Shown here: positions 1-64,000 of the stretch, one piece after another
How the letters are laid out: each line of letters opens with the position of its first letter
Position numbering within the stretch: the first letter of the stretch is position 1
NCBI GenBank assembly: GCA_005888735.1
Contig: VBBN01000009.1
Coordinates: 697 to 64,696 of the forward strand
Reading direction: 5' to 3'
DNA length: 64,000 nucleotides
DNA from: Candidatus Bathyarchaeota archaeon
GTDB taxonomy: Archaea > Thermoproteota > Bathyarchaeia > 40CM-2-53-6
Program-made: the position numbers and the translations under genes
Notes under the pieces: model-generated
Database searches by the model: none
What the model was told of the DNA's origin: nothing
What the model saw: the letters and a program-made list of their open reading frames with translations, nothing else

Positions 1-753
1 CTGAGATTGAGCATCCCTTTTCAGTTCTTCAAGCGGCGGAGGCTTGAGCAGTCTGCAAACATTCCCGAAGAGCGTAGGGTCAGAGCACACCACGATAAGC
101 TTCCTCGTAAACTTCCGAGCCTCAGCTACGAAGTGCTGGAAGACAGGTTCGTTGGATAAACGATGGGCTTCTTCGACGAGAATGACCCATCTTGAAAGGT
201 TTCCACTTGGAAACTTCTTGTCGTCATGATGCTCTACTTTGACGGCGCTGAGCCTGCTGAAGATGTTCTGAAGCTCGACTTTGGCCACGTCAGGGTTCTT
301 GTCTGGAACGAATCTCAACTTCAGGTTAGTCTTGGCCCAGTGGACTTGAAAGAAGTCGCCCAGACCAAGCCTCTTCAGAGTCCGATACTCATTGGCAACA
401 TCAATCACAAAGAGAGGGCCTTCAACACGGGGAATGACCATGGATATCAAGAAGAGACTCTTGCCGCTTCCTGAAACTCCCGCGATGCTGACTGGTCTGT
501 CATCGCAGAATACTAGGTCAAAACTGGCGGGTAGAATATTTTCCCTGCGCCCCTCAACGAGAAAGTCCACGACCTGCCCAAGGGTTCGCAGTCCAGTCTC
601 ACCTTCAATCCTCGCAAGCTGTCCGTAGGTGTAGTGGCTCACCCGGACATTCGCGTAGCGTTTCTTCAGTAGACGCCAAAGTTCTGGATGAGTGACCTGT
701 TCCTTGACCGTCTCTGACAGTGAGTCATGTGAGAGGCTCACACGGCTCGTCAA
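1..753 (-). CDS. HerA/VirB4-like P-loop ATPase, N-terminal part (3' end outside window)
   Basis: The reading frame is open on the minus strand from about 775 to the window edge. It contains a Walker A (GVSGSGKS) and a Walker B/DExx-like segment (WVILVEEAHRL), the pattern of HerA/DUF87-type ATPases that pump or translocate DNA. About 65 residues precede the ATPase core and include HYTYGQLARIEGETG. No ATG lies near the 5' end; the TTG at 753 or GTG at 743 are the likely starts. The family is inferred from motifs only. The C-terminal part, including any arginine finger, is not visible. Confidence 0.7.
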   Translation of the reverse strand, partial: MTSRVSLSHDSLSETVKEQVTHPELWRLLKKRYANVRVSHYTYGQLARIEGETGLRTLGQVVDFLVEGRRENILPASFDLVFCDDRPVSIAGVSGSGKSLFLISMVIPRVEGPLFVIDVANEYRTLKRLGLGDFFQVHWAKTNLKLRFVPDKNPDVAKVELQNIFSRLSAVKVEHHDDKKFPSGNLSRWVILVEEAHRLSNEPVFQHFVAEARKFTRKLIVVCSDPTLFGNVCRLLKPPPLEELKRDAQSQ

Positions 754-831
754 CGCAAGAGCCTCCAGTCGTCGTGATTACCAAAAAAAGAGGGGGTTTG
801 AGTTAGCAGGTCAAATCAACTCCGTGGGTGG

Positions 832-936
832 TGGGCCCGCCCGGATTCGAACCGGGGACCGTCAGGTTTCCCATCTGGGATATGAGCCTGCCGCTCTCTC
901 AGTCTGTTGTCAGTAACCTGGCTGAGCTACGGGCCC
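832..936 (-). tRNA. tRNA-Met (CAT, elongator) with two introns
   Basis: Acceptor GGGCCCG pairs with CGGGCCC, the discriminator is A, and the T arm is CCCGG-TTCGAAT-CCGGG. The anticodon loop reads CTCATA, giving anticodon CAT at 882-884. Two insertions must be removed to form a cloverleaf: about 17 nt in the D loop (898-914) and about 13 nt at the canonical 37/38 site (868-880). After removal the D arm is GCTC-AGCCAGGTTA-GAGC. Base pair 27-43 is a G-A mismatch. CCA is not encoded. Exact intron edges can slide by a base or two. Confidence 0.85.
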
Positions 937-1121
937 TCAGAATGCGAGTGATGCTTTGAATTCTTAATTCTTAGGGTTTACTGGAGTCTCCACGATTAGC
1001 GCCCTATTGCTCTCACTAGCTGGCTCAGGAGAAATCGTCGGGAAAGGAATTCTTGTCGGGCACTGAATCGCCTTTCTAGCAGTGTTAGTCGTCTGCCCTG
1101 CATCCTCCGAGCCTCCAACGT

Positions 1122-1130
1122 TTTAATAAA
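1122..1130 (+). promoter_or_regulatory. TATA box of tRNA-Asn
   Basis: TTTAATAAA lies about 41-49 nt upstream of the first tRNA-Asn base. This would place the transcription start near 1150-1155 with a short leader. It is AT-rich in an otherwise GC-rich stretch. Confidence 0.5.
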
Positions 1131-1170
1131 CGGCTTCATCGAATCGCGGGCTGCCGCCGGCGCATAGCGG

Positions 1171-1330
1171 GCCGCCGTTCCCTCAATATCTCGGGGCGCG
1201 AGCTCAGTGGTAGAGCAGCGGACTCGGACAACGCTGAGGCTGAAGCTGTTAAGGTCAAAGGCCACTGCAACCCGTTGGTCAGAGCGTCAAAGAGACGCGA
1301 CCAGAGGTTCGAACCCTCTCGGCGGCGCCA
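1171..1330 (+). tRNA. tRNA-Asn (GTT) interrupted by four introns, CCA encoded
   Basis: A perfect 7-bp acceptor stem is formed by GCCGCCG (1171-1177) and CGGCGGC (1320-1326), followed by G73 and CCA. The exons are 1171-1178, 1201-1221, 1245-1251, 1270-1280 and 1303-1327. They assemble into a 72-nt cloverleaf: D arm GCTC-AGTGGTA-GAGC, anticodon arm GCGGG-CTGTTAA-CCCGT, variable loop TGGTC, T arm AGAGG-TTCGAAC-CCTCT. The implied introns are about 22 nt (8/9), 23 nt (30/31), 18 nt (canonical 37/38) and 22 nt (48/49). Junctions can slide by one or two bases. A second GCCGCCG at 1153 is an alternative first exon. Confidence 0.82.
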
Positions 1331-1478
1331 CCTTATTCCCCACAATGCTAGAAGAGCTCCTCCTCTGGAAAGTCTAGACGACAACCCACGCGACACTCTA
1401 CTAGTACCGATACGGATTATAAGCGACCCAGCCGCTAGTACCGCCAGAGTTCGAACCGTAAGGGTCTGTGGGTTTGGA

Positions 1479-1790
1479 ATGAAGTTCGACCAAGGGCCCG
1501 GTGGGGAAATCCACGTCTTGGACTCCGGTTACACAGACCAAGTTCTACTCGACCGTGTCAGCGAGGAGTTCCTCAGAATTCGCGCAGTCGTCTACAACTC
1601 TCTCAACGACTTGAACAAGCTATTCCTAGTCGACAGGGCGTTGTACACCAACACGCCTGACCTTCCGATTTACTTTGAGTTCACACCTCAGAACCTGGCG
1701 ACGATGAAGACCCCGCTCGTCCTAACTCAGGTGAAGCTCTACTTCGTTGAGACCATGTGGGGCATCAGCACACTACGATTGATGAAGTAG
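1479..1790 (+). CDS. Hypothetical protein (104 aa)
   Basis: The ATG at 1479 gives a protein beginning MKFDQGPGGEIHVLDSGY, with normal composition and a possible alpha/beta fold. I do not recognise a family. The frame stays open back through tRNA-Asn, but that upstream part is tRNA sequence, so the internal ATG is chosen. It lies downstream of tRNA-Asn and convergent with alba. Confidence 0.5.
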   Translation: MKFDQGPGGEIHVLDSGYTDQVLLDRVSEEFLRIRAVVYNSLNDLNKLFLVDRALYTNTPDLPIYFEFTPQNLATMKTPLVLTQVKLYFVETMWGISTLRLMK

Positions 1791-1880
1791 AAGGTTCATT
1801 GGAAAACGGTGTGCAAGCCTGACTGCTGGGGCGCGGTGATCCGCACTTGGAAAAAGTGCGTTTTCGAGAACGTGGTTCGT

Positions 1881-2210
1881 CTAGGCGGCTTTCTCTATCG
1901 TGATTTCGATCGTAGACACGTTACGTGTCTCGCCGGCCTCGCCTAGTACTTCAGAGCTTATCTTGACTTCTTTTATGCTCAACTTTCCTTGGAAGAATCT
2001 TCGTCTCACGACCTCGACGACGTCCACTGCATGGCTGATGGATTTGCCTCGGGCTTTGACGGTCAGATGCTTTGCTCCACCGTTGAAGTGCATCATTACA
2101 GCCGTTGCATAGGCCATAAGTGGTTTCTTTCCTATGAAGACCGTGTCTGCAGGTATCGGGGTGCGAGGAGCCTGCGGCGCTCTTTTCTCTGGACTGGTCT
2201 GTTCTGCCAT
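1881..2210 (-). CDS. alba: DNA/RNA-binding chromatin protein Alba
   Basis: This 109-residue protein is a typical Alba: VFIGKKPLMAYATAVM near the N-terminus, then KARGKSISHAVDVVEVVRRRF and the C-terminal strand VSTIEITIEK. Alba dimers coat DNA and RNA in archaea, and the GKSISHA segment corresponds to the nucleic-acid binding face. About 17 disordered residues precede the fold, longer than the minimal family member. It follows a coiled-coil gene on the same strand but has its own intergenic region with a CTTAAG-type TATA element. Confidence 0.95.
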   Translation of the reverse strand: MAEQTSPEKRAPQAPRTPIPADTVFIGKKPLMAYATAVMMHFNGGAKHLTVKARGKSISHAVDVVEVVRRRFFQGKLSIKEVKISSEVLGEAGETRNVSTIEITIEKAA

Positions 2211-2300
2211 CTAAATTGTCGACCTTAGCCTCTTCTCGTTGATGGTAGAGTCCGGACAACATCTGGCGACTTAAGCCTTTGCGCCGCTAGAGCGTCGCGC

Positions 2301-2330
2301 AAGAAAAGGGGAGAAAAATAAGAAAAGAGG
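2301..2330 (-). terminator. T-rich terminator downstream of the coiled-coil/zinc-ribbon gene
   Basis: On the minus strand this stretch is a pyrimidine run with three T tracts (TTTTCTT, TTTTT, CCCCTTTT) just after the stop codon at 2347. That is the usual archaeal intrinsic terminator form. It separates the upstream gene from alba. Confidence 0.5.
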
Positions 2331-2346
2331 GCGGACTGCCGGTTTG

Positions 2347-3495
2347 TCAGATGATCTCTCGGGTGAGAGCTTCTCTGAATTTGACCCTGCAGTCCTGGCA
2401 CTGGAACAGTCCGATGAGGACGTTCTTCTTCGACTTTCCGCCCTTAAGCTCCCACACCTTCACAGGCTTGGGAACGTCAGCTCCGCATTTTGGACAGACT
2501 ACCTTGTAGAATTGTGTGGGCGGGGTCAAGCTGACCGTTGCGAGATCAGAGGCCACGGAGGGGATTCCTGCAGACGCATCAGTAGTACCGATTGTTGGTT
2601 GTAGAGCAGATGAATCATCGGTAACTACCACTGAGGAAGCGTCAACAGAAGGTATGTCGTCGACCACTTTCACCATCAGAGCTTCATCCGCGCCAGTGGT
2701 CTCAACGATGTCGACTGTGGGTATGGTCTGGGTTGCTTCGTCTATACTAGCCTCAATAGGCTCGCTGGCGGGGCTGTCAATAATGAGGCCCAGATCAGTT
2801 GTTGCCACAGCGACGGGTGCGGGTGACATTGGAAAGATCGGTCCAACCACTCTGTCTTGAGGGGTTGGTTCTGTTTCAGGCGCGTTTGCTGACTGAGGGT
2901 TTGGAATCGACGTAGGAGTTGGTTGCTGGCCGGAAGGAGCAGCAATGTAGGCTGGGATGCTGGGAGTGGGTGAGGTCGGTTCAGGGGTGAACCTGAGCGC
3001 TGTTTGGGGAGTAGCCGTAACCGTGGGGTTCTGTTGAGGGGGGGTGAGGAGTGGGGTGCTCTCTGTTGCTGCCGAAGGTCGGTTCCAGTCTGCGCTTGGA
3101 CCCGTCCGAGGGGCTGCTGCTTGTTTGAACTCCGAGGGAGTCAGTGGCCTTGCCTCAATGTGAGACAAGGTGGCAATCATTGCCCTGATTTCTTCGATGC
3201 TGTGGAGGTTGCGTTCGAGCAGGCCTTTGAACTCTTCTCTCTGTTGGCGGTATTCGCCGTCGTTGACTTCACCTGTGACATATTTGGTTTCCAGTGTCAA
3301 CAGTCTCTGTGGAGTGCTTGCGATCTGGTCCTTTGTCTCTTTGAGGTGCTCATTGAGGTTGTAGCCTAGAACGTTGATTCTGTCTTGGAGTTCTTGGGAT
3401 GCTCTTCCGTAGTCCTCGTGGATAGCGCGCATTTTCTCTTTGTAGCCGTTAATTTCGCCGATCAGCTTCTCGAGTGTTAGGTCGTTTAGTCCCAT
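2347..3495 (-). CDS. CdvA-like coiled-coil protein with C-terminal zinc ribbon
   Basis: This 382-residue protein has an N-terminal helical coiled coil (about 1-115), a long Pro/Thr/Ser-rich disordered linker (about 120-325) and a C-terminal zinc ribbon (CPKCG and CQDC, about 335-370). The coiled coil contains LETKYVTGEVNDGEYRQQ, resembling the break motif of CdvA (F-S-V-G-D-I-x4-Y-E) in the gene at 4582. It is also clearly related to the gene at 59492. It is divergent from the cdv cluster, sharing the 3496-3890 intergenic region. I infer a role linked to the division machinery. No enzymatic domain is seen. Confidence 0.6.
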   Translation of the reverse strand: MGLNDLTLEKLIGEINGYKEKMRAIHEDYGRASQELQDRINVLGYNLNEHLKETKDQIASTPQRLLTLETKYVTGEVNDGEYRQQREEFKGLLERNLHSIEEIRAMIATLSHIEARPLTPSEFKQAAAPRTGPSADWNRPSAATESTPLLTPPQQNPTVTATPQTALRFTPEPTSPTPSIPAYIAAPSGQQPTPTSIPNPQSANAPETEPTPQDRVVGPIFPMSPAPVAVATTDLGLIIDSPASEPIEASIDEATQTIPTVDIVETTGADEALMVKVVDDIPSVDASSVVVTDDSSALQPTIGTTDASAGIPSVASDLATVSLTPPTQFYKVVCPKCGADVPKPVKVWELKGGKSKKNVLIGLFQCQDCRVKFREALTREII

Positions 3496-3704
3496 TTTTC
3501 CACCTTGGGAAACCGAGTTCTGTTAGGTAAAATGGTAAAAGCCTTCGAGCCGGAAAACGGTCGAAAATCAAGGTCGATATCTCCAAAACGACGGCTTGCT
3601 ACAAAAGATACTGTCAATGACAGAGGAATCTAGTGCTGGGTTTTAGCCGACGGTGTTAGACAAATCGTCCGAAAAACCGATTTTCACCGGTCCATTTCTC
3701 CTGC

Positions 3705-3714
3705 GTATATAAAC
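3705..3714 (+). promoter_or_regulatory. TATA box of the cdv cluster
   Basis: GTATATAAAC lies in a GC-rich context about 180 nt upstream of the first cdvB start. Transcription would begin near 3735-3740, leaving a leader of about 150 nt. Confidence 0.6.
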
Positions 3715-3752
3715 CAAAAGCGGTTTGTGGAGTCCACAATTTGTTGCTACAA

Positions 3753-3779
3753 TACCTGTTGTGACGCCATACCTGTTGT
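3753..3779 (+). repeat. Direct repeat in the cdv leader, candidate operator
   Basis: The 10-mer TACCTGTTGT occurs at 3753-3762 and exactly again at 3770-3779, 17 bp start to start. Both copies lie just downstream of the predicted start site, where a bound repressor would block transcription. The repeat is visible; the regulatory role is inferred. Confidence 0.4.
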
Positions 3780-3890
3780 CATCTCTAGAATCTGGGAATC
3801 ACTCCATGTGCCAAATCAACACATTGCGTGTCAAGAACTCACTTGGCACCGCCCCAGGGTGTAGACGGCTCAAAGAGGAAGAAAGTCCGA

Positions 3891-4538
3891 ATGTCGTTCA
3901 AGTCCATCAAAAATTGGGACCGAGAGCAAGGCGCACCTTTGCTCTCGAAACTCGGAGAGCGCGTCCATCACCAAGAACCTCTCAAAGAACGGATCAACCA
4001 AGTCATCTACAAGCTCAGGGTAAACCAGAACCGGCTCGAGGGAGCTAATCTCAAGACACAACAGCACGACAAGTCTCTGTTCGACAAGTGCGTCGCAGCT
4101 CAAATGTCCAAAGACAATGCGAGGGCCACCATGTATGCCAATGAGATTGCTGAAATACGGAAAATGGCAAAAGTCACACTCCGGAGCGAACTGGCGCTGG
4201 AACAAGTGATCCTCAGGCTCGAGACGATCGAAGAGTTTGGAGATGTCGCATCACTGATGGGACCAGTCGCCGGGGTTGTCCGATCGATAAAGAACCAGAT
4301 AACCGGTGTCATCCCACAAGTCGGCTACGAGCTAGGCGAGATTTCAGAAACACTGAGCGGTGTAGTAATGGAGGTCGGCGAAGCGACTGGCACAACCTAT
4401 GACATGGAAACCTCCAACCCAGAAGCCCAGAAGATACTCGGAGAAGCCAACACAATAGCAGAACAAAGGATGCGCGAAAAATTCCCGGAGTTACCCAGCT
4501 CCGCCAGCGCACTGGCAGAGCCGACGATCCCTAGGTAG
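3891..4538 (+). CDS. cdvB2: CdvB paralog (ESCRT-III-like), no winged helix
   Basis: This 215-residue Snf7-type protein has LKERINQVIYKLRVNQNRLE (helix 1) and the ANEIAEIRKMAK...LALEQVILRLETIEEFGD helix 2/3 region typical of CdvB. The C-terminus carries REKFPELP, a MIM2-like motif of the kind that binds the MIT domain of CdvC/Vps4. It ends without the winged helix present in the CdvB at 5330. ESCRT-III proteins polymerise on membranes and constrict the division neck. I choose ATG 3891 because a purine-rich GAGGAAGAAAG stretch precedes it. It is the first gene of the cdv cluster. Confidence 0.92.
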   Translation: MSFKSIKNWDREQGAPLLSKLGERVHHQEPLKERINQVIYKLRVNQNRLEGANLKTQQHDKSLFDKCVAAQMSKDNARATMYANEIAEIRKMAKVTLRSELALEQVILRLETIEEFGDVASLMGPVAGVVRSIKNQITGVIPQVGYELGEISETLSGVVMEVGEATGTTYDMETSNPEAQKILGEANTIAEQRMREKFPELPSSASALAEPTIPR

Positions 4539-4581
4539 AGGGAGAGAGGGCAACTCCAGCCATTATTTTTTGTGAAGGATT

Positions 4582-5292
4582 ATGACGATAACACTAGACC
4601 AAGTCCGACGGTTCCTCGGGAGACCACTTCAAGACCCCTACGGACGAGCGTATGGGAAGGTTGTAGGAATATCCGCCAATCTTCGAGATGAAATCATTGC
4701 CGTAGGCGTAGAGGTGGGAAACGGCGAGTTTGTCCAATGCCCCGGCGACAGGCTCAGCATCTCCACAGACAGTCTCGTTCTACTTCCCGCCTGGAAACAG
4801 GAGGCTGATGACTTCCGGAAGGAGTTCGAGATCGTTACGAGACGCTTGAAGGCCCTCGACGAGCTCTTCAGCGTCGGCGATATTCAACGAGACGTCTATG
4901 AGGATCTCCGAAAACAGCACGAAGACGCCATCAACCAGCTCAAAGCGAAGAGGGCGGAGATTCTTGAGACTCTCAGCCAAAGGACTGGAACACTGACCAC
5001 GCAGCTCCGCCAGCTACAGACACACCTTGCAGGCAACAAGATGCTCCACGCCTCAGGCGAGTTCGACGATCTCAGCTACAAAGCAGCTAGCGAGGCAATA
5101 GACACTGGACTCGTACGGGCCATGGCAGAGAAGAAGGAAGTAGACACCATATTCTCGTATCTAGGCAAGCTTGACACAGCGAATCCTCCCTCATCCCAGT
5201 CAATCTCGCAGCCAGCCCAACCAGTCCAGCCTGCACCAACACCTTCCCAGTCCAAAGACGGCGTTCTGGTTCTCCACGTGAGGGAAGGCTAG
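4582..5292 (+). CDS. cdvA: Cell division protein CdvA
   Basis: This 236-residue protein has an N-terminal PRC-barrel-like domain (about 1-75, with LGRPLQDPYGRAYGKVVGI), a central coiled coil (about 75-190) and a Pro/Ser/Gln-rich linker. It ends in KDGVLVLHVREG, matching the E3B peptide by which CdvA recruits the winged helix of CdvB. CdvA marks the division site and binds membrane and DNA in crenarchaea. GAAGGA just upstream of ATG 4582 serves as the ribosome binding site. It lies between two cdvB genes with short gaps. Confidence 0.93.
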   Translation: MTITLDQVRRFLGRPLQDPYGRAYGKVVGISANLRDEIIAVGVEVGNGEFVQCPGDRLSISTDSLVLLPAWKQEADDFRKEFEIVTRRLKALDELFSVGDIQRDVYEDLRKQHEDAINQLKAKRAEILETLSQRTGTLTTQLRQLQTHLAGNKMLHASGEFDDLSYKAASEAIDTGLVRAMAEKKEVDTIFSYLGKLDTANPPSSQSISQPAQPVQPAPTPSQSKDGVLVLHVREG

Positions 5293-5329
5293 GAGGTTCC
5301 TAGGTCTGTTCAGAAAGCTGGAGGAGAGG

Positions 5330-6103
5330 ATGCATTCAATCCCCCTCAAAGAGCGAATAGCCCAGGCCCTCTGGCGGCTCAACTCACAGAAAGACAAGCT
5401 TGAGCACATGTCCACAAGGCTCCAGCAGCGCGACAAGGAGATGTTCCAGCGATGCATCGGAGCCCAGCTCTCCAAGGACAATGCTCACGCCGCACTGTAC
5501 GCAAACGAATGCGCAGAGATACGCAAGATGGCCCATCTGACAATGAGTAGCGAACTAGCTCTCGAGCGCGTAATCCTACGCTTACAAACAATCGAAGAGT
5601 TCGGCGACGTAATGGCCCAGCTCGCACTGGTTATCGGTGTGGTGCGGGAGACCCGGGGGAGAATAGCGGGCGTCATCCCGGAGGTTGCAGGGGAACTCGG
5701 CGAGGTCAACGAAATGCTCAGCGACATGAGCCTTGAGACAGGCCAGATTCAAGACCAAGGCGTGGACATGCAAGTGTCCAGCTCCGAGGCTCGAAAAGTC
5801 CTCGAAGAATCGAGTGCAATAGCCAGCCAGCAAATGAAAGAACGTTTTCCAGAACTACCGCTCCCTGAAGCACGCGCGTCGGCAACAGAAGTGCGGGTTC
5901 CAGTCGCCGTCACGGCAGGTGGTGAAGAAGAGATTCCCGGCCTACCTAGCGTACCTCTCGAACAGAGACTTTTCGACTATATCAGAAGCCACAACGGGGA
6001 ATTGACAATCAATTCCTGCGCGTCAGACCTGACTGTCTCACCGGACGACGTGCGCCGTTCTCTCCAGAAACTAAAGGATGACGGAAAAGTAGTCACGGAC
6101 TGA
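5330..6103 (+). CDS. cdvB: CdvB (ESCRT-III core protein with C-terminal winged helix)
   Basis: This 257-residue protein has an ESCRT-III core at about 1-165. MIM2-like motifs FPELPLPE (173-180) and PGLPSVP (203-209) can bind CdvC. A C-terminal winged helix (about 210-257) matches the domain that docks on the E3B tail of CdvA. ATG 5330 is preceded by GGAGGAG. An in-frame CTG at 5306 lies 8 nt after a strong GGAGGT and would add MFRKLEER, so the true start could be there. CdvA and CdvC flank it, the standard crenarchaeal order. Confidence 0.95.
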   Translation: MHSIPLKERIAQALWRLNSQKDKLEHMSTRLQQRDKEMFQRCIGAQLSKDNAHAALYANECAEIRKMAHLTMSSELALERVILRLQTIEEFGDVMAQLALVIGVVRETRGRIAGVIPEVAGELGEVNEMLSDMSLETGQIQDQGVDMQVSSSEARKVLEESSAIASQQMKERFPELPLPEARASATEVRVPVAVTAGGEEEIPGLPSVPLEQRLFDYIRSHNGELTINSCASDLTVSPDDVRRSLQKLKDDGKVVTD

Positions 6104-6143
6104 GGACGAGCACACACTCGTCCCCGGAATCCATTAACGATCA

Positions 6144-7307
6144 TTGGGGGTAAAGGAAATCTCGGCCTCGGAAGAACTGGAATCGCTTGCAGTAAGATTT
6201 GCGAATGAAGCAATCGAGCTTGAACGAAAGGGATCAAAGCGAATAGCCGTCACCAAGTACCAGCGAGCAGTCGAGCTGCTCCTCAAGCTATGCTCCCTCT
6301 ATCCCACTGCACCCCAAAACAAGGTCTACATGGAACACGCCGAAGCTTACAAGAAGAGGGTAAAGGAACTCCAATCCGGCTCTGCATCTATCGACCATCC
6401 AGCCGAGGCCCCCGACCTTAGGGATTCCAAGAGCATCAAGTTGGACCAATGGGTTCTGACGGAAAAGCCTGACATTAGCTGGGATGAAATAGCGGGGCTT
6501 GAACGGCCCAAACGAGCCATCGAAGAGGCTATAATCTTCCCGGTCCGAAGGCCCGACCTTTTCCCGCTCGGCTGGCCAAGGGGAATACTCTTCTTTGGCC
6601 CACCAGGATGCGGAAAGACACTCCTCGCCGCCGCAATTGCCAGCGAGATCAAGGGAGTCTTCTTCTGCGCGGACGCTGCGTCCTTGATGTCAAAGTGGCT
6701 GGGCGAGTCCGAGCGCAACGTTCAACAGCTCTTCTCCAAAGCACGAGAAGTATCGGAGAACACGCAGCCTGCGATTGTCTTCCTGGACGAGGTTGACTCC
6801 TTGATGGGAGTTAGGGGCGAAGAGGTGGGCGGTGAGGTCCGAGTCAGAAACCAGTTCCTCAAGGAAATGGACGGTATCCTCGACAAGAAGAAGAAATTCC
6901 ACGTATACGTCATAGGGGCGACTAACAAGCCGTGGGTCCTCGACGAGCCTTTCATTCGACGCTTCCAGAAACGAATCTACATTCCCCTTCCAGATATCAA
7001 AGCGCGCATGGACATGTTCCAAGTCTACTCCCATGATCTGAAGTTCGGCAACAATTTGGACTTTGCCGAGCTGGCCCGGATGACCGAGGGATATTCCGGG
7101 GGGGACATTCGGGACTTGTTCCAGTCAACGCAGATGAAAGTTGTCAGGGACTTTTTCCAGTCTGGCAGAGCGGGGGACAATAGCGCCACGCCGGACCCTA
7201 TTCGAATGGAGGACTTTCAGTCAATCCTAGCAGCCCGCAGGCCGAGCGTCTCCTCGTCTAACCTGAAGCGCTACTTCGACTGGGACGAGACCTTCAAGGC
7301 AAGCTAG
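6144..7307 (+). CDS. cdvC: CdvC, Vps4-type AAA ATPase
   Basis: This 387-residue protein has an N-terminal MIT domain (about 5-80, three helices, LAVRFANEAIELERKG) and an AAA module with Walker A GPPGCGKT and Walker B AIVFLDEVDSLM. The arginine-finger region is RRFQKR. It disassembles ESCRT-III filaments by gripping the MIM motifs of CdvB. Length is normal for the family. The start is TTG 6144; no good Shine-Dalgarno precedes it. It follows cdvB by 40 nt. Confidence 0.96.
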   Translation: MGVKEISASEELESLAVRFANEAIELERKGSKRIAVTKYQRAVELLLKLCSLYPTAPQNKVYMEHAEAYKKRVKELQSGSASIDHPAEAPDLRDSKSIKLDQWVLTEKPDISWDEIAGLERPKRAIEEAIIFPVRRPDLFPLGWPRGILFFGPPGCGKTLLAAAIASEIKGVFFCADAASLMSKWLGESERNVQQLFSKAREVSENTQPAIVFLDEVDSLMGVRGEEVGGEVRVRNQFLKEMDGILDKKKKFHVYVIGATNKPWVLDEPFIRRFQKRIYIPLPDIKARMDMFQVYSHDLKFGNNLDFAELARMTEGYSGGDIRDLFQSTQMKVVRDFFQSGRAGDNSATPDPIRMEDFQSILAARRPSVSSSNLKRYFDWDETFKAS

Positions 7308-7319
7308 GACGGAACCCGG

Positions 7320-7787
7320 TTGAACTTGGACGGAACTGACCTGCGAATCCTGGCAGAGCTGGCCGAGAATTCCAAGGCCTCATTTGTCGAGATAGGCCGG
7401 AAGCTAGGGCTCCACCCCAACGTGGTCGGGTACAGAGTGAACCGGCTTGAAGACTCCGGAATCATACGCGAGTACACCACCCTAATTGACTTCTCAAAGC
7501 TAGGACTGTCAGAACAGGTCCTAGTTGCAGCAAACTTTCCATCCGCCGGGTCCCGAGATGACATTCTCAAACAAATTTCCGAGATTCCTGGAACTGTTAA
7601 CATCATCAGCTCACTAGGCTCGCCTGAAGGGCTGCTGTTCATAGTCGCACGGAACAAAGAGGACGTCAACGCAGCGCTCTCAAAACTCAGGTCCCTCAAC
7701 ATGGATATTCACTTCGCTTCCTCTGTTATACGAACATATGACGAGGGACGTCTCGGGACGTTCCTGAGAACCATAGCGGGGTCGTAG
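7320..7787 (+). CDS. Lrp/AsnC family transcriptional regulator
   Basis: This 155-residue protein has an N-terminal winged helix-turn-helix (LDGTDLRILAELAENSKAS...IGRKLGLHPNVVGYRVNRLE) and an alpha/beta C-terminal ligand domain. It starts at TTG 7320, only 12 nt after cdvC, so it is probably co-transcribed. Lrp proteins usually autoregulate and control neighbouring genes. It may regulate the cdv cluster or the ABC pair that follows. Confidence 0.88.
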   Translation: MNLDGTDLRILAELAENSKASFVEIGRKLGLHPNVVGYRVNRLEDSGIIREYTTLIDFSKLGLSEQVLVAANFPSAGSRDDILKQISEIPGTVNIISSLGSPEGLLFIVARNKEDVNAALSKLRSLNMDIHFASSVIRTYDEGRLGTFLRTIAGS

Positions 7788-7803
7788 GAAGGGTCCTTGT
7801 CCC

Positions 7804-8271
7804 TTGGAAAAGCCCGGCTGGGTTCCCATCGTAATCTCTGGAGTCCTCCCTCGAGGTGTGCCTGACTTGTTCGCTATGGTTATTGTCCTAGCTGCCAGTC
7901 TCAACGCGTCCCTGGGCTCAACGGTCCTGGCAGGCTTGGGGATTGGGCCTGCACTGTTGGTGCTATCTGTTATGGCATCGTGCGCTTTGGCAGCCTCGTC
8001 GAATAGTGCTCGACGGCTTAGGGAAGAGCTTGCATTATTCGCATATGGTAGCTCTACACGGATGGTCGGGCTCAGGGGGTTTCTGAGAGGAGTTGCTTGC
8101 GTGTTTCTCGCTCTGCTCTTCTACATTGCATTAGAGGCGAGAACCTTAGGCTTGTTTTCTGGTTCGATGATCATAATCTGTCTCGCGATTGTGGTCGGGG
8201 GCGTTTCCTATGCTCTTCCTATCCTCTTCCGGACTCGGTCCTTGGACTTCGTGGAGAACTACAAGGGGTAG
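7804..8271 (+). CDS. Small FtsX/MacB-like permease (about four TM segments)
   Basis: This 155-residue hydrophobic protein has TM segments near 18-35, 40-64, 95-115 and 120-140. The segment ARRLREELALFAYGSSTRMVGLRGFLRG resembles the coupling region of FtsX/MacB permeases (R-E-x-x-L-x-x-x-G-x-S). It is about half the usual permease length and lacks a large extracellular domain. It starts at TTG 7804 and is immediately followed by the ABC ATPase, so the two likely form one transporter-like complex. Assignment to the FtsX fold is tentative. Confidence 0.55.
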   Translation: MEKPGWVPIVISGVLPRGVPDLFAMVIVLAASLNASLGSTVLAGLGIGPALLVLSVMASCALAASSNSARRLREELALFAYGSSTRMVGLRGFLRGVACVFLALLFYIALEARTLGLFSGSMIIICLAIVVGGVSYALPILFRTRSLDFVENYKG

Positions 8272-8275
8272 CAAG

Positions 8276-8971
8276 ATGACCAGTCTTCTGGAAACAGTCA
8301 CAGTAACGATTGACTATCCGTACTCGGAAGGGGTTCTCAAACTCTACGACGAAGGCGTCTCCATGAAAATTGGCAAAGGAGACTTTACCGCGGTCCTGGG
8401 AGGCTCAGGGTGGGGGAAGTCAACACTTGTCAACCTCGTGCTGGGGCTGGAGAAGCCGAGCGCTGGAGCAGTGTATTTCAATGGGGAAGACGTGACCCGG
8501 CGTTCGTTCGTAAAACGATGCTCACTCGTCCGGACTGCGGCAGTGTTCCAGCGACCAACAGCCATTCCCCAGTTGACGGTTGCGCAAAACCTCAGCGTAG
8601 CACTGTCGTTCGCTTCCGTTCCGAGAAAGGAGCGGGATGAAAGGGTCCGGGAGTCCCTAGGTTTCTTCGGGCTTGAGATGTTGTCACGTTCCTACCCCGA
8701 CGCCCTCAGTGCGGGGCAGCGTAGAAGAGTCGACTTGGCCCGAGCGCTCGCTGTCCGCCCAGATTTCCTAGTTGTTGATGAGCCCACAGGTGACTTGGAC
8801 AGTTCGGCTTCAAACCTCGTCATGCCTCTGCTTCGAGGCTTGAACCATGACCATGGCATGGCGATCCTCATGACGACTGCTCTTCCAAGATGCGCCGCGG
8901 TAGCGAAGAGTCTGCTCCATCTCAAGCCGCCTGTGTTCGTCAGCTCTGAAAATAGGATGGTTGGACACTAG
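8276..8971 (+). CDS. ABC ATPase of FtsE/LolD/MacB type with degenerate H-loop
   Basis: This 231-residue protein has Walker A GGSGWGKST, Q-loop FQRPTAIPQLTVAQNL, signature LSAGQ and Walker B FLVVDEPTGDLD, the last typical of the FtsE/LolD/MacB group. The switch histidine normally seen as T-H-D is absent (MTTALPRCA), so hydrolysis may be slow or regulated. ATG 8276 begins 5 nt after the permease stop, and the third cdvB starts 3 nt after its own stop. That tight packing links it to the division genes. Confidence 0.85.
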   Translation: MTSLLETVTVTIDYPYSEGVLKLYDEGVSMKIGKGDFTAVLGGSGWGKSTLVNLVLGLEKPSAGAVYFNGEDVTRRSFVKRCSLVRTAAVFQRPTAIPQLTVAQNLSVALSFASVPRKERDERVRESLGFFGLEMLSRSYPDALSAGQRRRVDLARALAVRPDFLVVDEPTGDLDSSASNLVMPLLRGLNHDHGMAILMTTALPRCAAVAKSLLHLKPPVFVSSENRMVGH

Positions 8972-8973
8972 GA

Positions 8974-9582
8974 TTGTTCAAGGAGAACCACTCCCTGGCT
9001 GACAGGTTCCGTGAGGCCCTCAAGCCTACCCCGATGAAGAGGAGAATACAGCTGGCGAGCAACCGGCTGAGGCTGCAGATGGGAAGACTCGACAAGACCG
9101 TTAGCCAGATGGAAGCGCGAGACAAGACGCTCTACGAGAGATGCGTCAAGTCCCTGGCCGCCAGAGATGTTCAAGCCGCAACACTGTTCGCCAACGAGTG
9201 CGTGGAAATCAGGAAGCTTGTCAAGACAAGCTTGAGCAGTCAGATATGCCTGGAACAAGTGCTCCTGCGACTGGAGACTATCGAACAGTTTGGCGACATG
9301 GTCAAGAGCATGGACCAGGTCAAAGGAATCATCGGCCTAGTTAGAGGCGACTTGGAAGGAAAGCTTCCCGAAATCTCGACCAACCTTGCAGACATTGAAG
9401 ACTCTCTCGGAAGTGTTACCGTGGAGATCGGCCAGGCGGTGGATTCTGAAGGCCCACTCATCCCGGCGAGCGACGAGTCCGCCCGTGTCTTGAAGGAAGC
9501 GGACGCGATGGCCGAGCAGAAGATGAAGGAAAAGTTCCCGGAGATTCCGGCAATTATCAACGATCCCGCGCGTGTAAGGTAG
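8974..9582 (+). CDS. cdvB3: Third CdvB paralog (ESCRT-III-like), no winged helix
   Basis: This 202-residue ESCRT-III-like protein has helix 1 MKRRIQLASNRLRLQM, then the ANECVEIRKLVKTSLSSQICLEQVLLRLETIEQFGD core. It ends in KEKFPEIPAI, a MIM2-like tail. The winged helix is absent. It starts at TTG 8974, directly after the ABC ATPase, and is followed 7 nt later by a second cdvA-like gene. The pair looks like a duplicated CdvA/CdvB module. It is about equally diverged from the two other CdvB proteins in the cluster. Confidence 0.9.
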   Translation: MFKENHSLADRFREALKPTPMKRRIQLASNRLRLQMGRLDKTVSQMEARDKTLYERCVKSLAARDVQAATLFANECVEIRKLVKTSLSSQICLEQVLLRLETIEQFGDMVKSMDQVKGIIGLVRGDLEGKLPEISTNLADIEDSLGSVTVEIGQAVDSEGPLIPASDESARVLKEADAMAEQKMKEKFPEIPAIINDPARVR

Positions 9583-9588
9583 GAACTG

Positions 9589-10248
9589 GTGCTCACCCCG
9601 GAGCTCGAGACAAAGGCGCTGCTTGGACGCGGAGTCAACGACATCTACGGACGGTTCGTCGGGCGGGTCATAGGAATCGACCGGAATCCTTTCGGAGAGA
9701 TGGAAGGCGTCCAGGTAGAATCTGTTGGAAACAGCATCATCACCTTCAAAGCCCGACAGATAGCCCTCACACCGAAAGCCGTCACAGTCACCCCCGAATG
9801 GAAACTGGAGGTAGAGGACGTGGTCTCGGAACTCTCGACGCTAAGAAAACGTGTCACCGCGCTGGAGCAGTTGAACGATGCGAGGGAGATAGACGGGGAG
9901 ATTTATGCCGAGATTTTGGAAGCCCAGAGGGCTGGCTACTTGGAGAGGGTGAAGATGGGAGAGGCGCTTGCTGGATCTGTAAAATCGCAGCTTGGAACCG
10001 TCGCCGGGCAGATAGCAAGTCTCACTAAACACTTGGTCAATGCCAAACTGGACCATAAGAGCGGTCAGCTGGACGATGCAGCGTTGAAACTTGCGCAGAG
10101 TTCTATCGAGCCCAGCCTCCGGCCGCTGATAGGAGAAAAGAACGATCTCGCTCTAGCGCTCAGGAAGCTGGAGGGCGTTCTTCCCTCGCGGGTTTCACTA
10201 AGCGAAACGGATTCACCGTTGCCGAGCGCAGCCAAGTCCGCTCGCTGA
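9589..10248 (+). CDS. cdvA2: Second CdvA paralog, lacking the CdvB-recruiting tail
   Basis: This 219-residue protein mirrors CdvA: an N-terminal PRC-like barrel (LLGRGVNDIYGRFVGRVIGI), a coiled coil, and a segment SGQLDDAALKLAQSSIEP that aligns with SGEFDDLSYKAASEAIDT of the CdvA at 4582. The C-terminus (PLPSAAKSAR) lacks the hydrophobic E3B peptide, so it should not recruit CdvB in the usual way. It starts at GTG 9589. It closes the cdv cluster, and a separate promoter follows. Confidence 0.88.
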   Translation: MLTPELETKALLGRGVNDIYGRFVGRVIGIDRNPFGEMEGVQVESVGNSIITFKARQIALTPKAVTVTPEWKLEVEDVVSELSTLRKRVTALEQLNDAREIDGEIYAEILEAQRAGYLERVKMGEALAGSVKSQLGTVAGQIASLTKHLVNAKLDHKSGQLDDAALKLAQSSIEPSLRPLIGEKNDLALALRKLEGVLPSRVSLSETDSPLPSAAKSAR

Positions 10249-10277
10249 CCCGGATTATCATTCTGGTTAACGTCAAG

Positions 10278-10286
10278 CCCTTATAT
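10278..10286 (+). promoter_or_regulatory. TATA box for the nucleotidyltransferase
   Basis: CCTTATATG lies about 38 nt upstream of TTG 10321. The predicted start site falls at about 10310, which supports the internal TTG rather than the ATG at 10285 that overlaps this element. Confidence 0.5.
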
Positions 10287-10320
10287 GCGCTGGAAAGGCG
10301 TGACCGGCAAGGTCCACTGG

Positions 10321-11043
10321 TTGAAGGCTTTCGTCCTGGCCGGCGGCGCCGGAACACGGCTCTCACCGCTCACAACGTTCATTCCAAAAGGAATGATTCC
10401 AATCAGCGGAAAACCCTTCATCGACTACGTAATCACATACCTCGCAAAACACAACGTCCGGAACATCATAATGCTCCTGAGCGACGAAGATGCTGAAGTA
10501 TTCCGAAACCATCTCGACGACGGGTCCAAGTTCGGCGTCAGCATAGGCTACAGCATCAGCCCCCGAAAAGGAACCTCGGCGGCGGTTAGGGACGCCGCTG
10601 GAATGATAGACGGAACCTTCCTAATCTACTACGGTGACATTCTCACTACTCTCGACCTGACAGAAATGCTCAAGTTTCACCGGGAAAAAAAAGCAGCCTG
10701 CACTGTGGCCTTCAGCACCGGTGTCCGGTTCGACTATGGCGTAGGAAAAATTGACGGCGAAGGAAGAGTGCAGTATTTCGAGGAGAAGCCGATTCTGAAA
10801 GACTACCCGGTGTCCATCGGAGTATACCTTTGCGAGCCAAAAATCCTTGACTATTCCTCAGCAGGACCCGACCTCGCAAACGACGTGCTTCCTGCACTCG
10901 TGAAGAAAGGGGAGAGGGTCTACGGGTTCTTGACCCCCGAACCCCACCATGACATTGGCTCTTTCAAACAGCTGAATGAGGCCAAGGACGTGGTTAAGAG
11001 GCTTGACCGGCCCTCAGGGAAGTCCGGCCCGAAAGGTCACTAG
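10321..11043 (+). CDS. Sugar-phosphate (NDP-sugar) nucleotidyltransferase
   Basis: This roughly 240-residue RmlA/GlmU-type enzyme begins KAFVLAGGAGTRLSPLT, the nucleotide-binding loop. It carries IPKGMIPISGKPFIDY, a Y-Y-G-D-I metal site, and FDYGVGKIDGEGRVQYFEEKP. Such enzymes join a sugar-1-phosphate to an NTP for glycan or envelope synthesis. There is no left-handed beta-helix acyltransferase domain. Sugar specificity cannot be read. It is convergent with cysS, overlapping it by 4 nt. Confidence 0.9.
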   Translation: MKAFVLAGGAGTRLSPLTTFIPKGMIPISGKPFIDYVITYLAKHNVRNIIMLLSDEDAEVFRNHLDDGSKFGVSIGYSISPRKGTSAAVRDAAGMIDGTFLIYYGDILTTLDLTEMLKFHREKKAACTVAFSTGVRFDYGVGKIDGEGRVQYFEEKPILKDYPVSIGVYLCEPKILDYSSAGPDLANDVLPALVKKGERVYGFLTPEPHHDIGSFKQLNEAKDVVKRLDRPSGKSGPKGH

Positions 11044-12446
11044 GCTGTCCAGTGAGTCTCTTTGGCCTCGTCCTCTACGATCAGCCCCATGCTAACCATC
11101 CGTTGGCGGATACTGTCCGCTAGGTCGTACTGTTTCTTAGCTCGGAGTTCCGTACGCAGCTCCATCAACAAGTTAGCTAGTTCTGAAAGCCGCTCTTGGG
11201 AGGCACCTTGAGCCTCTAGCACTCCGAGAATTGAGCCGAGCTCCTGCAGGCCTTCCAGAATTGCCTTTGCGACTTGCGGGGCTGGCATCTTCAATTGTTC
11301 CTCGGCCAGCGCGACGATTTTGACGTATGCTGTGAGGGCTGCGGGTGTGTTGAAATCGTCATCCATGGCCTTGTAAAACTCGTCCCGTGCTTCCTTCAGG
11401 CGACTGACCGTACTTGACTCATCACGTTTGCTGGCGTTCTTCGCCGCGAGCTCTAGCTGTCTGTAGGCGCGTCGGAATCTCCTGGCTAGACTGCCTGCCT
11501 GTTCGAGGGCGCCTTCTGTGAACTCGAGCGGGCTCCTGTAATGCGTCGAGGCGTAGAGAACTCTTAGCGCGTCTGGTCCGATCTTTCGCAGAACGTCTTG
11601 AATTGGTATAATGTTTCCGAGTGACTTGTGCATTTCTCGGCCGCTGATGTTCAAGAGTCCAGTGTGCAGCCAGTATCGGGCCAGCGGTTCTTTGCCGGTT
11701 AGGCCTTCGGCCTGAGCGATCTCGGCCTCGTGGTGAGGGAATATCAGCTCGTTACCGCCACCGTGGATGTCGTATGATGGTCCGAAGTAGGTTAGTGTGA
11801 TTGCCGTATCCTCGATGTGCCAACCGGGGCGTCCTCGACCCCATGGGCTCTCCCAGAAGACCTCGTCCGGCTTCTGGCTCTTCCAGAGTACAAAATCGGC
11901 GGTATTCTTCTTCCGTGGGTCAGGATCGATCCGGTGAACTTTCAGCTGGTCGAGGTTCTGCTTGGATAGTTTGCCGTAGCCCGGGAATTTGGAAGTGTCA
12001 AAGTAGACATCGCCGTCTATTGGGTAGGCTATTCCCTTCTTGACTAGCCCCTCGATCTGCTCGATTATCTCGGGAACATGGTCTGAAGCATTGGCGTAGA
12101 GATTGACGTTGCTCACGCCTATGTCCTTCATGTCTTTGAAGAATGCGGTTGCGTATCTCTTTGCAAGTTGAAGCGGGTCTTCACCGGCCTGCTTGGCCTT
12201 GCTGATTATCTTGTCGTCGATGTCGGTGATGTTGAGGATGAAGAAGACGCTGAAGCCTTTGTGGCGAAGGTAGCGCGCCATGATATCGTATGCGACGTAA
12301 GTCTTTGCATGACCAACATGTGATGTGTCCCAGACTGTGGGCCCGCACACGAACATGTTCACTCGGCCGGGCTTCAAAGGCGTGAAATCCTCGACAGATC
12401 GAGTGAGGGTGTTGTAGACTCTGAGCTTCGACTTTGAAGGATCCAT
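11040..12446 (-). CDS. cysS: Cysteinyl-tRNA synthetase
   Basis: This 468-residue class I synthetase has the HIGH-like motif in CGPTVWDTSHVGHAKTYVAYD and KMSKS as MHKSLGN. The zinc-site residues include the Cys of CGPTVWD and the HHEAEIAQAEG segment. It charges tRNA-Cys with cysteine, so this organism does not rely only on the SepRS route. Length is normal. It is downstream of and in line with the adenosine-specific kinase, NUDIX and M24 peptidase genes. Confidence 0.97.
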   Translation of the reverse strand: MDPSKSKLRVYNTLTRSVEDFTPLKPGRVNMFVCGPTVWDTSHVGHAKTYVAYDIMARYLRHKGFSVFFILNITDIDDKIISKAKQAGEDPLQLAKRYATAFFKDMKDIGVSNVNLYANASDHVPEIIEQIEGLVKKGIAYPIDGDVYFDTSKFPGYGKLSKQNLDQLKVHRIDPDPRKKNTADFVLWKSQKPDEVFWESPWGRGRPGWHIEDTAITLTYFGPSYDIHGGGNELIFPHHEAEIAQAEGLTGKEPLARYWLHTGLLNISGREMHKSLGNIIPIQDVLRKIGPDALRVLYASTHYRSPLEFTEGALEQAGSLARRFRRAYRQLELAAKNASKRDESSTVSRLKEARDEFYKAMDDDFNTPAALTAYVKIVALAEEQLKMPAPQVAKAILEGLQELGSILGVLEAQGASQERLSELANLLMELRTELRAKKQYDLADSIRQRMVSMGLIVEDEAKETHWTA

Positions 12447-12464
12447 GACGTGTTCTCTCTACAA

Positions 12465-12947
12465 CTATTGCTTGTAGCCTATTTTCCTCAGGAACTGTTT
12501 TCGGTCCTGAACGTCTTTTTCTGTTTCTATACCCTTCGCCGCGTGTCCGTCAACCACCCCAAGCACTCCCCGGCCTTGTTCTGTCTCAGCCACGATGACT
12601 TGGAGAGGGTTGGCGGTGGCTGCGTAGACATTGCAGACTTCTGGAATGTCGCGTATTCGGGTGAGTAGGTTGATTGGAAACGCGTTCTTGAGAAGAATTA
12701 GGAAGGAGTGTCCGGCGCCAAGTCTTAGCGCGTACTCTTCGGCGTTTTTTTTCAGTTCAGGGTCGTTGCCGGTGCTTCTTACGAGGCAGGGCCCTCTGGC
12801 TTCGCAGAAGGCGATTCCGAAACCGGCTCCTGGAACCGTTGTGACGATCGCTTCGTGGAGGTCTTCGACTGTCTTGATGAAGTGGCTCTGCCCGAGGATG
12901 ATGTTCGTATCCTTAAGGGGGCTAAGCGGGACTAGCTTGAGCTCCAG
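12465..12947 (-). CDS. Adenosine-specific kinase family protein, CTG start
   Basis: The minus-strand frame encodes 160 residues with no stop. It includes [58 protein letters not shown] and [19 protein letters not shown], ending FLRKIGYKQ, the full pattern of the archaeal adenosine-specific kinase family. No ATG, GTG or TTG lies between the upstream in-frame stop and the conserved core. CTG 12947 (MELKLVPLS) best matches the usual N-terminus. It overlaps the NUDIX gene by 26 nt, suggesting translational coupling. In most members the residue after A in CEAR is S; here it is R. Confidence 0.85.
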
Positions 12948-13389
12948 CAGGATGGCCGCCCTGTGCTTTAATCATTCCCCATGCCTTGGTCAGCATCTCC
13001 TTCTCGTTGGGATAGGATAGGCTTTCGAGGGCCTTCTCGTATGGCTTCCATTCCATCGCGTCATGTTCTGAGCCGACTTTGGAATCGGCCTGGTCTGTTT
13101 CGAAAAGGAAGAAGTGGACTGTCTTGTCGAACGTCCGAGCGCGAAACCCGAACTGGTACTTGATGGCTCCCACTTTACCCCTTAGCTTGACTCTGCTGAC
13201 TCCGGTCTCCTCCCGGACCTCTCGCATGGCCGTTGTGACTTCGTCCTCGTCTGGTTCGATTAGGCCTTTTGGCAGACACCAGACTCCTCGCTTGTTGCTG
13301 ATGAGGAGGAGGAAGAGCGGCTTGTCATTGTCCCATCTGTAGACGACGCCCCCGGCCGAAGTTACTCTTATCCTCGGTCTGGGCTGCAT
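12922..13389 (-). CDS. NUDIX hydrolase
   Basis: This roughly 155-residue protein carries a NUDIX box, [22 protein letters not shown], on a typical beta-sandwich ([11 protein letters not shown]-like start, WCLPKG). NUDIX enzymes hydrolyse nucleoside diphosphates linked to another group; this size suits Ap4A- or (d)NTP-type substrates. ATG 13389 is preceded by GGGAGTG; an ATG at 13413 would add eight residues. Its 3' end overlaps the adenosine-specific kinase start. Confidence 0.9.
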
Positions 13390-13422
13390 TCTACACTCCC
13401 AGCCAAGGAGCATCTTTCACGC

Positions 13423-14631
13423 CTATAATTCCATATCCTTGTCAAGAGACGTGAGGTTCTCAGATGGTGAGCCCACAACCATGATGTCCTCTATTCTGAC
13501 TCCCCCGTACTTGGGATCGTAGAGGCCTGGTTCAATTGTGACTACTGCGCCCTCGCGCAAACGCTCTGCACCATAAAGTCCGAGGTAGGGGCGTTCCCCG
13601 ATAGTCAGGCCAACGCCGTGCCCTAGGCTGTGTATGAAACCCCGTACTCGAGCTTCCTTGTTTCCCTTGATCAGCTGTCTAGCGGTGGGGTATCCGTGGC
13701 TCTCAAACAGCTTGCATGCTGTGAGCATCAGTTCTCGACAAGGGGCGTTTTCCTTCACCATGTCCACGGCGTTCATCTGAACTTCGTAGACTGCGTCGTA
13801 CATCTCTCTCACTTTTCGGTGCGGAGAGCCGAGCACGTACGTTCTGGTCGTGTCATGCCAGTAGCCTTCCGGCTCCGAGGGAAAAATGTCGAAGACTATC
13901 GGTACTCCGGCTCTGACCAAATCCTCGTTCTCTCCTCTGTAGTGAGGGTCGGCTGAACGTCTTCCGGGCGCGAAAATTGTGTCTTCCATCGCCACTAGGT
14001 CGTTCTCGTTGAGGAGGCCGCCGATGACGCGCCTCACGTCTCCGACCTTGAGCGGCTTTGACTTGTAGTATGCCTTGGACCCGCGAATGGTCGCTCTGCG
14101 GAGAAACCTCGTGGTCTCTTTTACCACCTGGCAGGTTCTCTTTCCTACTCGGCGTAGTCTTTCGATCTCAAACCTGTCCTTTGTCTCACGAACCGATTCG
14201 ATTATCGTAGGAGACTTTTCTCCCACCACATTCAGCCCTCCTTTGCGGAGCGAGTCAACCAGCTGTAGAGTGTTGGATGAGTCGTTCTTCCCGCCGATGA
14301 CTGTGTGTCCGCCAATTCCCTCTTCCTTTATCATCTTCATGTAGAACTTGGCCCGGGCATCGTCTCGTGGATACCTGCTGTAGATTTTCTCCTGCCCATA
14401 GTCAGAGTATGTTTTGATGCTCTTGACCCTTCCCGCCTTGGCGCTGCCGACATCGATGTTGCTCACGACCAGGGTCGGCTTGTTGCCCTGACGCTTGAGG
14501 TATATTCCGCCTCGGGGCAGTGGCGCACCGACAACATAGGCGAGGTCAGGGTTGCCTAGAGTCTGGTCACCAAAGACGATTAGCGACTGAACGTCTCTCT
14601 TCTCCATCTCCTTGTCCAGATCAGAAATCAA
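13423..14631 (-). CDS. pepQ: M24 metallopeptidase, Xaa-Pro dipeptidase/aminopeptidase type
   Basis: This 402-residue protein has an N-terminal creatinase-like domain and a C-terminal pita-bread fold. Metal ligands are visible: Asp in IVFDIFP, Asp in YWHDTTR, His in HSLGHGVG, Glu in VTIEPGLY and Glu in RIEDIMV. It cleaves Xaa-Pro bonds in peptide turnover. It begins an in-line series running to cysS. Confidence 0.92.
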   Translation of the reverse strand: MISDLDKEMEKRDVQSLIVFGDQTLGNPDLAYVVGAPLPRGGIYLKRQGNKPTLVVSNIDVGSAKAGRVKSIKTYSDYGQEKIYSRYPRDDARAKFYMKMIKEEGIGGHTVIGGKNDSSNTLQLVDSLRKGGLNVVGEKSPTIIESVRETKDRFEIERLRRVGKRTCQVVKETTRFLRRATIRGSKAYYKSKPLKVGDVRRVIGGLLNENDLVAMEDTIFAPGRRSADPHYRGENEDLVRAGVPIVFDIFPSEPEGYWHDTTRTYVLGSPHRKVREMYDAVYEVQMNAVDMVKENAPCRELMLTACKLFESHGYPTARQLIKGNKEARVRGFIHSLGHGVGLTIGERPYLGLYGAERLREGAVVTIEPGLYDPKYGGVRIEDIMVVGSPSENLTSLDKDMEL

Positions 14632-14697
14632 GCCTCACACCTAGTGCTCGAGTTGGGACTCCGAAGTATTATGCTTTCTGAAAAGGAATGGTGGCTG

Positions 14698-15657
14698 TTA
14701 GAGTGGAACTTCTATCATCAGACGTTCCAAAAGTTCCTTGTACCGGTTTCTAATCGTGACCTCCGTTACGTTTGCGATCTCAGCGATTTCCCGCTGGGTT
14801 TTCCGCTCGTTCGTGAGAACGGTTGCAATATATGTGGACGCGGCTGCTATGCCAGCGGGTCCTCGACCGCTCGTCAGTTTCATCTGCCGTGCTATTTCGA
14901 GAATCTTGATTGCTATGCCCTCCGCCTTGCCGGAGATGGTCAGCTTGTTGGAGAAGCGGGCCGCGTAGCTGCGGTTGGCGGAAGGTGGAACAAACATGCC
15001 TAGCTCTCGCAGCATGAACCTGTAGCTCCGGCCGATGTCCTTTTTGTTCAGGGTGGACACGGAGGCAATCTCGTCAAGCGTTCGAGGGACGCCGCACTGT
15101 CTGCATGACATGTAGATTGCTGCAGCGGTCACGTTGTGAATCGACCTGCCTCTAATCAGTTTCTTCCGGATTGCTCGACGGTAGACCACTGAAGCGGTTT
15201 CAAGGATGTTCTTCGGGAGAGAAAGTGAGGCTGATAGCTTACTGAGTTCTGAGAGAGCGACAGCTAGGTTTCTCTCGGTCGCGTCTGAGACCCTTACCCT
15301 TCGCTGCCACTTGCGAAGCTTGTAGAGTTCTATTCTCTGGTCGGCCGTGACCGACTTTGTCCCTGAAGGCTTATCCCTCCAGTCGATGATTGTTGAGAGA
15401 CCTTTGTCGTGAATCGTGTAGGTCATCGGGGCGCCTACCCGAGCCCTCTTTGCGCGTTGCTCGTCGTCGAATGCTCTCCACTCGGGCCTCGTATCGGCGA
15501 TCTTCTCGGCTACGACGTAGCCGCATGTCATACAGACGACCTCTGCTGCGTCAAAGTCTCTCATTAGACGAGACCCGCCGCATTCTGGGCAGGACCGCGC
15601 TCGTTTGATAGGCTCTGGCGCGTGTTGTACTTGTGGCTGCTCCAATTCCTCGACCAC
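14698..15657 (-). CDS. tfb: Transcription initiation factor B (TFB)
   Basis: This 319-residue TFIIB homolog has an N-terminal zinc ribbon (CPECGGSRLMRDFDAAEVVCMTCG), a B-reader/linker region (PEWRAFDDEQRAKRARVG, DWRDK) and two cyclin folds (about 110-205 and 215-315). It bridges TBP at the promoter and RNA polymerase. The start could be a few residues downstream of M1, but the ribbon begins near residue 20 in any case. It lies next to gar1 in the same direction. Confidence 0.96.
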   Translation of the reverse strand: MVEELEQPQVQHAPEPIKRARSCPECGGSRLMRDFDAAEVVCMTCGYVVAEKIADTRPEWRAFDDEQRAKRARVGAPMTYTIHDKGLSTIIDWRDKPSGTKSVTADQRIELYKLRKWQRRVRVSDATERNLAVALSELSKLSASLSLPKNILETASVVYRRAIRKKLIRGRSIHNVTAAAIYMSCRQCGVPRTLDEIASVSTLNKKDIGRSYRFMLRELGMFVPPSANRSYAARFSNKLTISGKAEGIAIKILEIARQMKLTSGRGPAGIAAASTYIATVLTNERKTQREIAEIANVTEVTIRNRYKELLERLMIEVPL

Positions 15658-15672
15658 TTTGCCGTTTTGCTC

Positions 15673-15924
15673 CTAGTTCTCGACCAGGTAGACGATTCTT
15701 CCGGCTAGTGTGCTTGGTGATTCGCCTGTTGGTTGGACGGAGGCGTACGGAGCCTTTACGGGGCCGAGGATATTGTTGACTATGCCGACCTTTCTCAACT
15801 TATAGTCGCACACTGACGCGCCGACAGGCGGTGGTCGCTGGGATGTTTCCAGTCGAAGAATCAAATTGCCGGACTTTGACAGGTGCAGAACTTTGCCAAG
15901 CCGTCTCAAACCCGCACCTGGCAC
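15673..15924 (-). CDS. gar1: H/ACA RNP subunit Gar1
   Basis: This small beta-barrel protein (about 83 aa) carries LRRLGKVLHLSKSGNLILRL, GASVCDYKLRKVGIVNNILGPVKAPYASV and a final strand AGRIVYLVEN, the Gar1 pattern. Gar1 works with Cbf5, Nop10 and L7Ae in RNA-guided pseudouridylation. I choose GTG 15924, because the ATG at 15969 lies inside the likely TATA element (TTTAAATAC on the minus strand). It is followed 16 nt later by tfb. Confidence 0.9.
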   Translation of the reverse strand: MPGAGLRRLGKVLHLSKSGNLILRLETSQRPPPVGASVCDYKLRKVGIVNNILGPVKAPYASVQPTGESPSTLAGRIVYLVEN

Positions 15925-15995
15925 ACTCCAAGTGAAAGTGGACAAAGTCGAAATCGCGTATTTAAACATTGATAGACAAGAAACATTTTCAATTC

Positions 15996-16007
15996 GCTTA
16001 AACTATC
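15996..16007 (+). promoter_or_regulatory. TATA-like element of the SMC operon
   Basis: The CGCTTAAACTAT region lies about 27-38 nt before TTG 16034, compatible with a nearly leaderless transcript. It is divergent from the gar1 promoter in the same short intergenic region. Confidence 0.4.
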
Positions 16008-16033
16008 AAGCGACTGTCTAGTCGGACCAAGAA

Positions 16034-17995
16034 TTGATCAGGGAAGTTCAACTCTCCAACTTCATGTCCTACAGGAATGCTAGTGTACCCCTTGAGCCTG
16101 GGCTTAACCTGATAATCGGTCCGAATGGCGCAGGAAAGTCGTCGATTCTTCTGGCAATCTCAGTCGTGCTGGGACAAGCGTACACGGAGCGTGCAAAACG
16201 GCTGAGCGAACTCATACGATGGGGCGAGCAGGAGGCCAGGGTCTCGGTAAGACTTGACAACGTAGGCAGCAAAGGTTCCAAACCCTTTCCCCAAGCACGA
16301 GCCGAACAAGTGCTGATAACACGTGTTCTGAAGAGGTCCGGAGACCACCACTATCTTCTCAACAAGAAGCCGGTCTCCAGAACAGACCTTGTCGAGGGCC
16401 TATCACGGGTGGGATTGAACCCGGACAACATGCTTGTGATAATGCACCAGCTGATGGTCGGACGCTTCGGATCTGTCAACCCAGTCGACAAGCTGTTGAT
16501 GCTGGAGGACGCGATTGGATTTGGGGCGTACAGACGGGAGGTGCTGGATGCTTCGAACAGGCTTCAGAAACTGACCACTGAAAGAGAAGCTATGTCGTCA
16601 GTTCTCGAGGGAACAAAGGAGACGTACCAGCACTGGCAGAGAGAGTTCGAGAAGTACGAGCTGAAACGCAAGCTCGAGGACCAGTTGAAGGACCTGCAGC
16701 GAGAGTTGGCGTGGAGGAGGATTCTCAGAAAAGAGTCTTCGCAGAACAGAATCAAAGAGAGAATCTCCTCGCTTCAACGCGATGTCGGGAAGACGAAGAA
16801 GGAATTCGAGTCCTACGACTCCAAGAGTCTGACGGTTTCAAAAGACCTCGCGCAGCTCAGCGAGAGCCTGGAGCGTTTTCGTGAACAACAGTCGAAGCTT
16901 GAGTACGGCCGAGGATTTCGCTCAGGGGTTATGGAATGGATTGAGAGAGTTGGCCAGGTTCTGCGGTCTCAGGAGAAGCTAATCCAGTCTCTCAAGGATG
17001 CCGCCGCTGATTCACCAGAGTTGCTTGAAAGCGAACGTGGCCTGAAACAGATTCTTTCGGAGTATCAGCAAGAGCAGGAAAAACTGGCGAGCGAGGCCAG
17101 TGCCGGTGATTCGGAGTATGCGAGCGTGAGCGGCAAGATTCGAGAAGTCTCCGCCTCTCTAACCAAGAGTACTGAATCGCTGATTCAGTCGAGAGTCGGA
17201 AAGGAAGTAAGCTCATTCAAGCTGTCTGCAATCGCCGACCAGATCCAAGACCAGGAAGCGCAACTGCGTGTTCTCGATGAGGAGTTCGAGCCCATGCTGG
17301 CACAGGCTTCACAGCTGGGGCAGCGGTTCGAAAACCCTCGAGACCTACAAGTCATCACTTTGGACCTGGCAACGGTCCAGGAGAAGCTTAGGCCCCTTGC
17401 CCATCTATCCGAGGAAGTGGAGAAGATGTACCGAAATTACGGGAACATCTACGAGGACCTGAAGAAGAAAGCGGTGGTTGTCGAGCAAAACAGGACCGAG
17501 GTCTTGGGGGAGCTAAGTGAACGGTTTGAGAGATGGAGAGGGGTCATGGAGAAGATGTTCGAAGACCTCTCAGCCCGGTACAATTCAATTCTAGCACCAG
17601 TCGGGGGTAAGGGACGAATAGCTTTGAAAGCTTCCAAGGACATTGAGAAATCGGGTCTTGAACTGCATGCGGGCTTCAGGGGAAACGAGCCTGTGTCATT
17701 GGACGGGCTGTCTCCGAGCGGCGGAGAACGGACAATTGCCCTGATAGCGTTTCTTCTCTCGCTCCAGCAGTTTGTCGCCTCTCCATTCAGAGCAATTGAC
17801 GAGTTTGACGTTCACATGGACCCACGAAACCGCGAGACAGTCACCAAGCTCATCTACGCCGCCGCAGCCGAAACTGAGGCCACCCAGTACGTGGCAATCA
17901 CTCCCGGACATCTAACTCTGCCCGGGAACGAGCATGTTCACGTTGTTGTTGTTCAGAACATTGAAGGCTCCTCGATAGTCAAGGAGTTGAAGTAG
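16034..17995 (+). CDS. SMC-family ATPase, Smc5/6-like, short arms
   Basis: This 653-residue protein has an N-terminal head with Walker A GPNGAGKSS and a C-terminal head with signature SPSGGERT. Walker B and D-loop read RAIDEFDVHMDPRNRE, followed by TQYVAITPGHL. The DP-R-N-R and QY-x-x-x-TP features are characteristic of Smc5/Smc6 heads rather than Smc1-4 or Rad50. Coiled coil fills about 195-480, but no globular hinge is apparent and the length is well below the usual 1000. It starts at TTG 16034. It is followed without a gap by two small genes that fit kleisin and KITE subunits. Confidence 0.8.
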   Translation: MIREVQLSNFMSYRNASVPLEPGLNLIIGPNGAGKSSILLAISVVLGQAYTERAKRLSELIRWGEQEARVSVRLDNVGSKGSKPFPQARAEQVLITRVLKRSGDHHYLLNKKPVSRTDLVEGLSRVGLNPDNMLVIMHQLMVGRFGSVNPVDKLLMLEDAIGFGAYRREVLDASNRLQKLTTEREAMSSVLEGTKETYQHWQREFEKYELKRKLEDQLKDLQRELAWRRILRKESSQNRIKERISSLQRDVGKTKKEFESYDSKSLTVSKDLAQLSESLERFREQQSKLEYGRGFRSGVMEWIERVGQVLRSQEKLIQSLKDAAADSPELLESERGLKQILSEYQQEQEKLASEASAGDSEYASVSGKIREVSASLTKSTESLIQSRVGKEVSSFKLSAIADQIQDQEAQLRVLDEEFEPMLAQASQLGQRFENPRDLQVITLDLATVQEKLRPLAHLSEEVEKMYRNYGNIYEDLKKKAVVVEQNRTEVLGELSERFERWRGVMEKMFEDLSARYNSILAPVGGKGRIALKASKDIEKSGLELHAGFRGNEPVSLDGLSPSGGERTIALIAFLLSLQQFVASPFRAIDEFDVHMDPRNRETVTKLIYAAAAETEATQYVAITPGHLTLPGNEHVHVVVVQNIEGSSIVKELK

Positions 17996-17996
17996 G

Positions 17997-18785
17997 TTGA
18001 AGCGAGGATCCAGCAGGACCAGTGTCAAGAAGGACCTTGAAGAGATAGTGCAGACTTGCAACTCAATTGAGAACAGACAATTCAGCCCGTTTCTTCTTGA
18101 CGTTTCTGAGGCGCTCAGGATTCTGAGGTTACACGCCGGGGACTTGAACCGGCTGGAGGATCACTTGCTCGATATGCGAGCGATAACGGGAATCGCACGG
18201 GTCGTCGGCTTGCAGAGTTCTCAATTGAGGTTCCAGTCTACCTCGCTCTTCCTCGACCCGGAATTGGCGAAGCAGAAACTGGAGGGTCTGTCAAGGCAGC
18301 AGCTGGCCGAGTTCTTCTTGCTGTCGTGGCATCCCGTGACGGAGCTTGAACAGCTGGTGATGCCGGCAGTGAAGGAGGCTTCAGAGTATTGGAAGAAGAT
18401 GCTCTCGTTCTTCGAAAGGAGAGGCAAGTTCGACCTGGGCCAGTTCGATTCGCCCGGAACCTTTGGGCTCGGCGACCTAGGCAGTTCCGGGATGATGGAG
18501 GACCAGAGTTTCACAGAGAGACTCCAGGGTCTCTGGAACGAGCTCAAGTCCAGGGCAAAGAGCGGAGAGGGAGTCGAGTACTGGAGCTTCGTAAGATCAC
18601 AGGATTTCCGGGAAACAGTCTCTCGTGCCCAACTCGTTAGCTTCTTGGTCAGCTACGGATATGCCAATATGGACAAGAATGGGGACAGAATAGTGTTGAC
18701 TCCTAACGAGACCCCGGTCCTGCAGACAGAAGGGTCCCCGCACAGCTTCCCCATACCAATACCTTGGGAGAAAGCGCCAGCTTGA
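17997..18785 (+). CDS. Predicted kleisin-like subunit of the SMC operon
   Basis: This 262-residue, mostly helical protein starts at TTG 17997, one base after the SMC stop. The N-terminal half (FLLDVSEALRILRLHAGDL and onward) could form the helical bundle that binds an SMC neck. The middle (about 150-185) is glycine-rich and loosely structured. The C-terminal segment (YWSFVRSQDFRETVSRAQLV...GDRIVLTP) looks like a winged helix, as at kleisin C-termini. Sequence identity to named kleisins is not evident; the call rests on position and layout. Confidence 0.45.
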   Translation: MKRGSSRTSVKKDLEEIVQTCNSIENRQFSPFLLDVSEALRILRLHAGDLNRLEDHLLDMRAITGIARVVGLQSSQLRFQSTSLFLDPELAKQKLEGLSRQQLAEFFLLSWHPVTELEQLVMPAVKEASEYWKKMLSFFERRGKFDLGQFDSPGTFGLGDLGSSGMMEDQSFTERLQGLWNELKSRAKSGEGVEYWSFVRSQDFRETVSRAQLVSFLVSYGYANMDKNGDRIVLTPNETPVLQTEGSPHSFPIPIPWEKAPA

Positions 18786-19402
18786 CAGTTGAACCAAGAA
18801 AGGAGGAAACTGTGTACTCCGACCGCCTCAAGCGGGCCGCACACATGCTGTTCTTCAAACGCGGAAAAATCCCCGGGGCGAGGACCTGGGAACTGCGGAC
18901 CGGTCTTGGGAAAGGCTTCCAGAAGACTCTATCCGACCTGGACGACGTTCTCAAGGACCTCGACCTTGAGGTGAAGAGAGTGGAGGTTCAGAGTCTCGGC
19001 GAGACTCAGGCGAGTCTCGAAGGAGAGGAAGATTATCGATACTTTGTCCGGTTGAAGGGTACCCTTACACCCAAAGAAGCCAGAATGTCCGGCTGGAGGA
19101 TAGACAATCTAGCGGCGATGGCAGCCTGTTTCGGCCTCATCGTCTCGAAACAGGGAAAGTGCGAACGAAAAGAGTTGGAAGAACTTGTGGCCCACAAAGC
19201 CGGACGATGGAGAACTCTCACACTTGTGGACACGTTTCTCAGAACCGGCTATCTTGAAGAGGATGAGGAAGGACTCGTGAAGCTAGGCTGGCGGACCCGG
19301 GCCGAGGTGGACCTGCAGGCGCTCATGATGCTGTTGGCGGAGTCAAAGCCAGAGGCTGAGCCTGTCGGCGTTGAGGAAGAAGCGGATCAGGCTGCTATTT
19401 GA
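18764..19402 (+). CDS. Predicted KITE (NSE1/NSE3/MAGE-like) subunit of the SMC operon
   Basis: This 212-residue protein appears to hold two winged helices. The second (about 110-185: AAMAACFGLIVSKQGKCERKE, TFLRTGYLEEDE, LVKLGWRTRAEVD) has the layout of MAGE/NSE3 WH-B, which ends in YLxx...WGPRAxxE. It overlaps the kleisin-like gene by 22 nt; TTG 18782 is an alternative start that overlaps its stop. KITE dimers bind kleisin linkers in Smc5/6, MukBEF and ScpAB complexes. The acidic tail is probably disordered. Confidence 0.5.
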   Translation: MGESASLTVEPRKEETVYSDRLKRAAHMLFFKRGKIPGARTWELRTGLGKGFQKTLSDLDDVLKDLDLEVKRVEVQSLGETQASLEGEEDYRYFVRLKGTLTPKEARMSGWRIDNLAAMAACFGLIVSKQGKCERKELEELVAHKAGRWRTLTLVDTFLRTGYLEEDEEGLVKLGWRTRAEVDLQALMMLLAESKPEAEPVGVEEEADQAAI

Positions 19403-19404
19403 CC

Positions 19405-19839
19405 TTAGAGTTTTTCGAGATACTTCTGGCCCTGAGGGGCCGACTTGGCGCAGAGCTGGGCGAAGGGCAGGATCTTCTCGTCCCATTCAGAGACTTCCTC
19501 AGGCGTTAGCTTCAGCTTGTCCCCGGATTCGGTAAGCTTTCCCCAGACTAGCATGTAGCGTCGTTCCGTGTAGCCGCCCGAGGGGATAGCGGCGATGTGG
19601 TTGAAGAGAACTCCAACTCGCTTACCTGTGAAAGCATTGGCCCATATTGGTTTCCGGAGGAGGATCTCGTGTTTGATCGTGACCTCGAACTCTGTAGGGA
19701 TGCTCCATGGATAGCCCTCGGAGGATACTGTGGTGACGATGGCGTAGCGGAATCCCGCTAGACGGTCGAAGTCTATTCCTACCATGTTGGTTAGCTCCGG
19801 AACTCCTCGCCTTGCTTCTGTGTGTCCGCGTTCTTCCAA
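19405..19839 (-). CDS. Pyridoxamine 5'-phosphate oxidase-like FMN-binding split barrel
   Basis: This 144-residue protein has RYAIVTTVSSEGYPWSIPTEF, KPIWANAFTGKRVGVLFNHI and ERRYMLVWGKL, the beta-barrel pattern of flavin-binding PPOX-family proteins. It lies directly downstream of a second split-barrel gene and overlaps its end by 49 nt in another frame. The two may once have been one two-domain protein. The substrate is unknown. Confidence 0.7.
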   Translation of the reverse strand: MEERGHTEARRGVPELTNMVGIDFDRLAGFRYAIVTTVSSEGYPWSIPTEFEVTIKHEILLRKPIWANAFTGKRVGVLFNHIAAIPSGGYTERRYMLVWGKLTESGDKLKLTPEEVSEWDEKILPFAQLCAKSAPQGQKYLEKL

Positions 19840-20261
19840 GCAGTAATCCTTCTAGGCTCGACCTCAATCACTATGCGTTTCCAGAACCAGGAGAATTTTT
19901 CGCGTTCAGAAAGGAACGCGTCGATGTAAGGTTCCTTCTCTCTCCATTGAGGTAGGAATCTTTCCCATCCATGGTCAAGGTCCGAATCTTCACATTTCGC
20001 GTTTCCCTGAACGAGAACCGCGTGTTTGGGAACAGTGCTTCCAGTGGGGTTTGAGAAGAGAAGCGAGACCCGGGGATTCTTCTTCAAGTGCTCGACTTTC
20101 TTGGAGAAGAGGATGCTTGAGGTCACGGCAAACTTGCCGGAGCTTGAGTCGTAAAAGAAGAGCATCGGGAAGGTTACAGGTTTGTCGTTATCGAGGGTAG
20201 TTATCTCGCAGATGAGATAGTTCTCGAAGACATCTCTTACCCAAGACGGGACCTGAATCAA
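19791..20261 (-). CDS. Pyridoxamine 5'-phosphate oxidase-like protein
   Basis: This 156-residue split-barrel protein reads LICEITTLDNDKPVTFPMLFFYD, FAVTSSILFSKKVEHLKKNPRVSLLFSNP and HAVLVQGNAKCED, a typical PPOX-family fold that binds FMN or F420. Its 3' end overlaps the next gene by 49 nt with a frame change. That overlap could be a genuine coupling or a frameshift in a fused ancestor. Confidence 0.75.
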   Translation of the reverse strand: MIQVPSWVRDVFENYLICEITTLDNDKPVTFPMLFFYDSSSGKFAVTSSILFSKKVEHLKKNPRVSLLFSNPTGSTVPKHAVLVQGNAKCEDSDLDHGWERFLPQWREKEPYIDAFLSEREKFSWFWKRIVIEVEPRRITAWKNADTQKQGEEFRS

Positions 20262-20364
20262 ATCAGTTCTTCCCGAACAGAACCGTCCATCTATTTATTT
20301 GCAGAGTCTAGAATCTCCCCACGAGAATTCCCTAGCCTTGATTCTCACAAGCGGGGCTTGTATT

Positions 20365-21471
20365 CTATGACTTGTTCGAAGGACCCTCATCCCTCGGAAG
20401 CTGTTTCAGGAATTCCTTCGGGTATTCCTTGGACTTGAGAAGCGAAAGGTATTCTCCTTTCTTGATCGCTTCTCTTGACTTCTTCAACTCTTCACGTTGT
20501 GACAGGTGGTCGTGGACTTTGGCCTTCGCGAGGACCTCTAGAACTTTTCCTTCGTAGAAGGGTTCCAGGTCTTTGCCTTGACAGACTGCGCAATTGCAGT
20601 TTGAGTTGTTGTTTCGGAGGGCTTCGAAATCCTTCTTCTTCATGCTGCCCCAGCCCTTACGGTCGAAGACGTTGATGACCTCCTTTGTCAAGGGTGTCGG
20701 GGGCGGGGGTACTATCCAGCGGGAGTAGCTATCAATCCCAAACATCGGTAGAATCATTCCTTCGCTGCAAGGCATGAGCCGGCCGAACCGGACCTTGGGT
20801 GGCACCTGTAGGGCGTGGACCCACACTTTCGGCTTTCGTTTCTTGAACTGTTCGATTTCACGTAGCGAGTGGTAGTAGAAGCCGCCGCGAAGGTCGAGAC
20901 CTAGACAGGAAGTGTCGTGTTTTTCAGCGATCTGCAATAGCTTTGTCGCGGTCTCTTTTTTCTCGGGGGCCTGAATCACCGGCATGAGAGGTTTCTTTAC
21001 ACCCCTCTCTTCCATCCACCTCTCTGCGAAGGTTAGGTTCGCGTCGAAGTCTTCTGGTGAGGTCTCCATCGTGTGCTGGACTGTGATAATATCCAATCCC
21101 GCGAGGTGTTGAAGGTCGAGAATGGTCTTGAGCTCCTCACTGTGACTCAGAGTCGCTCCACCTCTGAGCGAGAGGTAGAGCATTCGGACCGCGTCTACGC
21201 CTGTCTCTTTGGACAGGAAGCGAGCCATTGACTTGAGTGCGTCTTCCTGAGTAAGGATTTTCTTGAGAGTGTCTGGTGGAGCAAGTCTCGCTAGAACCGC
21301 GACCTCGCCAGGTAATGGGTCTTTGACGCCCGCGGGTTTGAGAGCGTTTCGTTCCGGGCTGATTGGGAACCTGTTGGGCATGGGGATTCTGAGGTTGCCA
21401 ATCCTGAGTTCTGATTCGCTTGCTGACGTATTGGAGTCATTCTTGATTTGAGCGAGTTCTAGTTGAGGCAT
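20365..21471 (-). CDS. tRNA-guanine transglycosylase-like protein
   Basis: This 368-residue protein is probably a TIM barrel (repeating beta/alpha segments such as GLDIITVQHTM, TSCLGLDLRGG, VWVHALQVP). A cluster CNCAVC with a downstream His (KVHDHLSQREELKKS) resembles the TGT zinc site. The canonical TGT substrate loop S-G-G-x-Q is not seen, so it may be a paralog with another role in tRNA modification. The N-terminal 30 residues look disordered; a shorter start is possible. Confidence 0.5.
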   Translation of the reverse strand: MPQLELAQIKNDSNTSASESELRIGNLRIPMPNRFPISPERNALKPAGVKDPLPGEVAVLARLAPPDTLKKILTQEDALKSMARFLSKETGVDAVRMLYLSLRGGATLSHSEELKTILDLQHLAGLDIITVQHTMETSPEDFDANLTFAERWMEERGVKKPLMPVIQAPEKKETATKLLQIAEKHDTSCLGLDLRGGFYYHSLREIEQFKKRKPKVWVHALQVPPKVRFGRLMPCSEGMILPMFGIDSYSRWIVPPPPTPLTKEVINVFDRKGWGSMKKKDFEALRNNNSNCNCAVCQGKDLEPFYEGKVLEVLAKAKVHDHLSQREELKKSREAIKKGEYLSLLKSKEYPKEFLKQLPRDEGPSNKS

Positions 21472-21534
21472 GGAAGGACCAGAGTGGGGTTCCTGTAGAA
21501 AGAACCTTCTGTGGTTTCAGGGCTCCGTGAAAGA

Positions 21535-21543
21535 AGATATATG
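21535..21543 (+). promoter_or_regulatory. TATA box for the Lrp-RAM gene
   Basis: The AAGATATATG region, about 65-75 nt ahead of ATG 21609, is the only TATA-like run in this intergenic gap. It argues against the more upstream candidate start at 21549. Confidence 0.4.
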
Positions 21544-21608
21544 CCCCGTTGGGGCGTGCGTGCGAACTAGAGGTTACGCTGTTGGTTCATTATCATCCGA
21601 AGGATGAG

Positions 21609-21887
21609 ATGAAGCGCCACGTCAGAGCCTTCATCTTCCTAGAAACGTCGCTGGGAAAGGAAACTGAAGTCGCCGAGTCTCTCTGGAAACTGGAGGAGGT
21701 CAAAGAGGTTCACCTCATTCCGGGCAGAAATGATGTCATGGCGGTTGCTGAGGTTTCAAGACATCTTCTCGAACCGGACTCCCAGAGCATATATTGGTTC
21801 ATCCTCGACCGAATAAAAGACATCAGTCACGTATTGAATACTGAGACACTCATCCCTATCGTTTCAATGTCGAAGTGGTCCAGCTAA
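21609..21887 (+). CDS. Stand-alone Lrp/AsnC ligand-binding (RAM) domain protein
   Basis: This 92-residue protein, KRHVRAFIFLETSLGKETEVAESLWKLEEVKEVHLIPGRNDVMAVAEV, matches the C-terminal effector/dimerisation domain of Lrp regulators without a DNA-binding domain. Such proteins assemble into ring-like oligomers and may modulate full-length Lrp proteins such as the one at 7320. ATG 21609 fits the domain boundary. Confidence 0.8.
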   Translation: MKRHVRAFIFLETSLGKETEVAESLWKLEEVKEVHLIPGRNDVMAVAEVSRHLLEPDSQSIYWFILDRIKDISHVLNTETLIPIVSMSKWSS

Positions 21888-22313
21888 GTCATCACCGTGC
21901 TCCTTCGGCGTTTCTGAGCGAGTCCATCCAAAAGCAGCTCTCTCTCCTCCTCGCTTGGTGAGGGGTGCCTCACCTCAGCGTCCGCTTCCAACAAAGCGGC
22001 GTGATTGATGGCGACCAGATACCTTAGCGTTAGAAACAGTGTCAGTTCGGGTCGGCGTGGGCTACCGGATCCAAGTCATGACGATCCGTGTCGCCATGAG
22101 TACTTCGAACAAATGGTCCCGTGGATTCGTTGGCTGGGATGGTCGAGGCTTGTAGCTAGCCTTTTGCGTCTCTTTCATTATATATCCAAGGCTAATGGTC
22201 AATCATGATTCGTCTTAAAAGCCGCGCCGACGGAGGCTTGTAAATTGACTCAATTCTCTCATATGACTCCTGTGGTTATCACAAACTTGTCTGTTGGGGC
22301 CACAACAACAAGC
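21888..22313 (+). other. Intergenic region, no convincing gene
   Basis: About 425 bp hold only a weak 67-codon frame (22005-22208) of odd composition. A TATA-like TATATAA on the minus strand near 22175-22183 has no clear gene after it. Confidence 0.4.
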
Positions 22314-22547
22314 TCATGATTCCGCTTCCGCAGCAAAACCCAAGACGCGTAGCGAGGGATGCATTTCATCGATCTGGATGCGTTTCAGAGAGTCTGTGAC
22401 TGCAAATCCTGCCTTCTGAAATTCTCCGCGGCTCAACCTGTCCAACTCTGCACTGAAGGCATCCAGCATGTGCGAGTGCATGAGATTCATGGGTTGATCT
22501 ACCATTCCCAAGGAGTAATTAGTTCGCATGGAGAGGAGGAGTGCCAT
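22314..22547 (-). CDS. Hypothetical small protein (77 aa)
   Basis: This is an uncharacterised reading frame, MRTNYSLGMVDQPMNLMHSH..., with plausible helical content (HMLDAFSAELDRLSRGEFQKAGF). It is divergent from the gene at 22554, leaving almost no room for promoters. Support is weak; it could be non-coding. Confidence 0.25.
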   Translation of the reverse strand: MALLLSMRTNYSLGMVDQPMNLMHSHMLDAFSAELDRLSRGEFQKAGFAVTDSLKRIQIDEMHPSLRVLGFAAEAES

Positions 22548-22553
22548 AGAGCT

Positions 22554-23024
22554 ATGGCTTCGCTCCGGCGTGTGGATGAAAAGGGCGACCTACGTTTGTC
22601 CTTCAATCTCGAACTGGTCGGTTTCGAAATTTTCCGGGATGGAAAGGTCGCAAAGGATTGGTTTGAGGTCAGAATATGGCTGATGGTCTTTGGTCTCAAA
22701 ATCCAGTTCCCAGGTCAACAGACCATGTCTGTTCAAGAGCTAGAGACATTCATCAAGTGGTTGAGGGGATTGTCGAAGGGCAAACGAGTCAATACTTTCC
22801 AAACATTTCATGAGCCTCTGTTCTCAATGGAGGCTGTTCCCACCGCAGGGGAAACCTTCGACATCAAGGCTCTAATCAGTTCCTACGGTGCAGCACCCGG
22901 GTTCTACTCAGAGGATGAAGGAGTTTCTGTGCAGTTTACTACCACCGGAGACTTCGTATCCGGGTTTGCCAACGAACTCGAAAGAGAGCTAAGCGACGTT
23001 CGGCATCCTAAGAGCACCCGTTAG
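22554..23024 (+). CDS. Hypothetical protein, WapI/immunity-like layout
   Basis: This 156-residue protein begins LRLSFNLELVGFEIFRDGKVAKDWFEVRIWLMVFGLKIQF, then a helical middle (LETFIKWLRGLSKGK), FHEPLFSMEAV and a C-terminal FANELERELSD. The layout (Phe-rich strand pair, tryptophan, central helix, F-x-E-P strand, final helix) recalls WapI-type immunity proteins seen near toxin or defence genes. This is a resemblance only. An HNH nuclease gene lies convergent, 80 nt away. Confidence 0.5.
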   Translation: MASLRRVDEKGDLRLSFNLELVGFEIFRDGKVAKDWFEVRIWLMVFGLKIQFPGQQTMSVQELETFIKWLRGLSKGKRVNTFQTFHEPLFSMEAVPTAGETFDIKALISSYGAAPGFYSEDEGVSVQFTTTGDFVSGFANELERELSDVRHPKSTR

Positions 23025-23105
23025 TTGGTTAATCCACTGAGACACAGATTTCTGTCCGCTAGAGCATCGGCTACTTTCGCCGTGTGATGTCTTCCTTGTT
23101 GGTCT

Positions 23106-23654
23106 TTAGAAGATACTCCAGTATGAGGTTGTCCTTCTTCGCTTTGTCTTACCGGGTGTCGGCATGGCGCTTAGCCCAGATTTGATGTCTTTCTCAGTAA
23201 CGACTCCCACCAATGCTTTGACATAACGGGCTTTAGAAGGAGCTTGGTAATAGTCGTCATTGAGTAATCCTCCCTCATGGAATCTTCCCTTGAGCTTAAC
23301 ACCGTGCTTTTGTGCGAGATCTTTCAATTTCTGCAAAGTCAATTCGGTTAACATATTCCTCATTCGGTCGATAACAGCTGTTTTCCCTTGCTTTCTCTGG
23401 AATACATCCCAACTGTCGGTCCCTTGTTTCTTGTTGCAACCATAGCAAAGACTTACAGAATTTCTTAGAGTCGAATTTCCACCCCTCGAATAGGCAGTCT
23501 TGTGTCCAACTTGCACGTCAGAGAATTCAAGGTCTCTGCTGCAATCCTCGCATTTCTTCTGTGCACTGTCGTAGAGAATCTGTCTTTCTCTAATCCCTAG
23601 GGTTCTTCTGGAAGATTCCTCGTCCCCGAAAAACGACAAACTCATCGAGCTCAC
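23106..23654 (-). CDS. HNH endonuclease with SAP-like C-terminal region
   Basis: This 182-residue protein has an HNH/McrA core: CEDC at about 35, VGHKTAYSRGGNSTLRNSVSLCYGC (catalytic GH and N, zinc cysteines) and KKQGT. After it, LTLQKLKDLAQKHGVKLKGR and KARYVKALVG look like a SAP DNA-binding helix pair. HNH proteins of this type cut DNA in restriction, mobile element or repair settings. No methylase or integrase lies beside it. Confidence 0.8.
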   Translation of the reverse strand: MSSMSLSFFGDEESSRRTLGIRERQILYDSAQKKCEDCSRDLEFSDVQVGHKTAYSRGGNSTLRNSVSLCYGCNKKQGTDSWDVFQRKQGKTAVIDRMRNMLTELTLQKLKDLAQKHGVKLKGRFHEGGLLNDDYYQAPSKARYVKALVGVVTEKDIKSGLSAMPTPGKTKRRRTTSYWSIF

Positions 23655-23848
23655 GTCCCTTCTGGTATCTGTAGAAGAATCTGTACCCTTCTCCGAAAAC
23701 CCGAGGGGACGCGCTGAGAGATCAAGTGCTTAGCTGGCTGCTAGGCAACATGTTGAAGTGCACGTAATGCCCCGAATTAATGACCGGTCTCCATGAGAAC
23801 CCGTTGCGGTATATGTGAGAGCAACTGGACGTCTCACGTTTTTACAGA

Positions 23849-24157
23849 ATGTGGCAGCATCCTCACTATAACAACGTCCATCTCGACTATGTTAGGTGGT
23901 TGAGACAATGGACGAGGAGCTTCATCCTCTTAGACCTCGTTCTAGTCGCAGGTCTGGTAGTTGCCGACTTCTCATGGTTCACGTATGGACTCTGGTATCT
24001 GGCTGCACTCGCGAACCTCCTCTTTATCTCCGCAGTCTACTTCGAGCTCTGGCGGAGAAAAAGAGCTTTCCTCTGGTTCCTTCGTGAATGGAGAGAACAG
24101 CATCATCTATACCCACACCTGCCTGAGACCGGGAATTCTGTAGGGGGAGTCATGTGA
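23849..24157 (+). CDS. Small membrane protein (two TM segments)
   Basis: This 102-residue protein has hydrophobic segments at about 24-42 and 47-66 (FILLDLVLVAGLVVADF, LWYLAALANLLFISAVYF), flanked by basic residues. The C-terminus is His- and Trp-rich (FLREWREQHHLYPHLPE). No family is recognised. It stands alone between an HNH gene and a phosphoribosyltransferase gene. Confidence 0.5.
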   Translation: MWQHPHYNNVHLDYVRWLRQWTRSFILLDLVLVAGLVVADFSWFTYGLWYLAALANLLFISAVYFELWRRKRAFLWFLREWREQHHLYPHLPETGNSVGGVM

Positions 24158-24388
24158 AGCGTCTGCCATCAGTGGAGATGCATTTCTTCATCTGGGCGAG
24201 GTTGCCCTCTGTGCAGGTCAGTCCACATCATTGGCGTCTTCCCGTCTACTGCGGCCCGTGGATAGTGGACCTCGGGACGCCGATATACTACTCTTTCCGG
24301 TTCTTTATTGGCTTAGCGGATTTTACAACTCACCCCCACAAAGGCTTAAGGTAATTCTCGGATTTTCGTAGAACACTAGGCGGTTTCC

Positions 24389-24988
24389 ATGGCGAATCGG
24401 CAGTTCGAGGCTCCTACCTGGGACGCGGTCTATTCCATGCTAGTAGAACTGTCAAAACAAGTCCGCAAGTCTGGCTTCTCGCCCGATGTCATCGTCGGCG
24501 TCTCCAGAGGCGGCTGGCCGCCCGCTCGCGTCATGAGCGACCTTCTTGAAAACCAAAACCTCGCAAACATGAAGGTCGTCTTCTACAAAGACATCGGGGT
24601 CCGAAACAAGACCCCAGTCATAACCCAACCCGTCACAACCGACGTGTCAGGAAAACGAGTTCTCGTCGTCGATGATGTCTCCGACTCTGGCCAGAGCCTC
24701 AAACTAGTCGCCAACCATGTTCGAAAGAAGGGTGCCAAGGAAGTTAGAGTCTGCACCCTCTACTTCAAGCCTCAGAGCATCTTCAAACCCGACTACTACG
24801 CAAAGACGACCACTAAATGGGTGATTTTTCCCTGGGAACGACTGGAAGCAGTCAAACTAATAGCCAGAAAAGAAAAAGAGAAAGGCGGTCGTGGAGACTC
24901 AGTTGTTAGAAGGCTGAAGGGAAGCGGATTCAGTGGTCGCCTTATTCGAGAGTTGCTGAGGCTTATCATTGATCGTTCTCCCAACTGA
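24389..24988 (+). CDS. Phosphoribosyltransferase (purine type)
   Basis: This 199-residue protein has PDVIVGVSRGGWPPARVMSDLL and the PRPP-binding motif VLVVDDVSDSGQSL. It resembles the Gpt/xanthine-guanine PRT group of archaea, which salvages purine bases with PRPP. The C-terminal 40 residues are basic and extend beyond the usual catalytic domain. It overlaps cgi121 by 20 nt. A TTAAGG element about 35 nt upstream may be the promoter. Confidence 0.85.
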   Translation: MANRQFEAPTWDAVYSMLVELSKQVRKSGFSPDVIVGVSRGGWPPARVMSDLLENQNLANMKVVFYKDIGVRNKTPVITQPVTTDVSGKRVLVVDDVSDSGQSLKLVANHVRKKGAKEVRVCTLYFKPQSIFKPDYYAKTTTKWVIFPWERLEAVKLIARKEKEKGGRGDSVVRRLKGSGFSGRLIRELLRLIIDRSPN

Positions 24989-25532
24989 CTCCCTTCAGCT
25001 GTACGTAGCGGGTTTGACTGATTGCAGGATAGCTGACCCGGAAAGTTCTCTGAGAGAGCTTCGATCTCACCGGCCAGACTTGCAGCTGCAGCTCATCCGT
25101 GCTGATCGCGTCGCGGGAGCTGAACATCTGCAGTTCGCTGCCAGAAACGCACTCCTCGCTCATGGTGGTAAGCGAAGACATGCGAGAAGCCTAGCTGTCG
25201 AGTTTCTACTCTACGCGTCATGCACTCACCAAATCAGCAAGGCCATCGAAAGGCTCGGAGTCACAGGAAAAACTAGGAACGTCGCTCTGGCAGCGTTCGC
25301 CAAAAGAGACAAGGACGTAGAGGGGTTAGCGGAGGAGGCAGCGCACGCCGTTCGGGGTCGACTCGCTGATAGTATCCTAGAAGTATCAGGGAAGAAGATT
25401 GAAGGTCTAATGAAAGCCTACGGGGTCACGAGCAAGGAGCTTGAAGCAGCAAAGGTGGGGAAGGAAAGCAACATAGACGCCTTGAAACGCCTCATTATTG
25501 AACGGTCCGCACTGGTCGCGGTCGAGAACTAG
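24969..25532 (+). CDS. cgi121: KEOPS complex subunit Cgi121
   Basis: This 187-residue protein carries the Cgi121 core: RADRVAGAEHLQFAARNALLAH and ARSLAVEFLLYASCTHQISKAIERLGVTG. Cgi121 binds the tRNA 3' CCA end and Bud32 in KEOPS, which transfers threonylcarbamoyl to A37 (t6A). It starts at TTG 24969. The Sua5/TsaC enzyme that makes the donor lies 0.5 kb away, so this is a t6A neighbourhood. Confidence 0.85.
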   Translation: MIVLPTDSLQLYVAGLTDCRIADPESSLRELRSHRPDLQLQLIRADRVAGAEHLQFAARNALLAHGGKRRHARSLAVEFLLYASCTHQISKAIERLGVTGKTRNVALAAFAKRDKDVEGLAEEAAHAVRGRLADSILEVSGKKIEGLMKAYGVTSKELEAAKVGKESNIDALKRLIIERSALVAVEN

Positions 25533-26056
25533 AAACTTCTCTTCTCTCGCTCGATCCCAAGGATTCCTTTGGGGTCTACAATGGAAATCCCCGCCACATG
25601 TCCAATGATTTCAACCAGGACAATCTTCGCAGGGTTTCGCAGGTCCACTTTTCTCGGCAGTTTGGCTGCCACTGCGTCTATGACCTCCTTAGACGAGATC
25701 TTGCTGCGCCGCTTCTCCACAGATATCCGAAACGTCTCATCCTCTTTGATTCTCGCGGACTGTGCGGACGCCGCTTCACTGATTTCCTCAACGGTGCAGT
25801 TGACTACCCTTCCCACCGGTTTCACTTTGAGGACGTACCGAAACTCCCAAGGTTTCTCTCTGAGAAGGGGGCGGAGTCGAGATATTACTCGAACAGGGTC
25901 CAAGTTTGTCTTTGCGACAGTAAGCCCGCTCACGGCCGTATAGTCAGTTCTCGGGGACGGATCGCCTAGCTCACGAATGAGATAACCGAGCTCTTCGTTG
26001 GCCTCGCGTTCATTTCCCCTAGCGCTAGAGACGAGAAGGTTGAAACCTTCCAGCAA
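25529..26056 (-). CDS. THUMP-domain protein (Tan1-like)
   Basis: This 175-residue protein has FNLLVSSARGNEREANEELGYLIRELGD at the N-terminus and a THUMP domain (WEFRYVLKVKPVGRVVNCTVEEI, FRISVEKRRSKISSKEVI, VDLRNPAKIVLVEIIGHVAGISI). THUMP proteins bind tRNA; the stand-alone form resembles Tan1, the partner for acetylation of tRNA cytidines. It overlaps cgi121 tail to tail by 4 nt and follows sua5. Confidence 0.88.
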   Translation of the reverse strand: MLEGFNLLVSSARGNEREANEELGYLIRELGDPSPRTDYTAVSGLTVAKTNLDPVRVISRLRPLLREKPWEFRYVLKVKPVGRVVNCTVEEISEAASAQSARIKEDETFRISVEKRRSKISSKEVIDAVAAKLPRKVDLRNPAKIVLVEIIGHVAGISIVDPKGILGIEREKRSF

Positions 26057-26065
26057 GTCGAGCCT

Positions 26066-26698
26066 CTACTCCGGCGTACCAGCTGACAGGGCTATCGTTG
26101 CAAATACTTTCTCGCTGGGTATTGCTCCCTCTCTTAGAACCTGAACAATGTCAGCGTCAACGGCCACTACGGTTGATTCGAAGCCAAGATTTGCCCTGCC
26201 TCCGTCGAGGATGAGGTCAACTGTGCCTCCAAGCTCCACCTCGACCTCCTTCGCTGTCGTCAGTGAGGGGTTCCCACTGATGTTTGCACTCGTCCCGACA
26301 ATCGCCCCGCCAGATTGCACGATTAGGTTTCTAGTATCACTCCTATTGGGGACTCTCAGACCCACAGTACCATTGGAGCCTGTCACTTCCACCGGGAGAT
26401 TAGAGACATCAGGGACCACTAGAGTGAGTGCTCCAGGCCAGAACGCTCGGGCGAGGCATTCAGCCTTAGCGTTGAAGCTTCCAATTTGTCTCGCGTGTTC
26501 AAGACTGGCGACGAGAATAGGGAGTGGTGCACCAGTTCGCTTCTTGATGGCCATCAGTCTCTGAACGGCGTCAATGTTGAACGGATCACAACCGAGGCCA
26601 TAGACGGTGTCGGTTGGAAATACGATGGTCTTTCCCTCCCGAACAGCCCTAGCAGCTTCTCGCATAGACGCCTCGCTCATCGTCAGGAGCCTCGTCAA
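26066..26698 (-). CDS. sua5: Threonylcarbamoyl-AMP synthase (Sua5/TsaC family)
   Basis: This 210-residue YrdC-fold protein has KTIVFPTDTVYGLGCDPFN, IKKRTGAPLPILVA, FWPGALTLVVP and VGTSANISGNPSLT. It makes threonylcarbamoyl-AMP from threonine, bicarbonate and ATP for KEOPS. The R-x-P of R-P-x-x-x-P-L is replaced by TGAPLP, a mild variant. The C-terminal Sua5 domain is absent. The THUMP gene follows 9 nt downstream. Confidence 0.92.
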   Translation of the reverse strand: MTRLLTMSEASMREAARAVREGKTIVFPTDTVYGLGCDPFNIDAVQRLMAIKKRTGAPLPILVASLEHARQIGSFNAKAECLARAFWPGALTLVVPDVSNLPVEVTGSNGTVGLRVPNRSDTRNLIVQSGGAIVGTSANISGNPSLTTAKEVEVELGGTVDLILDGGRANLGFESTVVAVDADIVQVLREGAIPSEKVFATIALSAGTPE

Positions 26699-26758
26699 GT
26701 CGAAGACGTTCGTTCAGACTGAGCCTTATATTCTGTTAGAATTGCCCGCATCGAGAAA

Positions 26759-27697
26759 TTGACCAAGCCAGTAATCATCGTCCACGGCGGAGCCGGAAGG
26801 TGGCCAAAAACCAGCCACAAGACCGCTCTCGAAGGAGTCAGTAAGGCGGCAAAGACTGGCTTCCTCGCCTTGAGTGAGGGCGGAACAGCCCTCGACGCCG
26901 TTGAAATCGCAGCAATTTCGATGGAAGACAACCCCATTTTCAACGCTGGAACTGGATCGACACTGAACTTTGAAGGCAAGGTCGAGGATGACGCGGCCAT
27001 CATGGATGGCGACTCCCTGCGAGGAGGAGGAGTCGCGATGGTTAAGGGAGTCAGAAATCCGGTTCGCCTGGCTCGGTTCGTTATGGAACGGACTGATCAT
27101 GTGTTAATTGGAGGGTCGGGTGCAGAAAAGCTCGCTAGTGCCTTCAAACTACCGAGGGCAAGTCTCCGCGTTCCCCGACGGGTCCGGGCAGCGCGACAAG
27201 ACATGCACCTTTTCAAGACGGGAAGACTAACAGTCCTACCGCGCAATTACAGGCTCTTTCGTGCTGGTCTTCTGTCTCTATCAAGTGATACGGTCGGAGC
27301 GCTGGCGCTCGACTCGCAGAGGAATCTTGCGGCGGCTTGCTCGACCGGCGGAATGTCTCTGAAGCTTCCTGGTCGAATCGGTGACACTCCCATACTAGGA
27401 GCAGGCCTCTATGCCGATAATTCCTTGGGAGCCGCTACGGCTACCGGCATCGGGGAACTGGCGATGAGGTCGACGATTTCGAGGGTTGCCTGCGATTTGA
27501 TGAGGACCAAATCGGCTGCTGCCGCTGCACTCCTCACTACGAGGATGGTCGGCGCCAAGTTCGGGAAGGGAATTGGCATCATTACTTTGAAGAGAAACGG
27601 TCAGTACGGCGCCGCCCACAATACTAGGAATCTGTGCTGGGCTGTCCAGACGAGCGATGCTACGCCCGTTGCTCAAATGACTGGAAAGCGAGTGTAG
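26759..27697 (+). CDS. Isoaspartyl peptidase / plant-type L-asparaginase (Ntn hydrolase)
   Basis: This roughly 312-residue protein begins KPVIIVHGGAGRW and has NPIFNAGTGSTLNFEGKVEDDAAIMDG. The autoprocessing nucleophile is Thr in SSDTVGALALD, preceded by a linker. IGDTPILGAGLYAD follows the scissile Thr. The precursor cleaves itself into alpha and beta subunits and removes isoaspartyl or asparagine amide groups. It starts at TTG 26759, divergent from sua5. Confidence 0.93.
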   Translation: MTKPVIIVHGGAGRWPKTSHKTALEGVSKAAKTGFLALSEGGTALDAVEIAAISMEDNPIFNAGTGSTLNFEGKVEDDAAIMDGDSLRGGGVAMVKGVRNPVRLARFVMERTDHVLIGGSGAEKLASAFKLPRASLRVPRRVRAARQDMHLFKTGRLTVLPRNYRLFRAGLLSLSSDTVGALALDSQRNLAAACSTGGMSLKLPGRIGDTPILGAGLYADNSLGAATATGIGELAMRSTISRVACDLMRTKSAAAAALLTTRMVGAKFGKGIGIITLKRNGQYGAAHNTRNLCWAVQTSDATPVAQMTGKRV

Positions 27698-27768
27698 CAG
27701 CATCTAAACGCGGAAGTCTTTTAAGCGGGCCGATTTTGCGATAACCCCCAGTTTTCAAGGGGGATTGC

Positions 27769-27882
27769 ATGCTTCCCAGTAGTCAAGTTGAGGAGTGGGG
27801 GGACGATGAAGACTGGGGCGGCGAGGACGAATGGGGGGAAGATGACGAATGGGGCGAGGACGATGGTGGGGAGGACAACTGA
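27769..27882 (+). CDS. Acidic tryptophan-glycine repeat microprotein (37 aa)
   Basis: ATG 27769 opens a 37-codon frame that encodes four EEWG/EDWG/DEWG units embedded in Asp/Glu (WGDDED, WGGEDE, WGEDDE, WGEDDG). The estimated charge is strongly negative, with no lysine or arginine. A TTTTAAGCGG TATA-like element lies about 50 nt upstream. The in-frame repeat with a clean stop favours real coding, but a low-complexity DNA artefact cannot be ruled out. Function unknown. Confidence 0.4.
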   Translation: MLPSSQVEEWGDDEDWGGEDEWGEDDEWGEDDGGEDN

Positions 27883-28001
27883 CTGTCCTCTCCTAAAGGC
27901 TTGATCTGAGCGAGTTCTGTCCCCGCTTGCCAACGATTGAGGTAACGCCAGTTCTATTTCATCCGGACCAGTTTCAATAAATCAATTCGGTTGAAAATGT
28001 T

Positions 28002-29534
28002 ATGAAAATGCCTAACCGAGTTCTAAAGGTCCTCGCTATAAGCGCCTTGGGGCTAATGGTCCTAGGCACGATTGCGCCGTTGAGCGTCTACGCAGACACG
28101 GTTCAGAGCACAGACTATCAGAGACAGACCTTTACCAAGGTCGTCGACTGGTACGACTACGTTCGCCAGTACGCCGCAGCTAACGGTCTTACGCCCCCGA
28201 ATGCCAGTGAACATGCCTACCTCTACACGAACTACATCAACGTAGGGGGCTACCAGCTCTTCTACGTTGGACTTGTGAACGTTACCAACGGTGGAAGATT
28301 CGTAACCGTACCACTCCAGACTTTCTTCCAACACTTCAAAACACCGGGAGGAAAGGACGCACTGACCGCGTCTTCCTTCCTGTCATTGGTAGCCTTCAAC
28401 GAAAGCAGTACAACCACAGTTCCGAACTCACCCGATCCAAGCGACAATGTATACGCCTCATTCAGTCTTGGAGTTGATCTCACCAGCTACCTACAAAACC
28501 ACGCACCATCATACGTGGCGGGTAGTCAAGTAATCCCACTGACCCAGGTTGGAACAAACCACTGGACTTGGGGTCTGGAATACACGAACCTTAGCGCGAT
28601 CTGGTGGAAAATCACGCCTGACCATCTCAGCCCGATCTACGACCCTATTCCACATGGGGTTGCAAGGTATACCGAACTGACTTTCAACTACGACTTGACC
28701 CTCGACCCGTCGACAAAGGCAGCGCATCTCACGGAGACATTTACGATTGGCAAAGTGACCGACCTCTGGGTAATCAGACTACTGCCAACTTTCATCCGCC
28801 ACTACAATGCGACTGGAAGCTACTACCTTAACGGCACTCAGACGCCTCAGTCTCAAACGGTCTACCAAGTACTTCAGTCAGGAGGATACAAGCTCTCAGT
28901 TGTACTAGCCAACAAGACAATCTTAGCCTCCCACACTGCTGCAGACAAGGACGGTTCAGGGAACACTGTCGATGACGCTTCCAGCAATGACCTAGCTCAC
29001 TCGAACGTTACAACGACTGCCGATGATGGGGAGCGGGTCTTCCAAGCTGACTTCTCAGCCAAGTCCACTTACCAACTTTACGATTCGTCAGACGCAAACC
29101 CAGCGACGTACACTATCACAACTAGGACGGTTCGCCGTGATGGCTATGGCAAGAATCCGCTCTTCGCCTTCCAGAACAGGTTCATGGGCTTCTTCCCGCT
29201 GTTCGTGGCTCACGTTGACCCGGGTCTGATCCAGGAGGCAAAGGCTGGTTTGGCTAGCTTCGCGGTCTCCGACTACCTCTACATAATCTCTTACCCAACC
29301 TGGGGCGGGACCAAAGTAGTCAACGATCCCGACTACACCACGTTCTATCAACCAGCCAGCAACGCAGGGCTTCTAATCGTCGTCTTCATCGCCGTCGCAG
29401 TTGCGGCGGTTGTCGGAGGAGTCTTCGCCTTCTTGATGAGAAAGCGGAAGACCGCCAATATGGGGATGACAACGGCTCCGGGCCAAGCCCCACCAACTCA
29501 GGGACCAGCAGGACCAGCTATTCCTGGCCGGTAG
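28002..29534 (+). CDS. Secreted, membrane-anchored surface protein
   Basis: This 510-residue protein has a signal peptide (about 1-31, ending SVYADT), a large beta-rich, N-glycosylation-prone ectodomain (many N-x-S/T such as NVTNGG, NESS, NATG, NLS) and a C-terminal TM segment (about 460-482, LLIVVFIAVAVAAVVGGVFAF). A basic stop-transfer and a Gly/Pro-rich cytoplasmic tail follow. No catalytic motif is recognised. An ABC ATPase and permease follow 77 nt downstream, so it may be their partner or cargo. Confidence 0.75.
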   Translation: MKMPNRVLKVLAISALGLMVLGTIAPLSVYADTVQSTDYQRQTFTKVVDWYDYVRQYAAANGLTPPNASEHAYLYTNYINVGGYQLFYVGLVNVTNGGRFVTVPLQTFFQHFKTPGGKDALTASSFLSLVAFNESSTTTVPNSPDPSDNVYASFSLGVDLTSYLQNHAPSYVAGSQVIPLTQVGTNHWTWGLEYTNLSAIWWKITPDHLSPIYDPIPHGVARYTELTFNYDLTLDPSTKAAHLTETFTIGKVTDLWVIRLLPTFIRHYNATGSYYLNGTQTPQSQTVYQVLQSGGYKLSVVLANKTILASHTAADKDGSGNTVDDASSNDLAHSNVTTTADDGERVFQADFSAKSTYQLYDSSDANPATYTITTRTVRRDGYGKNPLFAFQNRFMGFFPLFVAHVDPGLIQEAKAGLASFAVSDYLYIISYPTWGGTKVVNDPDYTTFYQPASNAGLLIVVFIAVAVAAVVGGVFAFLMRKRKTANMGMTTAPGQAPPTQGPAGPAIPGR

Positions 29535-29539
29535 TTGAT

Positions 29540-29556
29540 CAGCCCCCTCTTTTTTT
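29540..29556 (+). terminator. Poly-T terminator after the surface protein
   Basis: CCCCCTCTTTTTTTCG follows the stop codon by about 6 nt, a typical archaeal poly-T termination signal. It separates the surface protein from the ABC ATPase. Confidence 0.55.
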
Positions 29557-29610
29557 CGATACAGAGGATTAGCCGAAACTTCATTTCTCCGAAATAATCG
29601 GGAACTAGCT

Positions 29611-30387
29611 ATGGCGTTAACAGAGCCTGCGGTGGAGGTTACCCATCTTCGCAAGATGTACGGGTATAACGTTGCGTTAAACGATGTATCGCTCAGCGTG
29701 AGCCTAGGTGAAGTGCGTGGACTCCTTGGACCCAACGGGTCCGGTAAATCTACGCTGATGAAGACCCTTGTAGGTCTGCTAAAACCATCCGCGGGCTTCG
29801 CGAGAGTTCTCGGGCTCGATGTTGACAGAGACTCCATGATGGTCAAGCGGGCTGTGGGCTATGTCCCCGAGACGCCCAGACTCTACGAGTTCCTGACCGC
29901 TGCTGAATACTTGGACTTCATCGCTGACGTCAGAGGGCTAGGCTTCCAGGAAAAGTCTCAACGGATTAAGCGCTTTCTGGGCGCCCTCGACCTCGAGGGA
30001 AAAGAGGGCGACATGATCAGCAGCTATTCACAGGGAATGAAACAGAAGGTGGCCATAATGGCCGCCCTACTTCATCACCCGAAAATTCTCCTCCTTGACG
30101 AACCCCTGAACGGGCTGGACCCCAAGTCCGCAAGGGTCGTGAAGGAACTAATCCATGAGCTCTCTCGAGAAGGAGTCTCAACAATCTTCAGCACGCATGT
30201 CTTGGAAATCGCAGAGGCAATATGTGACCGAATAACGATTCTTCAGCACGGAATAATTCTCGCGGAAGGCACTTCCCAAGAATTGCGCGAGAAGGCCGGC
30301 CTCCCAGGTTCTGGGTTGGAAGATGTCTTCTTGAAGCTTACAGGAACGAGAGATGTACAGGACATTGTGGAGGCACTTCTTCGCTAA
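29611..30387 (+). CDS. ABC transporter ATPase (ABC-2 type exporter)
   Basis: This 258-residue ABC ATPase has Walker A GPNGSGKS, Q-loop GYVPETPRLYEFLTAAEYL, signature SYSQGMKQK, Walker B ILLLDEPLNGLD and H-loop FSTHVLEIAEAI. The CcmA-type signature (Y-S-x-G-M) is usual for ABC-2 exporters. The membrane subunit is encoded 30 nt downstream. Confidence 0.92.
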   Translation: MALTEPAVEVTHLRKMYGYNVALNDVSLSVSLGEVRGLLGPNGSGKSTLMKTLVGLLKPSAGFARVLGLDVDRDSMMVKRAVGYVPETPRLYEFLTAAEYLDFIADVRGLGFQEKSQRIKRFLGALDLEGKEGDMISSYSQGMKQKVAIMAALLHHPKILLLDEPLNGLDPKSARVVKELIHELSREGVSTIFSTHVLEIAEAICDRITILQHGIILAEGTSQELREKAGLPGSGLEDVFLKLTGTRDVQDIVEALLR

Positions 30388-30416
30388 GGCTCCAAATAAT
30401 CTTCAAGTTTGCCAAA

Positions 30417-32021
30417 GTGCTGATGATATCTCGGCTTCGCAGCGCCAGACGGTCGTTTGTTCCGCGGGGACTCACAAGTCGTCCGTTGCTAATCGCCGTA
30501 ATAGGGGTAATTCTCTTTGTCGTCTCGCTTCTTGGCGGGGTCGCAACCGAATCTTTTCTGAAAGTAATCCCGAACTTGGATGTCCAATCCCTTGTTGTGA
30601 TAATCTTCGGAGGGATTCCACTTTTCTTCGTAGGACTTCTATGGGAGCTAAACGCGTCTGCAGAGTCCGAAAGCGCTGACTCCGTCAACTGGCTCCCAAT
30701 CTCGCCTTCAGAATACGTATTCGCCTCGTCACTCTCTACTGAGTACACGTACTCTCCGGGCCTAATGATCGGGCTCGGATTCTCGCTACCGATCGCGATA
30801 TTCACAAATAATCTCCCAGCATACTCAGTGTTGGTCTTTCTGGCCATCATTGCCTCGATGACTGGTTCAGTAGGGATAGAAGTTCTAAGATCTGCGCTGG
30901 CTCGAGCGTCCAGTTCTTTCAACCGAGTAGGCGGCAGACCTGTCATCGTCCTACGGATTGTCGCAATAATGCTAATTCTGGTCCTAACCCAGCTTCTCTT
31001 CAATGGCTTCATCATTTCCAATGTCATAGGCTCTCTCGTGTCCGGGGCCAGCTCACTCTCCTTTGTCCCAATATTCTGGCCTACCCTGGCTGTAACGAAA
31101 GCGTTGGAGTCTGATGTGGTAGCATCAGGCCTTTTCGTCATCTTGAGTCTCGCTCTGTTCGGAGGGTTATCCGGGCTCGCCGTGTTCATGAAAAAGAGAT
31201 TCTGGGTCTTGCCCTCGACATCGATTCACCTCTCAGGAAAAGGTGCAATCACGGGCCCAAGTCGACTAGGATTTCTTGGGATGAGTCAACTGTCCGTTGC
31301 CTTGCTAAGGCGCGAGTTGAGGTCCGCGACCCGTCGGAAGGAAGTCATCAGACTGATAGTCCTTCCGCTCATTCTCCCCGTGATGATCGGGTTTCCTTTC
31401 TTCTTGACTCCGGCCTCTCGCCCATCGGGCGCAAGTTCTCCGCCGGCCGTTTCGGCGATTCTTGGGGCGCCCTTCCTCCTTGGCGTCGGCCTTGGCGCTT
31501 TGGTTCTAGCGATGACATCCATGGGTCAGGAGGGAAGGACCCTTTGGAACCTTGGCGCTCTCCCTCTTTCAGCAGGAAGAATAGTTAGAGCCAAGCTACT
31601 TTTCACATCCCTGATAACTTCCATTGGCCTCATCGCTGCCGCGATCGTCTCTTCACTCCTGTTCAGCCTTTCAATCTACAGCTCTGTTCTCCTCCTGATT
31701 ATCGGGTTCATAGTGATCTTGGCTGAAGCGAGTCTGGGAATCGCGATAGGAAGCCGATTCCCTGATTTTTCAGAAGGGCCCAGGCCTCGCTTTGTCACAG
31801 TGACAGGTTCGATAATCGGCACCGTTCTGGGCTTCATCACACTGGGGCTTATGGTCGCGCCTGTTGTGGTCGCGATAGTGCTAGCTTCGTTTGGTGGAAG
31901 TCAAGCATTCGTCTCCGTCGCAATTGCCGCCTCGGGAGCAGTTGGTTTGGCTGTTGCTTTCGTAGGCTATAGGCTGTCGATTGGTCCGGTCGAGAAAATT
32001 CTCTCAGATGTCTCTACTTAG
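30417..32021 (+). CDS. ABC-2 type permease
   Basis: This roughly 532-residue membrane protein has about 12 TM segments in two halves, beginning after a basic N-terminus (SRLRSARRSFVPRGL). Its second half (GRTLWNLGALPLSAGRIVRAKLLFTSL) carries the coupling pattern of ABC-2 exporters (W-x-L-x-x-L-P-x-S). ATG 30423 is an equally good start. It pairs with the ATPase at 29611; cargo is unknown. Confidence 0.8.
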   Translation: MLMISRLRSARRSFVPRGLTSRPLLIAVIGVILFVVSLLGGVATESFLKVIPNLDVQSLVVIIFGGIPLFFVGLLWELNASAESESADSVNWLPISPSEYVFASSLSTEYTYSPGLMIGLGFSLPIAIFTNNLPAYSVLVFLAIIASMTGSVGIEVLRSALARASSSFNRVGGRPVIVLRIVAIMLILVLTQLLFNGFIISNVIGSLVSGASSLSFVPIFWPTLAVTKALESDVVASGLFVILSLALFGGLSGLAVFMKKRFWVLPSTSIHLSGKGAITGPSRLGFLGMSQLSVALLRRELRSATRRKEVIRLIVLPLILPVMIGFPFFLTPASRPSGASSPPAVSAILGAPFLLGVGLGALVLAMTSMGQEGRTLWNLGALPLSAGRIVRAKLLFTSLITSIGLIAAAIVSSLLFSLSIYSSVLLLIIGFIVILAEASLGIAIGSRFPDFSEGPRPRFVTVTGSIIGTVLGFITLGLMVAPVVVAIVLASFGGSQAFVSVAIAASGAVGLAVAFVGYRLSIGPVEKILSDVST

Positions 32022-32204
32022 CTCAGTGTAGCGGAGTTGAGTTGGAGATTCGTAGTGGAATGAGTAACCTGGCGTGTTACCACTACTATCGCGCTGCTGT
32101 TGCACATAACGTTAATATTTACTCACGTGGTCTTTCCACTCGAATCTCGATAGAGCCGCATCACAGCGATCTGTGAAGAGCAGTTCTTTTGGGTTCACCA
32201 ATGA

Positions 32205-32552
32205 GTGAGAACAAAAATGGAATTGTCAGACGAGCCGAAGTCGTGGGTTGAAGAAGCGAGAAACCGGGTAAAACGAATCGCAGACCTTGACCCGAGGGAC
32301 CGACTGGACATTGTGTACGGAATAGGACTCTGCTGTTCAACACTTGCAAAGAGCATGCAGGGCTGGATGCAATGGATTGGAAACCTTTCGCTGAAGGACT
32401 TTGAACAGCCCGAACTCGAGGAAATCTTCGGCACGATCAAAAAGGCTACGGTCCAGTTGATGGAGCTCGACATAGACAAGACGGAAAAATACGAGCAATC
32501 ACACGGGCTTCGTCAGAAGGCTCCGGCCAAGGATAACAGGCTGGTCAGCTAG
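32205..32552 (+). CDS. DUF2153-like archaeal protein
   Basis: This 115-residue helical protein includes KSMQGWMQWIGNLSLKDFEQPELEEIF and LMELDIDKTEKYE, which resembles the archaeal family DUF2153. No function is established for that family. It is followed 45 nt later by a thiamine-binding protein gene. Confidence 0.55.
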   Translation: MRTKMELSDEPKSWVEEARNRVKRIADLDPRDRLDIVYGIGLCCSTLAKSMQGWMQWIGNLSLKDFEQPELEEIFGTIKKATVQLMELDIDKTEKYEQSHGLRQKAPAKDNRLVS

Positions 32553-32596
32553 CCCAAGTTCTCGAACGACCGTCTCTATACTCACACCCTGCTCCC

Positions 32597-32923
32597 TTGG
32601 AGAATCTGTTGACAAGAAAACAGGTTGTCACGATTGCTGAGTTCAGTATTCACCCGATTGGCTCGGGGACAAGCGTTGGCCGTTACGTGAAGGCAGCAAT
32701 CCGTTCTCTCGCAAAGATTGAAGGGTTGCAGTACCAAGTAACCCCCATGGCCACCGTTCTTGAGTCTCCTGAATTGACGAAGATACTACAGGCTGTCGAA
32801 GTGTCACATGCAGCTGTGAGAAGACTCGGAGCGAAGCGAATCTCGTCCACGTTACGAATAGACCAGCGTTTGGACAAGCCTCGAACGATGGGCGACAAGG
32901 TTACGAGCCTAAAGCTCAGATAA
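32597..32923 (+). CDS. MTH1187/YkoF-type thiamine-binding protein
   Basis: This roughly 108-residue protein has VVTIAEFSIHPIGSGTSVGRYVKAAIRSLAK, LQYQVTPMATVLESP and VSTTLRIDQR-like ending ISSTLRIDQRLDKP. It is the ferredoxin-like fold of the MTH1187 family, members of which bind thiamine or its pyrimidine. It starts at TTG 32597. A thiT gene under a TPP riboswitch lies elsewhere in the window. Confidence 0.85.
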   Translation: MENLLTRKQVVTIAEFSIHPIGSGTSVGRYVKAAIRSLAKIEGLQYQVTPMATVLESPELTKILQAVEVSHAAVRRLGAKRISSTLRIDQRLDKPRTMGDKVTSLKLR

Positions 32924-32943
32924 ACCCGGCCGATTACTGCTTC

Positions 32944-33147
32944 CTACTCGAGCCGCTTAAACAAGCTCTGCATAAACCGAATGGGCACAGGCTTTCCGCT
33001 TCTACTAGTTTCGTAGTACGTCTTGCAGGAATCGCACTGCCAAACCTCCATGTCACGAATCTGAGCCGGGGCGCCAGCCTCGAAATCCTCCTGGACTATG
33101 TACCGTCCGACGAAATCAAGCTGGAGTTCGCACTTTGGACACTTCAA
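32944..33147 (-). CDS. Zinc-ribbon protein (67 aa)
   Basis: This small protein has MKCPKC at the N-terminus and WQCDSCKTYYETSRSGKPVPIRFM later, forming one four-cysteine zinc ribbon. It starts 12 nt after the trxB stop on the same strand and is probably co-transcribed. The role is unknown. Confidence 0.7.
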   Translation of the reverse strand: MKCPKCELQLDFVGRYIVQEDFEAGAPAQIRDMEVWQCDSCKTYYETSRSGKPVPIRFMQSLFKRLE

Positions 33148-33159
33148 GTATGGTAAGCT

Positions 33160-34080
33160 CTAGGATTTCTGGTGTTCCGAGATGAACCTGTCCGCGTCCA
33201 TCGAGGCCTTACACCCGTCCGCGGCTGCGGTGACAGCTTGGCGGTATCTGAAATCCCTCACGTCTCCAGCCGCGAAAACCCCAGGGATACTGGTTTCCGT
33301 CTCGCGCTTCGTAACTATGTATCCTGCTCGATCTAGTTCTACATGGCCCTTGAAGATTTCGGTGTTCGGCTCGTAGCCTATGGCTACAAAGACGCCCTCA
33401 TTCTTGAGGCTAGACTCCTTCCCCGTCTTGAGGTTCTTAATGCGGGCCCCGGTTACCTTCGTGTCGCCGAGGATCTCGTTGACCACGGAGTCCCAGATGA
33501 AATTAATTTTCGGGTTCTTCAAGGCTCGATCTTGCAGTATTTGGCTAGCCCGGAGTTTTTCCCTTCTGTGGACCACAGTCACACCTCTCACAATGTTAGC
33601 GAGAAACGTAGCCTCTTCCATTGCTGTGTCCCCCCCGCCAACGACGATGACATCTTTTTCTTTGAAGAAGAATCCGTCGCATGTTGCACAGCTGGACACT
33701 CCCTTTCCTCGAAGTCTCGTCTCTGAAGGGAGACCTAGCCATTTTGCGTTAGCTCCGGTCGCGATCACGACCGCCCTCGCCTGGTGTTTCTTTCCTGCCA
33801 CAGTGACCTCGAAGGGTTTCGACCTGAAATCAACTTGAGAAACATCATCATACAGGATGTCTGGCCCGAATCTCTGAGCCTGCTTCCTCATCCGCTCCAT
33901 CAATTCAGGGCCCAGAACCGCCTCAGGGAACCCGGGAAAGTTCTCAACGTCTGATGTGAGCATGAGTTGACCCCCCGAGACAGAGCCAGCCACCAAGAGG
34001 GTTCGTCTTCCAGCTCGGCAGGAGTAGATCGTAGCCGTGTAGCCGGCTGCTCCAGAGCCTATGACGATGACATCATACAT
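33160..34080 (-). CDS. trxB: Thioredoxin reductase
   Basis: This 306-residue FAD/NADPH flavoprotein has an N-terminal GSGAAGYTATIYSCRAG, the redox-active pair in SSCATCDGFFF and the NADPH site VVGGGDTAMEEA. It ends with GVFAAGDVRDFRYRQAVTAAADGC. It reduces thioredoxin-type proteins. Length is normal for the low-molecular-weight form. Confidence 0.96.
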   Translation of the reverse strand: MYDVIVIGSGAAGYTATIYSCRAGRRTLLVAGSVSGGQLMLTSDVENFPGFPEAVLGPELMERMRKQAQRFGPDILYDDVSQVDFRSKPFEVTVAGKKHQARAVVIATGANAKWLGLPSETRLRGKGVSSCATCDGFFFKEKDVIVVGGGDTAMEEATFLANIVRGVTVVHRREKLRASQILQDRALKNPKINFIWDSVVNEILGDTKVTGARIKNLKTGKESSLKNEGVFVAIGYEPNTEIFKGHVELDRAGYIVTKRETETSIPGVFAAGDVRDFRYRQAVTAAADGCKASMDADRFISEHQKS

Positions 34081-34195
34081 GGGAGTATGTTCTGAGAAGA
34101 AAGGAGGGACCCGGACGATTTATGGGTATTCTCGCGATCAAGGTTTTCTTGAAGGCTTAATTATCGAAATTTCCGATACGCGATGACAGTTAGTC

Positions 34196-34849
34196 ATGCT
34201 CGAGTACCAGGGTCTCAAGATAACGTGGCTAGGTCACGACTCGTTCAAAATCAAAGATGGGAAGACGGTCATAATAGACCCGTTCAAGATACGGCTTTCT
34301 TCCGAAAAAGCAGATATCTTATTGATAACCCATGAGCACTTTGACCATCTCTCCGCTGACGACATAAAGAAGGTCGCCAATGACAAGACGATTGCCGTCG
34401 CGCCTCCGGCGTGCAAGAACGAGCTTTCAAAGCTGAAACTTGGCGGGGTAGAGTACGTGCATCCCGGAGACAAGGTTACCCTCGAAGGCATTTCTATCGA
34501 GGCTGTTCCGGCATACAACCTTAACAAGTTCCGAGAGCCCGGAAAAGTATTTCATCCAAAAGAAGACGGTAAGGTCGGCTACATTGTCGGGATGAAAGGC
34601 GTCCGCGTCTACCACTCGGGAGACACCGATGCGATTCCTGAGATGAAGGGGTTCAAGGCTGACTTGGCCCTTCTGCCAGTAAGCGGCACCTATGTGATGA
34701 CGTTCGAAGAGGCGGCCCAGGCAGTGAAAATGATAGGTCCAAAAGCGGCGATTCCAATGCACTACGGCGTTATCGTGGGATCAGAGAGTGACGCAGAGAA
34801 GTTCAAGCAAATAGCACCTTGCCCCGTTCATATCCTAAGGCCGGAATAG
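34196..34849 (+). CDS. Metallo-beta-lactamase-fold hydrolase (UPF0173 type)
   Basis: This 217-residue protein has WLGHDSFKI, the metal motif THEHFDHLS, VYHSGDTDAIPEM and PMHYGVIVG, all ligands of the UlaG-like/UPF0173 group. Such enzymes hydrolyse phosphoester or lactone bonds; the substrate here is unknown. It is 23 nt upstream of the rhodanese gene and likely co-transcribed with it. Confidence 0.9.
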   Translation: MLEYQGLKITWLGHDSFKIKDGKTVIIDPFKIRLSSEKADILLITHEHFDHLSADDIKKVANDKTIAVAPPACKNELSKLKLGGVEYVHPGDKVTLEGISIEAVPAYNLNKFREPGKVFHPKEDGKVGYIVGMKGVRVYHSGDTDAIPEMKGFKADLALLPVSGTYVMTFEEAAQAVKMIGPKAAIPMHYGVIVGSESDAEKFKQIAPCPVHILRPE

Positions 34850-34871
34850 CGAACAGTCGAGTCATCTTCTC

Positions 34872-35687
34872 TTGAAAGAGACAGTTACTGTCAAGTGGGT
34901 AAAGTCTAGACTAGGGTCAAGGAAAATCGTTCTTCTCGACGCCAGGTCGAGAAGAGCCTATCGATTATCCCACATACCGGGTGCTCGTCACGCTGACATG
35001 TTTCACTACTTCGTCCCAGGAACAGACGCAGAGGGGCTTGGGCTATTCCACAGAGACCTTGCAAGGATTCTTGGAAACCTTGGAATTAGTAGGACTGAAA
35101 CCGTTGTCGTATACGAATCAGGTTTTGGAATGAGGGCGGCACGAGTCGCATGGATGCTCGAGTATTCAGGGGCTCGACGTGTGTTCATGCTCGAGGGTGG
35201 TTTCAGGGCCTGGAAGAGGCTCCATTATCCCGTGGACAATCGCATAGTCAAGAGCCTGCCCATGACGTTCGACGTTGCACCGAACCCAAGTCTCTTGGCT
35301 ACTGTTGACCAGATTCTAGACCTGCCAAAAACGGCCCTAGTCTTAGATGTCAGGACCAGAGGCGAATACGATGGGACTGAGAAGCGAGAGTGTTGCGAAA
35401 GGGCCGGTCGAATCCCCAATGCAACCTGGCACGAATGGACTGAGTTCTTAGGGCCAAATGGAAGGTTTCTGAAGAAACGAGAGTTTGAGAAGGCGTTTCC
35501 AGACCTCCAAGCCAAGAGGACCTGCCCTATTGTCACATATTGTCACAGAGGGGCCCGCGCGGCTTCGACATTCTACGCGTTGAGGTCGTTGGGGTACTCG
35601 AATGTCAGGAATTATGTTGGGTCTTGGCATGAATGGTCATCGCGCTCGAACCTTCCATTGGAGCCTGGCTCTGAAGCGAAGTCATGA
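34872..35687 (+). CDS. Thiosulfate/3-mercaptopyruvate sulfurtransferase (two rhodanese domains)
   Basis: This 271-residue protein has two rhodanese domains. The first (1-115, LLDARSRRAYRLSHIPGARH) lacks the catalytic Cys; the second (about 150-260) has VTYCHRGARAASTFYALRSLG with the active-site Cys. It moves sulfur from thiosulfate or mercaptopyruvate to an acceptor. It starts at TTG 34872. Its 3' end overlaps the opposing DUF72 gene by 83 nt. Confidence 0.9.
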   Translation: MKETVTVKWVKSRLGSRKIVLLDARSRRAYRLSHIPGARHADMFHYFVPGTDAEGLGLFHRDLARILGNLGISRTETVVVYESGFGMRAARVAWMLEYSGARRVFMLEGGFRAWKRLHYPVDNRIVKSLPMTFDVAPNPSLLATVDQILDLPKTALVLDVRTRGEYDGTEKRECCERAGRIPNATWHEWTEFLGPNGRFLKKREFEKAFPDLQAKRTCPIVTYCHRGARAASTFYALRSLGYSNVRNYVGSWHEWSSRSNLPLEPGSEAKS

Positions 35688-36573
35688 CCTCTCCCAGACT
35701 TTTGTAGTTTCCATCAGGCAGAAGGCTGAGGTAGTCCCCTGCCCTGCCTCGTTTCTCGGAAGTAATGTCAAACAACTTCCACCCTTGGTGCTCGACGAGC
35801 TGGGATTTGGAACTTGGAAATACTGAGTCTTCTTTCATCACCTCTCCAAGAGAGGCAAGGCCAGTGTAGTCGGTGATTTTCGGAAACTCTCCGGCGTTGA
35901 GGTAGGCTGTAGCACGGGCAGCATCTCGGTACATTCGAACCCCATGAAAGGCGAGGATGCTCTTTTCGTACCTTGGAGCTGAAGCCTTCTCAGTGATCGC
36001 CTTGAGTTCTTCATCGTCGAATTCGTAAACGTTCTCTTTTCCCTTGCCGAAGAGACGAGAATACAGAACACCTGATTCAAAGGCAGGTTCTTCGCGGGAA
36101 AGGTCCACGATGTGGACGGCATCGTTGTTCTCCAGGACCCGAACTGTCCAGGGTGAGGGTTTACCGTTTCTGAATTCAACCGCTACTGTCGTCTTGTTCG
36201 AGTGAAACGTTGAGACTGTTTCCTCCAGCCTCGCTCTAAGAGTGGCCTCTTCCACAGTGACCGAGGAGGGAACGAGCACAGCCAAAGCATTGGCGCCCAG
36301 GGTGTTACAAATCGGCTCCATCTTCTCAAGCGTTGACGCAATTAGATCTCCTCCTGATTGTAATCCTCGAGCAATGTCTTTGTGGCATCTGACAGAGAAT
36401 TCGAATCCTTGAGGCACCCGCTTTCTCCACGAGTAAACCATTTTCAGGTCGGGATAATCGTAGTAGGTGCTGTTCGCCTCCACAAATTTGAACGCTGTCG
36501 CATAGGATTCGAGGCTACCGCTGCCCAGAGATCCAAAGTACGCCCAGCCCCCAGCTCCCACCAGCAGGTTCAT
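35605..36573 (-). CDS. DUF72 family protein
   Basis: This 322-residue TIM-barrel-type protein has LLVGAGGWAYF, FVEANSTYYDYPDLKMVYSWRKRVPQGFEFSVRCHKDI and VEFRNGKPSPWTVRVLENN, the DUF72 pattern. The family function is unsettled; structural studies suggest a phosphate-binding barrel. It is divergent from a second DUF72 gene with only a 16-nt gap. Confidence 0.88.
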   Translation of the reverse strand: MNLLVGAGGWAYFGSLGSGSLESYATAFKFVEANSTYYDYPDLKMVYSWRKRVPQGFEFSVRCHKDIARGLQSGGDLIASTLEKMEPICNTLGANALAVLVPSSVTVEEATLRARLEETVSTFHSNKTTVAVEFRNGKPSPWTVRVLENNDAVHIVDLSREEPAFESGVLYSRLFGKGKENVYEFDDEELKAITEKASAPRYEKSILAFHGVRMYRDAARATAYLNAGEFPKITDYTGLASLGEVMKEDSVFPSSKSQLVEHQGWKLFDITSEKRGRAGDYLSLLPDGNYKSLGEVMTSLQSQAPMEGSSAMTIHAKTQHNS

Positions 36574-36589
36574 ACACTATTACGTAGCA

Positions 36590-37807
36590 ATGGTCGAGAT
36601 AGATAGGCGTAGAGGGCTGCGAAACTTGGGCCGGTTGCTATTTGGAACTTCAGGCTGGTCATACCAAGAATGGGTTGGAGTATTCTACCCCACAGCCTCG
36701 GAGAGCAAGCTCCGACACTACACCCGAGTCTTCCCCACGGCTGAGATAGACTCAACCTTCTACGCGTTCCCCCAGAAAGGGACGGTCATAGGCTGGGACC
36801 GGTATTCTCCGAAAGGGTTCGTCTTCAACGCGAAGTTGCCTCAGACGATTACCCATGAGCAGCTTGCCGACCTCGGCCCGGGTATAGAGGCTGAACTGGA
36901 CAAGTTCGCCGAGCTAATGCAACCACTCAACAACAGTGGAAAACTCGGCTGTTTGCTCATTCAGCTACCCCCCAGCTACAAGTTCAACGCTTCACATCTA
37001 GAGAACTTCCTCGCACTCCTCCCCCACGGCTATAGGTACGCAGTAGAGTTCAGGCATAAGACGTGGATGCAGGAGACCACATGGCAGATTCTATCGAGGT
37101 ACAACGCCGCCTACACTATCGTGGACGAGCCGCTTCTACCGCCCGAGATTCAAGTCACCGCTGACTTTGCATACCTTCGATGGCACGGCAGGGGGCAGAG
37201 GCCTTGGTACGACTATCACTACAAGGATGAGGAGTTGGAGAGCTGGCTTCCCAAGGTTAAGGAAGTTGAGTCATCGGCGAAGACAGTCTATGGCTACTTC
37301 AACAACCATTTCCACGGCTACGCGGTCGAAAACTGCCTGAAGATACTGAAGATGCTCGGCAATCTAACCTCTGAGCAGGAGGAGGCCCTCTCCCGGGCCC
37401 AGAGTCACCTAGGAGGGGTCAAAGACAAGACCTCGGGCCTCGGAAAATGGCTTCAGGACAAGGACACAAGGTCAGAGGTTGTCAGGTCGTTGGCTTCCTT
37501 GATGGGTGAGTCGCGTCTTGCAAGAGCCTTGGAAATACCGGACCACGAGGTCGAAATACTCGACGCTTCCAACAAGAAGGTGGGAGCCAAGATTCGGGGA
37601 TACAATGTCATCATGGAACTTCCGAGTAGGACAATCCTTCACGATTGTGGCGATTGGGAAAGGTCGATGGAGACCCGGCAACTGTGCAAACACATCGGCC
37701 GCGTCCTTCTCACAATCCCCACCGAGATTGCTGCCGAATGGGTCTCAGGACTGCAAAGTAACTTAGATGCTTGGAAGTTTGGAAAGCCAGAGAAGGCTCG
37801 AATCTAG
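36590..37807 (+). CDS. DUF72 protein with C-terminal SWIM-like zinc finger
   Basis: This 405-residue protein has an N-terminal DUF72 barrel (about 12-245: LFGTSGWSYQEWVGVFYP, AEIDSTFYAFPQKG, YAVEFRHKTW). The C-terminal 130-residue extension contains ILHDCGDW...QLCKHIGRVLLTI. That matches a SWIM finger (C-x-C variant, then C-x-H), usually nucleic-acid binding. The fusion suggests the barrel acts on nucleic acid. The start could be ATG 36590 or an in-frame TTG about 12 codons later. Confidence 0.85.
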   Translation: MVEIDRRRGLRNLGRLLFGTSGWSYQEWVGVFYPTASESKLRHYTRVFPTAEIDSTFYAFPQKGTVIGWDRYSPKGFVFNAKLPQTITHEQLADLGPGIEAELDKFAELMQPLNNSGKLGCLLIQLPPSYKFNASHLENFLALLPHGYRYAVEFRHKTWMQETTWQILSRYNAAYTIVDEPLLPPEIQVTADFAYLRWHGRGQRPWYDYHYKDEELESWLPKVKEVESSAKTVYGYFNNHFHGYAVENCLKILKMLGNLTSEQEEALSRAQSHLGGVKDKTSGLGKWLQDKDTRSEVVRSLASLMGESRLARALEIPDHEVEILDASNKKVGAKIRGYNVIMELPSRTILHDCGDWERSMETRQLCKHIGRVLLTIPTEIAAEWVSGLQSNLDAWKFGKPEKARI

Positions 37808-37917
37808 GCAATTCCACAGAATTGGACCCGCTGTACTCACGAGGTCGCCCATAACCAACGGTGACGAGCTCACCAATTCTGGTGAAAAGAGGGGGTTCTA
37901 GGTGGGTAGGGACCGTT

Positions 37918-38685
37918 CTAGGCATGTGCTAGGGGTGGTGTCTCCAATAGTTCCCTTGCTGCTGAGCGGTATTGTTCTGATGCTGTGTTCTTGGGCCTGA
38001 ACACTATGCCCGGCTGGCCCTTGCTCGGTGCTTCTGCCATGCGGACCGACCTTGGAATGACGGTCTTCATTACTCGCTCGTCAAAGTTGGTTCTGACCTG
38101 TTCGAGAACTCTTCTTGACAGCGCTGTTCTTCGGTCGTACATTGTCAGGAGTATCCTGTAGTCAAATTCTGTCTTCAATCTGGACTTTACAAGGTCCATC
38201 ACTTTCAGTAGTGTAGGCAGGCCTTCCATTGGGTAGTACTCGCACTGCACTGGGATCAGGAGAAGGTCCGATGCAACTAGGGCGTTGAGTGTGAGCAAGC
38301 CGATGTTTGGTGGGCAGTCGATGACTATGGTGTCATAGTTTCCCTTGGAGGTTGCAAGAGCTTCTCTCAGCAAGTACTCTCGGCCTGGAGCCGAGGACAG
38401 TTCGACTTCGGCACCGGCCAGGTCAAGGTTGCTGGGTATGAGCCAGAGGTTCTCCACCTTGGTTCCAAGCATGGCTTCGTCGGCTCTGCGAGTCTGTGAA
38501 AGAACATTGTAGATTGTCGCGGGAAGTGTTGCTTTTTCGAACCCTAGCCCTGTTGTCGCGTTTCCTTGCGGATCAAGGTCGACGAGAAGCGTCTTTTTTC
38601 CTCGTTGTGCTGTGGCCGCTGCTATGTTCACTGCACTGGTTGTTTTGCCTGTTCCTCCTTTGTTGTTGAGGACGCTAACTATCAT
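37918..38685 (-). CDS. parA: ParA/Soj-type partition ATPase (copy 1)
   Basis: This 255-residue protein has the deviant Walker A NKGGTGKTTSAVNIA, the A' motif LLVDLDPQGNATTGLG and Walker B TIVIDCPPNIG. ParA ATPases move DNA or other cargo over the nucleoid. No ParB gene lies beside it. It is paralogous to the gene at 55214 (same length and order of motifs, including LIPSNLDLAGAE). A conserved noncoding element lies about 1 kb upstream. Confidence 0.93.
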   Translation of the reverse strand: MIVSVLNNKGGTGKTTSAVNIAAATAQRGKKTLLVDLDPQGNATTGLGFEKATLPATIYNVLSQTRRADEAMLGTKVENLWLIPSNLDLAGAEVELSSAPGREYLLREALATSKGNYDTIVIDCPPNIGLLTLNALVASDLLLIPVQCEYYPMEGLPTLLKVMDLVKSRLKTEFDYRILLTMYDRRTALSRRVLEQVRTNFDERVMKTVIPRSVRMAEAPSKGQPGIVFRPKNTASEQYRSAARELLETPPLAHA

Positions 38686-38984
38686 TGTTAACCGCGCTGT
38701 ATTCCGGATGATTACTAAGTGCGTGATTCACAGAAAGCGTGCAATAGACGTAAGGGCGTGAGTACGAATAAACAGGTTGGATAGTTTGCTTTGAAGTTCT
38801 CGCCCGGAACTCTAGGGCCTACTTAAAACGAGTCGCTTCTGGACATGTTATAACGAGCCCAAATAGGGACGGTCCTACGCTCGCCCGCCCTACTCCCTTG
38901 CGAAAGGAAAAACTTCAAGGAAACTAAGAGTCTTGACTCCTTTCTGTCAAGATTATCACCCCGCTTAGACTGGGCAAGATCATA

Positions 38985-39719
38985 ATGGATAGTCTGAAGA
39001 ACCTGGATCACGAGATTGTTTCGTGCCGAAAATGCCCGAGGCTCGTAGCCTTCAGGGAGCGTGTTGCTCGCGAAAAGAGAAGACAATTCCATGACTGGGA
39101 GTACTGGGGCAAGCCTGTTCCCGGGTTCGGAGATCCCAACGCCTCACTCCTGATTGTTGGTCTTGCCCCTGCACCGCACGGTGGGAACAGGACTGGACGA
39201 ATCTTCACTGGTGATCGGAGTGGCGACTTCCTGATCAGCGCTCTCCACAAGGCCGGGTTCGCGAGCCAGTCATTGTCGGAAAGCCGATCGGACGGTTTGA
39301 CCCTGAGAAACGCATACTTGACCGCGGCCGTCAAATGTGCACCACCTGACAATAAGCCGGCCCCTGTGGAAGTCGGAAACTGCTCTCCATATCTTTCAAG
39401 GGAACTAGACCTCCTCAAAGAGACCCGTGTCATTCTGTGCCTTGGCCAACTGGCCTTCAACTCCGTCATGGACACCGTAGCGAGACATCAACAATCGCCG
39501 AGGTTTCGGCACAAGTTCGCACATGGGCTGGAAGTATCCCTTGGCCTCCGAGCGCCAACAGTATTCGCGTCCTATCATCCCAGCCCTAGGAACACCCAAA
39601 CAGGGAAGCTCACCAGGGAAATGTTTCTCTCCTTACTGGCCCGTGTTCAACGGAGGCTCCGGAAAAATCCGCAACGCTTCGCCCGCACCGTGCGCCAGAA
39701 TATGGAAGGCCCAAAATGA
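38985..39719 (+). CDS. Uracil-DNA glycosylase, family 5 (UDGb)
   Basis: This 244-residue protein carries CRKCPRL (first two Fe-S cysteines), WEYWGKPVPGFGDPNASLLIVGLAPAPHG, GNRTGRIFTGDRSGDFL, two further cysteines (KCAPP, NCSPYL) and FASYHPSPRN. GLAPAPHG with no catalytic polar residue is typical of family 5, which removes uracil and other deaminated bases. The C-terminal 30 residues are basic. Confidence 0.93.
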   Translation: MDSLKNLDHEIVSCRKCPRLVAFRERVAREKRRQFHDWEYWGKPVPGFGDPNASLLIVGLAPAPHGGNRTGRIFTGDRSGDFLISALHKAGFASQSLSESRSDGLTLRNAYLTAAVKCAPPDNKPAPVEVGNCSPYLSRELDLLKETRVILCLGQLAFNSVMDTVARHQQSPRFRHKFAHGLEVSLGLRAPTVFASYHPSPRNTQTGKLTREMFLSLLARVQRRLRKNPQRFARTVRQNMEGPK

Positions 39720-39950
39720 ACCAGTGAGAAATCGCCCAGAACAAGCCCTGAATCGCAGTCTGTTAGCGACCATCAACGCTCGCCTCGACTGCCTGAACGA
39801 AAATGCTAACGATCCCATCATCCAAAAATTCCAGACTCGCCCATATCACGCCCTGTCAACGAGAAATCGCCCATTCTCCCTACCGGACAGAAAACGACCC
39901 TCAAGAAAACGACCGGGTACGGACGCGGCCGTTTGAGTCGCGAGAGAGGC
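39712..39950 (-). repeat. Conserved noncoding element, copy A (upstream of parA copy 1)
   Basis: The minus strand matches 54511-54740 on the plus strand without net insertion or deletion. Exact shared blocks are GTACCCGGTCGTTTT (39920-39906), GAGGGTCGTTTTCTGTC, CATTTTCGTTCAGGC (39805-39791) and CTGCGATTCAGGGC (39758-39745). Block spacing is identical in both copies (115 and 162 nt from the first). Internal repeats GGTCGTTTT (twice, 15 bp apart) and GGGCGATTT (twice) give an iteron-like look. Substitutions show no codon periodicity. Confidence 0.75.
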
Positions 39951-40182
39951 GAGTCCGAGACCCCGCCCCATAACGAGGCCGAGGACGAGAATGTGAGACC
40001 GAAAAAGTGGGAATCCTTTTCAGGGAGTCTTTTTTTTGTCAAGAAATTTCTAGGCTTCCCGGTAGGCTACTCGTTTCTCCCGCCCGCGAGCCCGAACAAA
40101 CAAAGCACGGACCCCGAACGAAACAGTCACGTGGATTCAAAGAGGGCCCTGCTCTCACAACGAGAAAGGGAAGGCCATTGTC

Positions 40183-41448
40183 CTAGTGAACGGTGACAAC
40201 AGCGGCCTTCGGTCTCTCAATCTCGACCTCGCGCCCGAGATACTCCCTAGCCTTCGCCTCAGCCTGCTTCAACAGTTCTTCAACCCGCTGCTCCGCCAGC
40301 CGCGCCTTCTCGCGCAGAATCCTAGCCCTTTCCGCAGCCTCCTCACTGCTCTTCTTCTCCATCTCCAGGTTCCTCAAAGTCTCCCTTCTGGAAGCGTAAA
40401 GTGCATTGCACTCCGGATTTCGCAACAGCTTCGACCGTCTCGCCAACAGCTCCCTCCCGCGTGTCTGTCTCGTCTCCAGACTGTCCGTTGAGACAAGCTC
40501 GTCAAGCTGGGCCAGAACTCGCCCTGCCTTACGAGGTTTGAAACCTAGCTTCCCTGAATCCATAGCCTTCCGAAGACTCCCGAGAATCGGCTTCAAGTAC
40601 AGACCCGTCGCCCTTGCCAGATACGTTCTGTAAGGTAACTCAATATACAATCCAAGCGCCTCCCTCTCCTCCACTCCCAATGGAACCTCGCCTCGCTGGG
40701 AAAGGTCCCGCAGCCTTCTCAGAGGACGCTGAAGATGCGCAAGAGTATCACTCCTGAACTCACGGCTTTCCTTACGAAGCTCCCTCTCAATTTCTAAGAC
40801 CTCCCCGAGCCCACTTTGGCCAGCCTCCCGGTCTAAACGCTCCGCAAGTTCCTGCGCCCCCGCGGTCAGGCGCTTCTGATCAACCAACGCCGAAGCCACC
40901 TCCCCTTCTGCCGTCCTAAGCTCCTCGACAGCTGCCTGAATCGCGACCGAGACACCGGTCAACGTCCTAGCCTTCTGCAATGCGCTTCCCTCGCCTTCTA
41001 GGAACCCGGCGAGTTTCTCCCCGTTCTTCCTGATCCGGTCGCTCACACCGGAGAACGAGCGCATGTCCAGAATATACAGCCCAGACATTTCCCCCGCCGC
41101 ACGGTTCCGAAGCTCCTTCAGACTCCTGCTCGACGAGGAGAGAGAGTCCTTGAACGCCCGCAGAGACTCCCAGTTCACCTCCCCCGGAACCTGAACACTC
41201 GAAACCGTCTCGAACCCCTGTTTCCCAGAATGCGCCAAAACCCTCGCCGCCCGGTACGAAACAGGATCCCGCTTGGTGCCAACATCTCTCTCACCCTTGC
41301 GCGAAAAGTCTTGGAAGAAACTCTTTCCCTCTTCAAGCGCCCGAGTAGCCTCATCGACAAGCTTTCTTCCCCGGCCCGTCGCCGGCTTCGTCAGTCTCTC
41401 CAATTCTCGTGAGAGCCAGGACGGGAACTCGTCCAGTGAGATTTTCAA
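40183..41448 (-). CDS. Coiled-coil protein of unknown function (421 aa)
   Basis: This is a highly charged, mostly helical protein with long heptad regions (about 180-260 and 345-400: EEAAERARILREKARLAEQRVEELLKQAEAKAREYLG). No signal peptide or TM segment is seen. It starts 21 nt after the membrane protein gene at 41470 and is probably co-transcribed with it. A structural or filament role beside the membrane partner is an inference. Confidence 0.6.
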   Translation of the reverse strand: MKISLDEFPSWLSRELERLTKPATGRGRKLVDEATRALEEGKSFFQDFSRKGERDVGTKRDPVSYRAARVLAHSGKQGFETVSSVQVPGEVNWESLRAFKDSLSSSSRSLKELRNRAAGEMSGLYILDMRSFSGVSDRIRKNGEKLAGFLEGEGSALQKARTLTGVSVAIQAAVEELRTAEGEVASALVDQKRLTAGAQELAERLDREAGQSGLGEVLEIERELRKESREFRSDTLAHLQRPLRRLRDLSQRGEVPLGVEEREALGLYIELPYRTYLARATGLYLKPILGSLRKAMDSGKLGFKPRKAGRVLAQLDELVSTDSLETRQTRGRELLARRSKLLRNPECNALYASRRETLRNLEMEKKSSEEAAERARILREKARLAEQRVEELLKQAEAKAREYLGREVEIERPKAAVVTVH

Positions 41449-41469
41449 CGCGATGAATCTGGGGAGAGA

Positions 41470-43176
41470 CTAGCGGGTCTCCTCTCGAAGCCCGATAATA
41501 ACACTGTCAATCGCAGCCTGAGCCCTCTCCCTTCGACGAATCAGATCACTAGTAAGAGACTCGTACAGCTCTCGGGAAATCCGCCCCACCCGATACTGAT
41601 TTCTCAAATCGTTGAGACTACTGCGCGTCACCTGAAGCTCAGCCTCGGCTCTTTCCACCCTCTTTACCAAGTCAGAATATCGCGGCTGCGCATTCACAAG
41701 CTCAGCTTTCACGGCGACAAGGGCCCTGTCTATCTCGGACAGTCTCAGCTCCATTGACCTCTTACGCCGCTTATAGTCCGACCTGTTAAGCGCCCCCCGG
41801 TTCGAATCCTCCTCCATCCTATCCGCCTCCGACCGCATCGCACTCTTCTCATCGTACAACTCCACAAACCTGCCAATCAAGCCGGAAGGCGCGAGCCCTG
41901 ATACGCTTCCGCGAACGCCTACACTGTAAACGAGGACACTTGCCGCAAGCGCTCCCTCAATGAGCCCGGCCCAGCTCAGCGGGGCGAGGCCGGCCCAAAA
42001 CGGATCGAGTTGGTAGGTTAGAGTGAATGAAAGCTTGCTGAGAGGGCTGACACTGGAAGCTTGCAAGAGAATCTGGCCCCCTGATATGCTTGGAACCTGG
42101 CCTGTGAGCTCGGACACTCTGAACCCTGCCGGGAGACTGATCCTGGTGGTGAAGACCGGCTGGAAGAACTTCACATCGTCGAACATACGAAATGTCAAAG
42201 CATACCTTCCGGGCATTCCCTGCGACGCCGTAGCACCAGTCGATAACTTGTATACCAATGAGAGGGAAGCAGTGGCGTTGGTCGCAATCGAGTTGAATCT
42301 TGGGGTAACGGAGACCGTCGTGGTTCCGTTAGGCGACGTTACAGTGAGCTTGCTGGAATCAAGCTGGCCGATAAGGTCGCGCCCGGTGATCGAAGATGCG
42401 CCGCTAGGAAGAACGAATGTCAGGGCCGCCACTTGAACACCTCTGTTTGTGATATTGTAACTATCGGTGACCTGGACCGCACCAGACGATGAAATCGCTA
42501 TACTACGGGCCCCAGAAGCGTCAAACAGCTTCTGGCTCGTCCCTGTTGAACTGAACGCCATCGTGGCTACCGTTGTATTGTACGCGTTGAGCGGAGCAGC
42601 TCGCGCCGTGAAAACGCCGCCAGATAGCGCTCCATGAACACCGGTGACGGCGGGAGAGGGCCAGTCGCTCGTCTTGACGTTCAGGGAGGCTTCTGTCACC
42701 TTTAATGTTCCATCAATCACGGGGAACGGGCTGAAGCTAAGTACGAACTGGGGGGTACTTGAACTCGCATTGAGTCTAAGCAGCCCCGTGAAGACCGAAC
42801 TCAGCGTAAATGTATACCCTTCTTGCTTCGAAGCCGGTAAACTCACCTGAATGGGCTCGTAGTTCCCAGTCAGATTCAGCGGTTGCTGAGATATCTCTAA
42901 CACCAACCCCTGAGAATCCGTTGCTGACACATGTCTCAGCCTGGGGGCTAATGTCGAGGGCACACCTATTGTCAGATAGGTTACAAGTGCAGTTGCATTG
43001 AGCCTAATCGTGTCATTCATCACGGCTACCCCCCAATCATTCGCTACAATGGAGCGAGAGACGGTGACCGTACAGGTAGGTACCGTGCAGCCGACCTGAG
43101 ACTGGGCGACCGCATTAGTAGACATTTGAGCGGCCAACACGACGAGGACAAGCAGTGTGACTATTGTGGTTTTCAA
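41470..43176 (-). CDS. Membrane-anchored protein: secreted beta domain, TM, cytoplasmic CdvA-like coiled coil
   Basis: This 568-residue protein has a signal peptide (1-24, ending NAVAQ), a long Ser/Thr-rich beta ectodomain (about 25-405) and a TM segment (about 408-428, LSWAGLIEGALAASVLVYSVG). A cytoplasmic coiled coil (440-568) contains LRNQYRVGRISRELYESL. That is strikingly like LDELFSVGDIQRDVYEDL of the CdvA at 4582. It could tie a cytoplasmic scaffold to the envelope. It is divergent from an ATP-grasp gene. Confidence 0.65.
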   Translation of the reverse strand: MKTTIVTLLVLVVLAAQMSTNAVAQSQVGCTVPTCTVTVSRSIVANDWGVAVMNDTIRLNATALVTYLTIGVPSTLAPRLRHVSATDSQGLVLEISQQPLNLTGNYEPIQVSLPASKQEGYTFTLSSVFTGLLRLNASSSTPQFVLSFSPFPVIDGTLKVTEASLNVKTSDWPSPAVTGVHGALSGGVFTARAAPLNAYNTTVATMAFSSTGTSQKLFDASGARSIAISSSGAVQVTDSYNITNRGVQVAALTFVLPSGASSITGRDLIGQLDSSKLTVTSPNGTTTVSVTPRFNSIATNATASLSLVYKLSTGATASQGMPGRYALTFRMFDDVKFFQPVFTTRISLPAGFRVSELTGQVPSISGGQILLQASSVSPLSKLSFTLTYQLDPFWAGLAPLSWAGLIEGALAASVLVYSVGVRGSVSGLAPSGLIGRFVELYDEKSAMRSEADRMEEDSNRGALNRSDYKRRKRSMELRLSEIDRALVAVKAELVNAQPRYSDLVKRVERAEAELQVTRSSLNDLRNQYRVGRISRELYESLTSDLIRRRERAQAAIDSVIIGLREETR

Positions 43177-43274
43177 CGTCGGGTACCATCAGATTACTTG
43201 TACGATTGGCGCCCGGCTTGACCAGTTTCCTCCTTATTTATTCCTTGCAAACGCCACGTTCTAAGAGTTCAAGG

Positions 43275-44345
43275 TTGCGAAGTGTTCTGGTGACAGGTGC
43301 AGGCGGCAGCGCTGGAAACAACGTCTGTTGGGCGCTCCGCGTCAGTAGCGACGGCCCCAATTTGGAACTAACAGGAACCGACGCAGACAAGACCAGCCTG
43401 GAGATTAACCGATGGATCGACAATGCCTACCGAATAGCAGGTGCCAGCAGTCAGCACTACATTTCCACGATTAACAAGATTACGAAACGACGGAACGTCG
43501 AGTTGGTGATGCCGCAGCCCGATGTCGAGGTGGAGAGAATAGCTCAGGCAGGAAAGAAGGTAGACGCTCGAGTATTCCTTCCAGACGCCTCGACGGTTTC
43601 GGCCTGCCAAGACAAGTATGAATCCCTCCGCCTGTGGCACGAAGCAGGACTCCGAGAAAGCCCGTTGGTGATCCGAGCAAACGCCAGGAACGGGGAGAAG
43701 GGCCTCAAGCAGATTCGATATCCGAGATGGCTACGTGCCAGCCACGGGGCGGGAGGGTTGATGAGCTTTCTTGCACGAAATGACGAGGAGGCTCGGTGTT
43801 GGATAGCGCTTCATCGGAACCAGGGCCTCCCAGTCGATTTCGTCGCAGAAGAGTATCTCCCAGGCAGAGATTTTTGCTTCATGTCCATCTGGAAGAGGGG
43901 TGAGCTCGTCACTTCCATGGTGAGAGAGAGACTGAGCTGGGTAGGAAACAGAACCTTCGGAACCGGTGGGACATCAAAGCTCAACAGAGTTGTTCACTCT
44001 GAGCGAATCAATGACGCTGCTCTTCGAGCCATCAGGGCTATTTCGTCAAAACCTCACGGGATTTTCTGCGTCGACCTAAAAGAGTCTGAGAATGGCCAGC
44101 CGCGACCGACCGAGATCAACTGCAGGTTCACGACCAATGTCCATTACCTAACCCTCGCTTCAATCAAGCTTGGTCATCCGGAAATGAACTTCCCGTGGAT
44201 CGCTGCAAGGATTGCTTTGGATGAGAATATTCCACATTGCAATCAGTTTGATGCGATCCCTGCTGGAATTTGGTTCACTAAGAACGTTGATATGGGTTTC
44301 ACCATGGTGGATGGAGACAAGTGGAAAGCGGTCCGCTTTTCATAA
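43275..44345 (+). CDS. ATP-grasp enzyme, carbamoyl-phosphate synthase large-subunit-like
   Basis: This roughly 356-residue protein has an N-terminal Rossmann-type fold (SVLVTGAGGSAGNNVCWAL, LTGTDAD) and an ATP-grasp domain with FVAEEYLPGRDFCFMSIW, GIFCVDLKESENG and PTEINCRFTTNVHY. Such proteins ligate a carboxylate to an amine or thiol. It begins at TTG 43275, which follows a CTTATTTATT element by about 30 nt. The frame extends further upstream but into the neighbouring promoter. The substrate is unknown; glycan or peptide modification is possible. Confidence 0.75.
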   Translation: MRSVLVTGAGGSAGNNVCWALRVSSDGPNLELTGTDADKTSLEINRWIDNAYRIAGASSQHYISTINKITKRRNVELVMPQPDVEVERIAQAGKKVDARVFLPDASTVSACQDKYESLRLWHEAGLRESPLVIRANARNGEKGLKQIRYPRWLRASHGAGGLMSFLARNDEEARCWIALHRNQGLPVDFVAEEYLPGRDFCFMSIWKRGELVTSMVRERLSWVGNRTFGTGGTSKLNRVVHSERINDAALRAIRAISSKPHGIFCVDLKESENGQPRPTEINCRFTTNVHYLTLASIKLGHPEMNFPWIAARIALDENIPHCNQFDAIPAGIWFTKNVDMGFTMVDGDKWKAVRFS

Positions 44346-44353
44346 CTCGCAAC

Positions 44354-44599
44354 CTACGCGTCTCCCTTGCGAAAGAACAGAATCCGGACCTGTTTGTCCC
44401 ACACTAGGAGCCACATCATGGACATAAACAGCGCAGCCAGCGCCTTGAGTCCCGCTTCTAGATACCTTCCAAATTCCAAGGTGGGCTCGAACAGTCTTGG
44501 CGGTGCAATAACACCTGCCAGAAGATAGAAACCGGAAAGCATTAGGATCCACTGCACCAAGAATATTGCGAATTGAAGCATGACCGTTCTCTGACTCAT
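44354..44599 (-). CDS. Small membrane protein (two TM segments)
   Basis: This 81-residue protein has TM segments at about 8-30 and 48-66 (AIFLVQWILMLSGFYLLAGV, LKALAALFMSMMWLLVW) and a basic C-terminus. It starts 11 nt after the GlcNAc-1-P transferase stop and is probably co-transcribed with it. No family is recognised. Confidence 0.6.
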   Translation of the reverse strand: MSQRTVMLQFAIFLVQWILMLSGFYLLAGVIAPPRLFEPTLEFGRYLEAGLKALAALFMSMMWLLVWDKQVRILFFRKGDA

Positions 44600-44609
44600 T
44601 CTTGTGTCA

Positions 44610-45623
44610 CTATGTGAGCAGGATCGTTATCGCAGCGAGACACGCGGAGAAAAGGAACAGTGCAAATATCCTCGACACAACCCTCTTCTCAGGCAGTGGA
44701 CCGTCTACTAACATTGTTCTGACCAACGTGAGTGGCGCACTCGGGCTTCCCGAGGAGGCTAATCTTCCATCCTCGAGAACTCGTGTCGGCTTTGCAGCTA
44801 TGTCCCTATGCTCGGCGAACCTCTTGATTTTGGTGAGGAAGAAGAATGAGTTCTGAATATGTGGAAACATTGCGACTATCGTCGCGATTTCCATCCGGCC
44901 GAGTATGGCGAACGCGCCAACGGATCCACCCACAGCCAGTTGAGCCACGTTTCCCGCGAAGGCCCTCGACGGGTACCTGTTGAAGTAAAAGAAACCCAGG
45001 CATGCGAAGAGCACACTTGCAGTGAGGAAGATAGGGAGTGGCTCTGCTCCCTTTGCGAGGAGTCCGACGAGCAGGCCGCCTGTCATTATCGCGACGCCCC
45101 CGGCCATAACACCGTTAAGGGGGTCAAGCATGTTTACCGTGTTCGACGTCACCGTGATCGCAACAGGTATGGTCAGTGGGTAAATGACTGGAAGATGAAA
45201 ACCTCCAAACAATGGGACTCGCAGGGTCGGATTGTAAACGCTGTCTGGGTATAGTAGCCCCAGCACAATAATAGGAAGCCCGCAAAGTAGTCCAAGAAGC
45301 GGCTTGTAGTACCCTCTCATCCTTTTCAAGTCGTCCACGGCTCCAATAATCGCAGTTGACGCGACGACCGCTGCGTAGGCGATCGCCTGCAAATGCTGCC
45401 CGTTCGTCGTCAGCCCATAGACAGCGGAGAGTGCGAGCAGTGTGATGGGTATGGAGACTCCGCACATCTCAGGTATCTTCGGTCGTTCTTTCTTGTGTAC
45501 GTCTATTCCGAAGATGCCTCTCGAGGAGTTGAATGCCATGAAGAACCTCGTTAACACCAACGCGAGTGGAAACGCTGACAGTCCAAGAAGAACCGCAGCA
45601 GCCTCGCTTCCCAGCTGAGCCAT
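44610..45623 (-). CDS. GlcNAc-1-phosphate transferase (glycosyltransferase family 4)
   Basis: This 337-residue protein has about ten TM segments and the family motifs IIGAVDDLKRMRGYYKP (Asp-Asp), NTVNMLDPLNGVMAG and AFAGNVAQ. HIQNSFFFLTK and KRFAEHRD stand in place of the usual H-x-H loop. It resembles Alg7/AglH, which starts N-glycan assembly by transferring GlcNAc-1-P to dolichyl phosphate. The abundant N-x-S/T sites in surface proteins of this window fit that role. Confidence 0.88.
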   Translation of the reverse strand: MAQLGSEAAAVLLGLSAFPLALVLTRFFMAFNSSRGIFGIDVHKKERPKIPEMCGVSIPITLLALSAVYGLTTNGQHLQAIAYAAVVASTAIIGAVDDLKRMRGYYKPLLGLLCGLPIIVLGLLYPDSVYNPTLRVPLFGGFHLPVIYPLTIPVAITVTSNTVNMLDPLNGVMAGGVAIMTGGLLVGLLAKGAEPLPIFLTASVLFACLGFFYFNRYPSRAFAGNVAQLAVGGSVGAFAILGRMEIATIVAMFPHIQNSFFFLTKIKRFAEHRDIAAKPTRVLEDGRLASSGSPSAPLTLVRTMLVDGPLPEKRVVSRIFALFLFSACLAAITILLT

Positions 45624-45715
45624 GAGCGCCGGTTTCTGTGGCTAGTATTAAACAACCTCACGGAACAGCGAAGGGGTTATCAGTAGTCGGACGTGGCTCC
45701 CGCACTCGGTCGCTT

Positions 45716-47110
45716 TTGGATAAGCACAAACACCCGTTCCTGCCAAACTATGACAGTACTCCAAAGGCGAGGATGCTTCGCGAAATAGGAGTCTCTTCTA
45801 TCGAGAAGCTCTATTCGGACATTCCACGCGAGATTCGGGTCAAGCGACCCTTGAAAATAGAGGGACTTCCATCCGAGCAGGAAGTTCACTCCCATATTAC
45901 GAACATTCTGGCCAAAAACCAGTCATCGAACGACCAAGCAATATTCCTGGGCGCTGGACAGTACAACCACTACATTCCCGCAGCCGTCAAGGCCATCGTC
46001 GGCAGAGCAGAATTCCAAACATCTTACACCCCTTACCAGGCCGAAGTGTCTCAAGGACTCCTACAAGCCCTCTTCGAATTCCAGTCGATTGTAGCCGACC
46101 TCACCGAGATGGATGTTGTAAACTCTTCTCTTTACGACGGAGCAACAGCATTGGGAGAAGCTGCACGAATGGCTGCAAGAACCAACGGACGAAGAAAGAT
46201 CCTCATCCCTCAAAACCTTCACCCAGACAAACTAGCTGTTTTGCGTAATTACACCGAACCGGCGGGAATCAGACTTGAGACCTTCGATTACGATCGGGAG
46301 ACAGGAGGAATCAGCGCCGACGATGTCAAATCCAAACTTGATACGGAGACGTCCGCAGTCTACGCCGAGACCCCCTCTTTCTTCGGCGTGCTTGACCCAT
46401 GGGTCACGGACCTTCCTGACGCATGCCATGAAAAACAAGCGCTGGCTATCATCGGGTTCGACCCAATCGCGCTCGGAGGCATCAAGCCGCCGGGGGAATA
46501 TGGAGCCGACATAGTCGTTGGCGAAGGGCAGTCCATCTCCACGGAAATGAACTTCGGAGGACCGTCGCTGGGCATCATCGGCTGTAGGGGCGATCCTTTA
46601 GTTCGTCAGATGCCCGGTCGCTTGATTGGATTGACGAGCACCATTGAGACGCAAGACCGCGCGTTTAGCATGGTTCTTCAGACCAGGGAACAGCACATTC
46701 GAAGGGAGAAGGCCACCTCGAACATCTGCACCAACGAGGCGCTTCTCGCAGTAGGAGCTGCCTCATACTTAGCGTTGCTAGGTCCAGCTGGCCTCAACCA
46801 ACTCTTCCAGACTATCCTCACCAAGACTCAGTATGCGATAAAGCGGCTGTCGGAAAACTCGAAACTCACAGTTCCACGCTTTGCGTACCCCTCATACCAA
46901 GAATTCGTAATGACCTTCAAAGGAAAACGAGGATCGGCCACAGAGATTCAGCGCAAACTGCTAGCACGCGGGGTGCAACCCGGGAAGAACCTCAGCAAGG
47001 ACTTTTTCGAGTTAGGAGAGAGTATCCTAACATGCGTAACGGAACTGCACAGCACCGACGACATCGATTCGCTAGCCTCGAACATTCTTGAGTTGAAGTG
47101 GTCGGAGTAG
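45716..47110 (+). CDS. gcvPA: Glycine dehydrogenase (decarboxylating) subunit 1
   Basis: This roughly 464-residue fold-type I protein has HPFLPNYDSTPKARMLREIGVSSIEKLYSDIP, the typical GcvPA start, plus FLGAGQYNHYIPA, TSYTPYQAEVSQGLLQALFEFQS and GEGQSISTEMNFGGPSLG. With GcvPB it decarboxylates glycine and loads the lipoyl H-protein. TTG 45716 is preferred, since a TATTAAAC element near 45647 would make the start at 45638 untranscribed. Confidence 0.93.
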   Translation: MDKHKHPFLPNYDSTPKARMLREIGVSSIEKLYSDIPREIRVKRPLKIEGLPSEQEVHSHITNILAKNQSSNDQAIFLGAGQYNHYIPAAVKAIVGRAEFQTSYTPYQAEVSQGLLQALFEFQSIVADLTEMDVVNSSLYDGATALGEAARMAARTNGRRKILIPQNLHPDKLAVLRNYTEPAGIRLETFDYDRETGGISADDVKSKLDTETSAVYAETPSFFGVLDPWVTDLPDACHEKQALAIIGFDPIALGGIKPPGEYGADIVVGEGQSISTEMNFGGPSLGIIGCRGDPLVRQMPGRLIGLTSTIETQDRAFSMVLQTREQHIRREKATSNICTNEALLAVGAASYLALLGPAGLNQLFQTILTKTQYAIKRLSENSKLTVPRFAYPSYQEFVMTFKGKRGSATEIQRKLLARGVQPGKNLSKDFFELGESILTCVTELHSTDDIDSLASNILELKWSE

Positions 47111-47112
47111 GA

Positions 47113-47688
47113 ATGAGATACCACCAAGCTACATGGAACGAGCCTCTCTTAGTCGAACGATCAGTGCCGGGCAAGATCGGCCACAATTCCCGGATGCTGA
47201 CGAGAAAGGAGGCAGACCTCGTAGGCGAGCAATGCTGGAAAATTATTCCTCCGCCCCTGCTTAGAGAGGGGCTTCCGAGGCTCCCCGAGCTGTCAGAGCC
47301 TGAAGTAATTCGTCACTTCACACGACTCTCACAGGAGAACTATGCACCTGACCTCGGCATATATCCTCTGGGAAGCTGCACGATGAAATACAACCCAAAA
47401 ATCTCCGAAGTAATCGTTCAGAACCACAAGTTAGAGAAACTACACCCCGAACAAGAAGAGTCCACCATTCAAGGGATTCTTGCCATACTCTACAAACTCG
47501 AGAGGACTCTCGCCGAAATCACAGGAATGTCTAGGGACAGTCTTCAGCCTGCTGCGGGTGCCCACGGTGAGTTTCTTGGTGCTCTCATAATGCGAGCCCA
47601 TCACCGATCCCAAGGAGAGCTAGAGCCAGTGCCGCTATGGCTGGATTCAAGGTGGTCGTCGTACCATCGAACTCAGAGGGGATGGTAG
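47113..47688 (+). pseudogene. gcvPB: Glycine dehydrogenase subunit 2, N-terminal part (frame broken)
   Basis: ATG 47113 lies 2 nt after gcvPA. The frame encodes the GcvPB N-terminus (SYNEPLL-like HQATWNEPLLVERSVPGKIG, LPELSEPEVIRHFTRLSQENYAPDLGIYPLGSCTMKYNPK, QPAAGAHGEFLGALIMRAHHRSQGE). After residue 170 it reads out of frame. Compared with the family, about 15 residues including the conserved D-S-A-H-G-T-N-P are missing at the break near 47615-47630. The rest of the protein continues in another frame from 47637. Confidence 0.8.
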
Positions 47689-48593
47689 ACCTGGCGGCGT
47701 TGCAGCGCGCTGCGAGCAAGGCGACAGCCGGGTTGATGATCACTAACCCGAACACACTCGGCATCTTCGAAAGGGACATCGTGAAGATCGCGAGTATCAT
47801 TCATGAGGCTGGCGGTCTCCTCTATTATGATGGGGCGAATTTCAATCCGATTTTGGGCAAAGTCAGGCCCGGTGATATGGGGTTTGACATTGTTCACCTG
47901 AATCTGCACAAGACATTCGCAACGCCGCACGGGGGCGGTGGGCCGGGTGCCGGCCCTGTGGGTGTAACAAGAAGCCTTGAGCGGTTCTTGCCGGTACCCA
48001 TGGTTGGATATGACGGTGAGAAGTACTTTCTTGATTATGATATTCCCGATTCGGTTGGTAAGGTCCGGTCTTATTTTGGCAGCGTGGGAATTCTCGTACG
48101 GGCCTATGCGTACATAATGAGTCTGGGGATTGACGGGCTTGAGGCGGCTGGAGAAACCGCGGTTCTGAACACAAACTACATACTGTCAAGGGTGATGAAA
48201 GAGAAGATTTTCGAGCTTCCATATTCAGGGAGGAGGAAACACGAGTTTGTCTTGAGCACCCGGAAACTGACCGATAGAACTGGGGTCAGGGCCTTGGATA
48301 TGGCGAAGCGAATGCTTGACAGCGGGGTCCACGCGCCCACGATCTACTTTCCGTTGACAGTCGATGAAGCGATGATGATCGAAGCTCCCGACACTGAGAA
48401 TCTGTACGATTTGGACGAGTTTGTTAACGCTCTAGTCTCGGTCGCCCGGGAGGCGGAAAAGGACCCGGCTATTGTCAAAGGGGCTCCGCATCAAACAACG
48501 GTCGGGAGGATTGACGAAGTAAAAGCATCCCATCCGCGAACTCTGAAGCTCAAGTGGGACAGCCCTAAACCGAAACAGGACAAACGGGTTTAG
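47637..48593 (+). pseudogene. gcvPB: Glycine dehydrogenase subunit 2, C-terminal part
   Basis: This 318-codon frame begins ASAAMAGFKVVVVPSNSEG in family numbering and carries the PLP lysine in HLNLHKTFATPHGGGGPGAGPVGV. The rest is intact to the usual C-terminus. If ATG 47637 is used it would make a separate polypeptide overlapping the first by 52 nt. A sequencing or assembly error could explain a frameshift, but not easily the missing 15 residues. Confidence 0.8.
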
Positions 48594-48830
48594 TCGAGCC
48601 GTTGGACACGGTTTGTGGAGAGCCAATAACCAGACTGTTTGAGACGTTCGAGTAGAACTGCCCAAATTGTGCTAATATTTGTATCCAGTGCTGTGGCGTT
48701 TGAGGGAACTAGGAGACCATGACAGAATGTAATAAATACAGAAGTTGTAAGGTATCTGCGGATGTAAGTCAGGAATAATACGTAGAGATTACAATTGTAT
48801 ATAAGATGATGGTCCCCGATTCGGGCCTCT
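48594..48830 (+). promoter_or_regulatory. Intergenic region with the ftsZ-like promoter
   Basis: This AT-richer gap of 237 bp contains TTGTATATAAG at about 48796-48806. That is a strong TATA box about 25-35 nt before ATG 48831, so the transcript should be nearly leaderless. Nothing else is recognised. Confidence 0.6.
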
Positions 48831-49874
48831 ATGTCTACCGAAGAGGTTTCTCTAGCCCAAGCTCCCACTGCCACCTCTCGCATCTCATTGGTCGGCATCG
48901 GTGGAGCCGGGAACAATCTACTCGCAAGAGCCATCGTAAGCGGGGTCAGTCCGATCCGATGCGTGGCCGTGAATACTGACGGGGCGCAATTGTCAGGGTC
49001 CCCTGCAAGGAACAAAGTATTGATGAATACTCCTTCTGCCAGCCAGAACAAGGATTCATCGGAAGAAACCTCGAAATTCTCACTCGGCGTCAGTGCCAAC
49101 AGGGTGAAACCCTTCGTAGATGGGTCAAACTTCGCCTTCGTTCTCACAGGTTTGGGAGGCGTGCTCGGGACCAGCACCGCCCCTCTGATCGCGCAGTTAA
49201 CTCGAAGCCCCGAATGCCTTGTCGTCTCCATAGTGGCACTGCCATATCTTCACGAGCGAGAAAGACGGTTCGTTGCCCTAAGAGGCCTCAAGCAAATGGC
49301 AAGGGCGAGCAACTGCACCGTGATCGTAGACAACGCGACAAGTAACGAATCGCCTAGTACAACAGGCAGAATCTCAGATGAACAGGCCGGCATCGCAGTG
49401 AGAAGCCTCGCCGAGTTTGTCTCAACCGCCACTCCCATGACTGGAAGGGAGGTACTCGAGGTGATGTCCCTTGGACCGATTGCCACAGTTTGCACGGCCG
49501 CCTTCAAGTCTGGCCGAAACATACAGTCGTCCGTCGTAGAGGCTCTAAGAAAACCGTCAGCCAGTCTACCACTCAAGGATGTCAAGGGTGCAATTCTTCT
49601 CTCCAACGGGTCGAGACGCGTTGAGAACGGTGAGGCAGCGTTAGCCTACGAGACGATAGCATCGCTTGTGGGCGAGAACGTCGAATTCATTCACGGAAAC
49701 GTTCGCTCGGCTTCAGAGCCAACCATGTGCCTATTCCTCACAGGATATGACTACAATCTCGCGATTCGCTCTTTAGTCGACTTCGTCGAGCTCTACGACG
49801 CGGAGGCCGGCGAGCCTTCCACAGTGGGAAAATTGCGCCTGGAAGTTCCTCTTTTCCAAATGGAAGTGCCCTAG
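48831..49874 (+). CDS. Divergent FtsZ-like protein
   Basis: This 347-residue protein has the FtsZ/tubulin N-terminal fold: LVGIGGAGNNLLARAI (T1), AVNTDGAQL (T2) and FVLTGLGGVLGTSTAPLIAQL in place of the GGGTGTG signature loop. VSIVALPYLHERERR corresponds to the FtsZ VVTKPFxFEGxRR segment. The T7 loop N-x-D-x-x-D that completes the GTPase site is not found (PMTGREVLEVMSLGPIATV at that place). It probably binds nucleotide poorly or hydrolyses it slowly. A degenerate FtsZ beside a Cdv system fits thaumarchaeal-type genomes. Confidence 0.82.
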   Translation: MSTEEVSLAQAPTATSRISLVGIGGAGNNLLARAIVSGVSPIRCVAVNTDGAQLSGSPARNKVLMNTPSASQNKDSSEETSKFSLGVSANRVKPFVDGSNFAFVLTGLGGVLGTSTAPLIAQLTRSPECLVVSIVALPYLHERERRFVALRGLKQMARASNCTVIVDNATSNESPSTTGRISDEQAGIAVRSLAEFVSTATPMTGREVLEVMSLGPIATVCTAAFKSGRNIQSSVVEALRKPSASLPLKDVKGAILLSNGSRRVENGEAALAYETIASLVGENVEFIHGNVRSASEPTMCLFLTGYDYNLAIRSLVDFVELYDAEAGEPSTVGKLRLEVPLFQMEVP

Positions 49875-50506
49875 CTCTTTTTCCTCGCTTGCAACCTCCT
49901 TTTTCTGAGCCTCTCTGAGATACGAATCGTTTCTCCCCCAGGGGAGACGAGTCCTCGCCTGATGGCCTCCAGAACGGACCTTTCATCGCTGGTCTGCGCT
50001 TGAACCTGGGTGTACGCCCTTCCAATCGTATCCTGAAAATGCGAATCGCTTCCCCCGACCGTGGCGAGATTTTCTCGTCGAGCGTAATCTCGTGCTCTTC
50101 GCCAGGGGACCCAGTGGAACAAGCTTGACGCGTTGATCACCTCGATGGCGTCTGGCCGCTCACGAAGGAGGTGTAGTTTGACGCTGGACCGAAACCAATC
50201 GTACGGGTGCGGTATTACCACGACTCCCTCGTTTTCGTGAATTTGGCGGATTGTTGCGTCAGCCGATTGGTCTTTCTCAACCGCGCTCTTGAGCCCGAGA
50301 CCGAGGATGTGACCCTCCCTGCTTGAGACCTCCACGCCGCAAATAGCAAGGATTCCGTTGGGCTTGTCCGTTGCTAGAAGGTTATGGTCGGTGATCGCAA
50401 CTCCGTCGACTTTACTTCGTAGGCAGGCCGTCGGAATGTCTGTGATTAGGGTGACTGCGTCGTTCGACCGGTTCGTGTGTACGTGTAGGTCAAGCTTGAG
50501 CTTCAA
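49871..50506 (-). CDS. PHP-domain phosphoesterase
   Basis: This 211-residue protein has KLDLHVHTNRSNDA, VAITDHN, VVIPHPYDWFR and GGSDSHF, the four metal-binding motifs of the PHP superfamily. Stand-alone PHP enzymes hydrolyse nucleoside or sugar phosphates. It overlaps the FtsZ-like gene tail to tail by 4 nt and starts inside the end of metG (17 nt overlap), so it is coupled to metG. Confidence 0.92.
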   Translation of the reverse strand: MKLKLDLHVHTNRSNDAVTLITDIPTACLRSKVDGVAITDHNLLATDKPNGILAICGVEVSSREGHILGLGLKSAVEKDQSADATIRQIHENEGVVVIPHPYDWFRSSVKLHLLRERPDAIEVINASSLFHWVPWRRARDYARRENLATVGGSDSHFQDTIGRAYTQVQAQTSDERSVLEAIRRGLVSPGGETIRISERLRKRRLQARKKS

Positions 50507-52175
50507 GGGGTCTGTTGTTCCTGATCTCTTCGATTCGGGTTCTGAGTTCTTTTGCGGAGACCTTGTGGAACAGCGGGCTAATGTTTCCTATTCTTGTGCC
50601 AGGTCTCACAAAGCATCTGCCAGCTTTTGCCCACACGGCAGGTGCCACGCCAGAGATGCTTCGTGAGATCTTGTTGGCACTTGCCGGAAGAAACGGTTGC
50701 AGAACTATGGCGATAGTCGCGAGGATCTGGATGGATATTCCCAGTGACTGGCCCGCTGCTCGTTGGTCCGTCTTGTAGACTCGCCATGGCTCTTTCTGGT
50801 TGAGATAGCGGTTTCCCTCTCTTGCAAGCTCTAGCACCTGCTCGAGACCCTCTTTGAGACGAAAAGCTTCCAGCCGTTTCTCAACCGACTCGGGAGCTCT
50901 CTCTAGTGTTGCCAGGACTCCGTCTTCAGATGTTCTGTTGGTGTCGTATTGGGGGACTCGGGCTTTGAAGTGTGTCCGTACGAAGGAGAGGGTCCGGTGT
51001 GCAAAGTTTCCGAGAACATCGTTGAGTTCTGTGTTGATCTTGCGTTCGAACTCTTCCCAAGTAAAGTTCAAGTCTTTAGCTTCAGGCCTGAGACTGATAA
51101 GCGCGTATCTCCAGTATTCAGCTCCTTCAAGCTCAATCGCTTCGTCTAGGTAAATACCGATTCGTCTGCTCTTCGAGAATTTCTGTCCTTCAAACTGTAT
51201 GTACTCGGTCGATGAGACTTGCCAGGGCAGGCTGTAGTGATCACCCGTAGATTCTAGAAGTCCCGGGAGGATTATGGTGTGGAACGGAATGTTGTCCTTT
51301 CCAATGAAATGCACGTTCTTGCTGGTTTCCTGCTGCCAGTACTTTCTCCACAAGTTGGGCCTACGTCTCTTCTCAGCCCATTCCTTCGTGGCTGAAACAT
51401 ATCCAAGAACCGCTTCCATCCATACATAGATTGTTTTTCCTTCGGCACCTGCGAATGGTGCAGGTATCCCCCACGAGATGTCCCGAGTGAGCGACCGGGG
51501 CTTGAGGCCCTCTTTGATCCATGCGAGGCTGAAGTTTCTCGCATTCTCCGGGAAGTTCGGATTTCTTTGAATGTATTCTTTGAGATGGTTTGAGAGTTTA
51601 GGCAGGTCAAAGAACCAGTGTTTTGATTCTCTCGGGACTGGCGTATCATGACAGAGGACGCAATATGGCTTGATTAGATCCGTCGGGTCCAGGACTCTCC
51701 CGCAATTGTCACACTGGTCCCCGCGTGCACCGGAGGCATGACAGTACGGGCACTCTCCTTCGACGAACCTGTCCGGCAGGAATCGCTTGTCTCTTATGCA
51801 GTAAGGAAGCGTAAGCGTCCGACTGTAAACGAAGCCTTTCCTTTCGACTTCTCGATAGAATCCTCGGACGAACTTTCTGTGGACCGGGCTCTCTGTTCTA
51901 GTGTAGTTGTCGAACCTGACGTCGAACGCGGTTAGTAGGCGTTTGATTAACCGGTGGTTTCGATTTGTAAGTTCTTTGGGAGGAATTCCCCGTCTGAGAG
52001 CTTCGACTTCTATTGGAGCGCCATGTTCGTCACTGCCGCTGACGAGTACGACATCCTCACCCTTGAGACGAAGATACCTCGCGTAGACGTCAGCTGACAG
52101 AAGCTGGGTGAACGTTCCTAGATGAGGCCTATCGTTAACGTAGGGCCAGCCCGCGCAAACTACCCATCTTCCCAG
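50490..52175 (-). CDS. metG: Methionyl-tRNA synthetase, apparent CTG start
   Basis: The frame encodes about 561 residues: GRWVVCAGWPYVNDRPHLGTFTQL (HIGH region), GSDEHGAPIE, zinc knuckles (CPYC...CDNC...CVLC) and KFSKSRRIG (KMSKS). The anticodon-binding helices follow, and there is no C-terminal EMAP domain. Upstream of the conserved GRWVV no ATG, GTG or TTG occurs before the in-frame stop, so CTG 52175 (MGRWVV) is the best start. A downstream start would remove the HIGH motif. Confidence 0.9.
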   Translation of the reverse strand: MGRWVVCAGWPYVNDRPHLGTFTQLLSADVYARYLRLKGEDVVLVSGSDEHGAPIEVEALRRGIPPKELTNRNHRLIKRLLTAFDVRFDNYTRTESPVHRKFVRGFYREVERKGFVYSRTLTLPYCIRDKRFLPDRFVEGECPYCHASGARGDQCDNCGRVLDPTDLIKPYCVLCHDTPVPRESKHWFFDLPKLSNHLKEYIQRNPNFPENARNFSLAWIKEGLKPRSLTRDISWGIPAPFAGAEGKTIYVWMEAVLGYVSATKEWAEKRRRPNLWRKYWQQETSKNVHFIGKDNIPFHTIILPGLLESTGDHYSLPWQVSSTEYIQFEGQKFSKSRRIGIYLDEAIELEGAEYWRYALISLRPEAKDLNFTWEEFERKINTELNDVLGNFAHRTLSFVRTHFKARVPQYDTNRTSEDGVLATLERAPESVEKRLEAFRLKEGLEQVLELAREGNRYLNQKEPWRVYKTDQRAAGQSLGISIQILATIAIVLQPFLPASANKISRSISGVAPAVWAKAGRCFVRPGTRIGNISPLFHKVSAKELRTRIEEIRNNRPLEAQA

Positions 52176-52279
52176 CTTTCTGTTATCTCCTAACTCTAAA
52201 GTTCTTGACCATGCTGTGGTTTTGATAAGGATTTGTAGCCCAAGAAAACGGTTGAAATAGGCGATGAGAAGTACTCAGG

Positions 52280-52702
52280 ATGGAGGGTCTGCAGTTAAAC
52301 AACTATGACGCTCTTCTGAACAGAGCCATGGCAGGCCTCACCCGGCCAGGGAGTTCTGGTGAGAGATTCGAAATGCCGAAGGCCATCGTGTCAGTTATCG
52401 GCGCACGAACCATCGTAAACAATTTTGCCGATGTAGCGGATCGTTTGAATCGCGATCCTCACCATGTGTTAAAGTATTTGGCGAAGGAGATGGCGACCGC
52501 AGGATCGTTCGAGAGTGGAAAAGGATATTTTCAGGGCAAGTTTTCGCGGGAAACGATAAATCGCCTGGTAGAGGCTTACACGAACAGGTTTGTGATATGT
52601 CCGGTCTGTAAGAGGCCGGACACCAAGGTCGAGCGGAAGGAAAGGTTGTCATTTCTTGTCTGCGAGGCATGCGGTGCCCGCTCATCCATTCTGACGACGT
52701 AA
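52280..52702 (+). CDS. Translation initiation factor aIF2 subunit beta
   Basis: This 140-residue protein has ERFEMPKAIVSVIGARTIVNNFADVADRLNRDPHHVLKYLAKEMATAG, KGYFQGKFSRETINRLVEAYTNRFVICPVC and VCEACGA, the complete aIF2-beta core with zinc ribbon. With alpha and gamma it delivers Met-tRNAi. It is divergent from metG, and the DUF424 gene follows 13 nt later. Confidence 0.96.
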   Translation: MEGLQLNNYDALLNRAMAGLTRPGSSGERFEMPKAIVSVIGARTIVNNFADVADRLNRDPHHVLKYLAKEMATAGSFESGKGYFQGKFSRETINRLVEAYTNRFVICPVCKRPDTKVERKERLSFLVCEACGARSSILTT

Positions 52703-52715
52703 GCACGGGTCCAGT

Positions 52716-53015
52716 TTGAGCCTCGTATATCTCCGATCCTACGCGACGGAGAAGGGGAGGATGGTTGCGGCGTGCGACGAGGAGTGTATGGGTAAGACCT
52801 TTCGTGAAGGAAGACTGAAGCTTTCGTTGCAAACGGGCTTCTACGGGAGCGCGCTGTTTGGTATAGGAGAGGCGCTGGCACTGTTGGATCGCGCAGAAAT
52901 TCTCAACTTGGTAGGCCCGAAAATAGTCGAGGCTGCTATAGCTCGAGGCTTGGTTCACCCGGAGGCCGTTATCTCGATCGGTGGGGTTCCTCATGTCCAA
53001 GTCATGAAGCTGTAA
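52716..53015 (+). CDS. DUF424 family protein
   Basis: This 99-residue protein has ACDEECMGKTFREGRLKLSL, FYGSALFGIGEALALLDRAEILNLVG, IVEAAIARGLVHPEAVISI and VPHVQVMKL, the archaeal DUF424 pattern. In many archaea this gene follows aIF2-beta, as here (13-nt gap), suggesting a translation-linked role. It starts at TTG 52716. Confidence 0.9.
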   Translation: MSLVYLRSYATEKGRMVAACDEECMGKTFREGRLKLSLQTGFYGSALFGIGEALALLDRAEILNLVGPKIVEAAIARGLVHPEAVISIGGVPHVQVMKL

Positions 53016-53182
53016 GGGAGCAAAACTGTCTTGTCCAAGAAATGGGCAGCCGCAGCTACCCACATAGGTGGCACCTGTGACCAATGCTGCTGTATGCATG
53101 TGGTCCTCGCGTCTGAGTTGGGGAGTGTTCGTTTGGCTACAACTTGATAACCGTTTAGTGTCGGCTGGTTCCACGAAGAAGT

Positions 53183-54394
53183 TTGAAGGGTACTCTAGAA
53201 GACAAAACTATTCAGAAAAACGAGCTGTGGGGGACAGATTGGTCACAGGTTCGAGCACTGTGGTCTCTCGATAGTTCTGTCGCTCATGTCAATCATGGAT
53301 CTTTTGGAGCCGTTCCCATCCCCGTCCAGGCCGAGCAGGAAAGGTTGCGTCGGGAGATCGAAACCAATCCCATGAAAAGTCTCTCCCGCACGCTAGCGAG
53401 GGAACTGGACGAGGCACGAGGCGTCGCGGCCAGTTTTCTCGGTGCTGAGGTTCAGGGGTTCGCGTTCATTCCTAATGCCACAACCGGAGTGAACACGATT
53501 CTTGCTAGTTTGCCAGATCTTCGCGGGGGAGAAGTGCTGCTTACCGACCAGACCTACGGGGCAGTGAAGCTTGCTGCTGAGAGGATCTGTGCTGCGAGAG
53601 GCGGGAGGCTCATCGTTGTCCCAGTTCCTCTGCCGACTTCAGGTCCTAGGGAGTTGTTGGAGGTTGTGACATCCGGAGTTACCGAGAGAACCCGCCTGGC
53701 TATAGTTGACCATATTGCTTCTCCGACGGGCTTGATTTTTCCCATTTCAGACTTGGTCACCCAGCTTCATGAGCTCGGCCCAATGGTTCTCGTCGATGGA
53801 GCTCATGCACCGGGAATGGTCGACCTTCACCTTGACCGTCTAAATGCTGACTTTTGGACTGGCAATTTTCACAAGTGGTGTTGTGCTCCCCGCGGGTCCG
53901 CGGGTCTGTGGGTCCGAGAAGATCATCGAAAAAATATCTCTCCACTCGTAGCCTCATGGTATGTTAACGAGCAATATCCTTCCTCTTTTCGATGGCTCGG
54001 GACAAATGACTACACGCCTTTCCTCGCCACACCGGCTGCTTTGAAGTTCATGGAGGCTTTGGGCTGGGATCGAATAAGGGCCCATAATCGGAGCCTTGCA
54101 AGATTAGGAAGAGAAATGGTGGGGTTTGCGCTCGGGACGCTCCCGACAACAGATTGGACACAAGACTCTCTCTTCGAGGCAATGACTCTTGTTCGTCTCC
54201 CCAATGGAGTTGCGACGACCGATGATGAGGCTCGCTCCCTGCAGGCGATGATGGCAAAGGAGCTCTCCGTAGAAGCTCTACCGTTGGCATGGAACGGTCA
54301 TGGATATCTCAGGCTTTCCGCTCAAGTGTACAATTCACCGGCGGATTTTGAGCGTCTCTCGAGAGGTCTCCCTCGATTGTTAGGTAAGGGCTAA
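53183..54394 (+). CDS. Class V aminotransferase / isopenicillin N epimerase-like PLP enzyme
   Basis: This 403-residue fold-type I enzyme has VAHVNHGSFGAVPIPV, PNATTGVNTILASL, VDGAHAPGMVDLHLDRLNADFWTGNFHKWCCAPRGSAGLWV (PLP lysine in HKW) and a C-terminal domain ending with LRLSAQVYNSPADFERL. The group includes cysteine desulfurase-like and epimerase-like enzymes; the exact reaction is unknown. It starts at TTG 53183. Confidence 0.88.
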   Translation: MKGTLEDKTIQKNELWGTDWSQVRALWSLDSSVAHVNHGSFGAVPIPVQAEQERLRREIETNPMKSLSRTLARELDEARGVAASFLGAEVQGFAFIPNATTGVNTILASLPDLRGGEVLLTDQTYGAVKLAAERICAARGGRLIVVPVPLPTSGPRELLEVVTSGVTERTRLAIVDHIASPTGLIFPISDLVTQLHELGPMVLVDGAHAPGMVDLHLDRLNADFWTGNFHKWCCAPRGSAGLWVREDHRKNISPLVASWYVNEQYPSSFRWLGTNDYTPFLATPAALKFMEALGWDRIRAHNRSLARLGREMVGFALGTLPTTDWTQDSLFEAMTLVRLPNGVATTDDEARSLQAMMAKELSVEALPLAWNGHGYLRLSAQVYNSPADFERLSRGLPRLLGKG

Positions 54395-55213
54395 TGAGTA
54401 TCGCCTAGCGTCCCGTGGGTTTTCTCGGAATGTTACCGCTTTCGAGGCGGTGAGGGTAGGAAGCTGGTCGTCCCAACAGTAGTGGTTTGGTACTCCAGAC
54501 CTCTTTCTCGCGTCTTAAATCGCCGGAATCGTACCCGGTCGTTTTTCCGAGGGTCGTTTTCTGTCTGGCAGGGAGAATAGGCGATTTTTCGCTGTCAGGG
54601 ACGAGAGAAGGCCAGTCTCGGACTTTGGGATAGTGGAATCGTCAACATTTTCGTTCAGGCCGTCAACGCGACCTTTAGAGCTCGACGACAGGCTGCGATT
54701 CAGGGCGCATTATGGGCGATTTTTGTGGCGAACCTGATCGGACTCTCGCTAAATCTCCGAAGATATCGTACCTCTCCCATTATTCTTCAATAGTCTGAGC
54801 TAGATAGGCCAAGGTGGGCTGTGACAAGAATCTAGCAAAGGTCTACTGCAAGCGATCACGGAACCAAGCCTCACTCTGCAGGCCGAACAGTGGAGGCCCT
54901 GCCCGACGAGCGATAGAACTCTATCCCCTGGTAGCCATCAAATTCAGAGCCCTCTGAATTGACATGGAACTGTGAAATCCAGTTTGATCAATGTACCCTA
55001 TTGCCATGAAGGATGAAGACGTTACGCGAACGCGACGATTGAGATCTGACCGCTTTATAGCCTCTGGTGAGGACACTTTTGGTCCGCCAAATATAGTCTA
55101 GCCATTTCGCTTGGGTCAAGCGAGCAAATTCGGTCCTTTTCATGCCAATGCCGCGCGCATCCGATTCGTGTTATTGTTGCTCTTGGAAATGAACCTCTTA
55201 CTACCACGCACTG
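54395..55213 (+). other. Long noncoding region upstream of parA copy 2
   Basis: About 820 bp have no plausible gene. The first third holds the conserved element copy B. A CTTTATAG element at about 55052-55060 may be the promoter of the parA at 55214. The rest shows no recognised structure. Confidence 0.6.
54511..54740 (+). repeat. Conserved noncoding element, copy B (upstream of parA copy 2)
   Basis: This is the inverted counterpart of the element at 39712-39950. The blocks GTACCCGGTCGTTTT (54531), CATTTTCGTTCAGGC (54646) and CTGCGATTCAGGGC (54693) keep the same spacing. Like copy A, it points toward and lies upstream of a parA gene, here about 0.5 kb away. Identity is high in blocks and low between them. 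Confidence 0.75.
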
Positions 55214-56032
55214 ATGGCACGGACAATCATGATCATTAGCTTCGCGAATAATAAAGGAGGAACGGGGAAGACTACATCTGCCGTCAACCTAGCTGCCGCG
55301 CTGGCGCAGTTGGGGAGGCAAGTACTATTGGTGGACCTCGATCCTCAAGGAAGCACTACTGTAAGTCTCGGCTTTGAAAAGTCCAAGCTACTCTACACCG
55401 TCTACGATGTCGTTGCTCAGTCTCGCCGAATAGAGGAGGTTGTGCTCGACACAAGAGTTGAAAATCTCTCTCTCGTTCCCAGCAACCTCGACCTAGCTGG
55501 TGCCGAGATAGAGCTTTCTTCGTTACCCGGCAGGGAATTCATCCTTAGAGAGGCCCTATCCGCTGCTAAGCACAAATACGACAACATACTCCTCGACTGT
55601 CCGCCAAACATCGGCATTCTAACTGTAAACGCGATCGTGGCCTGCGAGCTCATGATGGTTCCCGTACAGTGTGAATATCTTGCCATGGAGGGCCTTCCAA
55701 CACTCCTGAAGTTCATTAGGATGGTGAAGTCGCGAGCCAAGACCGACTTTGACTATAGGATCCTTCTGACAATGTTTGACAAGAGGACTGGGCTTTCGAA
55801 AAGGGTTCCTCAACATCTGAGAGAAACCTTCGGCGAGCACGTCATGAAGATAGTGATTCCTAGATCCATCAAGATGGCCGAAGCGCCCAACAAGGGAATG
55901 CCAGGGATCATCTACAGTCGGAGAAACAATGCTTCACAAGAGTACCGGAACCTCGCAAGGGAGTTGCTAGAGAGCTCCCTTGCCGATACTGTTCTGTCGA
56001 AGCTAGGGTCCTCCTCGGCAGCCCGGAACTGA
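55214..56032 (+). CDS. parA: ParA/Soj-type partition ATPase (copy 2)
   Basis: This 272-residue paralog of the protein at 37918 has NKGGTGKTTSAVNLA, LLVDLDPQGSTTVSLG and ILLDCPPNIG. The central parts are very similar (LVPSNLDLAGAEIELSSLPGREFILREAL). The C-terminus has about 12 extra residues. A membrane protein gene follows 8 nt later, probably in the same transcript. ATG 55214 or the internal ATG six codons later could be used. Confidence 0.93.
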   Translation: MARTIMIISFANNKGGTGKTTSAVNLAAALAQLGRQVLLVDLDPQGSTTVSLGFEKSKLLYTVYDVVAQSRRIEEVVLDTRVENLSLVPSNLDLAGAEIELSSLPGREFILREALSAAKHKYDNILLDCPPNIGILTVNAIVACELMMVPVQCEYLAMEGLPTLLKFIRMVKSRAKTDFDYRILLTMFDKRTGLSKRVPQHLRETFGEHVMKIVIPRSIKMAEAPNKGMPGIIYSRRNNASQEYRNLARELLESSLADTVLSKLGSSSAARN

Positions 56033-56039
56033 ACATAAA

Positions 56040-56714
56040 TTGGCGAACGGGGCCAGAAGGCGCAAAAGATCCCCCCAGGGTGGAGTGCAGGCAATCTTCA
56101 CCCCAACGAACGATTCTAGGGGGAAGGTCGTGATTGGGGTCGGATTGCTCGTGGTCGCTTTAGGGGCATTCTTCTGGCTAGCGAGCCTACGATCCTTTTC
56201 TGATGGCTCAAGTCTCGGGATAACGTCTACTGGCGGGCTGTTTTCGATCCTTTTCCAACCCCTTGCCATCATTCTCTTCATCGGGGGGGTCGGGCTTTGC
56301 ACATACTCGTTCGCCGTGAGACGAGCAAGACAGGACAACTATCGGATCGAGGCTGCAGTCTACGAGCTGCAAACTCTCATCGAGGGGAAAACGGGCGTGC
56401 CAGTGCCGAGCACCGACGTTAAGCCGTCAGGGAAAGTTGCGACGAGCAGAGGCTATCGTCTGCATTTCTCGAAGGCTTTCGGAGCGGCTCTCGTCGAGGG
56501 AGTACTTCTATTGTTTGCCTACGCTGGACTTGTCCAGGAGTACAATTCGAACCTCGACATGCAGGGATGGGTTCGGGCTAACTTCGGGGTTGGCGGGTAC
56601 ATATTGAGCTACAATTCGGTCTTGCTCCTTATTGCGGGGTTGCTAGGGTATTCGTTTTTTCAGATTGCCAACAGATTGAGTCCTTTCAAGAGCGCGGGGC
56701 CCGCCACTCGATAG
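56040..56714 (+). CDS. Membrane protein downstream of parA (about four TM segments)
   Basis: This 224-residue protein has a basic N-terminus (ANGARRRKRSP), TM segments at about 31-49, 63-86, 145-163 and 187-207, and a cytoplasmic loop between the second and third. It starts at TTG 56040. The basic tail and position after parA suggest a membrane partner for ParA, but no known family is recognised. Confidence 0.6.
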   Translation: MANGARRRKRSPQGGVQAIFTPTNDSRGKVVIGVGLLVVALGAFFWLASLRSFSDGSSLGITSTGGLFSILFQPLAIILFIGGVGLCTYSFAVRRARQDNYRIEAAVYELQTLIEGKTGVPVPSTDVKPSGKVATSRGYRLHFSKAFGAALVEGVLLLFAYAGLVQEYNSNLDMQGWVRANFGVGGYILSYNSVLLLIAGLLGYSFFQIANRLSPFKSAGPATR

Positions 56715-56770
56715 GCGGCCTTTGCGTATCTCGAAAAGCAGTGATACAAATCGTGTGCTGATGGACCGTT

Positions 56771-57394
56771 CTAAGGTATCCTACTGCCGCAGTTCTTGCA
56801 AAACTTTGCCTCTGGCGGGTTGGAGGTTCCGCAGGATTGGCAATTCAAGCTCGTAGGGACAAGGCTGGCTCCGCATTTGATGCAGTGTTTTGCATCAGCG
56901 AGAAGCATTGCCCCACATTTGGAGCAATTCTTCGGACTGGAGGACGCGTGTACATCCGGCGCTTTAGGCGGTGCAAGGGCACTAGGTGAGAATACATGGG
57001 ACAAAATGACGACATCGCCCACGGTCGCGATGCCATCGTGTCGGACTTCGAACTCTCTAGGCAATTCCCTGTTTTCAAGTAGGGTTTTAAACTGCTCCTT
57101 GTCGACTGACAGTACTAAAGATCTTATCTCTCCGGTTTCATTGGAAACAGCTTTGCGGACCCTTCCAACAATCATCCCGTGCGAATCGATCACTTGAAGC
57201 CCATTCAGCGCGTCAAGGTTCGAGAATGCATCCTTGCTGGACTGAAGCTCCGGGACCAGGTCAATGTATTTTTCGCAAGAATAACAATACCACCTTTTCT
57301 GATGGCTCTTTGTGCGAACGAAGGTCAGAGTCTGGCTACAGTCTGGGCATCGAGTCTTAGCCTCTTCTTCGAATAAGGGAACGCCCGATTTCAA
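56771..57394 (-). CDS. PRC-barrel protein with three zinc ribbons
   Basis: This 207-residue protein has an N-terminal zinc ribbon (CPDC...CYSC), a PRC barrel (about 60-135: LNGLQVIDSHGMIVGRVRKAV, IRSLVLSVDKEQF, VGDVVILS) and two C-terminal ribbons (CSKCG...CIKCG, CQSCG...CKNCG). PRC barrels also form the N-terminus of CdvA. The ribbons suggest binding to nucleic acid or protein. The exact function is unknown. Confidence 0.8.
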   Translation of the reverse strand: MKSGVPLFEEEAKTRCPDCSQTLTFVRTKSHQKRWYCYSCEKYIDLVPELQSSKDAFSNLDALNGLQVIDSHGMIVGRVRKAVSNETGEIRSLVLSVDKEQFKTLLENRELPREFEVRHDGIATVGDVVILSHVFSPSALAPPKAPDVHASSSPKNCSKCGAMLLADAKHCIKCGASLVPTSLNCQSCGTSNPPEAKFCKNCGSRIP

Positions 57395-57648
57395 CAGGTA
57401 TTCTTACCGGTTCAGCAAACTTCTCCCCGTTTAGTTAGTTAACACCTTCGTCCATTATCCTGTTCGCTGCTCTGTTCGTTTCTCCAGTCCTGGCTCGGTC
57501 GGCGGTAGATTTCAAACCGACGAATTGTCGAGGATATGATACCATTTCATCAATCCTAGTTCACGCGGAGGCTCTGTTTGCCCAAAAAACGATACCCTGG
57601 CTTACTACTTTTCTTACGTAGAAGGGTAGGTAGTACTAGTGGGAAGTA

Positions 57649-57960
57649 ATGGTAGCCCGGGCGAGATTCAACATAGAAGTCGAATATACCCCCGGAGGGA
57701 TGAAACTCTTCTCATTACTCCCACCCATCGATCTTCCTATTAGTCCGGAGCTCCCAAATTCAGCACCTGAGTTGGTAGTCTTGGATGGGTTCGACTCGCT
57801 TTCATTCGTAGTCGCAGTAGTAATTGGAACCTTCTTCGTCTTCACCGCCGCATACGTTCTCTGGCTCGTGTTTGGACCGCTCGTCTCTGTCCCGGTGGGA
57901 ATTATCGGGTTCTACGCTGTGGCGAAATCGGCTAAGAACACTTATGACGAGAACAAATAA
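57649..57960 (+). CDS. Small membrane protein (about 100 aa)
   Basis: A TM region at about 55-90 (FVVAVVIGTFFVFTAAYVLWLVFGPLVSVPVGII) follows a proline-rich stretch. The frame opens inside the att-like repeat (ATG 57649). ATG 57700 (MKLFSLLPP) is a more natural start. Function unknown. Confidence 0.4.
   Translation: MVARARFNIEVEYTPGGMKLFSLLPPIDLPISPELPNSAPELVVLDGFDSLSFVVAVVIGTFFVFTAAYVLWLVFGPLVSVPVGIIGFYAVAKSAKNTYDENK
57650..57669 (+). repeat. tRNA-Gln 3'-end copy (att-like), distal
   Basis: Nineteen of 20 bases match the 3' end plus CCA of tRNA-Gln (59177-59196), in the same orientation. The copy lies downstream of the tRNA 3' end, where integrases leave a duplicated attachment site. No other part of a tRNA is present here. 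Confidence 0.6.
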
Positions 57961-58024
57961 TCCACGGCTGAGGCCTGACAAGACCCAGGAACAAGCCAAG
58001 GCTGGTATGTTCGACCCGGGAGTA

Positions 58025-58039
58025 TGGTAGCCCGGGGGA
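58025..58039 (+). repeat. tRNA-Gln 3'-end copy (att-like), proximal
   Basis: Fifteen of 15 bases match 59177-59191 of tRNA-Gln, including the encoded CCA, in the same orientation. It splits the stretch downstream of the tRNA into segments of about 0.4 and 1.15 kb. Confidence 0.55.
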
Positions 58040-58138
58040 TACCCGTGGCTGGCCACCGATTTTATACCACGGATTTCGAAACTCTCCCTCCCCTTTTTCT
58101 AAACTCGCCTCAAGAGCACCTTCCACCAGTTACGTCTC

Positions 58139-58354
58139 ATGGAAGAAATACGAAGAAGTAGCGTTTCCAAGCAGCGCGTGCTCCTTGTCCAAGTCGAATG
58201 TGAGGAAATCCTGAGGAGTCTTCCTACTTGTGGGATATCTTTTGCCGCAGGCAGATGCGACCTCGTCGGTCCCAAGTGTGTAAGCAGGAATGAGAAAGCG
58301 CTTTTAGCCTTCTTCAGAGCCACTTTCGGCCGTGTTTCAGAAGGGGGTGATTGA
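58139..58354 (+). CDS. Hypothetical small protein (71 aa)
   Basis: The frame encodes MEEIRRSSVSKQRVLLVQVECEEILRSL and a Cys-containing middle. It ends exactly where the secreted protein gene begins (TTG 58355), consistent with coupling. A TTTTATACC element at 58059-58067 lies about 70 nt upstream. No family is recognised; moderate to low support. Confidence 0.35.
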   Translation: MEEIRRSSVSKQRVLLVQVECEEILRSLPTCGISFAAGRCDLVGPKCVSRNEKALLAFFRATFGRVSEGGD

Positions 58355-58882
58355 TTGAACAGAAAAGAAGGATTCATTGTGACCATTGTAGTGCTCGCCA
58401 CTTTCATCACAGGGATGTTCGCATCCGCTTCGGCATCACAGATGCTCAACGTGTTCGTCACAAACTTCCCCAAGACCCATGTAGGACAAGACCCTACGTC
58501 ACTCGTCACGCTTCGTTGTCAAGGCTCTCCTGTGATAGCTCGCGAACTGTTCTGTTGGAGATCGCATTCCGATGGAACGATATCACAGAATTTCACGGTT
58601 CCAGTGGGTTCGGTCTTGGTCGTGACCGATGTCTCTTGGAGAATAGATGGGGGCAGAGGGTATGCGGGGAACTCGACGATTTTCTTCATCCAGCTCAGAC
58701 AACACTTAAGCAACCACAATAGCTTGGTTTTCATCTCTTACCAAGTAGCCGACGTGGATGGCGTCGCGTTCAAGGATGAGCATCTGACAGCAGGTTTTGT
58801 CGTTTCGCCCGGAGCTACGATGATGGCACAAGGGTCGAACCTCCTTGTCATGTTGTATGGATATCTGGTGAACATTGGCTAA
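58355..58882 (+). CDS. Secreted protein of unknown function (175 aa)
   Basis: TTG 58355 starts a protein with a clear signal peptide (KEGFIVTIVVLATFITGMFASASA), then a beta-rich domain with N-glycosylation sites (QNFTV, GNSTI) and two cysteines (RCQG, FCWRS). It lies inside the segment bounded by tRNA-Gln repeats. No family is recognised. Confidence 0.5.
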   Translation: MNRKEGFIVTIVVLATFITGMFASASASQMLNVFVTNFPKTHVGQDPTSLVTLRCQGSPVIARELFCWRSHSDGTISQNFTVPVGSVLVVTDVSWRIDGGRGYAGNSTIFFIQLRQHLSNHNSLVFISYQVADVDGVAFKDEHLTAGFVVSPGATMMAQGSNLLVMLYGYLVNIG

Positions 58883-59176
58883 TTCGTGACCGTGATTGAT
58901 GTCGTCGCGAAGACTGTCAAATCGTCTCTTTTTTCCACTTCAACTCTTAATGCACTGGTTTCTTGGCCGTTTCGATAGGTTTAAGCCTCATCAGGCGCTG
59001 AACGGGGTTACCCCAACCGAATGAGCCGTTCGTGGCACCGCACGAGCCTTCTCGCAAAACCGAATCAGCTGACGACATGGAAGCGGCGCGAGAGAAGGCT
59101 ATCAGCCTCGCCATCAAGCGAGAGTTGGTCCAGTCGATCGGAAGGCAGGAAACAGTACATCTTCACGCTTGAGTGG
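58883..59176 (+). other. Intergenic region, nothing convincing
   Basis: About 290 bp. A 31-codon frame at about 59077 is too short to support. No tRNA or repeat other than the adjoining tRNA-Gln end is seen. Confidence 0.4.
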
Positions 59177-59179
59177 TGG

Positions 59180-59290
59180 TAGCCCGGGGGAGATTCGAAC
59201 TCCCGTCGACGGGTTTCCCCCTTCATCATGAAGCCCAAAGCCCGTCATTGGCCGGGGTGAACCCTTGCTAGTCCACTACACCACCGGGCT
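59180..59290 (-). tRNA. tRNA-Gln (TTG) with two introns, CCA encoded
   Basis: Acceptor AGCCCGG pairs with CCGGGCT, with discriminator A and CCA (59177-59179). The T arm is GGGAG-TTCGAAT-CTCCC. The anticodon arm is ACGGG-CTTTGGA-CCCGT, with TTG at 59236-59238. An 18-nt intron lies in the D stem (59248-59265, between positions 24 and 25) and a 20-nt intron at 37/38 (59215-59234). After removal the D arm reads GTGT-AGTGGACTA-GCAT. The edges can slide by one base. Confidence 0.88.
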
Positions 59291-59491
59291 AACAGCCGAC
59301 TCCTTGACTCTTCTTGCAATAAAGCCTTGTTAGTCGACCGCCGACAGCGAAACCCGAGCGCACGCTAGTTTTGAAGATGACTTAAAGACCGACCTTGGCG
59401 TGTCCGGGTTACTTGTCGCCTTAAGCAACAGTTACAATGGGTCCAAGTTGTCGACTCCACACCGTGGGTGCAGTCAATAGGGTGACTTGTC

Positions 59492-59896
59492 CTGAGCGAA
59501 CTCGGAATCGAGAAAGTCGTCGTCGAGCTGAACGGATTCCGTCAGCGCACCGCGATGCTGAAGGAGGAAATTGCGAAGGTCAGTCGTGCTCTCGCAGAGC
59601 GTAGTGGCCAGCTCAATGATCTTGTCAGCAAGAGCCTGAACGCGCTTCGAGACCAACTCGGAGGGTCGACTTTGTCTAGCTACCTGGCCTTGCAGGGAAA
59701 GTTCACTCAAGGAGAAATAGGCGAGCAGGAATACAATATGCAACGCGACTACTTTCGTAACGAATTGTCGGGGATGATCCGACGGCTCGACGAGGCGCGC
59801 AAACTAATGATGATTATGGCTCAATTGGAGAGCAGGTCGCCTAGTCCGAACATGCAATCTGGCCAGCCAGTCAACCGGCCCCAACCGACGTCATAG
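59492..59896 (+). CDS. CdvA-like coiled-coil protein, apparent CTG start
   Basis: This 134-residue helical protein aligns along its length with the N-terminus of the protein at 2347: LSELGIEKVVVELNGFRQR with LNDLTLEKLIGEINGYKEK, and LQGKFTQGEIGEQEYNMQRDYF with LETKYVTGEVNDGEYRQQREEF. The alignment extends upstream of the first ATG (59555) to CTG 59492, directly after an in-frame stop, so CTG is the likely start. It lacks the zinc ribbon. It ends in a short Pro/Gln tail. Confidence 0.65.
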   Translation: MSELGIEKVVVELNGFRQRTAMLKEEIAKVSRALAERSGQLNDLVSKSLNALRDQLGGSTLSSYLALQGKFTQGEIGEQEYNMQRDYFRNELSGMIRRLDEARKLMMIMAQLESRSPSPNMQSGQPVNRPQPTS

Positions 59897-59901
59897 GCAG
59901 A

Positions 59902-60702
59902 CTATATTCTTCTGGATTTGAGCCAGTAGTACTCGAAGTACCGCTCCATCACTCCGGTGAATTCTTCTTCTGTCATTCTGAAAGCTATCCTGGACCCCGG
60001 CTCTGAGGGAGTTTCTAGGTTCCAAAGATAAGTCAGGAGGGACTCTCTTCCGTCGATTGCACAGAAATTGTACGGTTTGTGTGACTCCTCTTTTGGCTCA
60101 TCGATTATGCCCACTTCAGCATCTTCGGACAGGGCCCGGAGCCCTTTTTGGTCGACGAACCTAGGACTAACAAAGGAGACGACTTTTACGGAGACGCCTC
60201 TCTCTTTGGCTGCTCTTATGGCAGATCTCAACTCGTCTACTTCCTGTGGGATTAGGGTTGAGAGTTGCAGGTAAGCCTTGGATTTCGCTTGTCCGATTAG
60301 CTCGCTCTGTTTTTCTGAGATCTTGTCTAGGCCGTGAATTACCCAGAGGCTGATGTGCTTGACGACTTCGCGGCGTTCATAGATTGCTTGGAGATCTTGG
60401 CGCATCAGATTGGTGAAGGCTTCCATTTCCGACTTCTTCTGTTCAAGTTCGAGCTCAGCGACCGATCTCGGAGGATTAGCCTCATAGACAACGGGTCTCC
60501 CGGGACGAGCCCTGATCCACTTACGTTTTTCTAGCCCTTCAAGGGTGCCGTAAACTCTTGCGTAGGGGATGCTCACGCTCTCGCTTATTTCGTAAGGAGT
60601 GGCCGGGCCATCAAATATCAGCTTCAGGTAGGTCTTGATCTCGTACTCTGTCAGACCATGGTCCTTTAGTATGCGATGGAGGTTCTCATCTATTCTTGAC
60701 AT
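59902..60702 (-). CDS. TrmB-family transcriptional regulator
   Basis: This 266-residue protein has an N-terminal winged helix (ILKDHGLTEYEIKTYLKLIFDGPATPYEISESVSIPYARVYGTLEGLEKRKWI), a coiled linker (VAELELEQKKSEMEAFTNLM) and a C-terminal phospholipase-D-like effector domain. TrmB proteins sense sugars or other small molecules. It is convergent with the coiled-coil gene. Confidence 0.92.
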   Translation of the reverse strand: MSRIDENLHRILKDHGLTEYEIKTYLKLIFDGPATPYEISESVSIPYARVYGTLEGLEKRKWIRARPGRPVVYEANPPRSVAELELEQKKSEMEAFTNLMRQDLQAIYERREVVKHISLWVIHGLDKISEKQSELIGQAKSKAYLQLSTLIPQEVDELRSAIRAAKERGVSVKVVSFVSPRFVDQKGLRALSEDAEVGIIDEPKEESHKPYNFCAIDGRESLLTYLWNLETPSEPGSRIAFRMTEEEFTGVMERYFEYYWLKSRRI

Positions 60703-60873
60703 GCCGGATTGTCTGACCTACCTTTTTCCGTAAATCTGGGTAGTGAGGTGTGAACTCTTTTGCCTTAAAATAGGTAACGCATCAGTGAGCCGTAATTTGA
60801 CATAAGGATGTAAGAAATGAAAGCCTGAGAAATCCTCAGAAATCCAGAACGAGAATCCTTGTCCACTCTCTGT

Positions 60874-61440
60874 CTAGGCGAGCTTTGTCCCACAATTCTT
60901 GCAGAAGCTGGCGTCTGGCGGGTTGTGAGTCTTGCACGAGGCGCACACTCTCACCTCGTCCACGGTCAGACTCGCAGGGGTTGAAACGATTCTGTAGACG
61001 GCCGCTGACCCCATTGCTCCTAGAAGTCCCCATATTGGGACTGTCAGAACGAGGAACAGTGATACGTTTTGGGGGACGCCTGAGGTCAGCCTGAGGATGT
61101 CCATCGTTACGTACCCAAGACCAGAGACGAATCCAACTACTATGCCGTTTCTGATTTGGTTGTCCGGGTCAGCAAGGCTCGCTAGGCCCCCCGTCAGAAT
61201 CGGGATTCCGGCGTAGATGACAAGATCGGTCAATGCGAAACTGGCCAGGGGATTCGAGGTGGCGAAAACCGAGAAAAGGACTCCTGCCAGCACTCCCAAA
61301 AGTATCGACAGGTCACTGTTTCGGAGGCGTCGAGAAGACAAGGTGGAAGGCGGTCCTCCGTCCCCAGTTTTTCCTGCTGGGTTCTTATTCGTTGTCAAGA
61401 TTCCAGCCTGGCACAGGTTCGTCCAGATTCTAGAAAACAC
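60874..61440 (-). CDS. Membrane protein with C-terminal zinc ribbon
   Basis: This protein of about 174-188 residues has four TM segments (about 43-60, 68-88, 98-115, 128-150) and a final ribbon CASCKTHNPPDASFCKNCGTKLA. The GTG at 61440 or the TTG at 61398 may be the start; a CTAAAATAC element just upstream favours the later one. The zinc-ribbon type resembles that of the PRC-barrel protein at 56771. Role unknown. Confidence 0.65.
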   Translation of the reverse strand: MFSRIWTNLCQAGILTTNKNPAGKTGDGGPPSTLSSRRLRNSDLSILLGVLAGVLFSVFATSNPLASFALTDLVIYAGIPILTGGLASLADPDNQIRNGIVVGFVSGLGYVTMDILRLTSGVPQNVSLFLVLTVPIWGLLGAMGSAAVYRIVSTPASLTVDEVRVCASCKTHNPPDASFCKNCGTKLA

Positions 61441-61474
61441 CTTAACTGCTGGGACAAGTGTATTTTAGAAACTG

Positions 61475-62671
61475 TTGGTCCGTCGAGAGAGGTTCCACTT
61501 GGCCGCCAAGCCACTAGCAAGCATAGTATCGGTCGGGCTTTCGAAGTTCGGCCGCAGAGAAGGAGTCTATGCGAGAGAACTGTTTGCTGAGGCTGCGCTT
61601 GAGTCCTTTCACAGACTCGAAGACTTCGACCCTGGGAAACAGATCCGAGCGGCCTTTATCGGCCAAATGAGCGAGTCGTACGAACGACAATCCCATACTG
61701 CTCCGATGGCGGCTAACTGGGCCGGGTTGCTCCCTGTCGCGGCGACGAGAGTAGAGGACGCGTGCGCGTCTTCGGGCGCAGCTCTTCGATGCGGAATCAT
61801 GGCGATCAAGTCAGGACTCTATGACATCGTGCTTGTTGGAGGTATGGAGAAGATGACAAACCTCCCCACTCCAGAAGTTACGGGAATATTGGCGACAGCA
61901 TCAGATTTTCCATTCGAGCAATGGAACGGCATGACTTTTCCAGGAGTGTTCGCGCTAATGGCTACGTCACACATGCATGAATATGGAACGACTGAGGAGC
62001 AGATGGCAATGGTCGCCGTGAAGAACCACAAACATGGTGCCCTGAATCCGAAGGCTCACATGCAGAAAGAAATAACGCTTGACGAAGCCATAAAGTCCCG
62101 AGTGGTTTCTTGGCCCCTGAAAATATACGATTGCTCTCTGATCACAGATGGAGCTAGCGTCGCGATTCTGGCCAAACCGAAGCTGGCTAAGAAGCTCAGC
62201 AAGAATTACGTTCACATAATAGGGACAGGACAGGCACAGGACACCTTCCTCATGCACGAGCGCGAAAGCCTAACGACCGTCAAAGCAGCGAAGCTGGCGT
62301 CGCAAGAAGCATACAAAATGGCTGATTTGAGGCCGAAAGACGTCAACGTGGCAGAGGTTCATGATTGCTTCACGATAGCGGAGATAATTGCTTACGAGGA
62401 CTTGGGCTTCTGTAGACCAGGATTAGGAGGAAAATTCATTGAAAGCGGTGCTCCCGCTCTGGATGGGTCTCTCCCCATCAACACGAGTGGCGGACTCAAG
62501 TCGAAGGGGCATCCTGTCGGCGCCACGGGTACAGCTCAGATAGCAGAGCTATACCTGCAACTTACAGGCCAGGCTGACCGGCGTCAGGTGAAAGACGCCG
62601 AGATCGGCTTGGCCCATAACCTTGGGGGCTCCGGAGCCACCGCGGTAGTTCACATATTGAGGAGTGGTTAG
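61475..62671 (+). CDS. Thiolase (acetyl-CoA C-acetyltransferase type)
   Basis: This 398-residue thiolase has the nucleophile in EDACASSGAALRCGI, the active-site His in AEVHDCFTIAEIIAYED and GGLKSKGHPVGATG. The archaeal DUF35-linked type condenses two acetyl-CoA for the mevalonate pathway, with the next gene as scaffold. It starts at TTG 61475. Confidence 0.93.
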   Translation: MVRRERFHLAAKPLASIVSVGLSKFGRREGVYARELFAEAALESFHRLEDFDPGKQIRAAFIGQMSESYERQSHTAPMAANWAGLLPVAATRVEDACASSGAALRCGIMAIKSGLYDIVLVGGMEKMTNLPTPEVTGILATASDFPFEQWNGMTFPGVFALMATSHMHEYGTTEEQMAMVAVKNHKHGALNPKAHMQKEITLDEAIKSRVVSWPLKIYDCSLITDGASVAILAKPKLAKKLSKNYVHIIGTGQAQDTFLMHERESLTTVKAAKLASQEAYKMADLRPKDVNVAEVHDCFTIAEIIAYEDLGFCRPGLGGKFIESGAPALDGSLPINTSGGLKSKGHPVGATGTAQIAELYLQLTGQADRRQVKDAEIGLAHNLGGSGATAVVHILRSG

Positions 62672-62676
62672 CGAAG

Positions 62677-63081
62677 ATGAGTGCTCCACGAGACCCGACG
62701 ATTGAAGAGTTCTACAAATACTGCTCAGAGAAAAAGCTGATGGGGGTAAGATGTGTCCGTTGCAAACACATTATGGTGCCGCCGCGAAGTATCTGCAATA
62801 ACTGCCGTTCTTCTAGGGTCGAGTGGACGCAGCTTGGAAGCAAGGGCAAACTTACGACCTATACCGTGGTTCATATGGCGCCACCACAGTTCAAACACAT
62901 GACGCCTTACGCTGTGGGGATTGTAGAAATGGCTGAGGGCGTGAAACTGCCAAGCATAATCAGGGTCGCGCGGCTAGAGTTGTTGAAGATAGGAATGGAA
63001 CTGGAAGCAGACTTTAGCACGAATCCTCAAGAATCAGCGTGGCCTCAATGGCCACGTTATTTCTTCAAAGAAACGGCTTGA
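62677..63081 (+). CDS. DUF35 OB-fold zinc-ribbon protein, thiolase partner
   Basis: This 134-residue protein has a rubredoxin-like ribbon (CVRCKHIMVPPRSICNNC) and an OB fold (GKLTTYTVVHMAPPQFKHMTPYAVGIVEM). In archaea it bridges thiolase and HMG-CoA synthase in one complex. It is 5 nt after the thiolase gene. No HMG-CoA synthase gene lies in the visible sequence. Confidence 0.92.
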   Translation: MSAPRDPTIEEFYKYCSEKKLMGVRCVRCKHIMVPPRSICNNCRSSRVEWTQLGSKGKLTTYTVVHMAPPQFKHMTPYAVGIVEMAEGVKLPSIIRVARLELLKIGMELEADFSTNPQESAWPQWPRYFFKETA

Positions 63082-63103
63082 GCTTCGAATGGAATGCCGA
63101 TTG

Positions 63104-63112
63104 CTTAAATAG
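63104..63112 (+). promoter_or_regulatory. TATA box of thiT
   Basis: GCTTAAATAG is about 25 nt upstream of the riboswitch 5' edge. The transcript should therefore begin right at the aptamer. Confidence 0.55.
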
Positions 63113-63131
63113 CAAAGATTACTGTTTGCTG

Positions 63132-63228
63132 GTAACGGGGAGCTGGGAATAGACCCGGCTGAGAGGATGGCTTCATGGCCATCGACCCTTTGAACCTGAA
63201 CCGGATAATGCCGGCGGAGGGAACAGGT
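63132..63228 (+). promoter_or_regulatory. TPP (thiamine pyrophosphate) riboswitch
   Basis: The conserved THI-box elements occur in order: ACGGGGAGCT, CCGGCTGAGA, a variable hairpin (GATGGCTTCATGGCCATC), then CGACCCTTTGAACCTGA and CCGGATAATGCCGGCGGAGGGAAC. These are the pyrimidine- and pyrophosphate-sensing helices of the aptamer. It lies about 60 nt before the ATG of a thiamine transporter gene, so it probably lowers expression when thiamine is plentiful. The expression platform is not clear; occlusion of the start region is one option. Confidence 0.95.
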
Positions 63229-63286
63229 CGAGGCTACCTTCTCGGAAGTCTTCCCGTCCACAAGAACCAAGAGAGGCGAGAATCAT

Positions 63287-63856
63287 ATGTCGGAGGAGCA
63301 AAGTTCCACCAGGCTCAAGCCAGAGAGAACCATTTCATCCGTTCAGGCAACCCTGAACGTTAAGATTCTCGCCGAGACCGCGGGGGCGGTGGCCTTGGCG
63401 GGCGCGTTGAACCTTGTCAAGGTCATCTTCTTGCCCCAAGGGGGCTCTATCACTCTTGCGTCAATGGTCCCGGTTCTCCTACTCTCACTGAGAAGAGGAT
63501 GGAAGGCGGGGATTCCTGCGGGGGTCGTTTTAGGATTGGTCGTCCTCGTCGAGGAAGGTCTGGTCGTTCATCCAGCGCAGCTTCTCTTGGATTACCCCCT
63601 TGCATTCGGAACTATTGGCGCGGCCGGCTTCTTCCGAACTAAGCCGCTGATAGGCGTCGTGATCGCGATTACTTGTAGGTTCATATCGCACTTCGTCTCC
63701 GGCGTGATCTTCTTTGCCTCCTTCGCGCCGGCCGGACAAGACGCCTACACTTATTCCGCGGTTTACAATGGAAGCTACTTGCTACCCGAACTCGTCATCA
63801 GTGTTGTCGTGATTCAACTGCTGATGCGACGGAACGTGTTGAAGTTGTACCTGTAG
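63287..63856 (+). CDS. thiT: Thiamine ECF transporter substrate-binding subunit ThiT
   Basis: This 189-residue protein has about six TM segments and family signatures GGSITLASMVPVLLLSLRRGWKAGI, HPAQLLLDYPLAFGTIG, RFISHFVSGVIFFASFAPAG and AVYNGSYLLPELVIS. ThiT binds thiamine with nanomolar affinity and works with an ECF energising module. A basic tail of about 25 residues precedes the first TM. The TPP riboswitch upstream confirms the assignment. Confidence 0.93.
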   Translation: MSEEQSSTRLKPERTISSVQATLNVKILAETAGAVALAGALNLVKVIFLPQGGSITLASMVPVLLLSLRRGWKAGIPAGVVLGLVVLVEEGLVVHPAQLLLDYPLAFGTIGAAGFFRTKPLIGVVIAITCRFISHFVSGVIFFASFAPAGQDAYTYSAVYNGSYLLPELVISVVVIQLLMRRNVLKLYL

Positions 63857-63897
63857 ACAAAGCATTTGCCCAGCCACTACTACCATTGTTTTCCACA

Positions 63898-64000
63898 ATG
63901 CTCTTGGGGAAGCCGAACTGGAAACTGATGCAGGAAACCCTCCGCCGACTTTCAGGCCGTGAGGATTACGACGTTCTTGTCGGTCCTAAACAAGGTAGTG
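63898..64000 (+). CDS. Start of a HypE/AIR-synthase-like protein (truncated by the window)
   Basis: ATG 63898 opens LLGKPNWKLMQETLRRLSGREDYDVLVGPKQGS, resembling the N-terminus of archaeal HypE/ThiL/PurM-like proteins, in which D-V-L-V-G-P-x-x-G precedes the Mg/ATP site. Only 34 residues are visible, so the family is a guess. Confidence 0.4.
   Translation, partial: MLLGKPNWKLMQETLRRLSGREDYDVLVGPKQGS

Follow-up and report, generated by a model that had tools for sequence, protein, structure and literature searches.

The window analysed here, a stretch of 64,000 nucleotides, lies in a MAG of 2.39 Mb; those of its relatives that have a name are 'Candidatus Bathyarchaeota' MAGs from soil. Between positions 3828 and 10248 it carries, on a single strand and with small gaps, the genes for CdvB1, CdvA, CdvB, CdvC, an AsnC-like protein, a permease, an ABC ATPase, a third ESCRT-III protein (CdvB3) and a second CdvA (CdvA2) (Table 1). 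Pfam supports the assignments of CdvA, Vps4 with MIT, the AsnC-type HTH, ABC_tran and Snf7. The ABC ATPase, CdvB3 and CdvA2 genes are tightly packed, with gaps of 2 and 6 bases. The core of this operon resembles the CdvA-CdvB-CdvB1/B2-CdvC system of Sulfolobus, which also has a PRC-coiled-coil CdvA with an E3B tail, one winged-helix CdvB, Vps4, and additional ESCRT-III paralogues that have MIM2 but lack the winged helix. It differs by the addition of a tailless second CdvA and by the AsnC-like gene and the FtsX-like/ABC pair inserted between CdvC and the third ESCRT-III gene.

Table 1. The cdv operon and its divergent neighbour (positions in the window)
Gene	Position	Strand	Features
CdvB1	3828..4538	+	ESCRT-III paralogue, MIM2 (FPELP), no winged helix; ATG at 3891 likely alternative start
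Core CdvA	4582..5292	+	PRC barrel, coiled coil, Pro-rich linker, E3B tail VLVLHVREG; PF18822 66.6 bits
Core CdvB	5330..6103	+	ESCRT-III, MIM2, C-terminal winged helix; CTG start at 5306 likely, judged from relatives
CdvC/Vps4	6144..7307	+	MIT, AAA, Vps4_C (Pfam)
AsnC/Lrp-like DNA-binding regulator	7320..7787	+	conserved between CdvC and ABC genes
Permease	7804..8271	+	membrane protein with four helices, probably a short FtsX-like (type VII) permease; no large outer loop
ABC ATPase	8276..8971	+	MacB/LolD type, cdv-linked clade; intact Walker A and Walker B, Ala in place of the H-loop His
CdvB3	8974..9582	+	ESCRT-III of the CdvB1/2 class with amphipathic N-terminal helix and MIM2 FPEIP; winged helix absent; TTG start
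CdvA2	9589..10248	+	PRC barrel, three-helix coiled coil, no E3B tail; GTG start
Zinc-ribbon gene (divergent neighbour)	2347..3495	-	CdvA-like coiled coil, long disordered Pro/Thr-rich stretch, C-terminal zinc ribbon

Neighbourhoods were retrieved and annotated from 38 genomes of the window's order, and this set was used for the counts of tails and MIM2 motifs; genome families are labelled f1 to f73, single genomes G and loci L. The same arrangement was found again in about 28 genomes of the order, which shows that the combination of a tailless CdvA2 with CdvB3 is not due to chance. Within family f1, median dN/dS values were 0.035 for CdvA2, 0.024 for CdvB3, 0.043 for CdvA, 0.023 for CdvB and 0.14 for the permease. 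These ratios indicate that the CdvA2 and CdvB3 genes are under strong purifying selection. The in-frame stops seen in CdvA2 matches were only the terminal stop codons of shorter orthologues.

An earlier note on this DNA had described the core CdvA as ending in VLVLHVREG and CdvA2 as lacking such a tail, and both coordinates and sequence proved correct. In the order set, an E3B-like C-terminal end was present in 32 of the 33 core CdvA proteins and in 1 of the 28 CdvA2 proteins, the frequency in shuffled tails being 2-5%; a stricter E3B pattern gave 27/33 and 1/28. Both exceptions come from one genome (G028, locus L053), in which the core CdvA ends in LLPVKFTGTSSL and CdvA2 in PIALQLEG, an E3B-like end. 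To judge from these two ends, read in one MAG with 7% contamination, it looks as if the docking end had been swapped, or could sit on either paralogue. A frameshift was rejected as the cause of the missing core CdvA tail in this genome since the other frames hold no E3B-like end.

The body of CdvA2 has the PRC barrel and the three-helix coiled coil of CdvA, with a score of 26.5 bits against the CdvA coiled coil PF18822, below the cut-off of 30. In the AF2 model, the PRC strands and the three helices were predicted mostly at pLDDT 80-94, and Foldseek related them to the S. islandicus CdvA filament subunit (9s9g/9s9i, TM 0.82). The final 19 residues were disordered (pLDDT around 31), with no strand at the tail, and the E3B tail is absent from 27 of 28 CdvA2 proteins. 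The S. islandicus filament is held by A90, L94, I100, I149, M153 and I156, and their mutation blocks polymerisation (PMC12818579). At these six positions, where S. islandicus has A L I I M I, the window core CdvA reads A L I A M A. The window CdvA2 reads A L I V L K, so that its longitudinal filament interface is hydrophobic at five positions and carries Lys at the sixth. Most CdvA2s have Lys or Trp at position 156, and position 153 is frequently Ala; position 156 is variable among core CdvAs too. The longitudinal face of CdvA2 may thus be altered at positions 156 and 153. Since CdvA-ΔC, deleted of the linker and E3B, still polymerises into filaments in vitro (PMC12818579), co-assembly with CdvA can account for the recruitment of CdvA2.

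In phylogenetic trees, CdvA2 formed a single clade (98/92; 100/99 with other classes added) that excludes both core CdvA and the lone Glu-rich CdvA-like proteins. This rules out that CdvA2 is the known Glu-rich protein of Bathyarchaeia. Extra CdvA-like proteins occur in Bathyarchaea (e.g. KPV61682.1) and Thermoproteales (arCOG03733, arCOG03734) and are, like CdvA2, CdvA paralogues of TACK archaea (PMC11188069). The bathyarchaeal ones are Glu-rich and lie outside the cdv locus, whereas CdvA2, in trees that cover these bathyarchaeal proteins, is a separate clade and lies inside the operon. Thaumarchaeal Cdv systems of the Nitrosopumilus type likewise have a CdvA without E3B tail and CdvB proteins without winged helix (PMC8970359). 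However, the thaumarchaeal protein is the sole CdvA, is 270-320 aa long and has its own C-terminus, and CdvA2 does not group with Nitrososphaeria CdvA (separate clade, 100/99). Among 397 genomes sampled across the phylum, almost every one from outside the class has a single CdvA (E <= 1e-8). Two genomes of the same phylum outside the class (G260 and G267, family f31) have two CdvA-like genes, one with the E3B-like end SPLVVRLQS. What is new in CdvA2 is the loss of the docking tail in a stable, selected paralogue inside the cdv operon, and such a natural tailless CdvA provides a way to separate the scaffold role of CdvA from its CdvB-recruiting role.

The difference in winged helix between core CdvB and CdvB3 was also borne out. 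In the window, core CdvB extends about 80 residues beyond MIM2 and CdvB3 extends 10; in the order set the ranges were 71-94 for CdvB, 10-20 for CdvB1 and 9-13 for CdvB3. Pfam detects an HTH weakly in the C-terminal extension of core CdvB (15.4 bits). The winged helix is missing from CdvB1 as well, so its absence is not peculiar to CdvB3. FPEIP, the third feature that had been pointed out, is present in the window CdvB3, and a MIM2-like motif was found in 35/35 CdvB3 proteins; in the window protein Snf7 was detected at 29.1 bits (cut-off 27.3). The published CdvB3 class has Snf7 only, without MIM2 (PMC8970359); because the window protein combines the Snf7 fold with MIM2 and lacks the winged helix, as in the CdvB1/B2 class, it is CdvB1/2-like by the published classes and not a 'CdvB3'. 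Its nearest solved relative is CdvB2 in filaments, at about 42% identity, and its model consists of a helix at residues 6-15 plus the ESCRT-III helices. In Sulfolobus, the CdvB ring recruits those CdvB paralogues that lack the winged helix, and they depend on it (PMC11796394), and thaumarchaeal CdvA and CdvB lack both docking parts (PMC8970359). Missing docking parts in CdvB3 are therefore ordinary.

CdvB3 formed one group in every bootstrap tree (97/76), and this group includes the third ESCRT-III gene of families f2, f3 and f4 and of genome G020. There the orthologue lies directly after CdvC or AsnC; no orthologue of the ABC pair was found in these genomes, and CdvA2 is missing from them too. 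Because CdvB3 orthologues exist in families with neither, CdvB3 is older than the addition of CdvA2 and the ABC genes. The view of CdvB3 and CdvA2 as an obligate pair did not survive this result, and inheritance of the two as one module is ruled out.

CdvB3 and CdvA2 share a frame with a TAG between them, and they were modelled with AF2 as one chain with the TAG read as a residue. The one-chain model (pTM 0.46, at which the relative placement of the two proteins is uninformative) showed no E3B/winged-helix contact and no confident interface. Absence of such a contact agrees with what had been claimed, neither half of it being present in the two proteins. A novel, direct contact that made CdvA2 and CdvB3 a second pair of scaffold and polymer, acting at a separate time or place, would fit the adjacency of the genes in 28/28 CdvA2 loci. 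We regard it as quite improbable given that CdvB3 is found without CdvA2 and that no confident interface appeared in the single-chain model.

The window permease has no Pfam match. It shares its operon position and an RR..EELALFAYG-type motif with its orthologues, which exceed the PF02687 cut-off at loci L053, L054, L127 and L128 (families f5, f6 and f18) and fall slightly under it at L055 and L057. Its profile match to the FtsX-like set was weak (hhalign probability 7%, E 0.005), and the nearest folds to its AF2 model (pLDDT 80.6) were LolC, FtsX and MacB, all at E >= 0.1. The loops are all short. The ABC ATPase scored 99.5 bits against PF00005, contains Walker A, signature and Walker B, has MacB and LolD as PDB relatives, and is of the MacB/LolD/FtsE type. 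In place of the H-loop His, the cdv-linked ATPases have Ala in f1, Asn in f5/f6 and Arg in f19; those of f18 keep the His, and the Walker motifs are retained. As in FtsEX of bacteria and in further type VII ABC systems (MacB, LolCDE), a MacB/LolD-type ATPase adjoins a permease, here a probable FtsX-like one in a division cluster. The present system differs in that the permease has 144-198 aa and no large outer domain, the association is with Cdv/ESCRT-III, and the H-loop His is often replaced.

The cdv-linked ATPases formed one clade, in 99-100% of bootstrap trees, both when compared with other ATPases of their own genomes (paralogues; 99/94) and when the best matches from f2, f3, f4 and G020 were included (99/98). 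This test rules out that the ABC genes are chance neighbours. The clade covers the window's order plus another two families in the class, with the gene order zinc-ribbon protein, CdvA, permease, ABC in f18 (6 of the 6 genomes read: G204-G207, G210, G211) and CdvA, CdvB, permease, ABC in f19; in both, the CdvA beside the ABC pair carries an E3B-like tail. In other classes, 30 CdvA loci were read, and at none does an ABC gene directly adjoin CdvA. At one of them (L228), CdvA and an ABC gene on the opposite strand are about 4 kb apart. CdvA thus has in the ABC complex a real and conserved companion. CdvA2 is present only in genomes with the ABC pair, and within the order both go together. This co-occurrence may reflect few events, and the CdvC tree leaves the family order unresolved.

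The earlier note had concluded that CdvA2 and CdvB3 must be recruited by another route, perhaps through the adjacent ABC complex. The premise stands, as the docking halves are absent and the ABC genes are cdv-linked, but a need of CdvB3 for a special route is not supported, in view of the Sulfolobus paralogues that lack the winged helix (PMC11796394) and of the orthologues without CdvA2 or ABC genes. Recruitment of both proteins to the membrane by the FtsX-like/ABC complex, replacing the E3B/winged-helix contact, would account for the tight gene row, for the confinement of CdvA2 to genomes with the ABC pair and for the tie of the ATPase clade to CdvA in two further families. We consider it unlikely: in f18 and f19 the ABC pair adjoins a CdvA with an E3B-like tail and hence is no tail substitute, CdvB3 occurs without the pair, and the permease loops are short. 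Because it also accompanies a tailed CdvA, the complex is more likely to regulate or anchor the CdvA scaffold than to stand in for the tail.

With the anatomy, conservation, orthology and fold class of these proteins established, we infer their co-assembly, route of recruitment and the role of the ABC complex as follows. CdvA2 would join CdvA filaments, CdvB3 would copolymerise with ESCRT-III, and the FtsEX-like complex would be functionally tied to CdvA, a reading that we hold with moderate confidence. CdvA2 is a CdvA paralogue in which the filament-forming body is retained but the linker and the CdvB-docking tail are gone, a natural counterpart of CdvA-ΔC. It most likely assembles with or beside CdvA filaments at the membrane, where it would alter the number of CdvB docking tails displayed by the scaffold or supply a second binding partner. 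CdvB3 would bind the membrane by its amphipathic N-terminal helix, copolymerise with the CdvB ring and be removed by CdvC via MIM2; no mutual E3B/winged-helix contact with CdvA2 would be needed. The permease and ATPase would form a membrane complex of the Cdv system that probably acts on CdvA/CdvA2 as FtsEX does on the bacterial divisome and would link envelope and ring. More tentatively, this dedicated complex could bind CdvA (f18, f19) or the tailless CdvA2 (the window's order) and relay envelope signals to the Cdv ring; in that case the principle behind FtsEX would recur on a division polymer that is unrelated.

The added genes might instead do other membrane work than division, such as vesicle budding, envelope repair, or S-layer or lipoprotein handling. 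Vesicle budding in S. islandicus depends mainly on ESCRT-III-1 and -2 (PMC11796394), and type VII ABC systems do several jobs; the genes, however, stand in one row with the complete core CdvB1-CdvA-CdvB-CdvC across three families, and this possibility appears quite improbable to us. A 2024 review names the coupling of archaeal ESCRT division to envelope and S-layer as an open question (PMC7617429). The conserved ABC pair beside CdvA in distant relatives suggests an unrecognised membrane partner of archaeal division, and its presence across distant families makes it a concrete candidate for envelope coupling. Literature searches (CdvA/Bathyarchaeia, FtsEX/archaea/ESCRT, CdvA paralogue/ABC) found no description of the arrangement in the open-access papers covered.

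Several minor features of the locus were also recorded. The divergent zinc-ribbon gene exceeds the PF18822 cut-off (31.9 bits), and its position is conserved in family f1; a similar zinc-ribbon protein lies directly upstream of CdvA in f18 (L126 6197-6499). A fourth CdvA-like protein, of 135 aa, in the window's genome (G000 C47:50863-51159, L092) is nearest to the coiled coil of the zinc-ribbon gene. The AsnC-like regulator, directly downstream of CdvC, has the same position in family f32 of another class (L226, L227). The apparent CTG start of CdvB recurs at L074, L075, L077, L078, L080, L081, L083 and L089, with GTG at this position in relatives L086 and L087, and a CTG is found at the CdvA2 start in L087 and L088.

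Follow-up and report, generated by a model that had tools for sequence, protein, structure and literature searches.

Results

Organization and recurrence of the three-gene operon

We analysed a 64,000-nt stretch of DNA from a Candidatus Bathyarchaeota archaeon (GCA_005888735.1, VBBN01000009.1, positions 697-64,696, forward strand), to which we refer as the window. Positions 16034-19402 hold three open reading frames (ORFs), all on the plus strand, which we call genes A, B and C:

16034..17995, + strand: gene A, predicted hingeless Smc5/6-related SMC ATPase of 653 aa with a TTG start (SMC_N 4e-36, profile, tree, AlphaFold pLDDT 87)
17997..18785, + strand: gene B, predicted Nse4-like kleisin of 262 aa (profile against the PDB, Nse4_C)
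18764..19402, + strand: gene C, predicted KITE protein of 212 aa (AlphaFold pLDDT 79, Foldseek)

A single nucleotide separates A from B, and B overlaps C by 22 nt, which agrees with the original prediction that two small overlapping genes follow the SMC gene. When the window proteins were searched against Pfam, A matched SMC_N (4e-36), B gave a weak match to Nse4_C (E 0.047) and C had no match. A scan of 84,980 genomes yielded 80 loci, mostly from archaea of the TACK lineages. At these loci, iterated family HMMs identified B 75 times and C 73 times, in the order A-B-C. This recurrence of the trio is far above chance, and it is from the conserved operon that we infer mutual binding of A, B and C. 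Genome-by-genome searches confined to the window's phylum detected C in 125 of the 300 genomes sampled and in 58 of the 127 genera. An apparent SMC-kleisin fusion at one locus (L022, a 901-aa ORF) was rejected, as the ORF lies in another frame overlapping A.

We also surveyed the neighbourhoods of the trio. A gene for an Lhr-type helicase lies near it in 37 of 78 loci, often in convergent orientation and overlapping C. Within the window, a Cdv cluster is located ~6 kb upstream of the trio. In a Bathyarchaeota genome CdvB comes directly after the trio, and a second B-C pair is then followed by CdvB-CdvA-CdvB-CdvC.

The ATPase encoded by A has the affinities of Smc5/6

The following elements were located in the head and arm of A:

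16118..16141, + strand: Walker A GPNGAGKS, residues 29-36 (G29, P30, N31, G32, G34, K35 and S36 invariant in 67 homologues)
16712..16714, + strand: Trp227, part of the motif LxRELxWA in the N-terminal arm helix and probably located at the joint (W in 67/67)
17717..17728, + strand: ABC signature SGGE, residues 562-565 (invariant in 67 homologues)
17786..17833, + strand: Walker B and D-loop FRAIDEFDVHMDPRNR, residues 585-600, Smc5/6-like (D589-D596 and R600 invariant in 67 homologues)
17900..17905, + strand: TP of ITP, residues 623-624, common to Smc5/6 (T and P invariant in 67 homologues)

In the window protein the signature reads SPSGGE, accompanied by the motifs DEFDVHMDPRNR and TQYVAITP. The D-loop of A shares DEFDxxMDxxNR with Smc6, which has DEFDV(F/Y)MD..NR, whereas canonical SMCs have DEVDAHLD; the M of HMD is invariant in the 67 homologues. 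At the ITP site, Smc5 carries ITPKLL and Smc6 ITPQDI or LTPQSM, whereas canonical SMCs carry VSLKD. With the invariant T, P and M, these two motifs bear out the earlier claim of head features specific to Smc5/6. When the profile of A was aligned to PDB chains, Trp227 fell on 'MAWAVV' of human SMC6 and 'LWIDVA' of yeast Smc6.

Searched against all PDB chains, the A profile (67 proteins) had Smc6 (230 bits) and Smc5 (221 bits) on top, followed by Pyrococcus Smc (197), Smc2 (166), Smc1/3/4 (119-136) and Rad50 (55 bits). A control profile built from canonical SMCs of the same phylum showed the reverse, scoring 427 bits with Smc2, 396 with Smc3, 368 with Smc4 and 356 with Smc1, but only 98 with Smc5 and 86 with Smc6. 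Congruently, a maximum-likelihood tree of the heads joined A and Smc5/6 on one branch with a support of 100/99; in this tree Smc1-4 are represented by Smc2, with its N-terminal head only, and the eukaryotic branches are long. The branch was stable when Rad50 was removed and when either Smc5 or Smc6 was used alone. A topology test rejected the grouping of Smc2 with Smc5/6 (p 0.0004), while the arrangement of Smc5/6, Smc2 and canonical SMC against A and Rad50, which concerns the placement of the root, was not rejected in the AU test (p 0.187). In a Foldseek search with the AlphaFold model of A, the single best match was Pyrococcus Smc, above Smc6 and Smc5.

Judged from its sequence, A belongs to the Smc5/6 branch of SMC proteins. 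An affinity to Rad50, RecN, RecF or ASRP was rejected by the profile scores, the tree and the NF045487 score, and the profiles and head tree uphold the expectation that the ATPase would group with Smc5/6 instead of RecN/Rad50. Its own genome contains one A-type gene; the remaining full-length SMC match is canonical.

The arm of A is short and ends in a plain turn

SMC proteins normally pair through the hinge, a domain that is regarded as defining for them and for ring-based loop extrusion. The model of A (pLDDT 87, pTM 0.60) places a four-residue turn at the site of the hinge, between helices spanning residues 164-323 and 328-428, and contains two breaks in the returning helix, the second of them at residues 456-460:

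17003..17014, + strand: turn at the arm tip, residues 324-327, hinge site in other SMCs (DSSP on the model)
17318..17344, + strand: first break in the returning helix, residues 429-437, candidate 'joint' (AlphaFold secondary structure)

From the model, the break at 429-437 may be the SMC joint. Between Trp227 and the conserved R436, the 67 homologues have 106-239 residues, and in none of them did we find room for a hinge or a CxxC motif in the arm. Variability and gaps in the family are highest at the tip, with an information content of 1.2-1.7 bits that falls tipward and 79% gaps at residues 321-340. The 25 Pfam families found most often in the 67 A proteins do not include SMC_hinge, which was detected in the canonical SMCs tested from the window's phylum (PF06470, 1.5e-23). 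A truncated gene or an assembly error was rejected as the source of the missing hinge, given the agreement of the 67 homologues. Thus A is predicted to have a short arm without a hinge; the original prediction had noted the same from the sequence, and the model and the alignment concur, with no hidden hinge.

Two longer Bathyarchaeota homologues (L074 and L075; open-frame lengths 1044 and 1076 aa), which nest within the A clade of the head tree, carry CDKCGS near mid-arm. This motif resembles the Rad50 hook and may bind zinc. With a plain turn in most members and CxxC in these long homologues inside the clade, the arm tip appears to be exchangeable.

B is a predicted kleisin

18504..18722, + strand: winged helix at the C-terminus of B, residues 170-242, predicted to bind the head cap (hhalign to archaeal ScpA, prob 96.4, E 1.4e-9)
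18075..18227, + strand: helical region at the N-terminus of B, residues 27-77, a candidate for the kleisin N domain that binds the neck (weak)

The family profile of B had its best PDB matches in EID3 and Nse4 chains (E 4e-6 to 2e-5; EID3 4e-6, yeast Nse4 7e-6), and the ScpA chains ranked after them with E near 0.1. Nse4_C, which covers the C-terminal domain only, was found in 41 of 73 members (best 1.5e-7). The B HMM also picked 20 ScpA-like ORFs beside or near canonical SMCs, with E-values that refer to this small set. The N-terminal part compared weakly with ScpA (hhalign E 0.0034, prob 9.6; ScpA-N 6ivh, E 0.07). These comparisons identify B as a kleisin at the level of sequence, and the winged helix at its end accords with the early description of a helical protein with a C-terminal winged helix. 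PDB searches with single sequences of B or C gave nothing useful.

C is a predicted KITE protein

18821..19054, + strand: C winged helix 1, residues 20-97 (H20-30, H41-48, H52-66, E68-74, E91-97; AlphaFold)
19100..19285, + strand: C winged helix 2, residues 113-174 (H113-128, E132-134, H135-146, H148-161, E164-166, E171-174; AlphaFold)

The modelled fold of C is a tandem winged helix of the KITE type. Among 350,542 PDB chains, the top five Foldseek matches were NSE1 (4.1e-5), Nse1 (1.5e-4), Nse3 (2.8e-4), MAGE-G1 (2.2e-3) and MukE (5.2e-3), with moderate TM-scores of ~0.5 against the best Nse1 and Nse3 chains. The profile of C gave non-significant matches to MAGE, NSE1 and MAGE-G1 (E 0.07-1.5). 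The model contains no RING or other further domain. By profile we detected neither a relation to ScpB (hhalign prob 1.5; the C HMM misses ScpB) nor an internal repeat between the two winged helices.

GYLEEDE stands at the end of the second winged helix and GWRTRAEVD just beyond it, and Y163, R177 and E181 are invariant in the family alignment. The original prediction had likened this stretch, as part of a second winged helix, to MAGE/NSE3; the tandem winged helix holds, but the alignment is best to NSE1 (E 0.14). Overall, the proposed kinship of the small proteins with NSE1, NSE3 and NSE4 was supported, through the Nse4/EID3 matches of the B profile and the NSE1/Nse3/MAGE/MukE matches of the C fold, and neither has an unrelated fold. 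The conserved B-C gene pair suggests that C binds the kleisin.

Other SMC systems in the same and related genomes

In the window's genome, contig C8 encodes a canonical SMC (1188 aa, open frame) followed by a ScpA-like gene and ScpB (9.6e-28), and contig C62 carries a Rad50 gene, adjoined by a gene that we take, from reading its sequence, to be Mre11-like. The idea that B and C are duplicates of ScpA and ScpB was rejected, as the genome carries those genes on C8. In families f17, with C proteins that share 80-100% identity with Methanomethylicia loci, and f21, a canonical-SMC query found only hingeless ORFs of 581-673 aa and one Rad50-sized ORF of 907 aa (genome G030). The hingeless A thus appears, from these searches, to be the sole SMC in both families.

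Discussion

We propose that the products of A, B and C form an archaeal SMC-kleisin-KITE complex belonging to the Smc5/6 branch, with an SMC in which the hinge was either lost or never present. We are highly confident in the identity of the components, and we consider the explanation as a whole probable. How the complex would work is a more tentative matter, its stoichiometry, contacts, cycle and role being inferred. On the pattern of Smc5/6 and Smc-ScpAB, two A heads would engage around ATP and be bridged by a single B, which would place its C-terminal winged helix on one head and would contact the neck of the second with its N-terminal helical part. A dimer of C would sit on the middle of B and, together with the engaged heads and the short arms, clamp a DNA duplex, which ATP hydrolysis would then release. 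Just past the joint the arms stop at a plain turn that is not conserved, which argues for closure by heads and kleisin rather than by a hinge ring; with no hinge and short arms, a compact DNA clamp is the likely product. Such a short ATP-gated clamp could serve in chromosome maintenance alongside the ordinary Smc-ScpAB.

Among the other readings, a DNA-repair complex working with an Lhr-type helicase, as a counterpart of Smc5/6 in replication-coupled repair, is a real though doubtful possibility, and is compatible with the clamp. The helicase neighbours and the descent from the Smc5/6 branch speak for it; however, the convergent neighbours do not form an operon with the trio, and in the window no Lhr gene adjoins it. 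It seems unlikely that the complex is a conventional loop extruder whose A arms self-associate at their tips without a hinge fold and still form a ring. The arms have been kept in all 67 homologues, and the two long homologues seem to have evolved a means of dimerising at the tip, but the tip is highly variable, neither a Cys pair nor a domain sits there in any of the 67 short forms, and there would be little DNA inside arms that stop so soon after the joint.

We regard it as improbable that the trio segregates chromosomes specifically for cell division by Cdv (ESCRT-III). The Cdv genes in the window and after the trio of another Bathyarchaeota genome would fit it, yet most loci do not adjoin Cdv genes and the f17 genomes, which match Methanomethylicia, carry the trio without a CdvA match; on these two grounds a Cdv link was rejected as a general rule. 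The Lhr neighbours suggest a role in DNA repair and the Cdv neighbours one in division, neither of them universal. Most improbable of all is a defence system restricting plasmids or viruses like Wadjet JetABC: it has the same SMC, kleisin and KITE composition, JetABC is among the structural matches of A, and A is weakly similar to the Lamassu and MADS ATPases, but no nuclease such as JetD recurs when the neighbouring genes are clustered, none of the PADLOC models matches B or C, and the trio, which occurs in 58 of 127 genera, is near single copy, set in recurring non-defence neighbourhoods and apparently the source of the only SMC in some lineages.

Returning to the hingeless complex of the Smc5/6 branch, we put forward a general view with the same reserve as its mechanism: the head-kleisin-KITE module of Smc5/6 type may be a hingeless ATP-gated clamp with an exchangeable tip (a turn in most of the archaea with the trio, CxxC in some Bathyarchaeota and a hinge in eukaryotes), serving as the sole SMC in Methanomethylicia and another family. 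If so, the clamp function of heads, kleisin and KITE would be separable from the ring, and the trio would offer a system of one SMC, one kleisin and one KITE in which to test clamp against ring. An archaeal origin of Smc5/6 would also become concrete, in the form of a distinct archaeal complex that has an Nse4-like kleisin and an Nse1/3-like KITE of its own next to a canonical Smc-ScpAB, and the trio may be a pared-down relative of a core machine for genome protection in eukaryotes.

The prokaryotic roots of SMC complexes are reportedly the subject of a preprint from van Hooff and colleagues (2024), which may cover archaeal Smc5/6-like partners, so that the novelty of the kleisin and KITE assignment is uncertain. 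An 'SMC5/6-related' SMC of archaea has already been described (PMC9389158, PMC10003631), and A very probably belongs to this branch, which also groups with Smc5/6; those accounts mention neither partner genes nor an absent hinge. Our literature search found no direct report of an archaeal Smc5 with Nse4 (Asgard included), of a hingeless SMC of the Smc5/6 branch or of the hook variant. The new part seems to be the hingeless arm with its exchangeable tip.

Compared with known systems, A resembles ASRP, coalescin (ClsN) and Sph in being a short archaeal SMC-related ATPase; however, most ASRPs carry a zinc hook (PMC9389158), whereas the arm of A has no Cys pair and its NF045487 score is 57 against a cut-off of 300. 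The zinc hook likewise separates Rad50 from the 67 A proteins, in whose arms no CxxC was found. MukBEF and Wadjet JetABC are of the same three-subunit type, and MukE is among the fold matches of C, but A is far closer to Smc5/6, and JetD is not among the recurrent neighbours of the trio. Canonical archaeal and bacterial Smc-ScpA-ScpB also has this composition, with an SMC that bears a hinge and, in the window's genome, is encoded apart from the trio. Eukaryotic Smc5/6 (Smc5, Smc6, Nse4, Nse1, Nse3) is built on an SMC heterodimer, Nse1 with a RING plus Nse3, and the SUMO ligase Nse2 on the Smc5 arm, whereas the archaeal operon has one SMC gene with short arms and no hinge, one KITE without a RING and no Nse2 gene. 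The early description of the operon as a minimal Smc5/6 subunit set therefore stands for the three families encoded together, but not for these missing parts. What the two systems have in common is the affinity of the heads, the DEFDxxMD and ITP motifs, an Nse4-like kleisin and a KITE fold like that of Nse1 and Nse3.

Gene neighbourhood of the trio

Upstream of the SMC-kleisin-KITE trio (genes A, B and C) the window carries genes that are retained among close relatives, the TFB gene in 14 loci and the Gar1-like gene in 10.

14698-15969, minus strand: TFB and Gar1-like genes

An Lhr-type helicase gene lies close to C in 37 of the 78 archaeal loci compared (e.g., L034, locus positions 4117-6996, minus strand), often convergent with it and overlapping by a few bases. 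Near the trio in 26/78 loci we also observed a family of ~230-aa proteins (e.g., L032, 4249-4932; L084, 1194-1898, minus strand), often encoded divergently from A and 40-230 nt upstream; the single member tested had no Pfam match.

The window also holds a Cdv/ESCRT-III division gene cluster (3828-10248, plus strand), in which CdvA occurs twice and CdvB three times.

Cdv genes of the window (all plus strand)
3828-4538: CdvB
4582-5292: CdvA (PF18822, 2.7e-18)
5330-6103: CdvB
6144-7307: CdvC/Vps4
8974-9582: CdvB
9589-10248: second CdvA

In the Bathyarchaeota genome G301 (loci L160 and L161) CdvB lies downstream of the A-B-C trio, and a second B-C pair is followed by CdvB-CdvA-CdvB-CdvC.

SMC proteins at other loci

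Long SMC5/6-related homologues occur at L074 (2926-6057) and L075 (1630-4857), with open frames of 1044 and 1076 aa; close to the arm tip they carry CDKCGS, a zinc-hook-like motif, and these homologues do not adjoin B/C. At L141-L145 the canonical SMC ORFs span 1300-1320 aa and are broken up, in the manner of an intein, directly behind the Walker A GSGK. The hingeless type appears to be the sole SMC in genomes of families f17, which matches Methanomethylicia, and f21.
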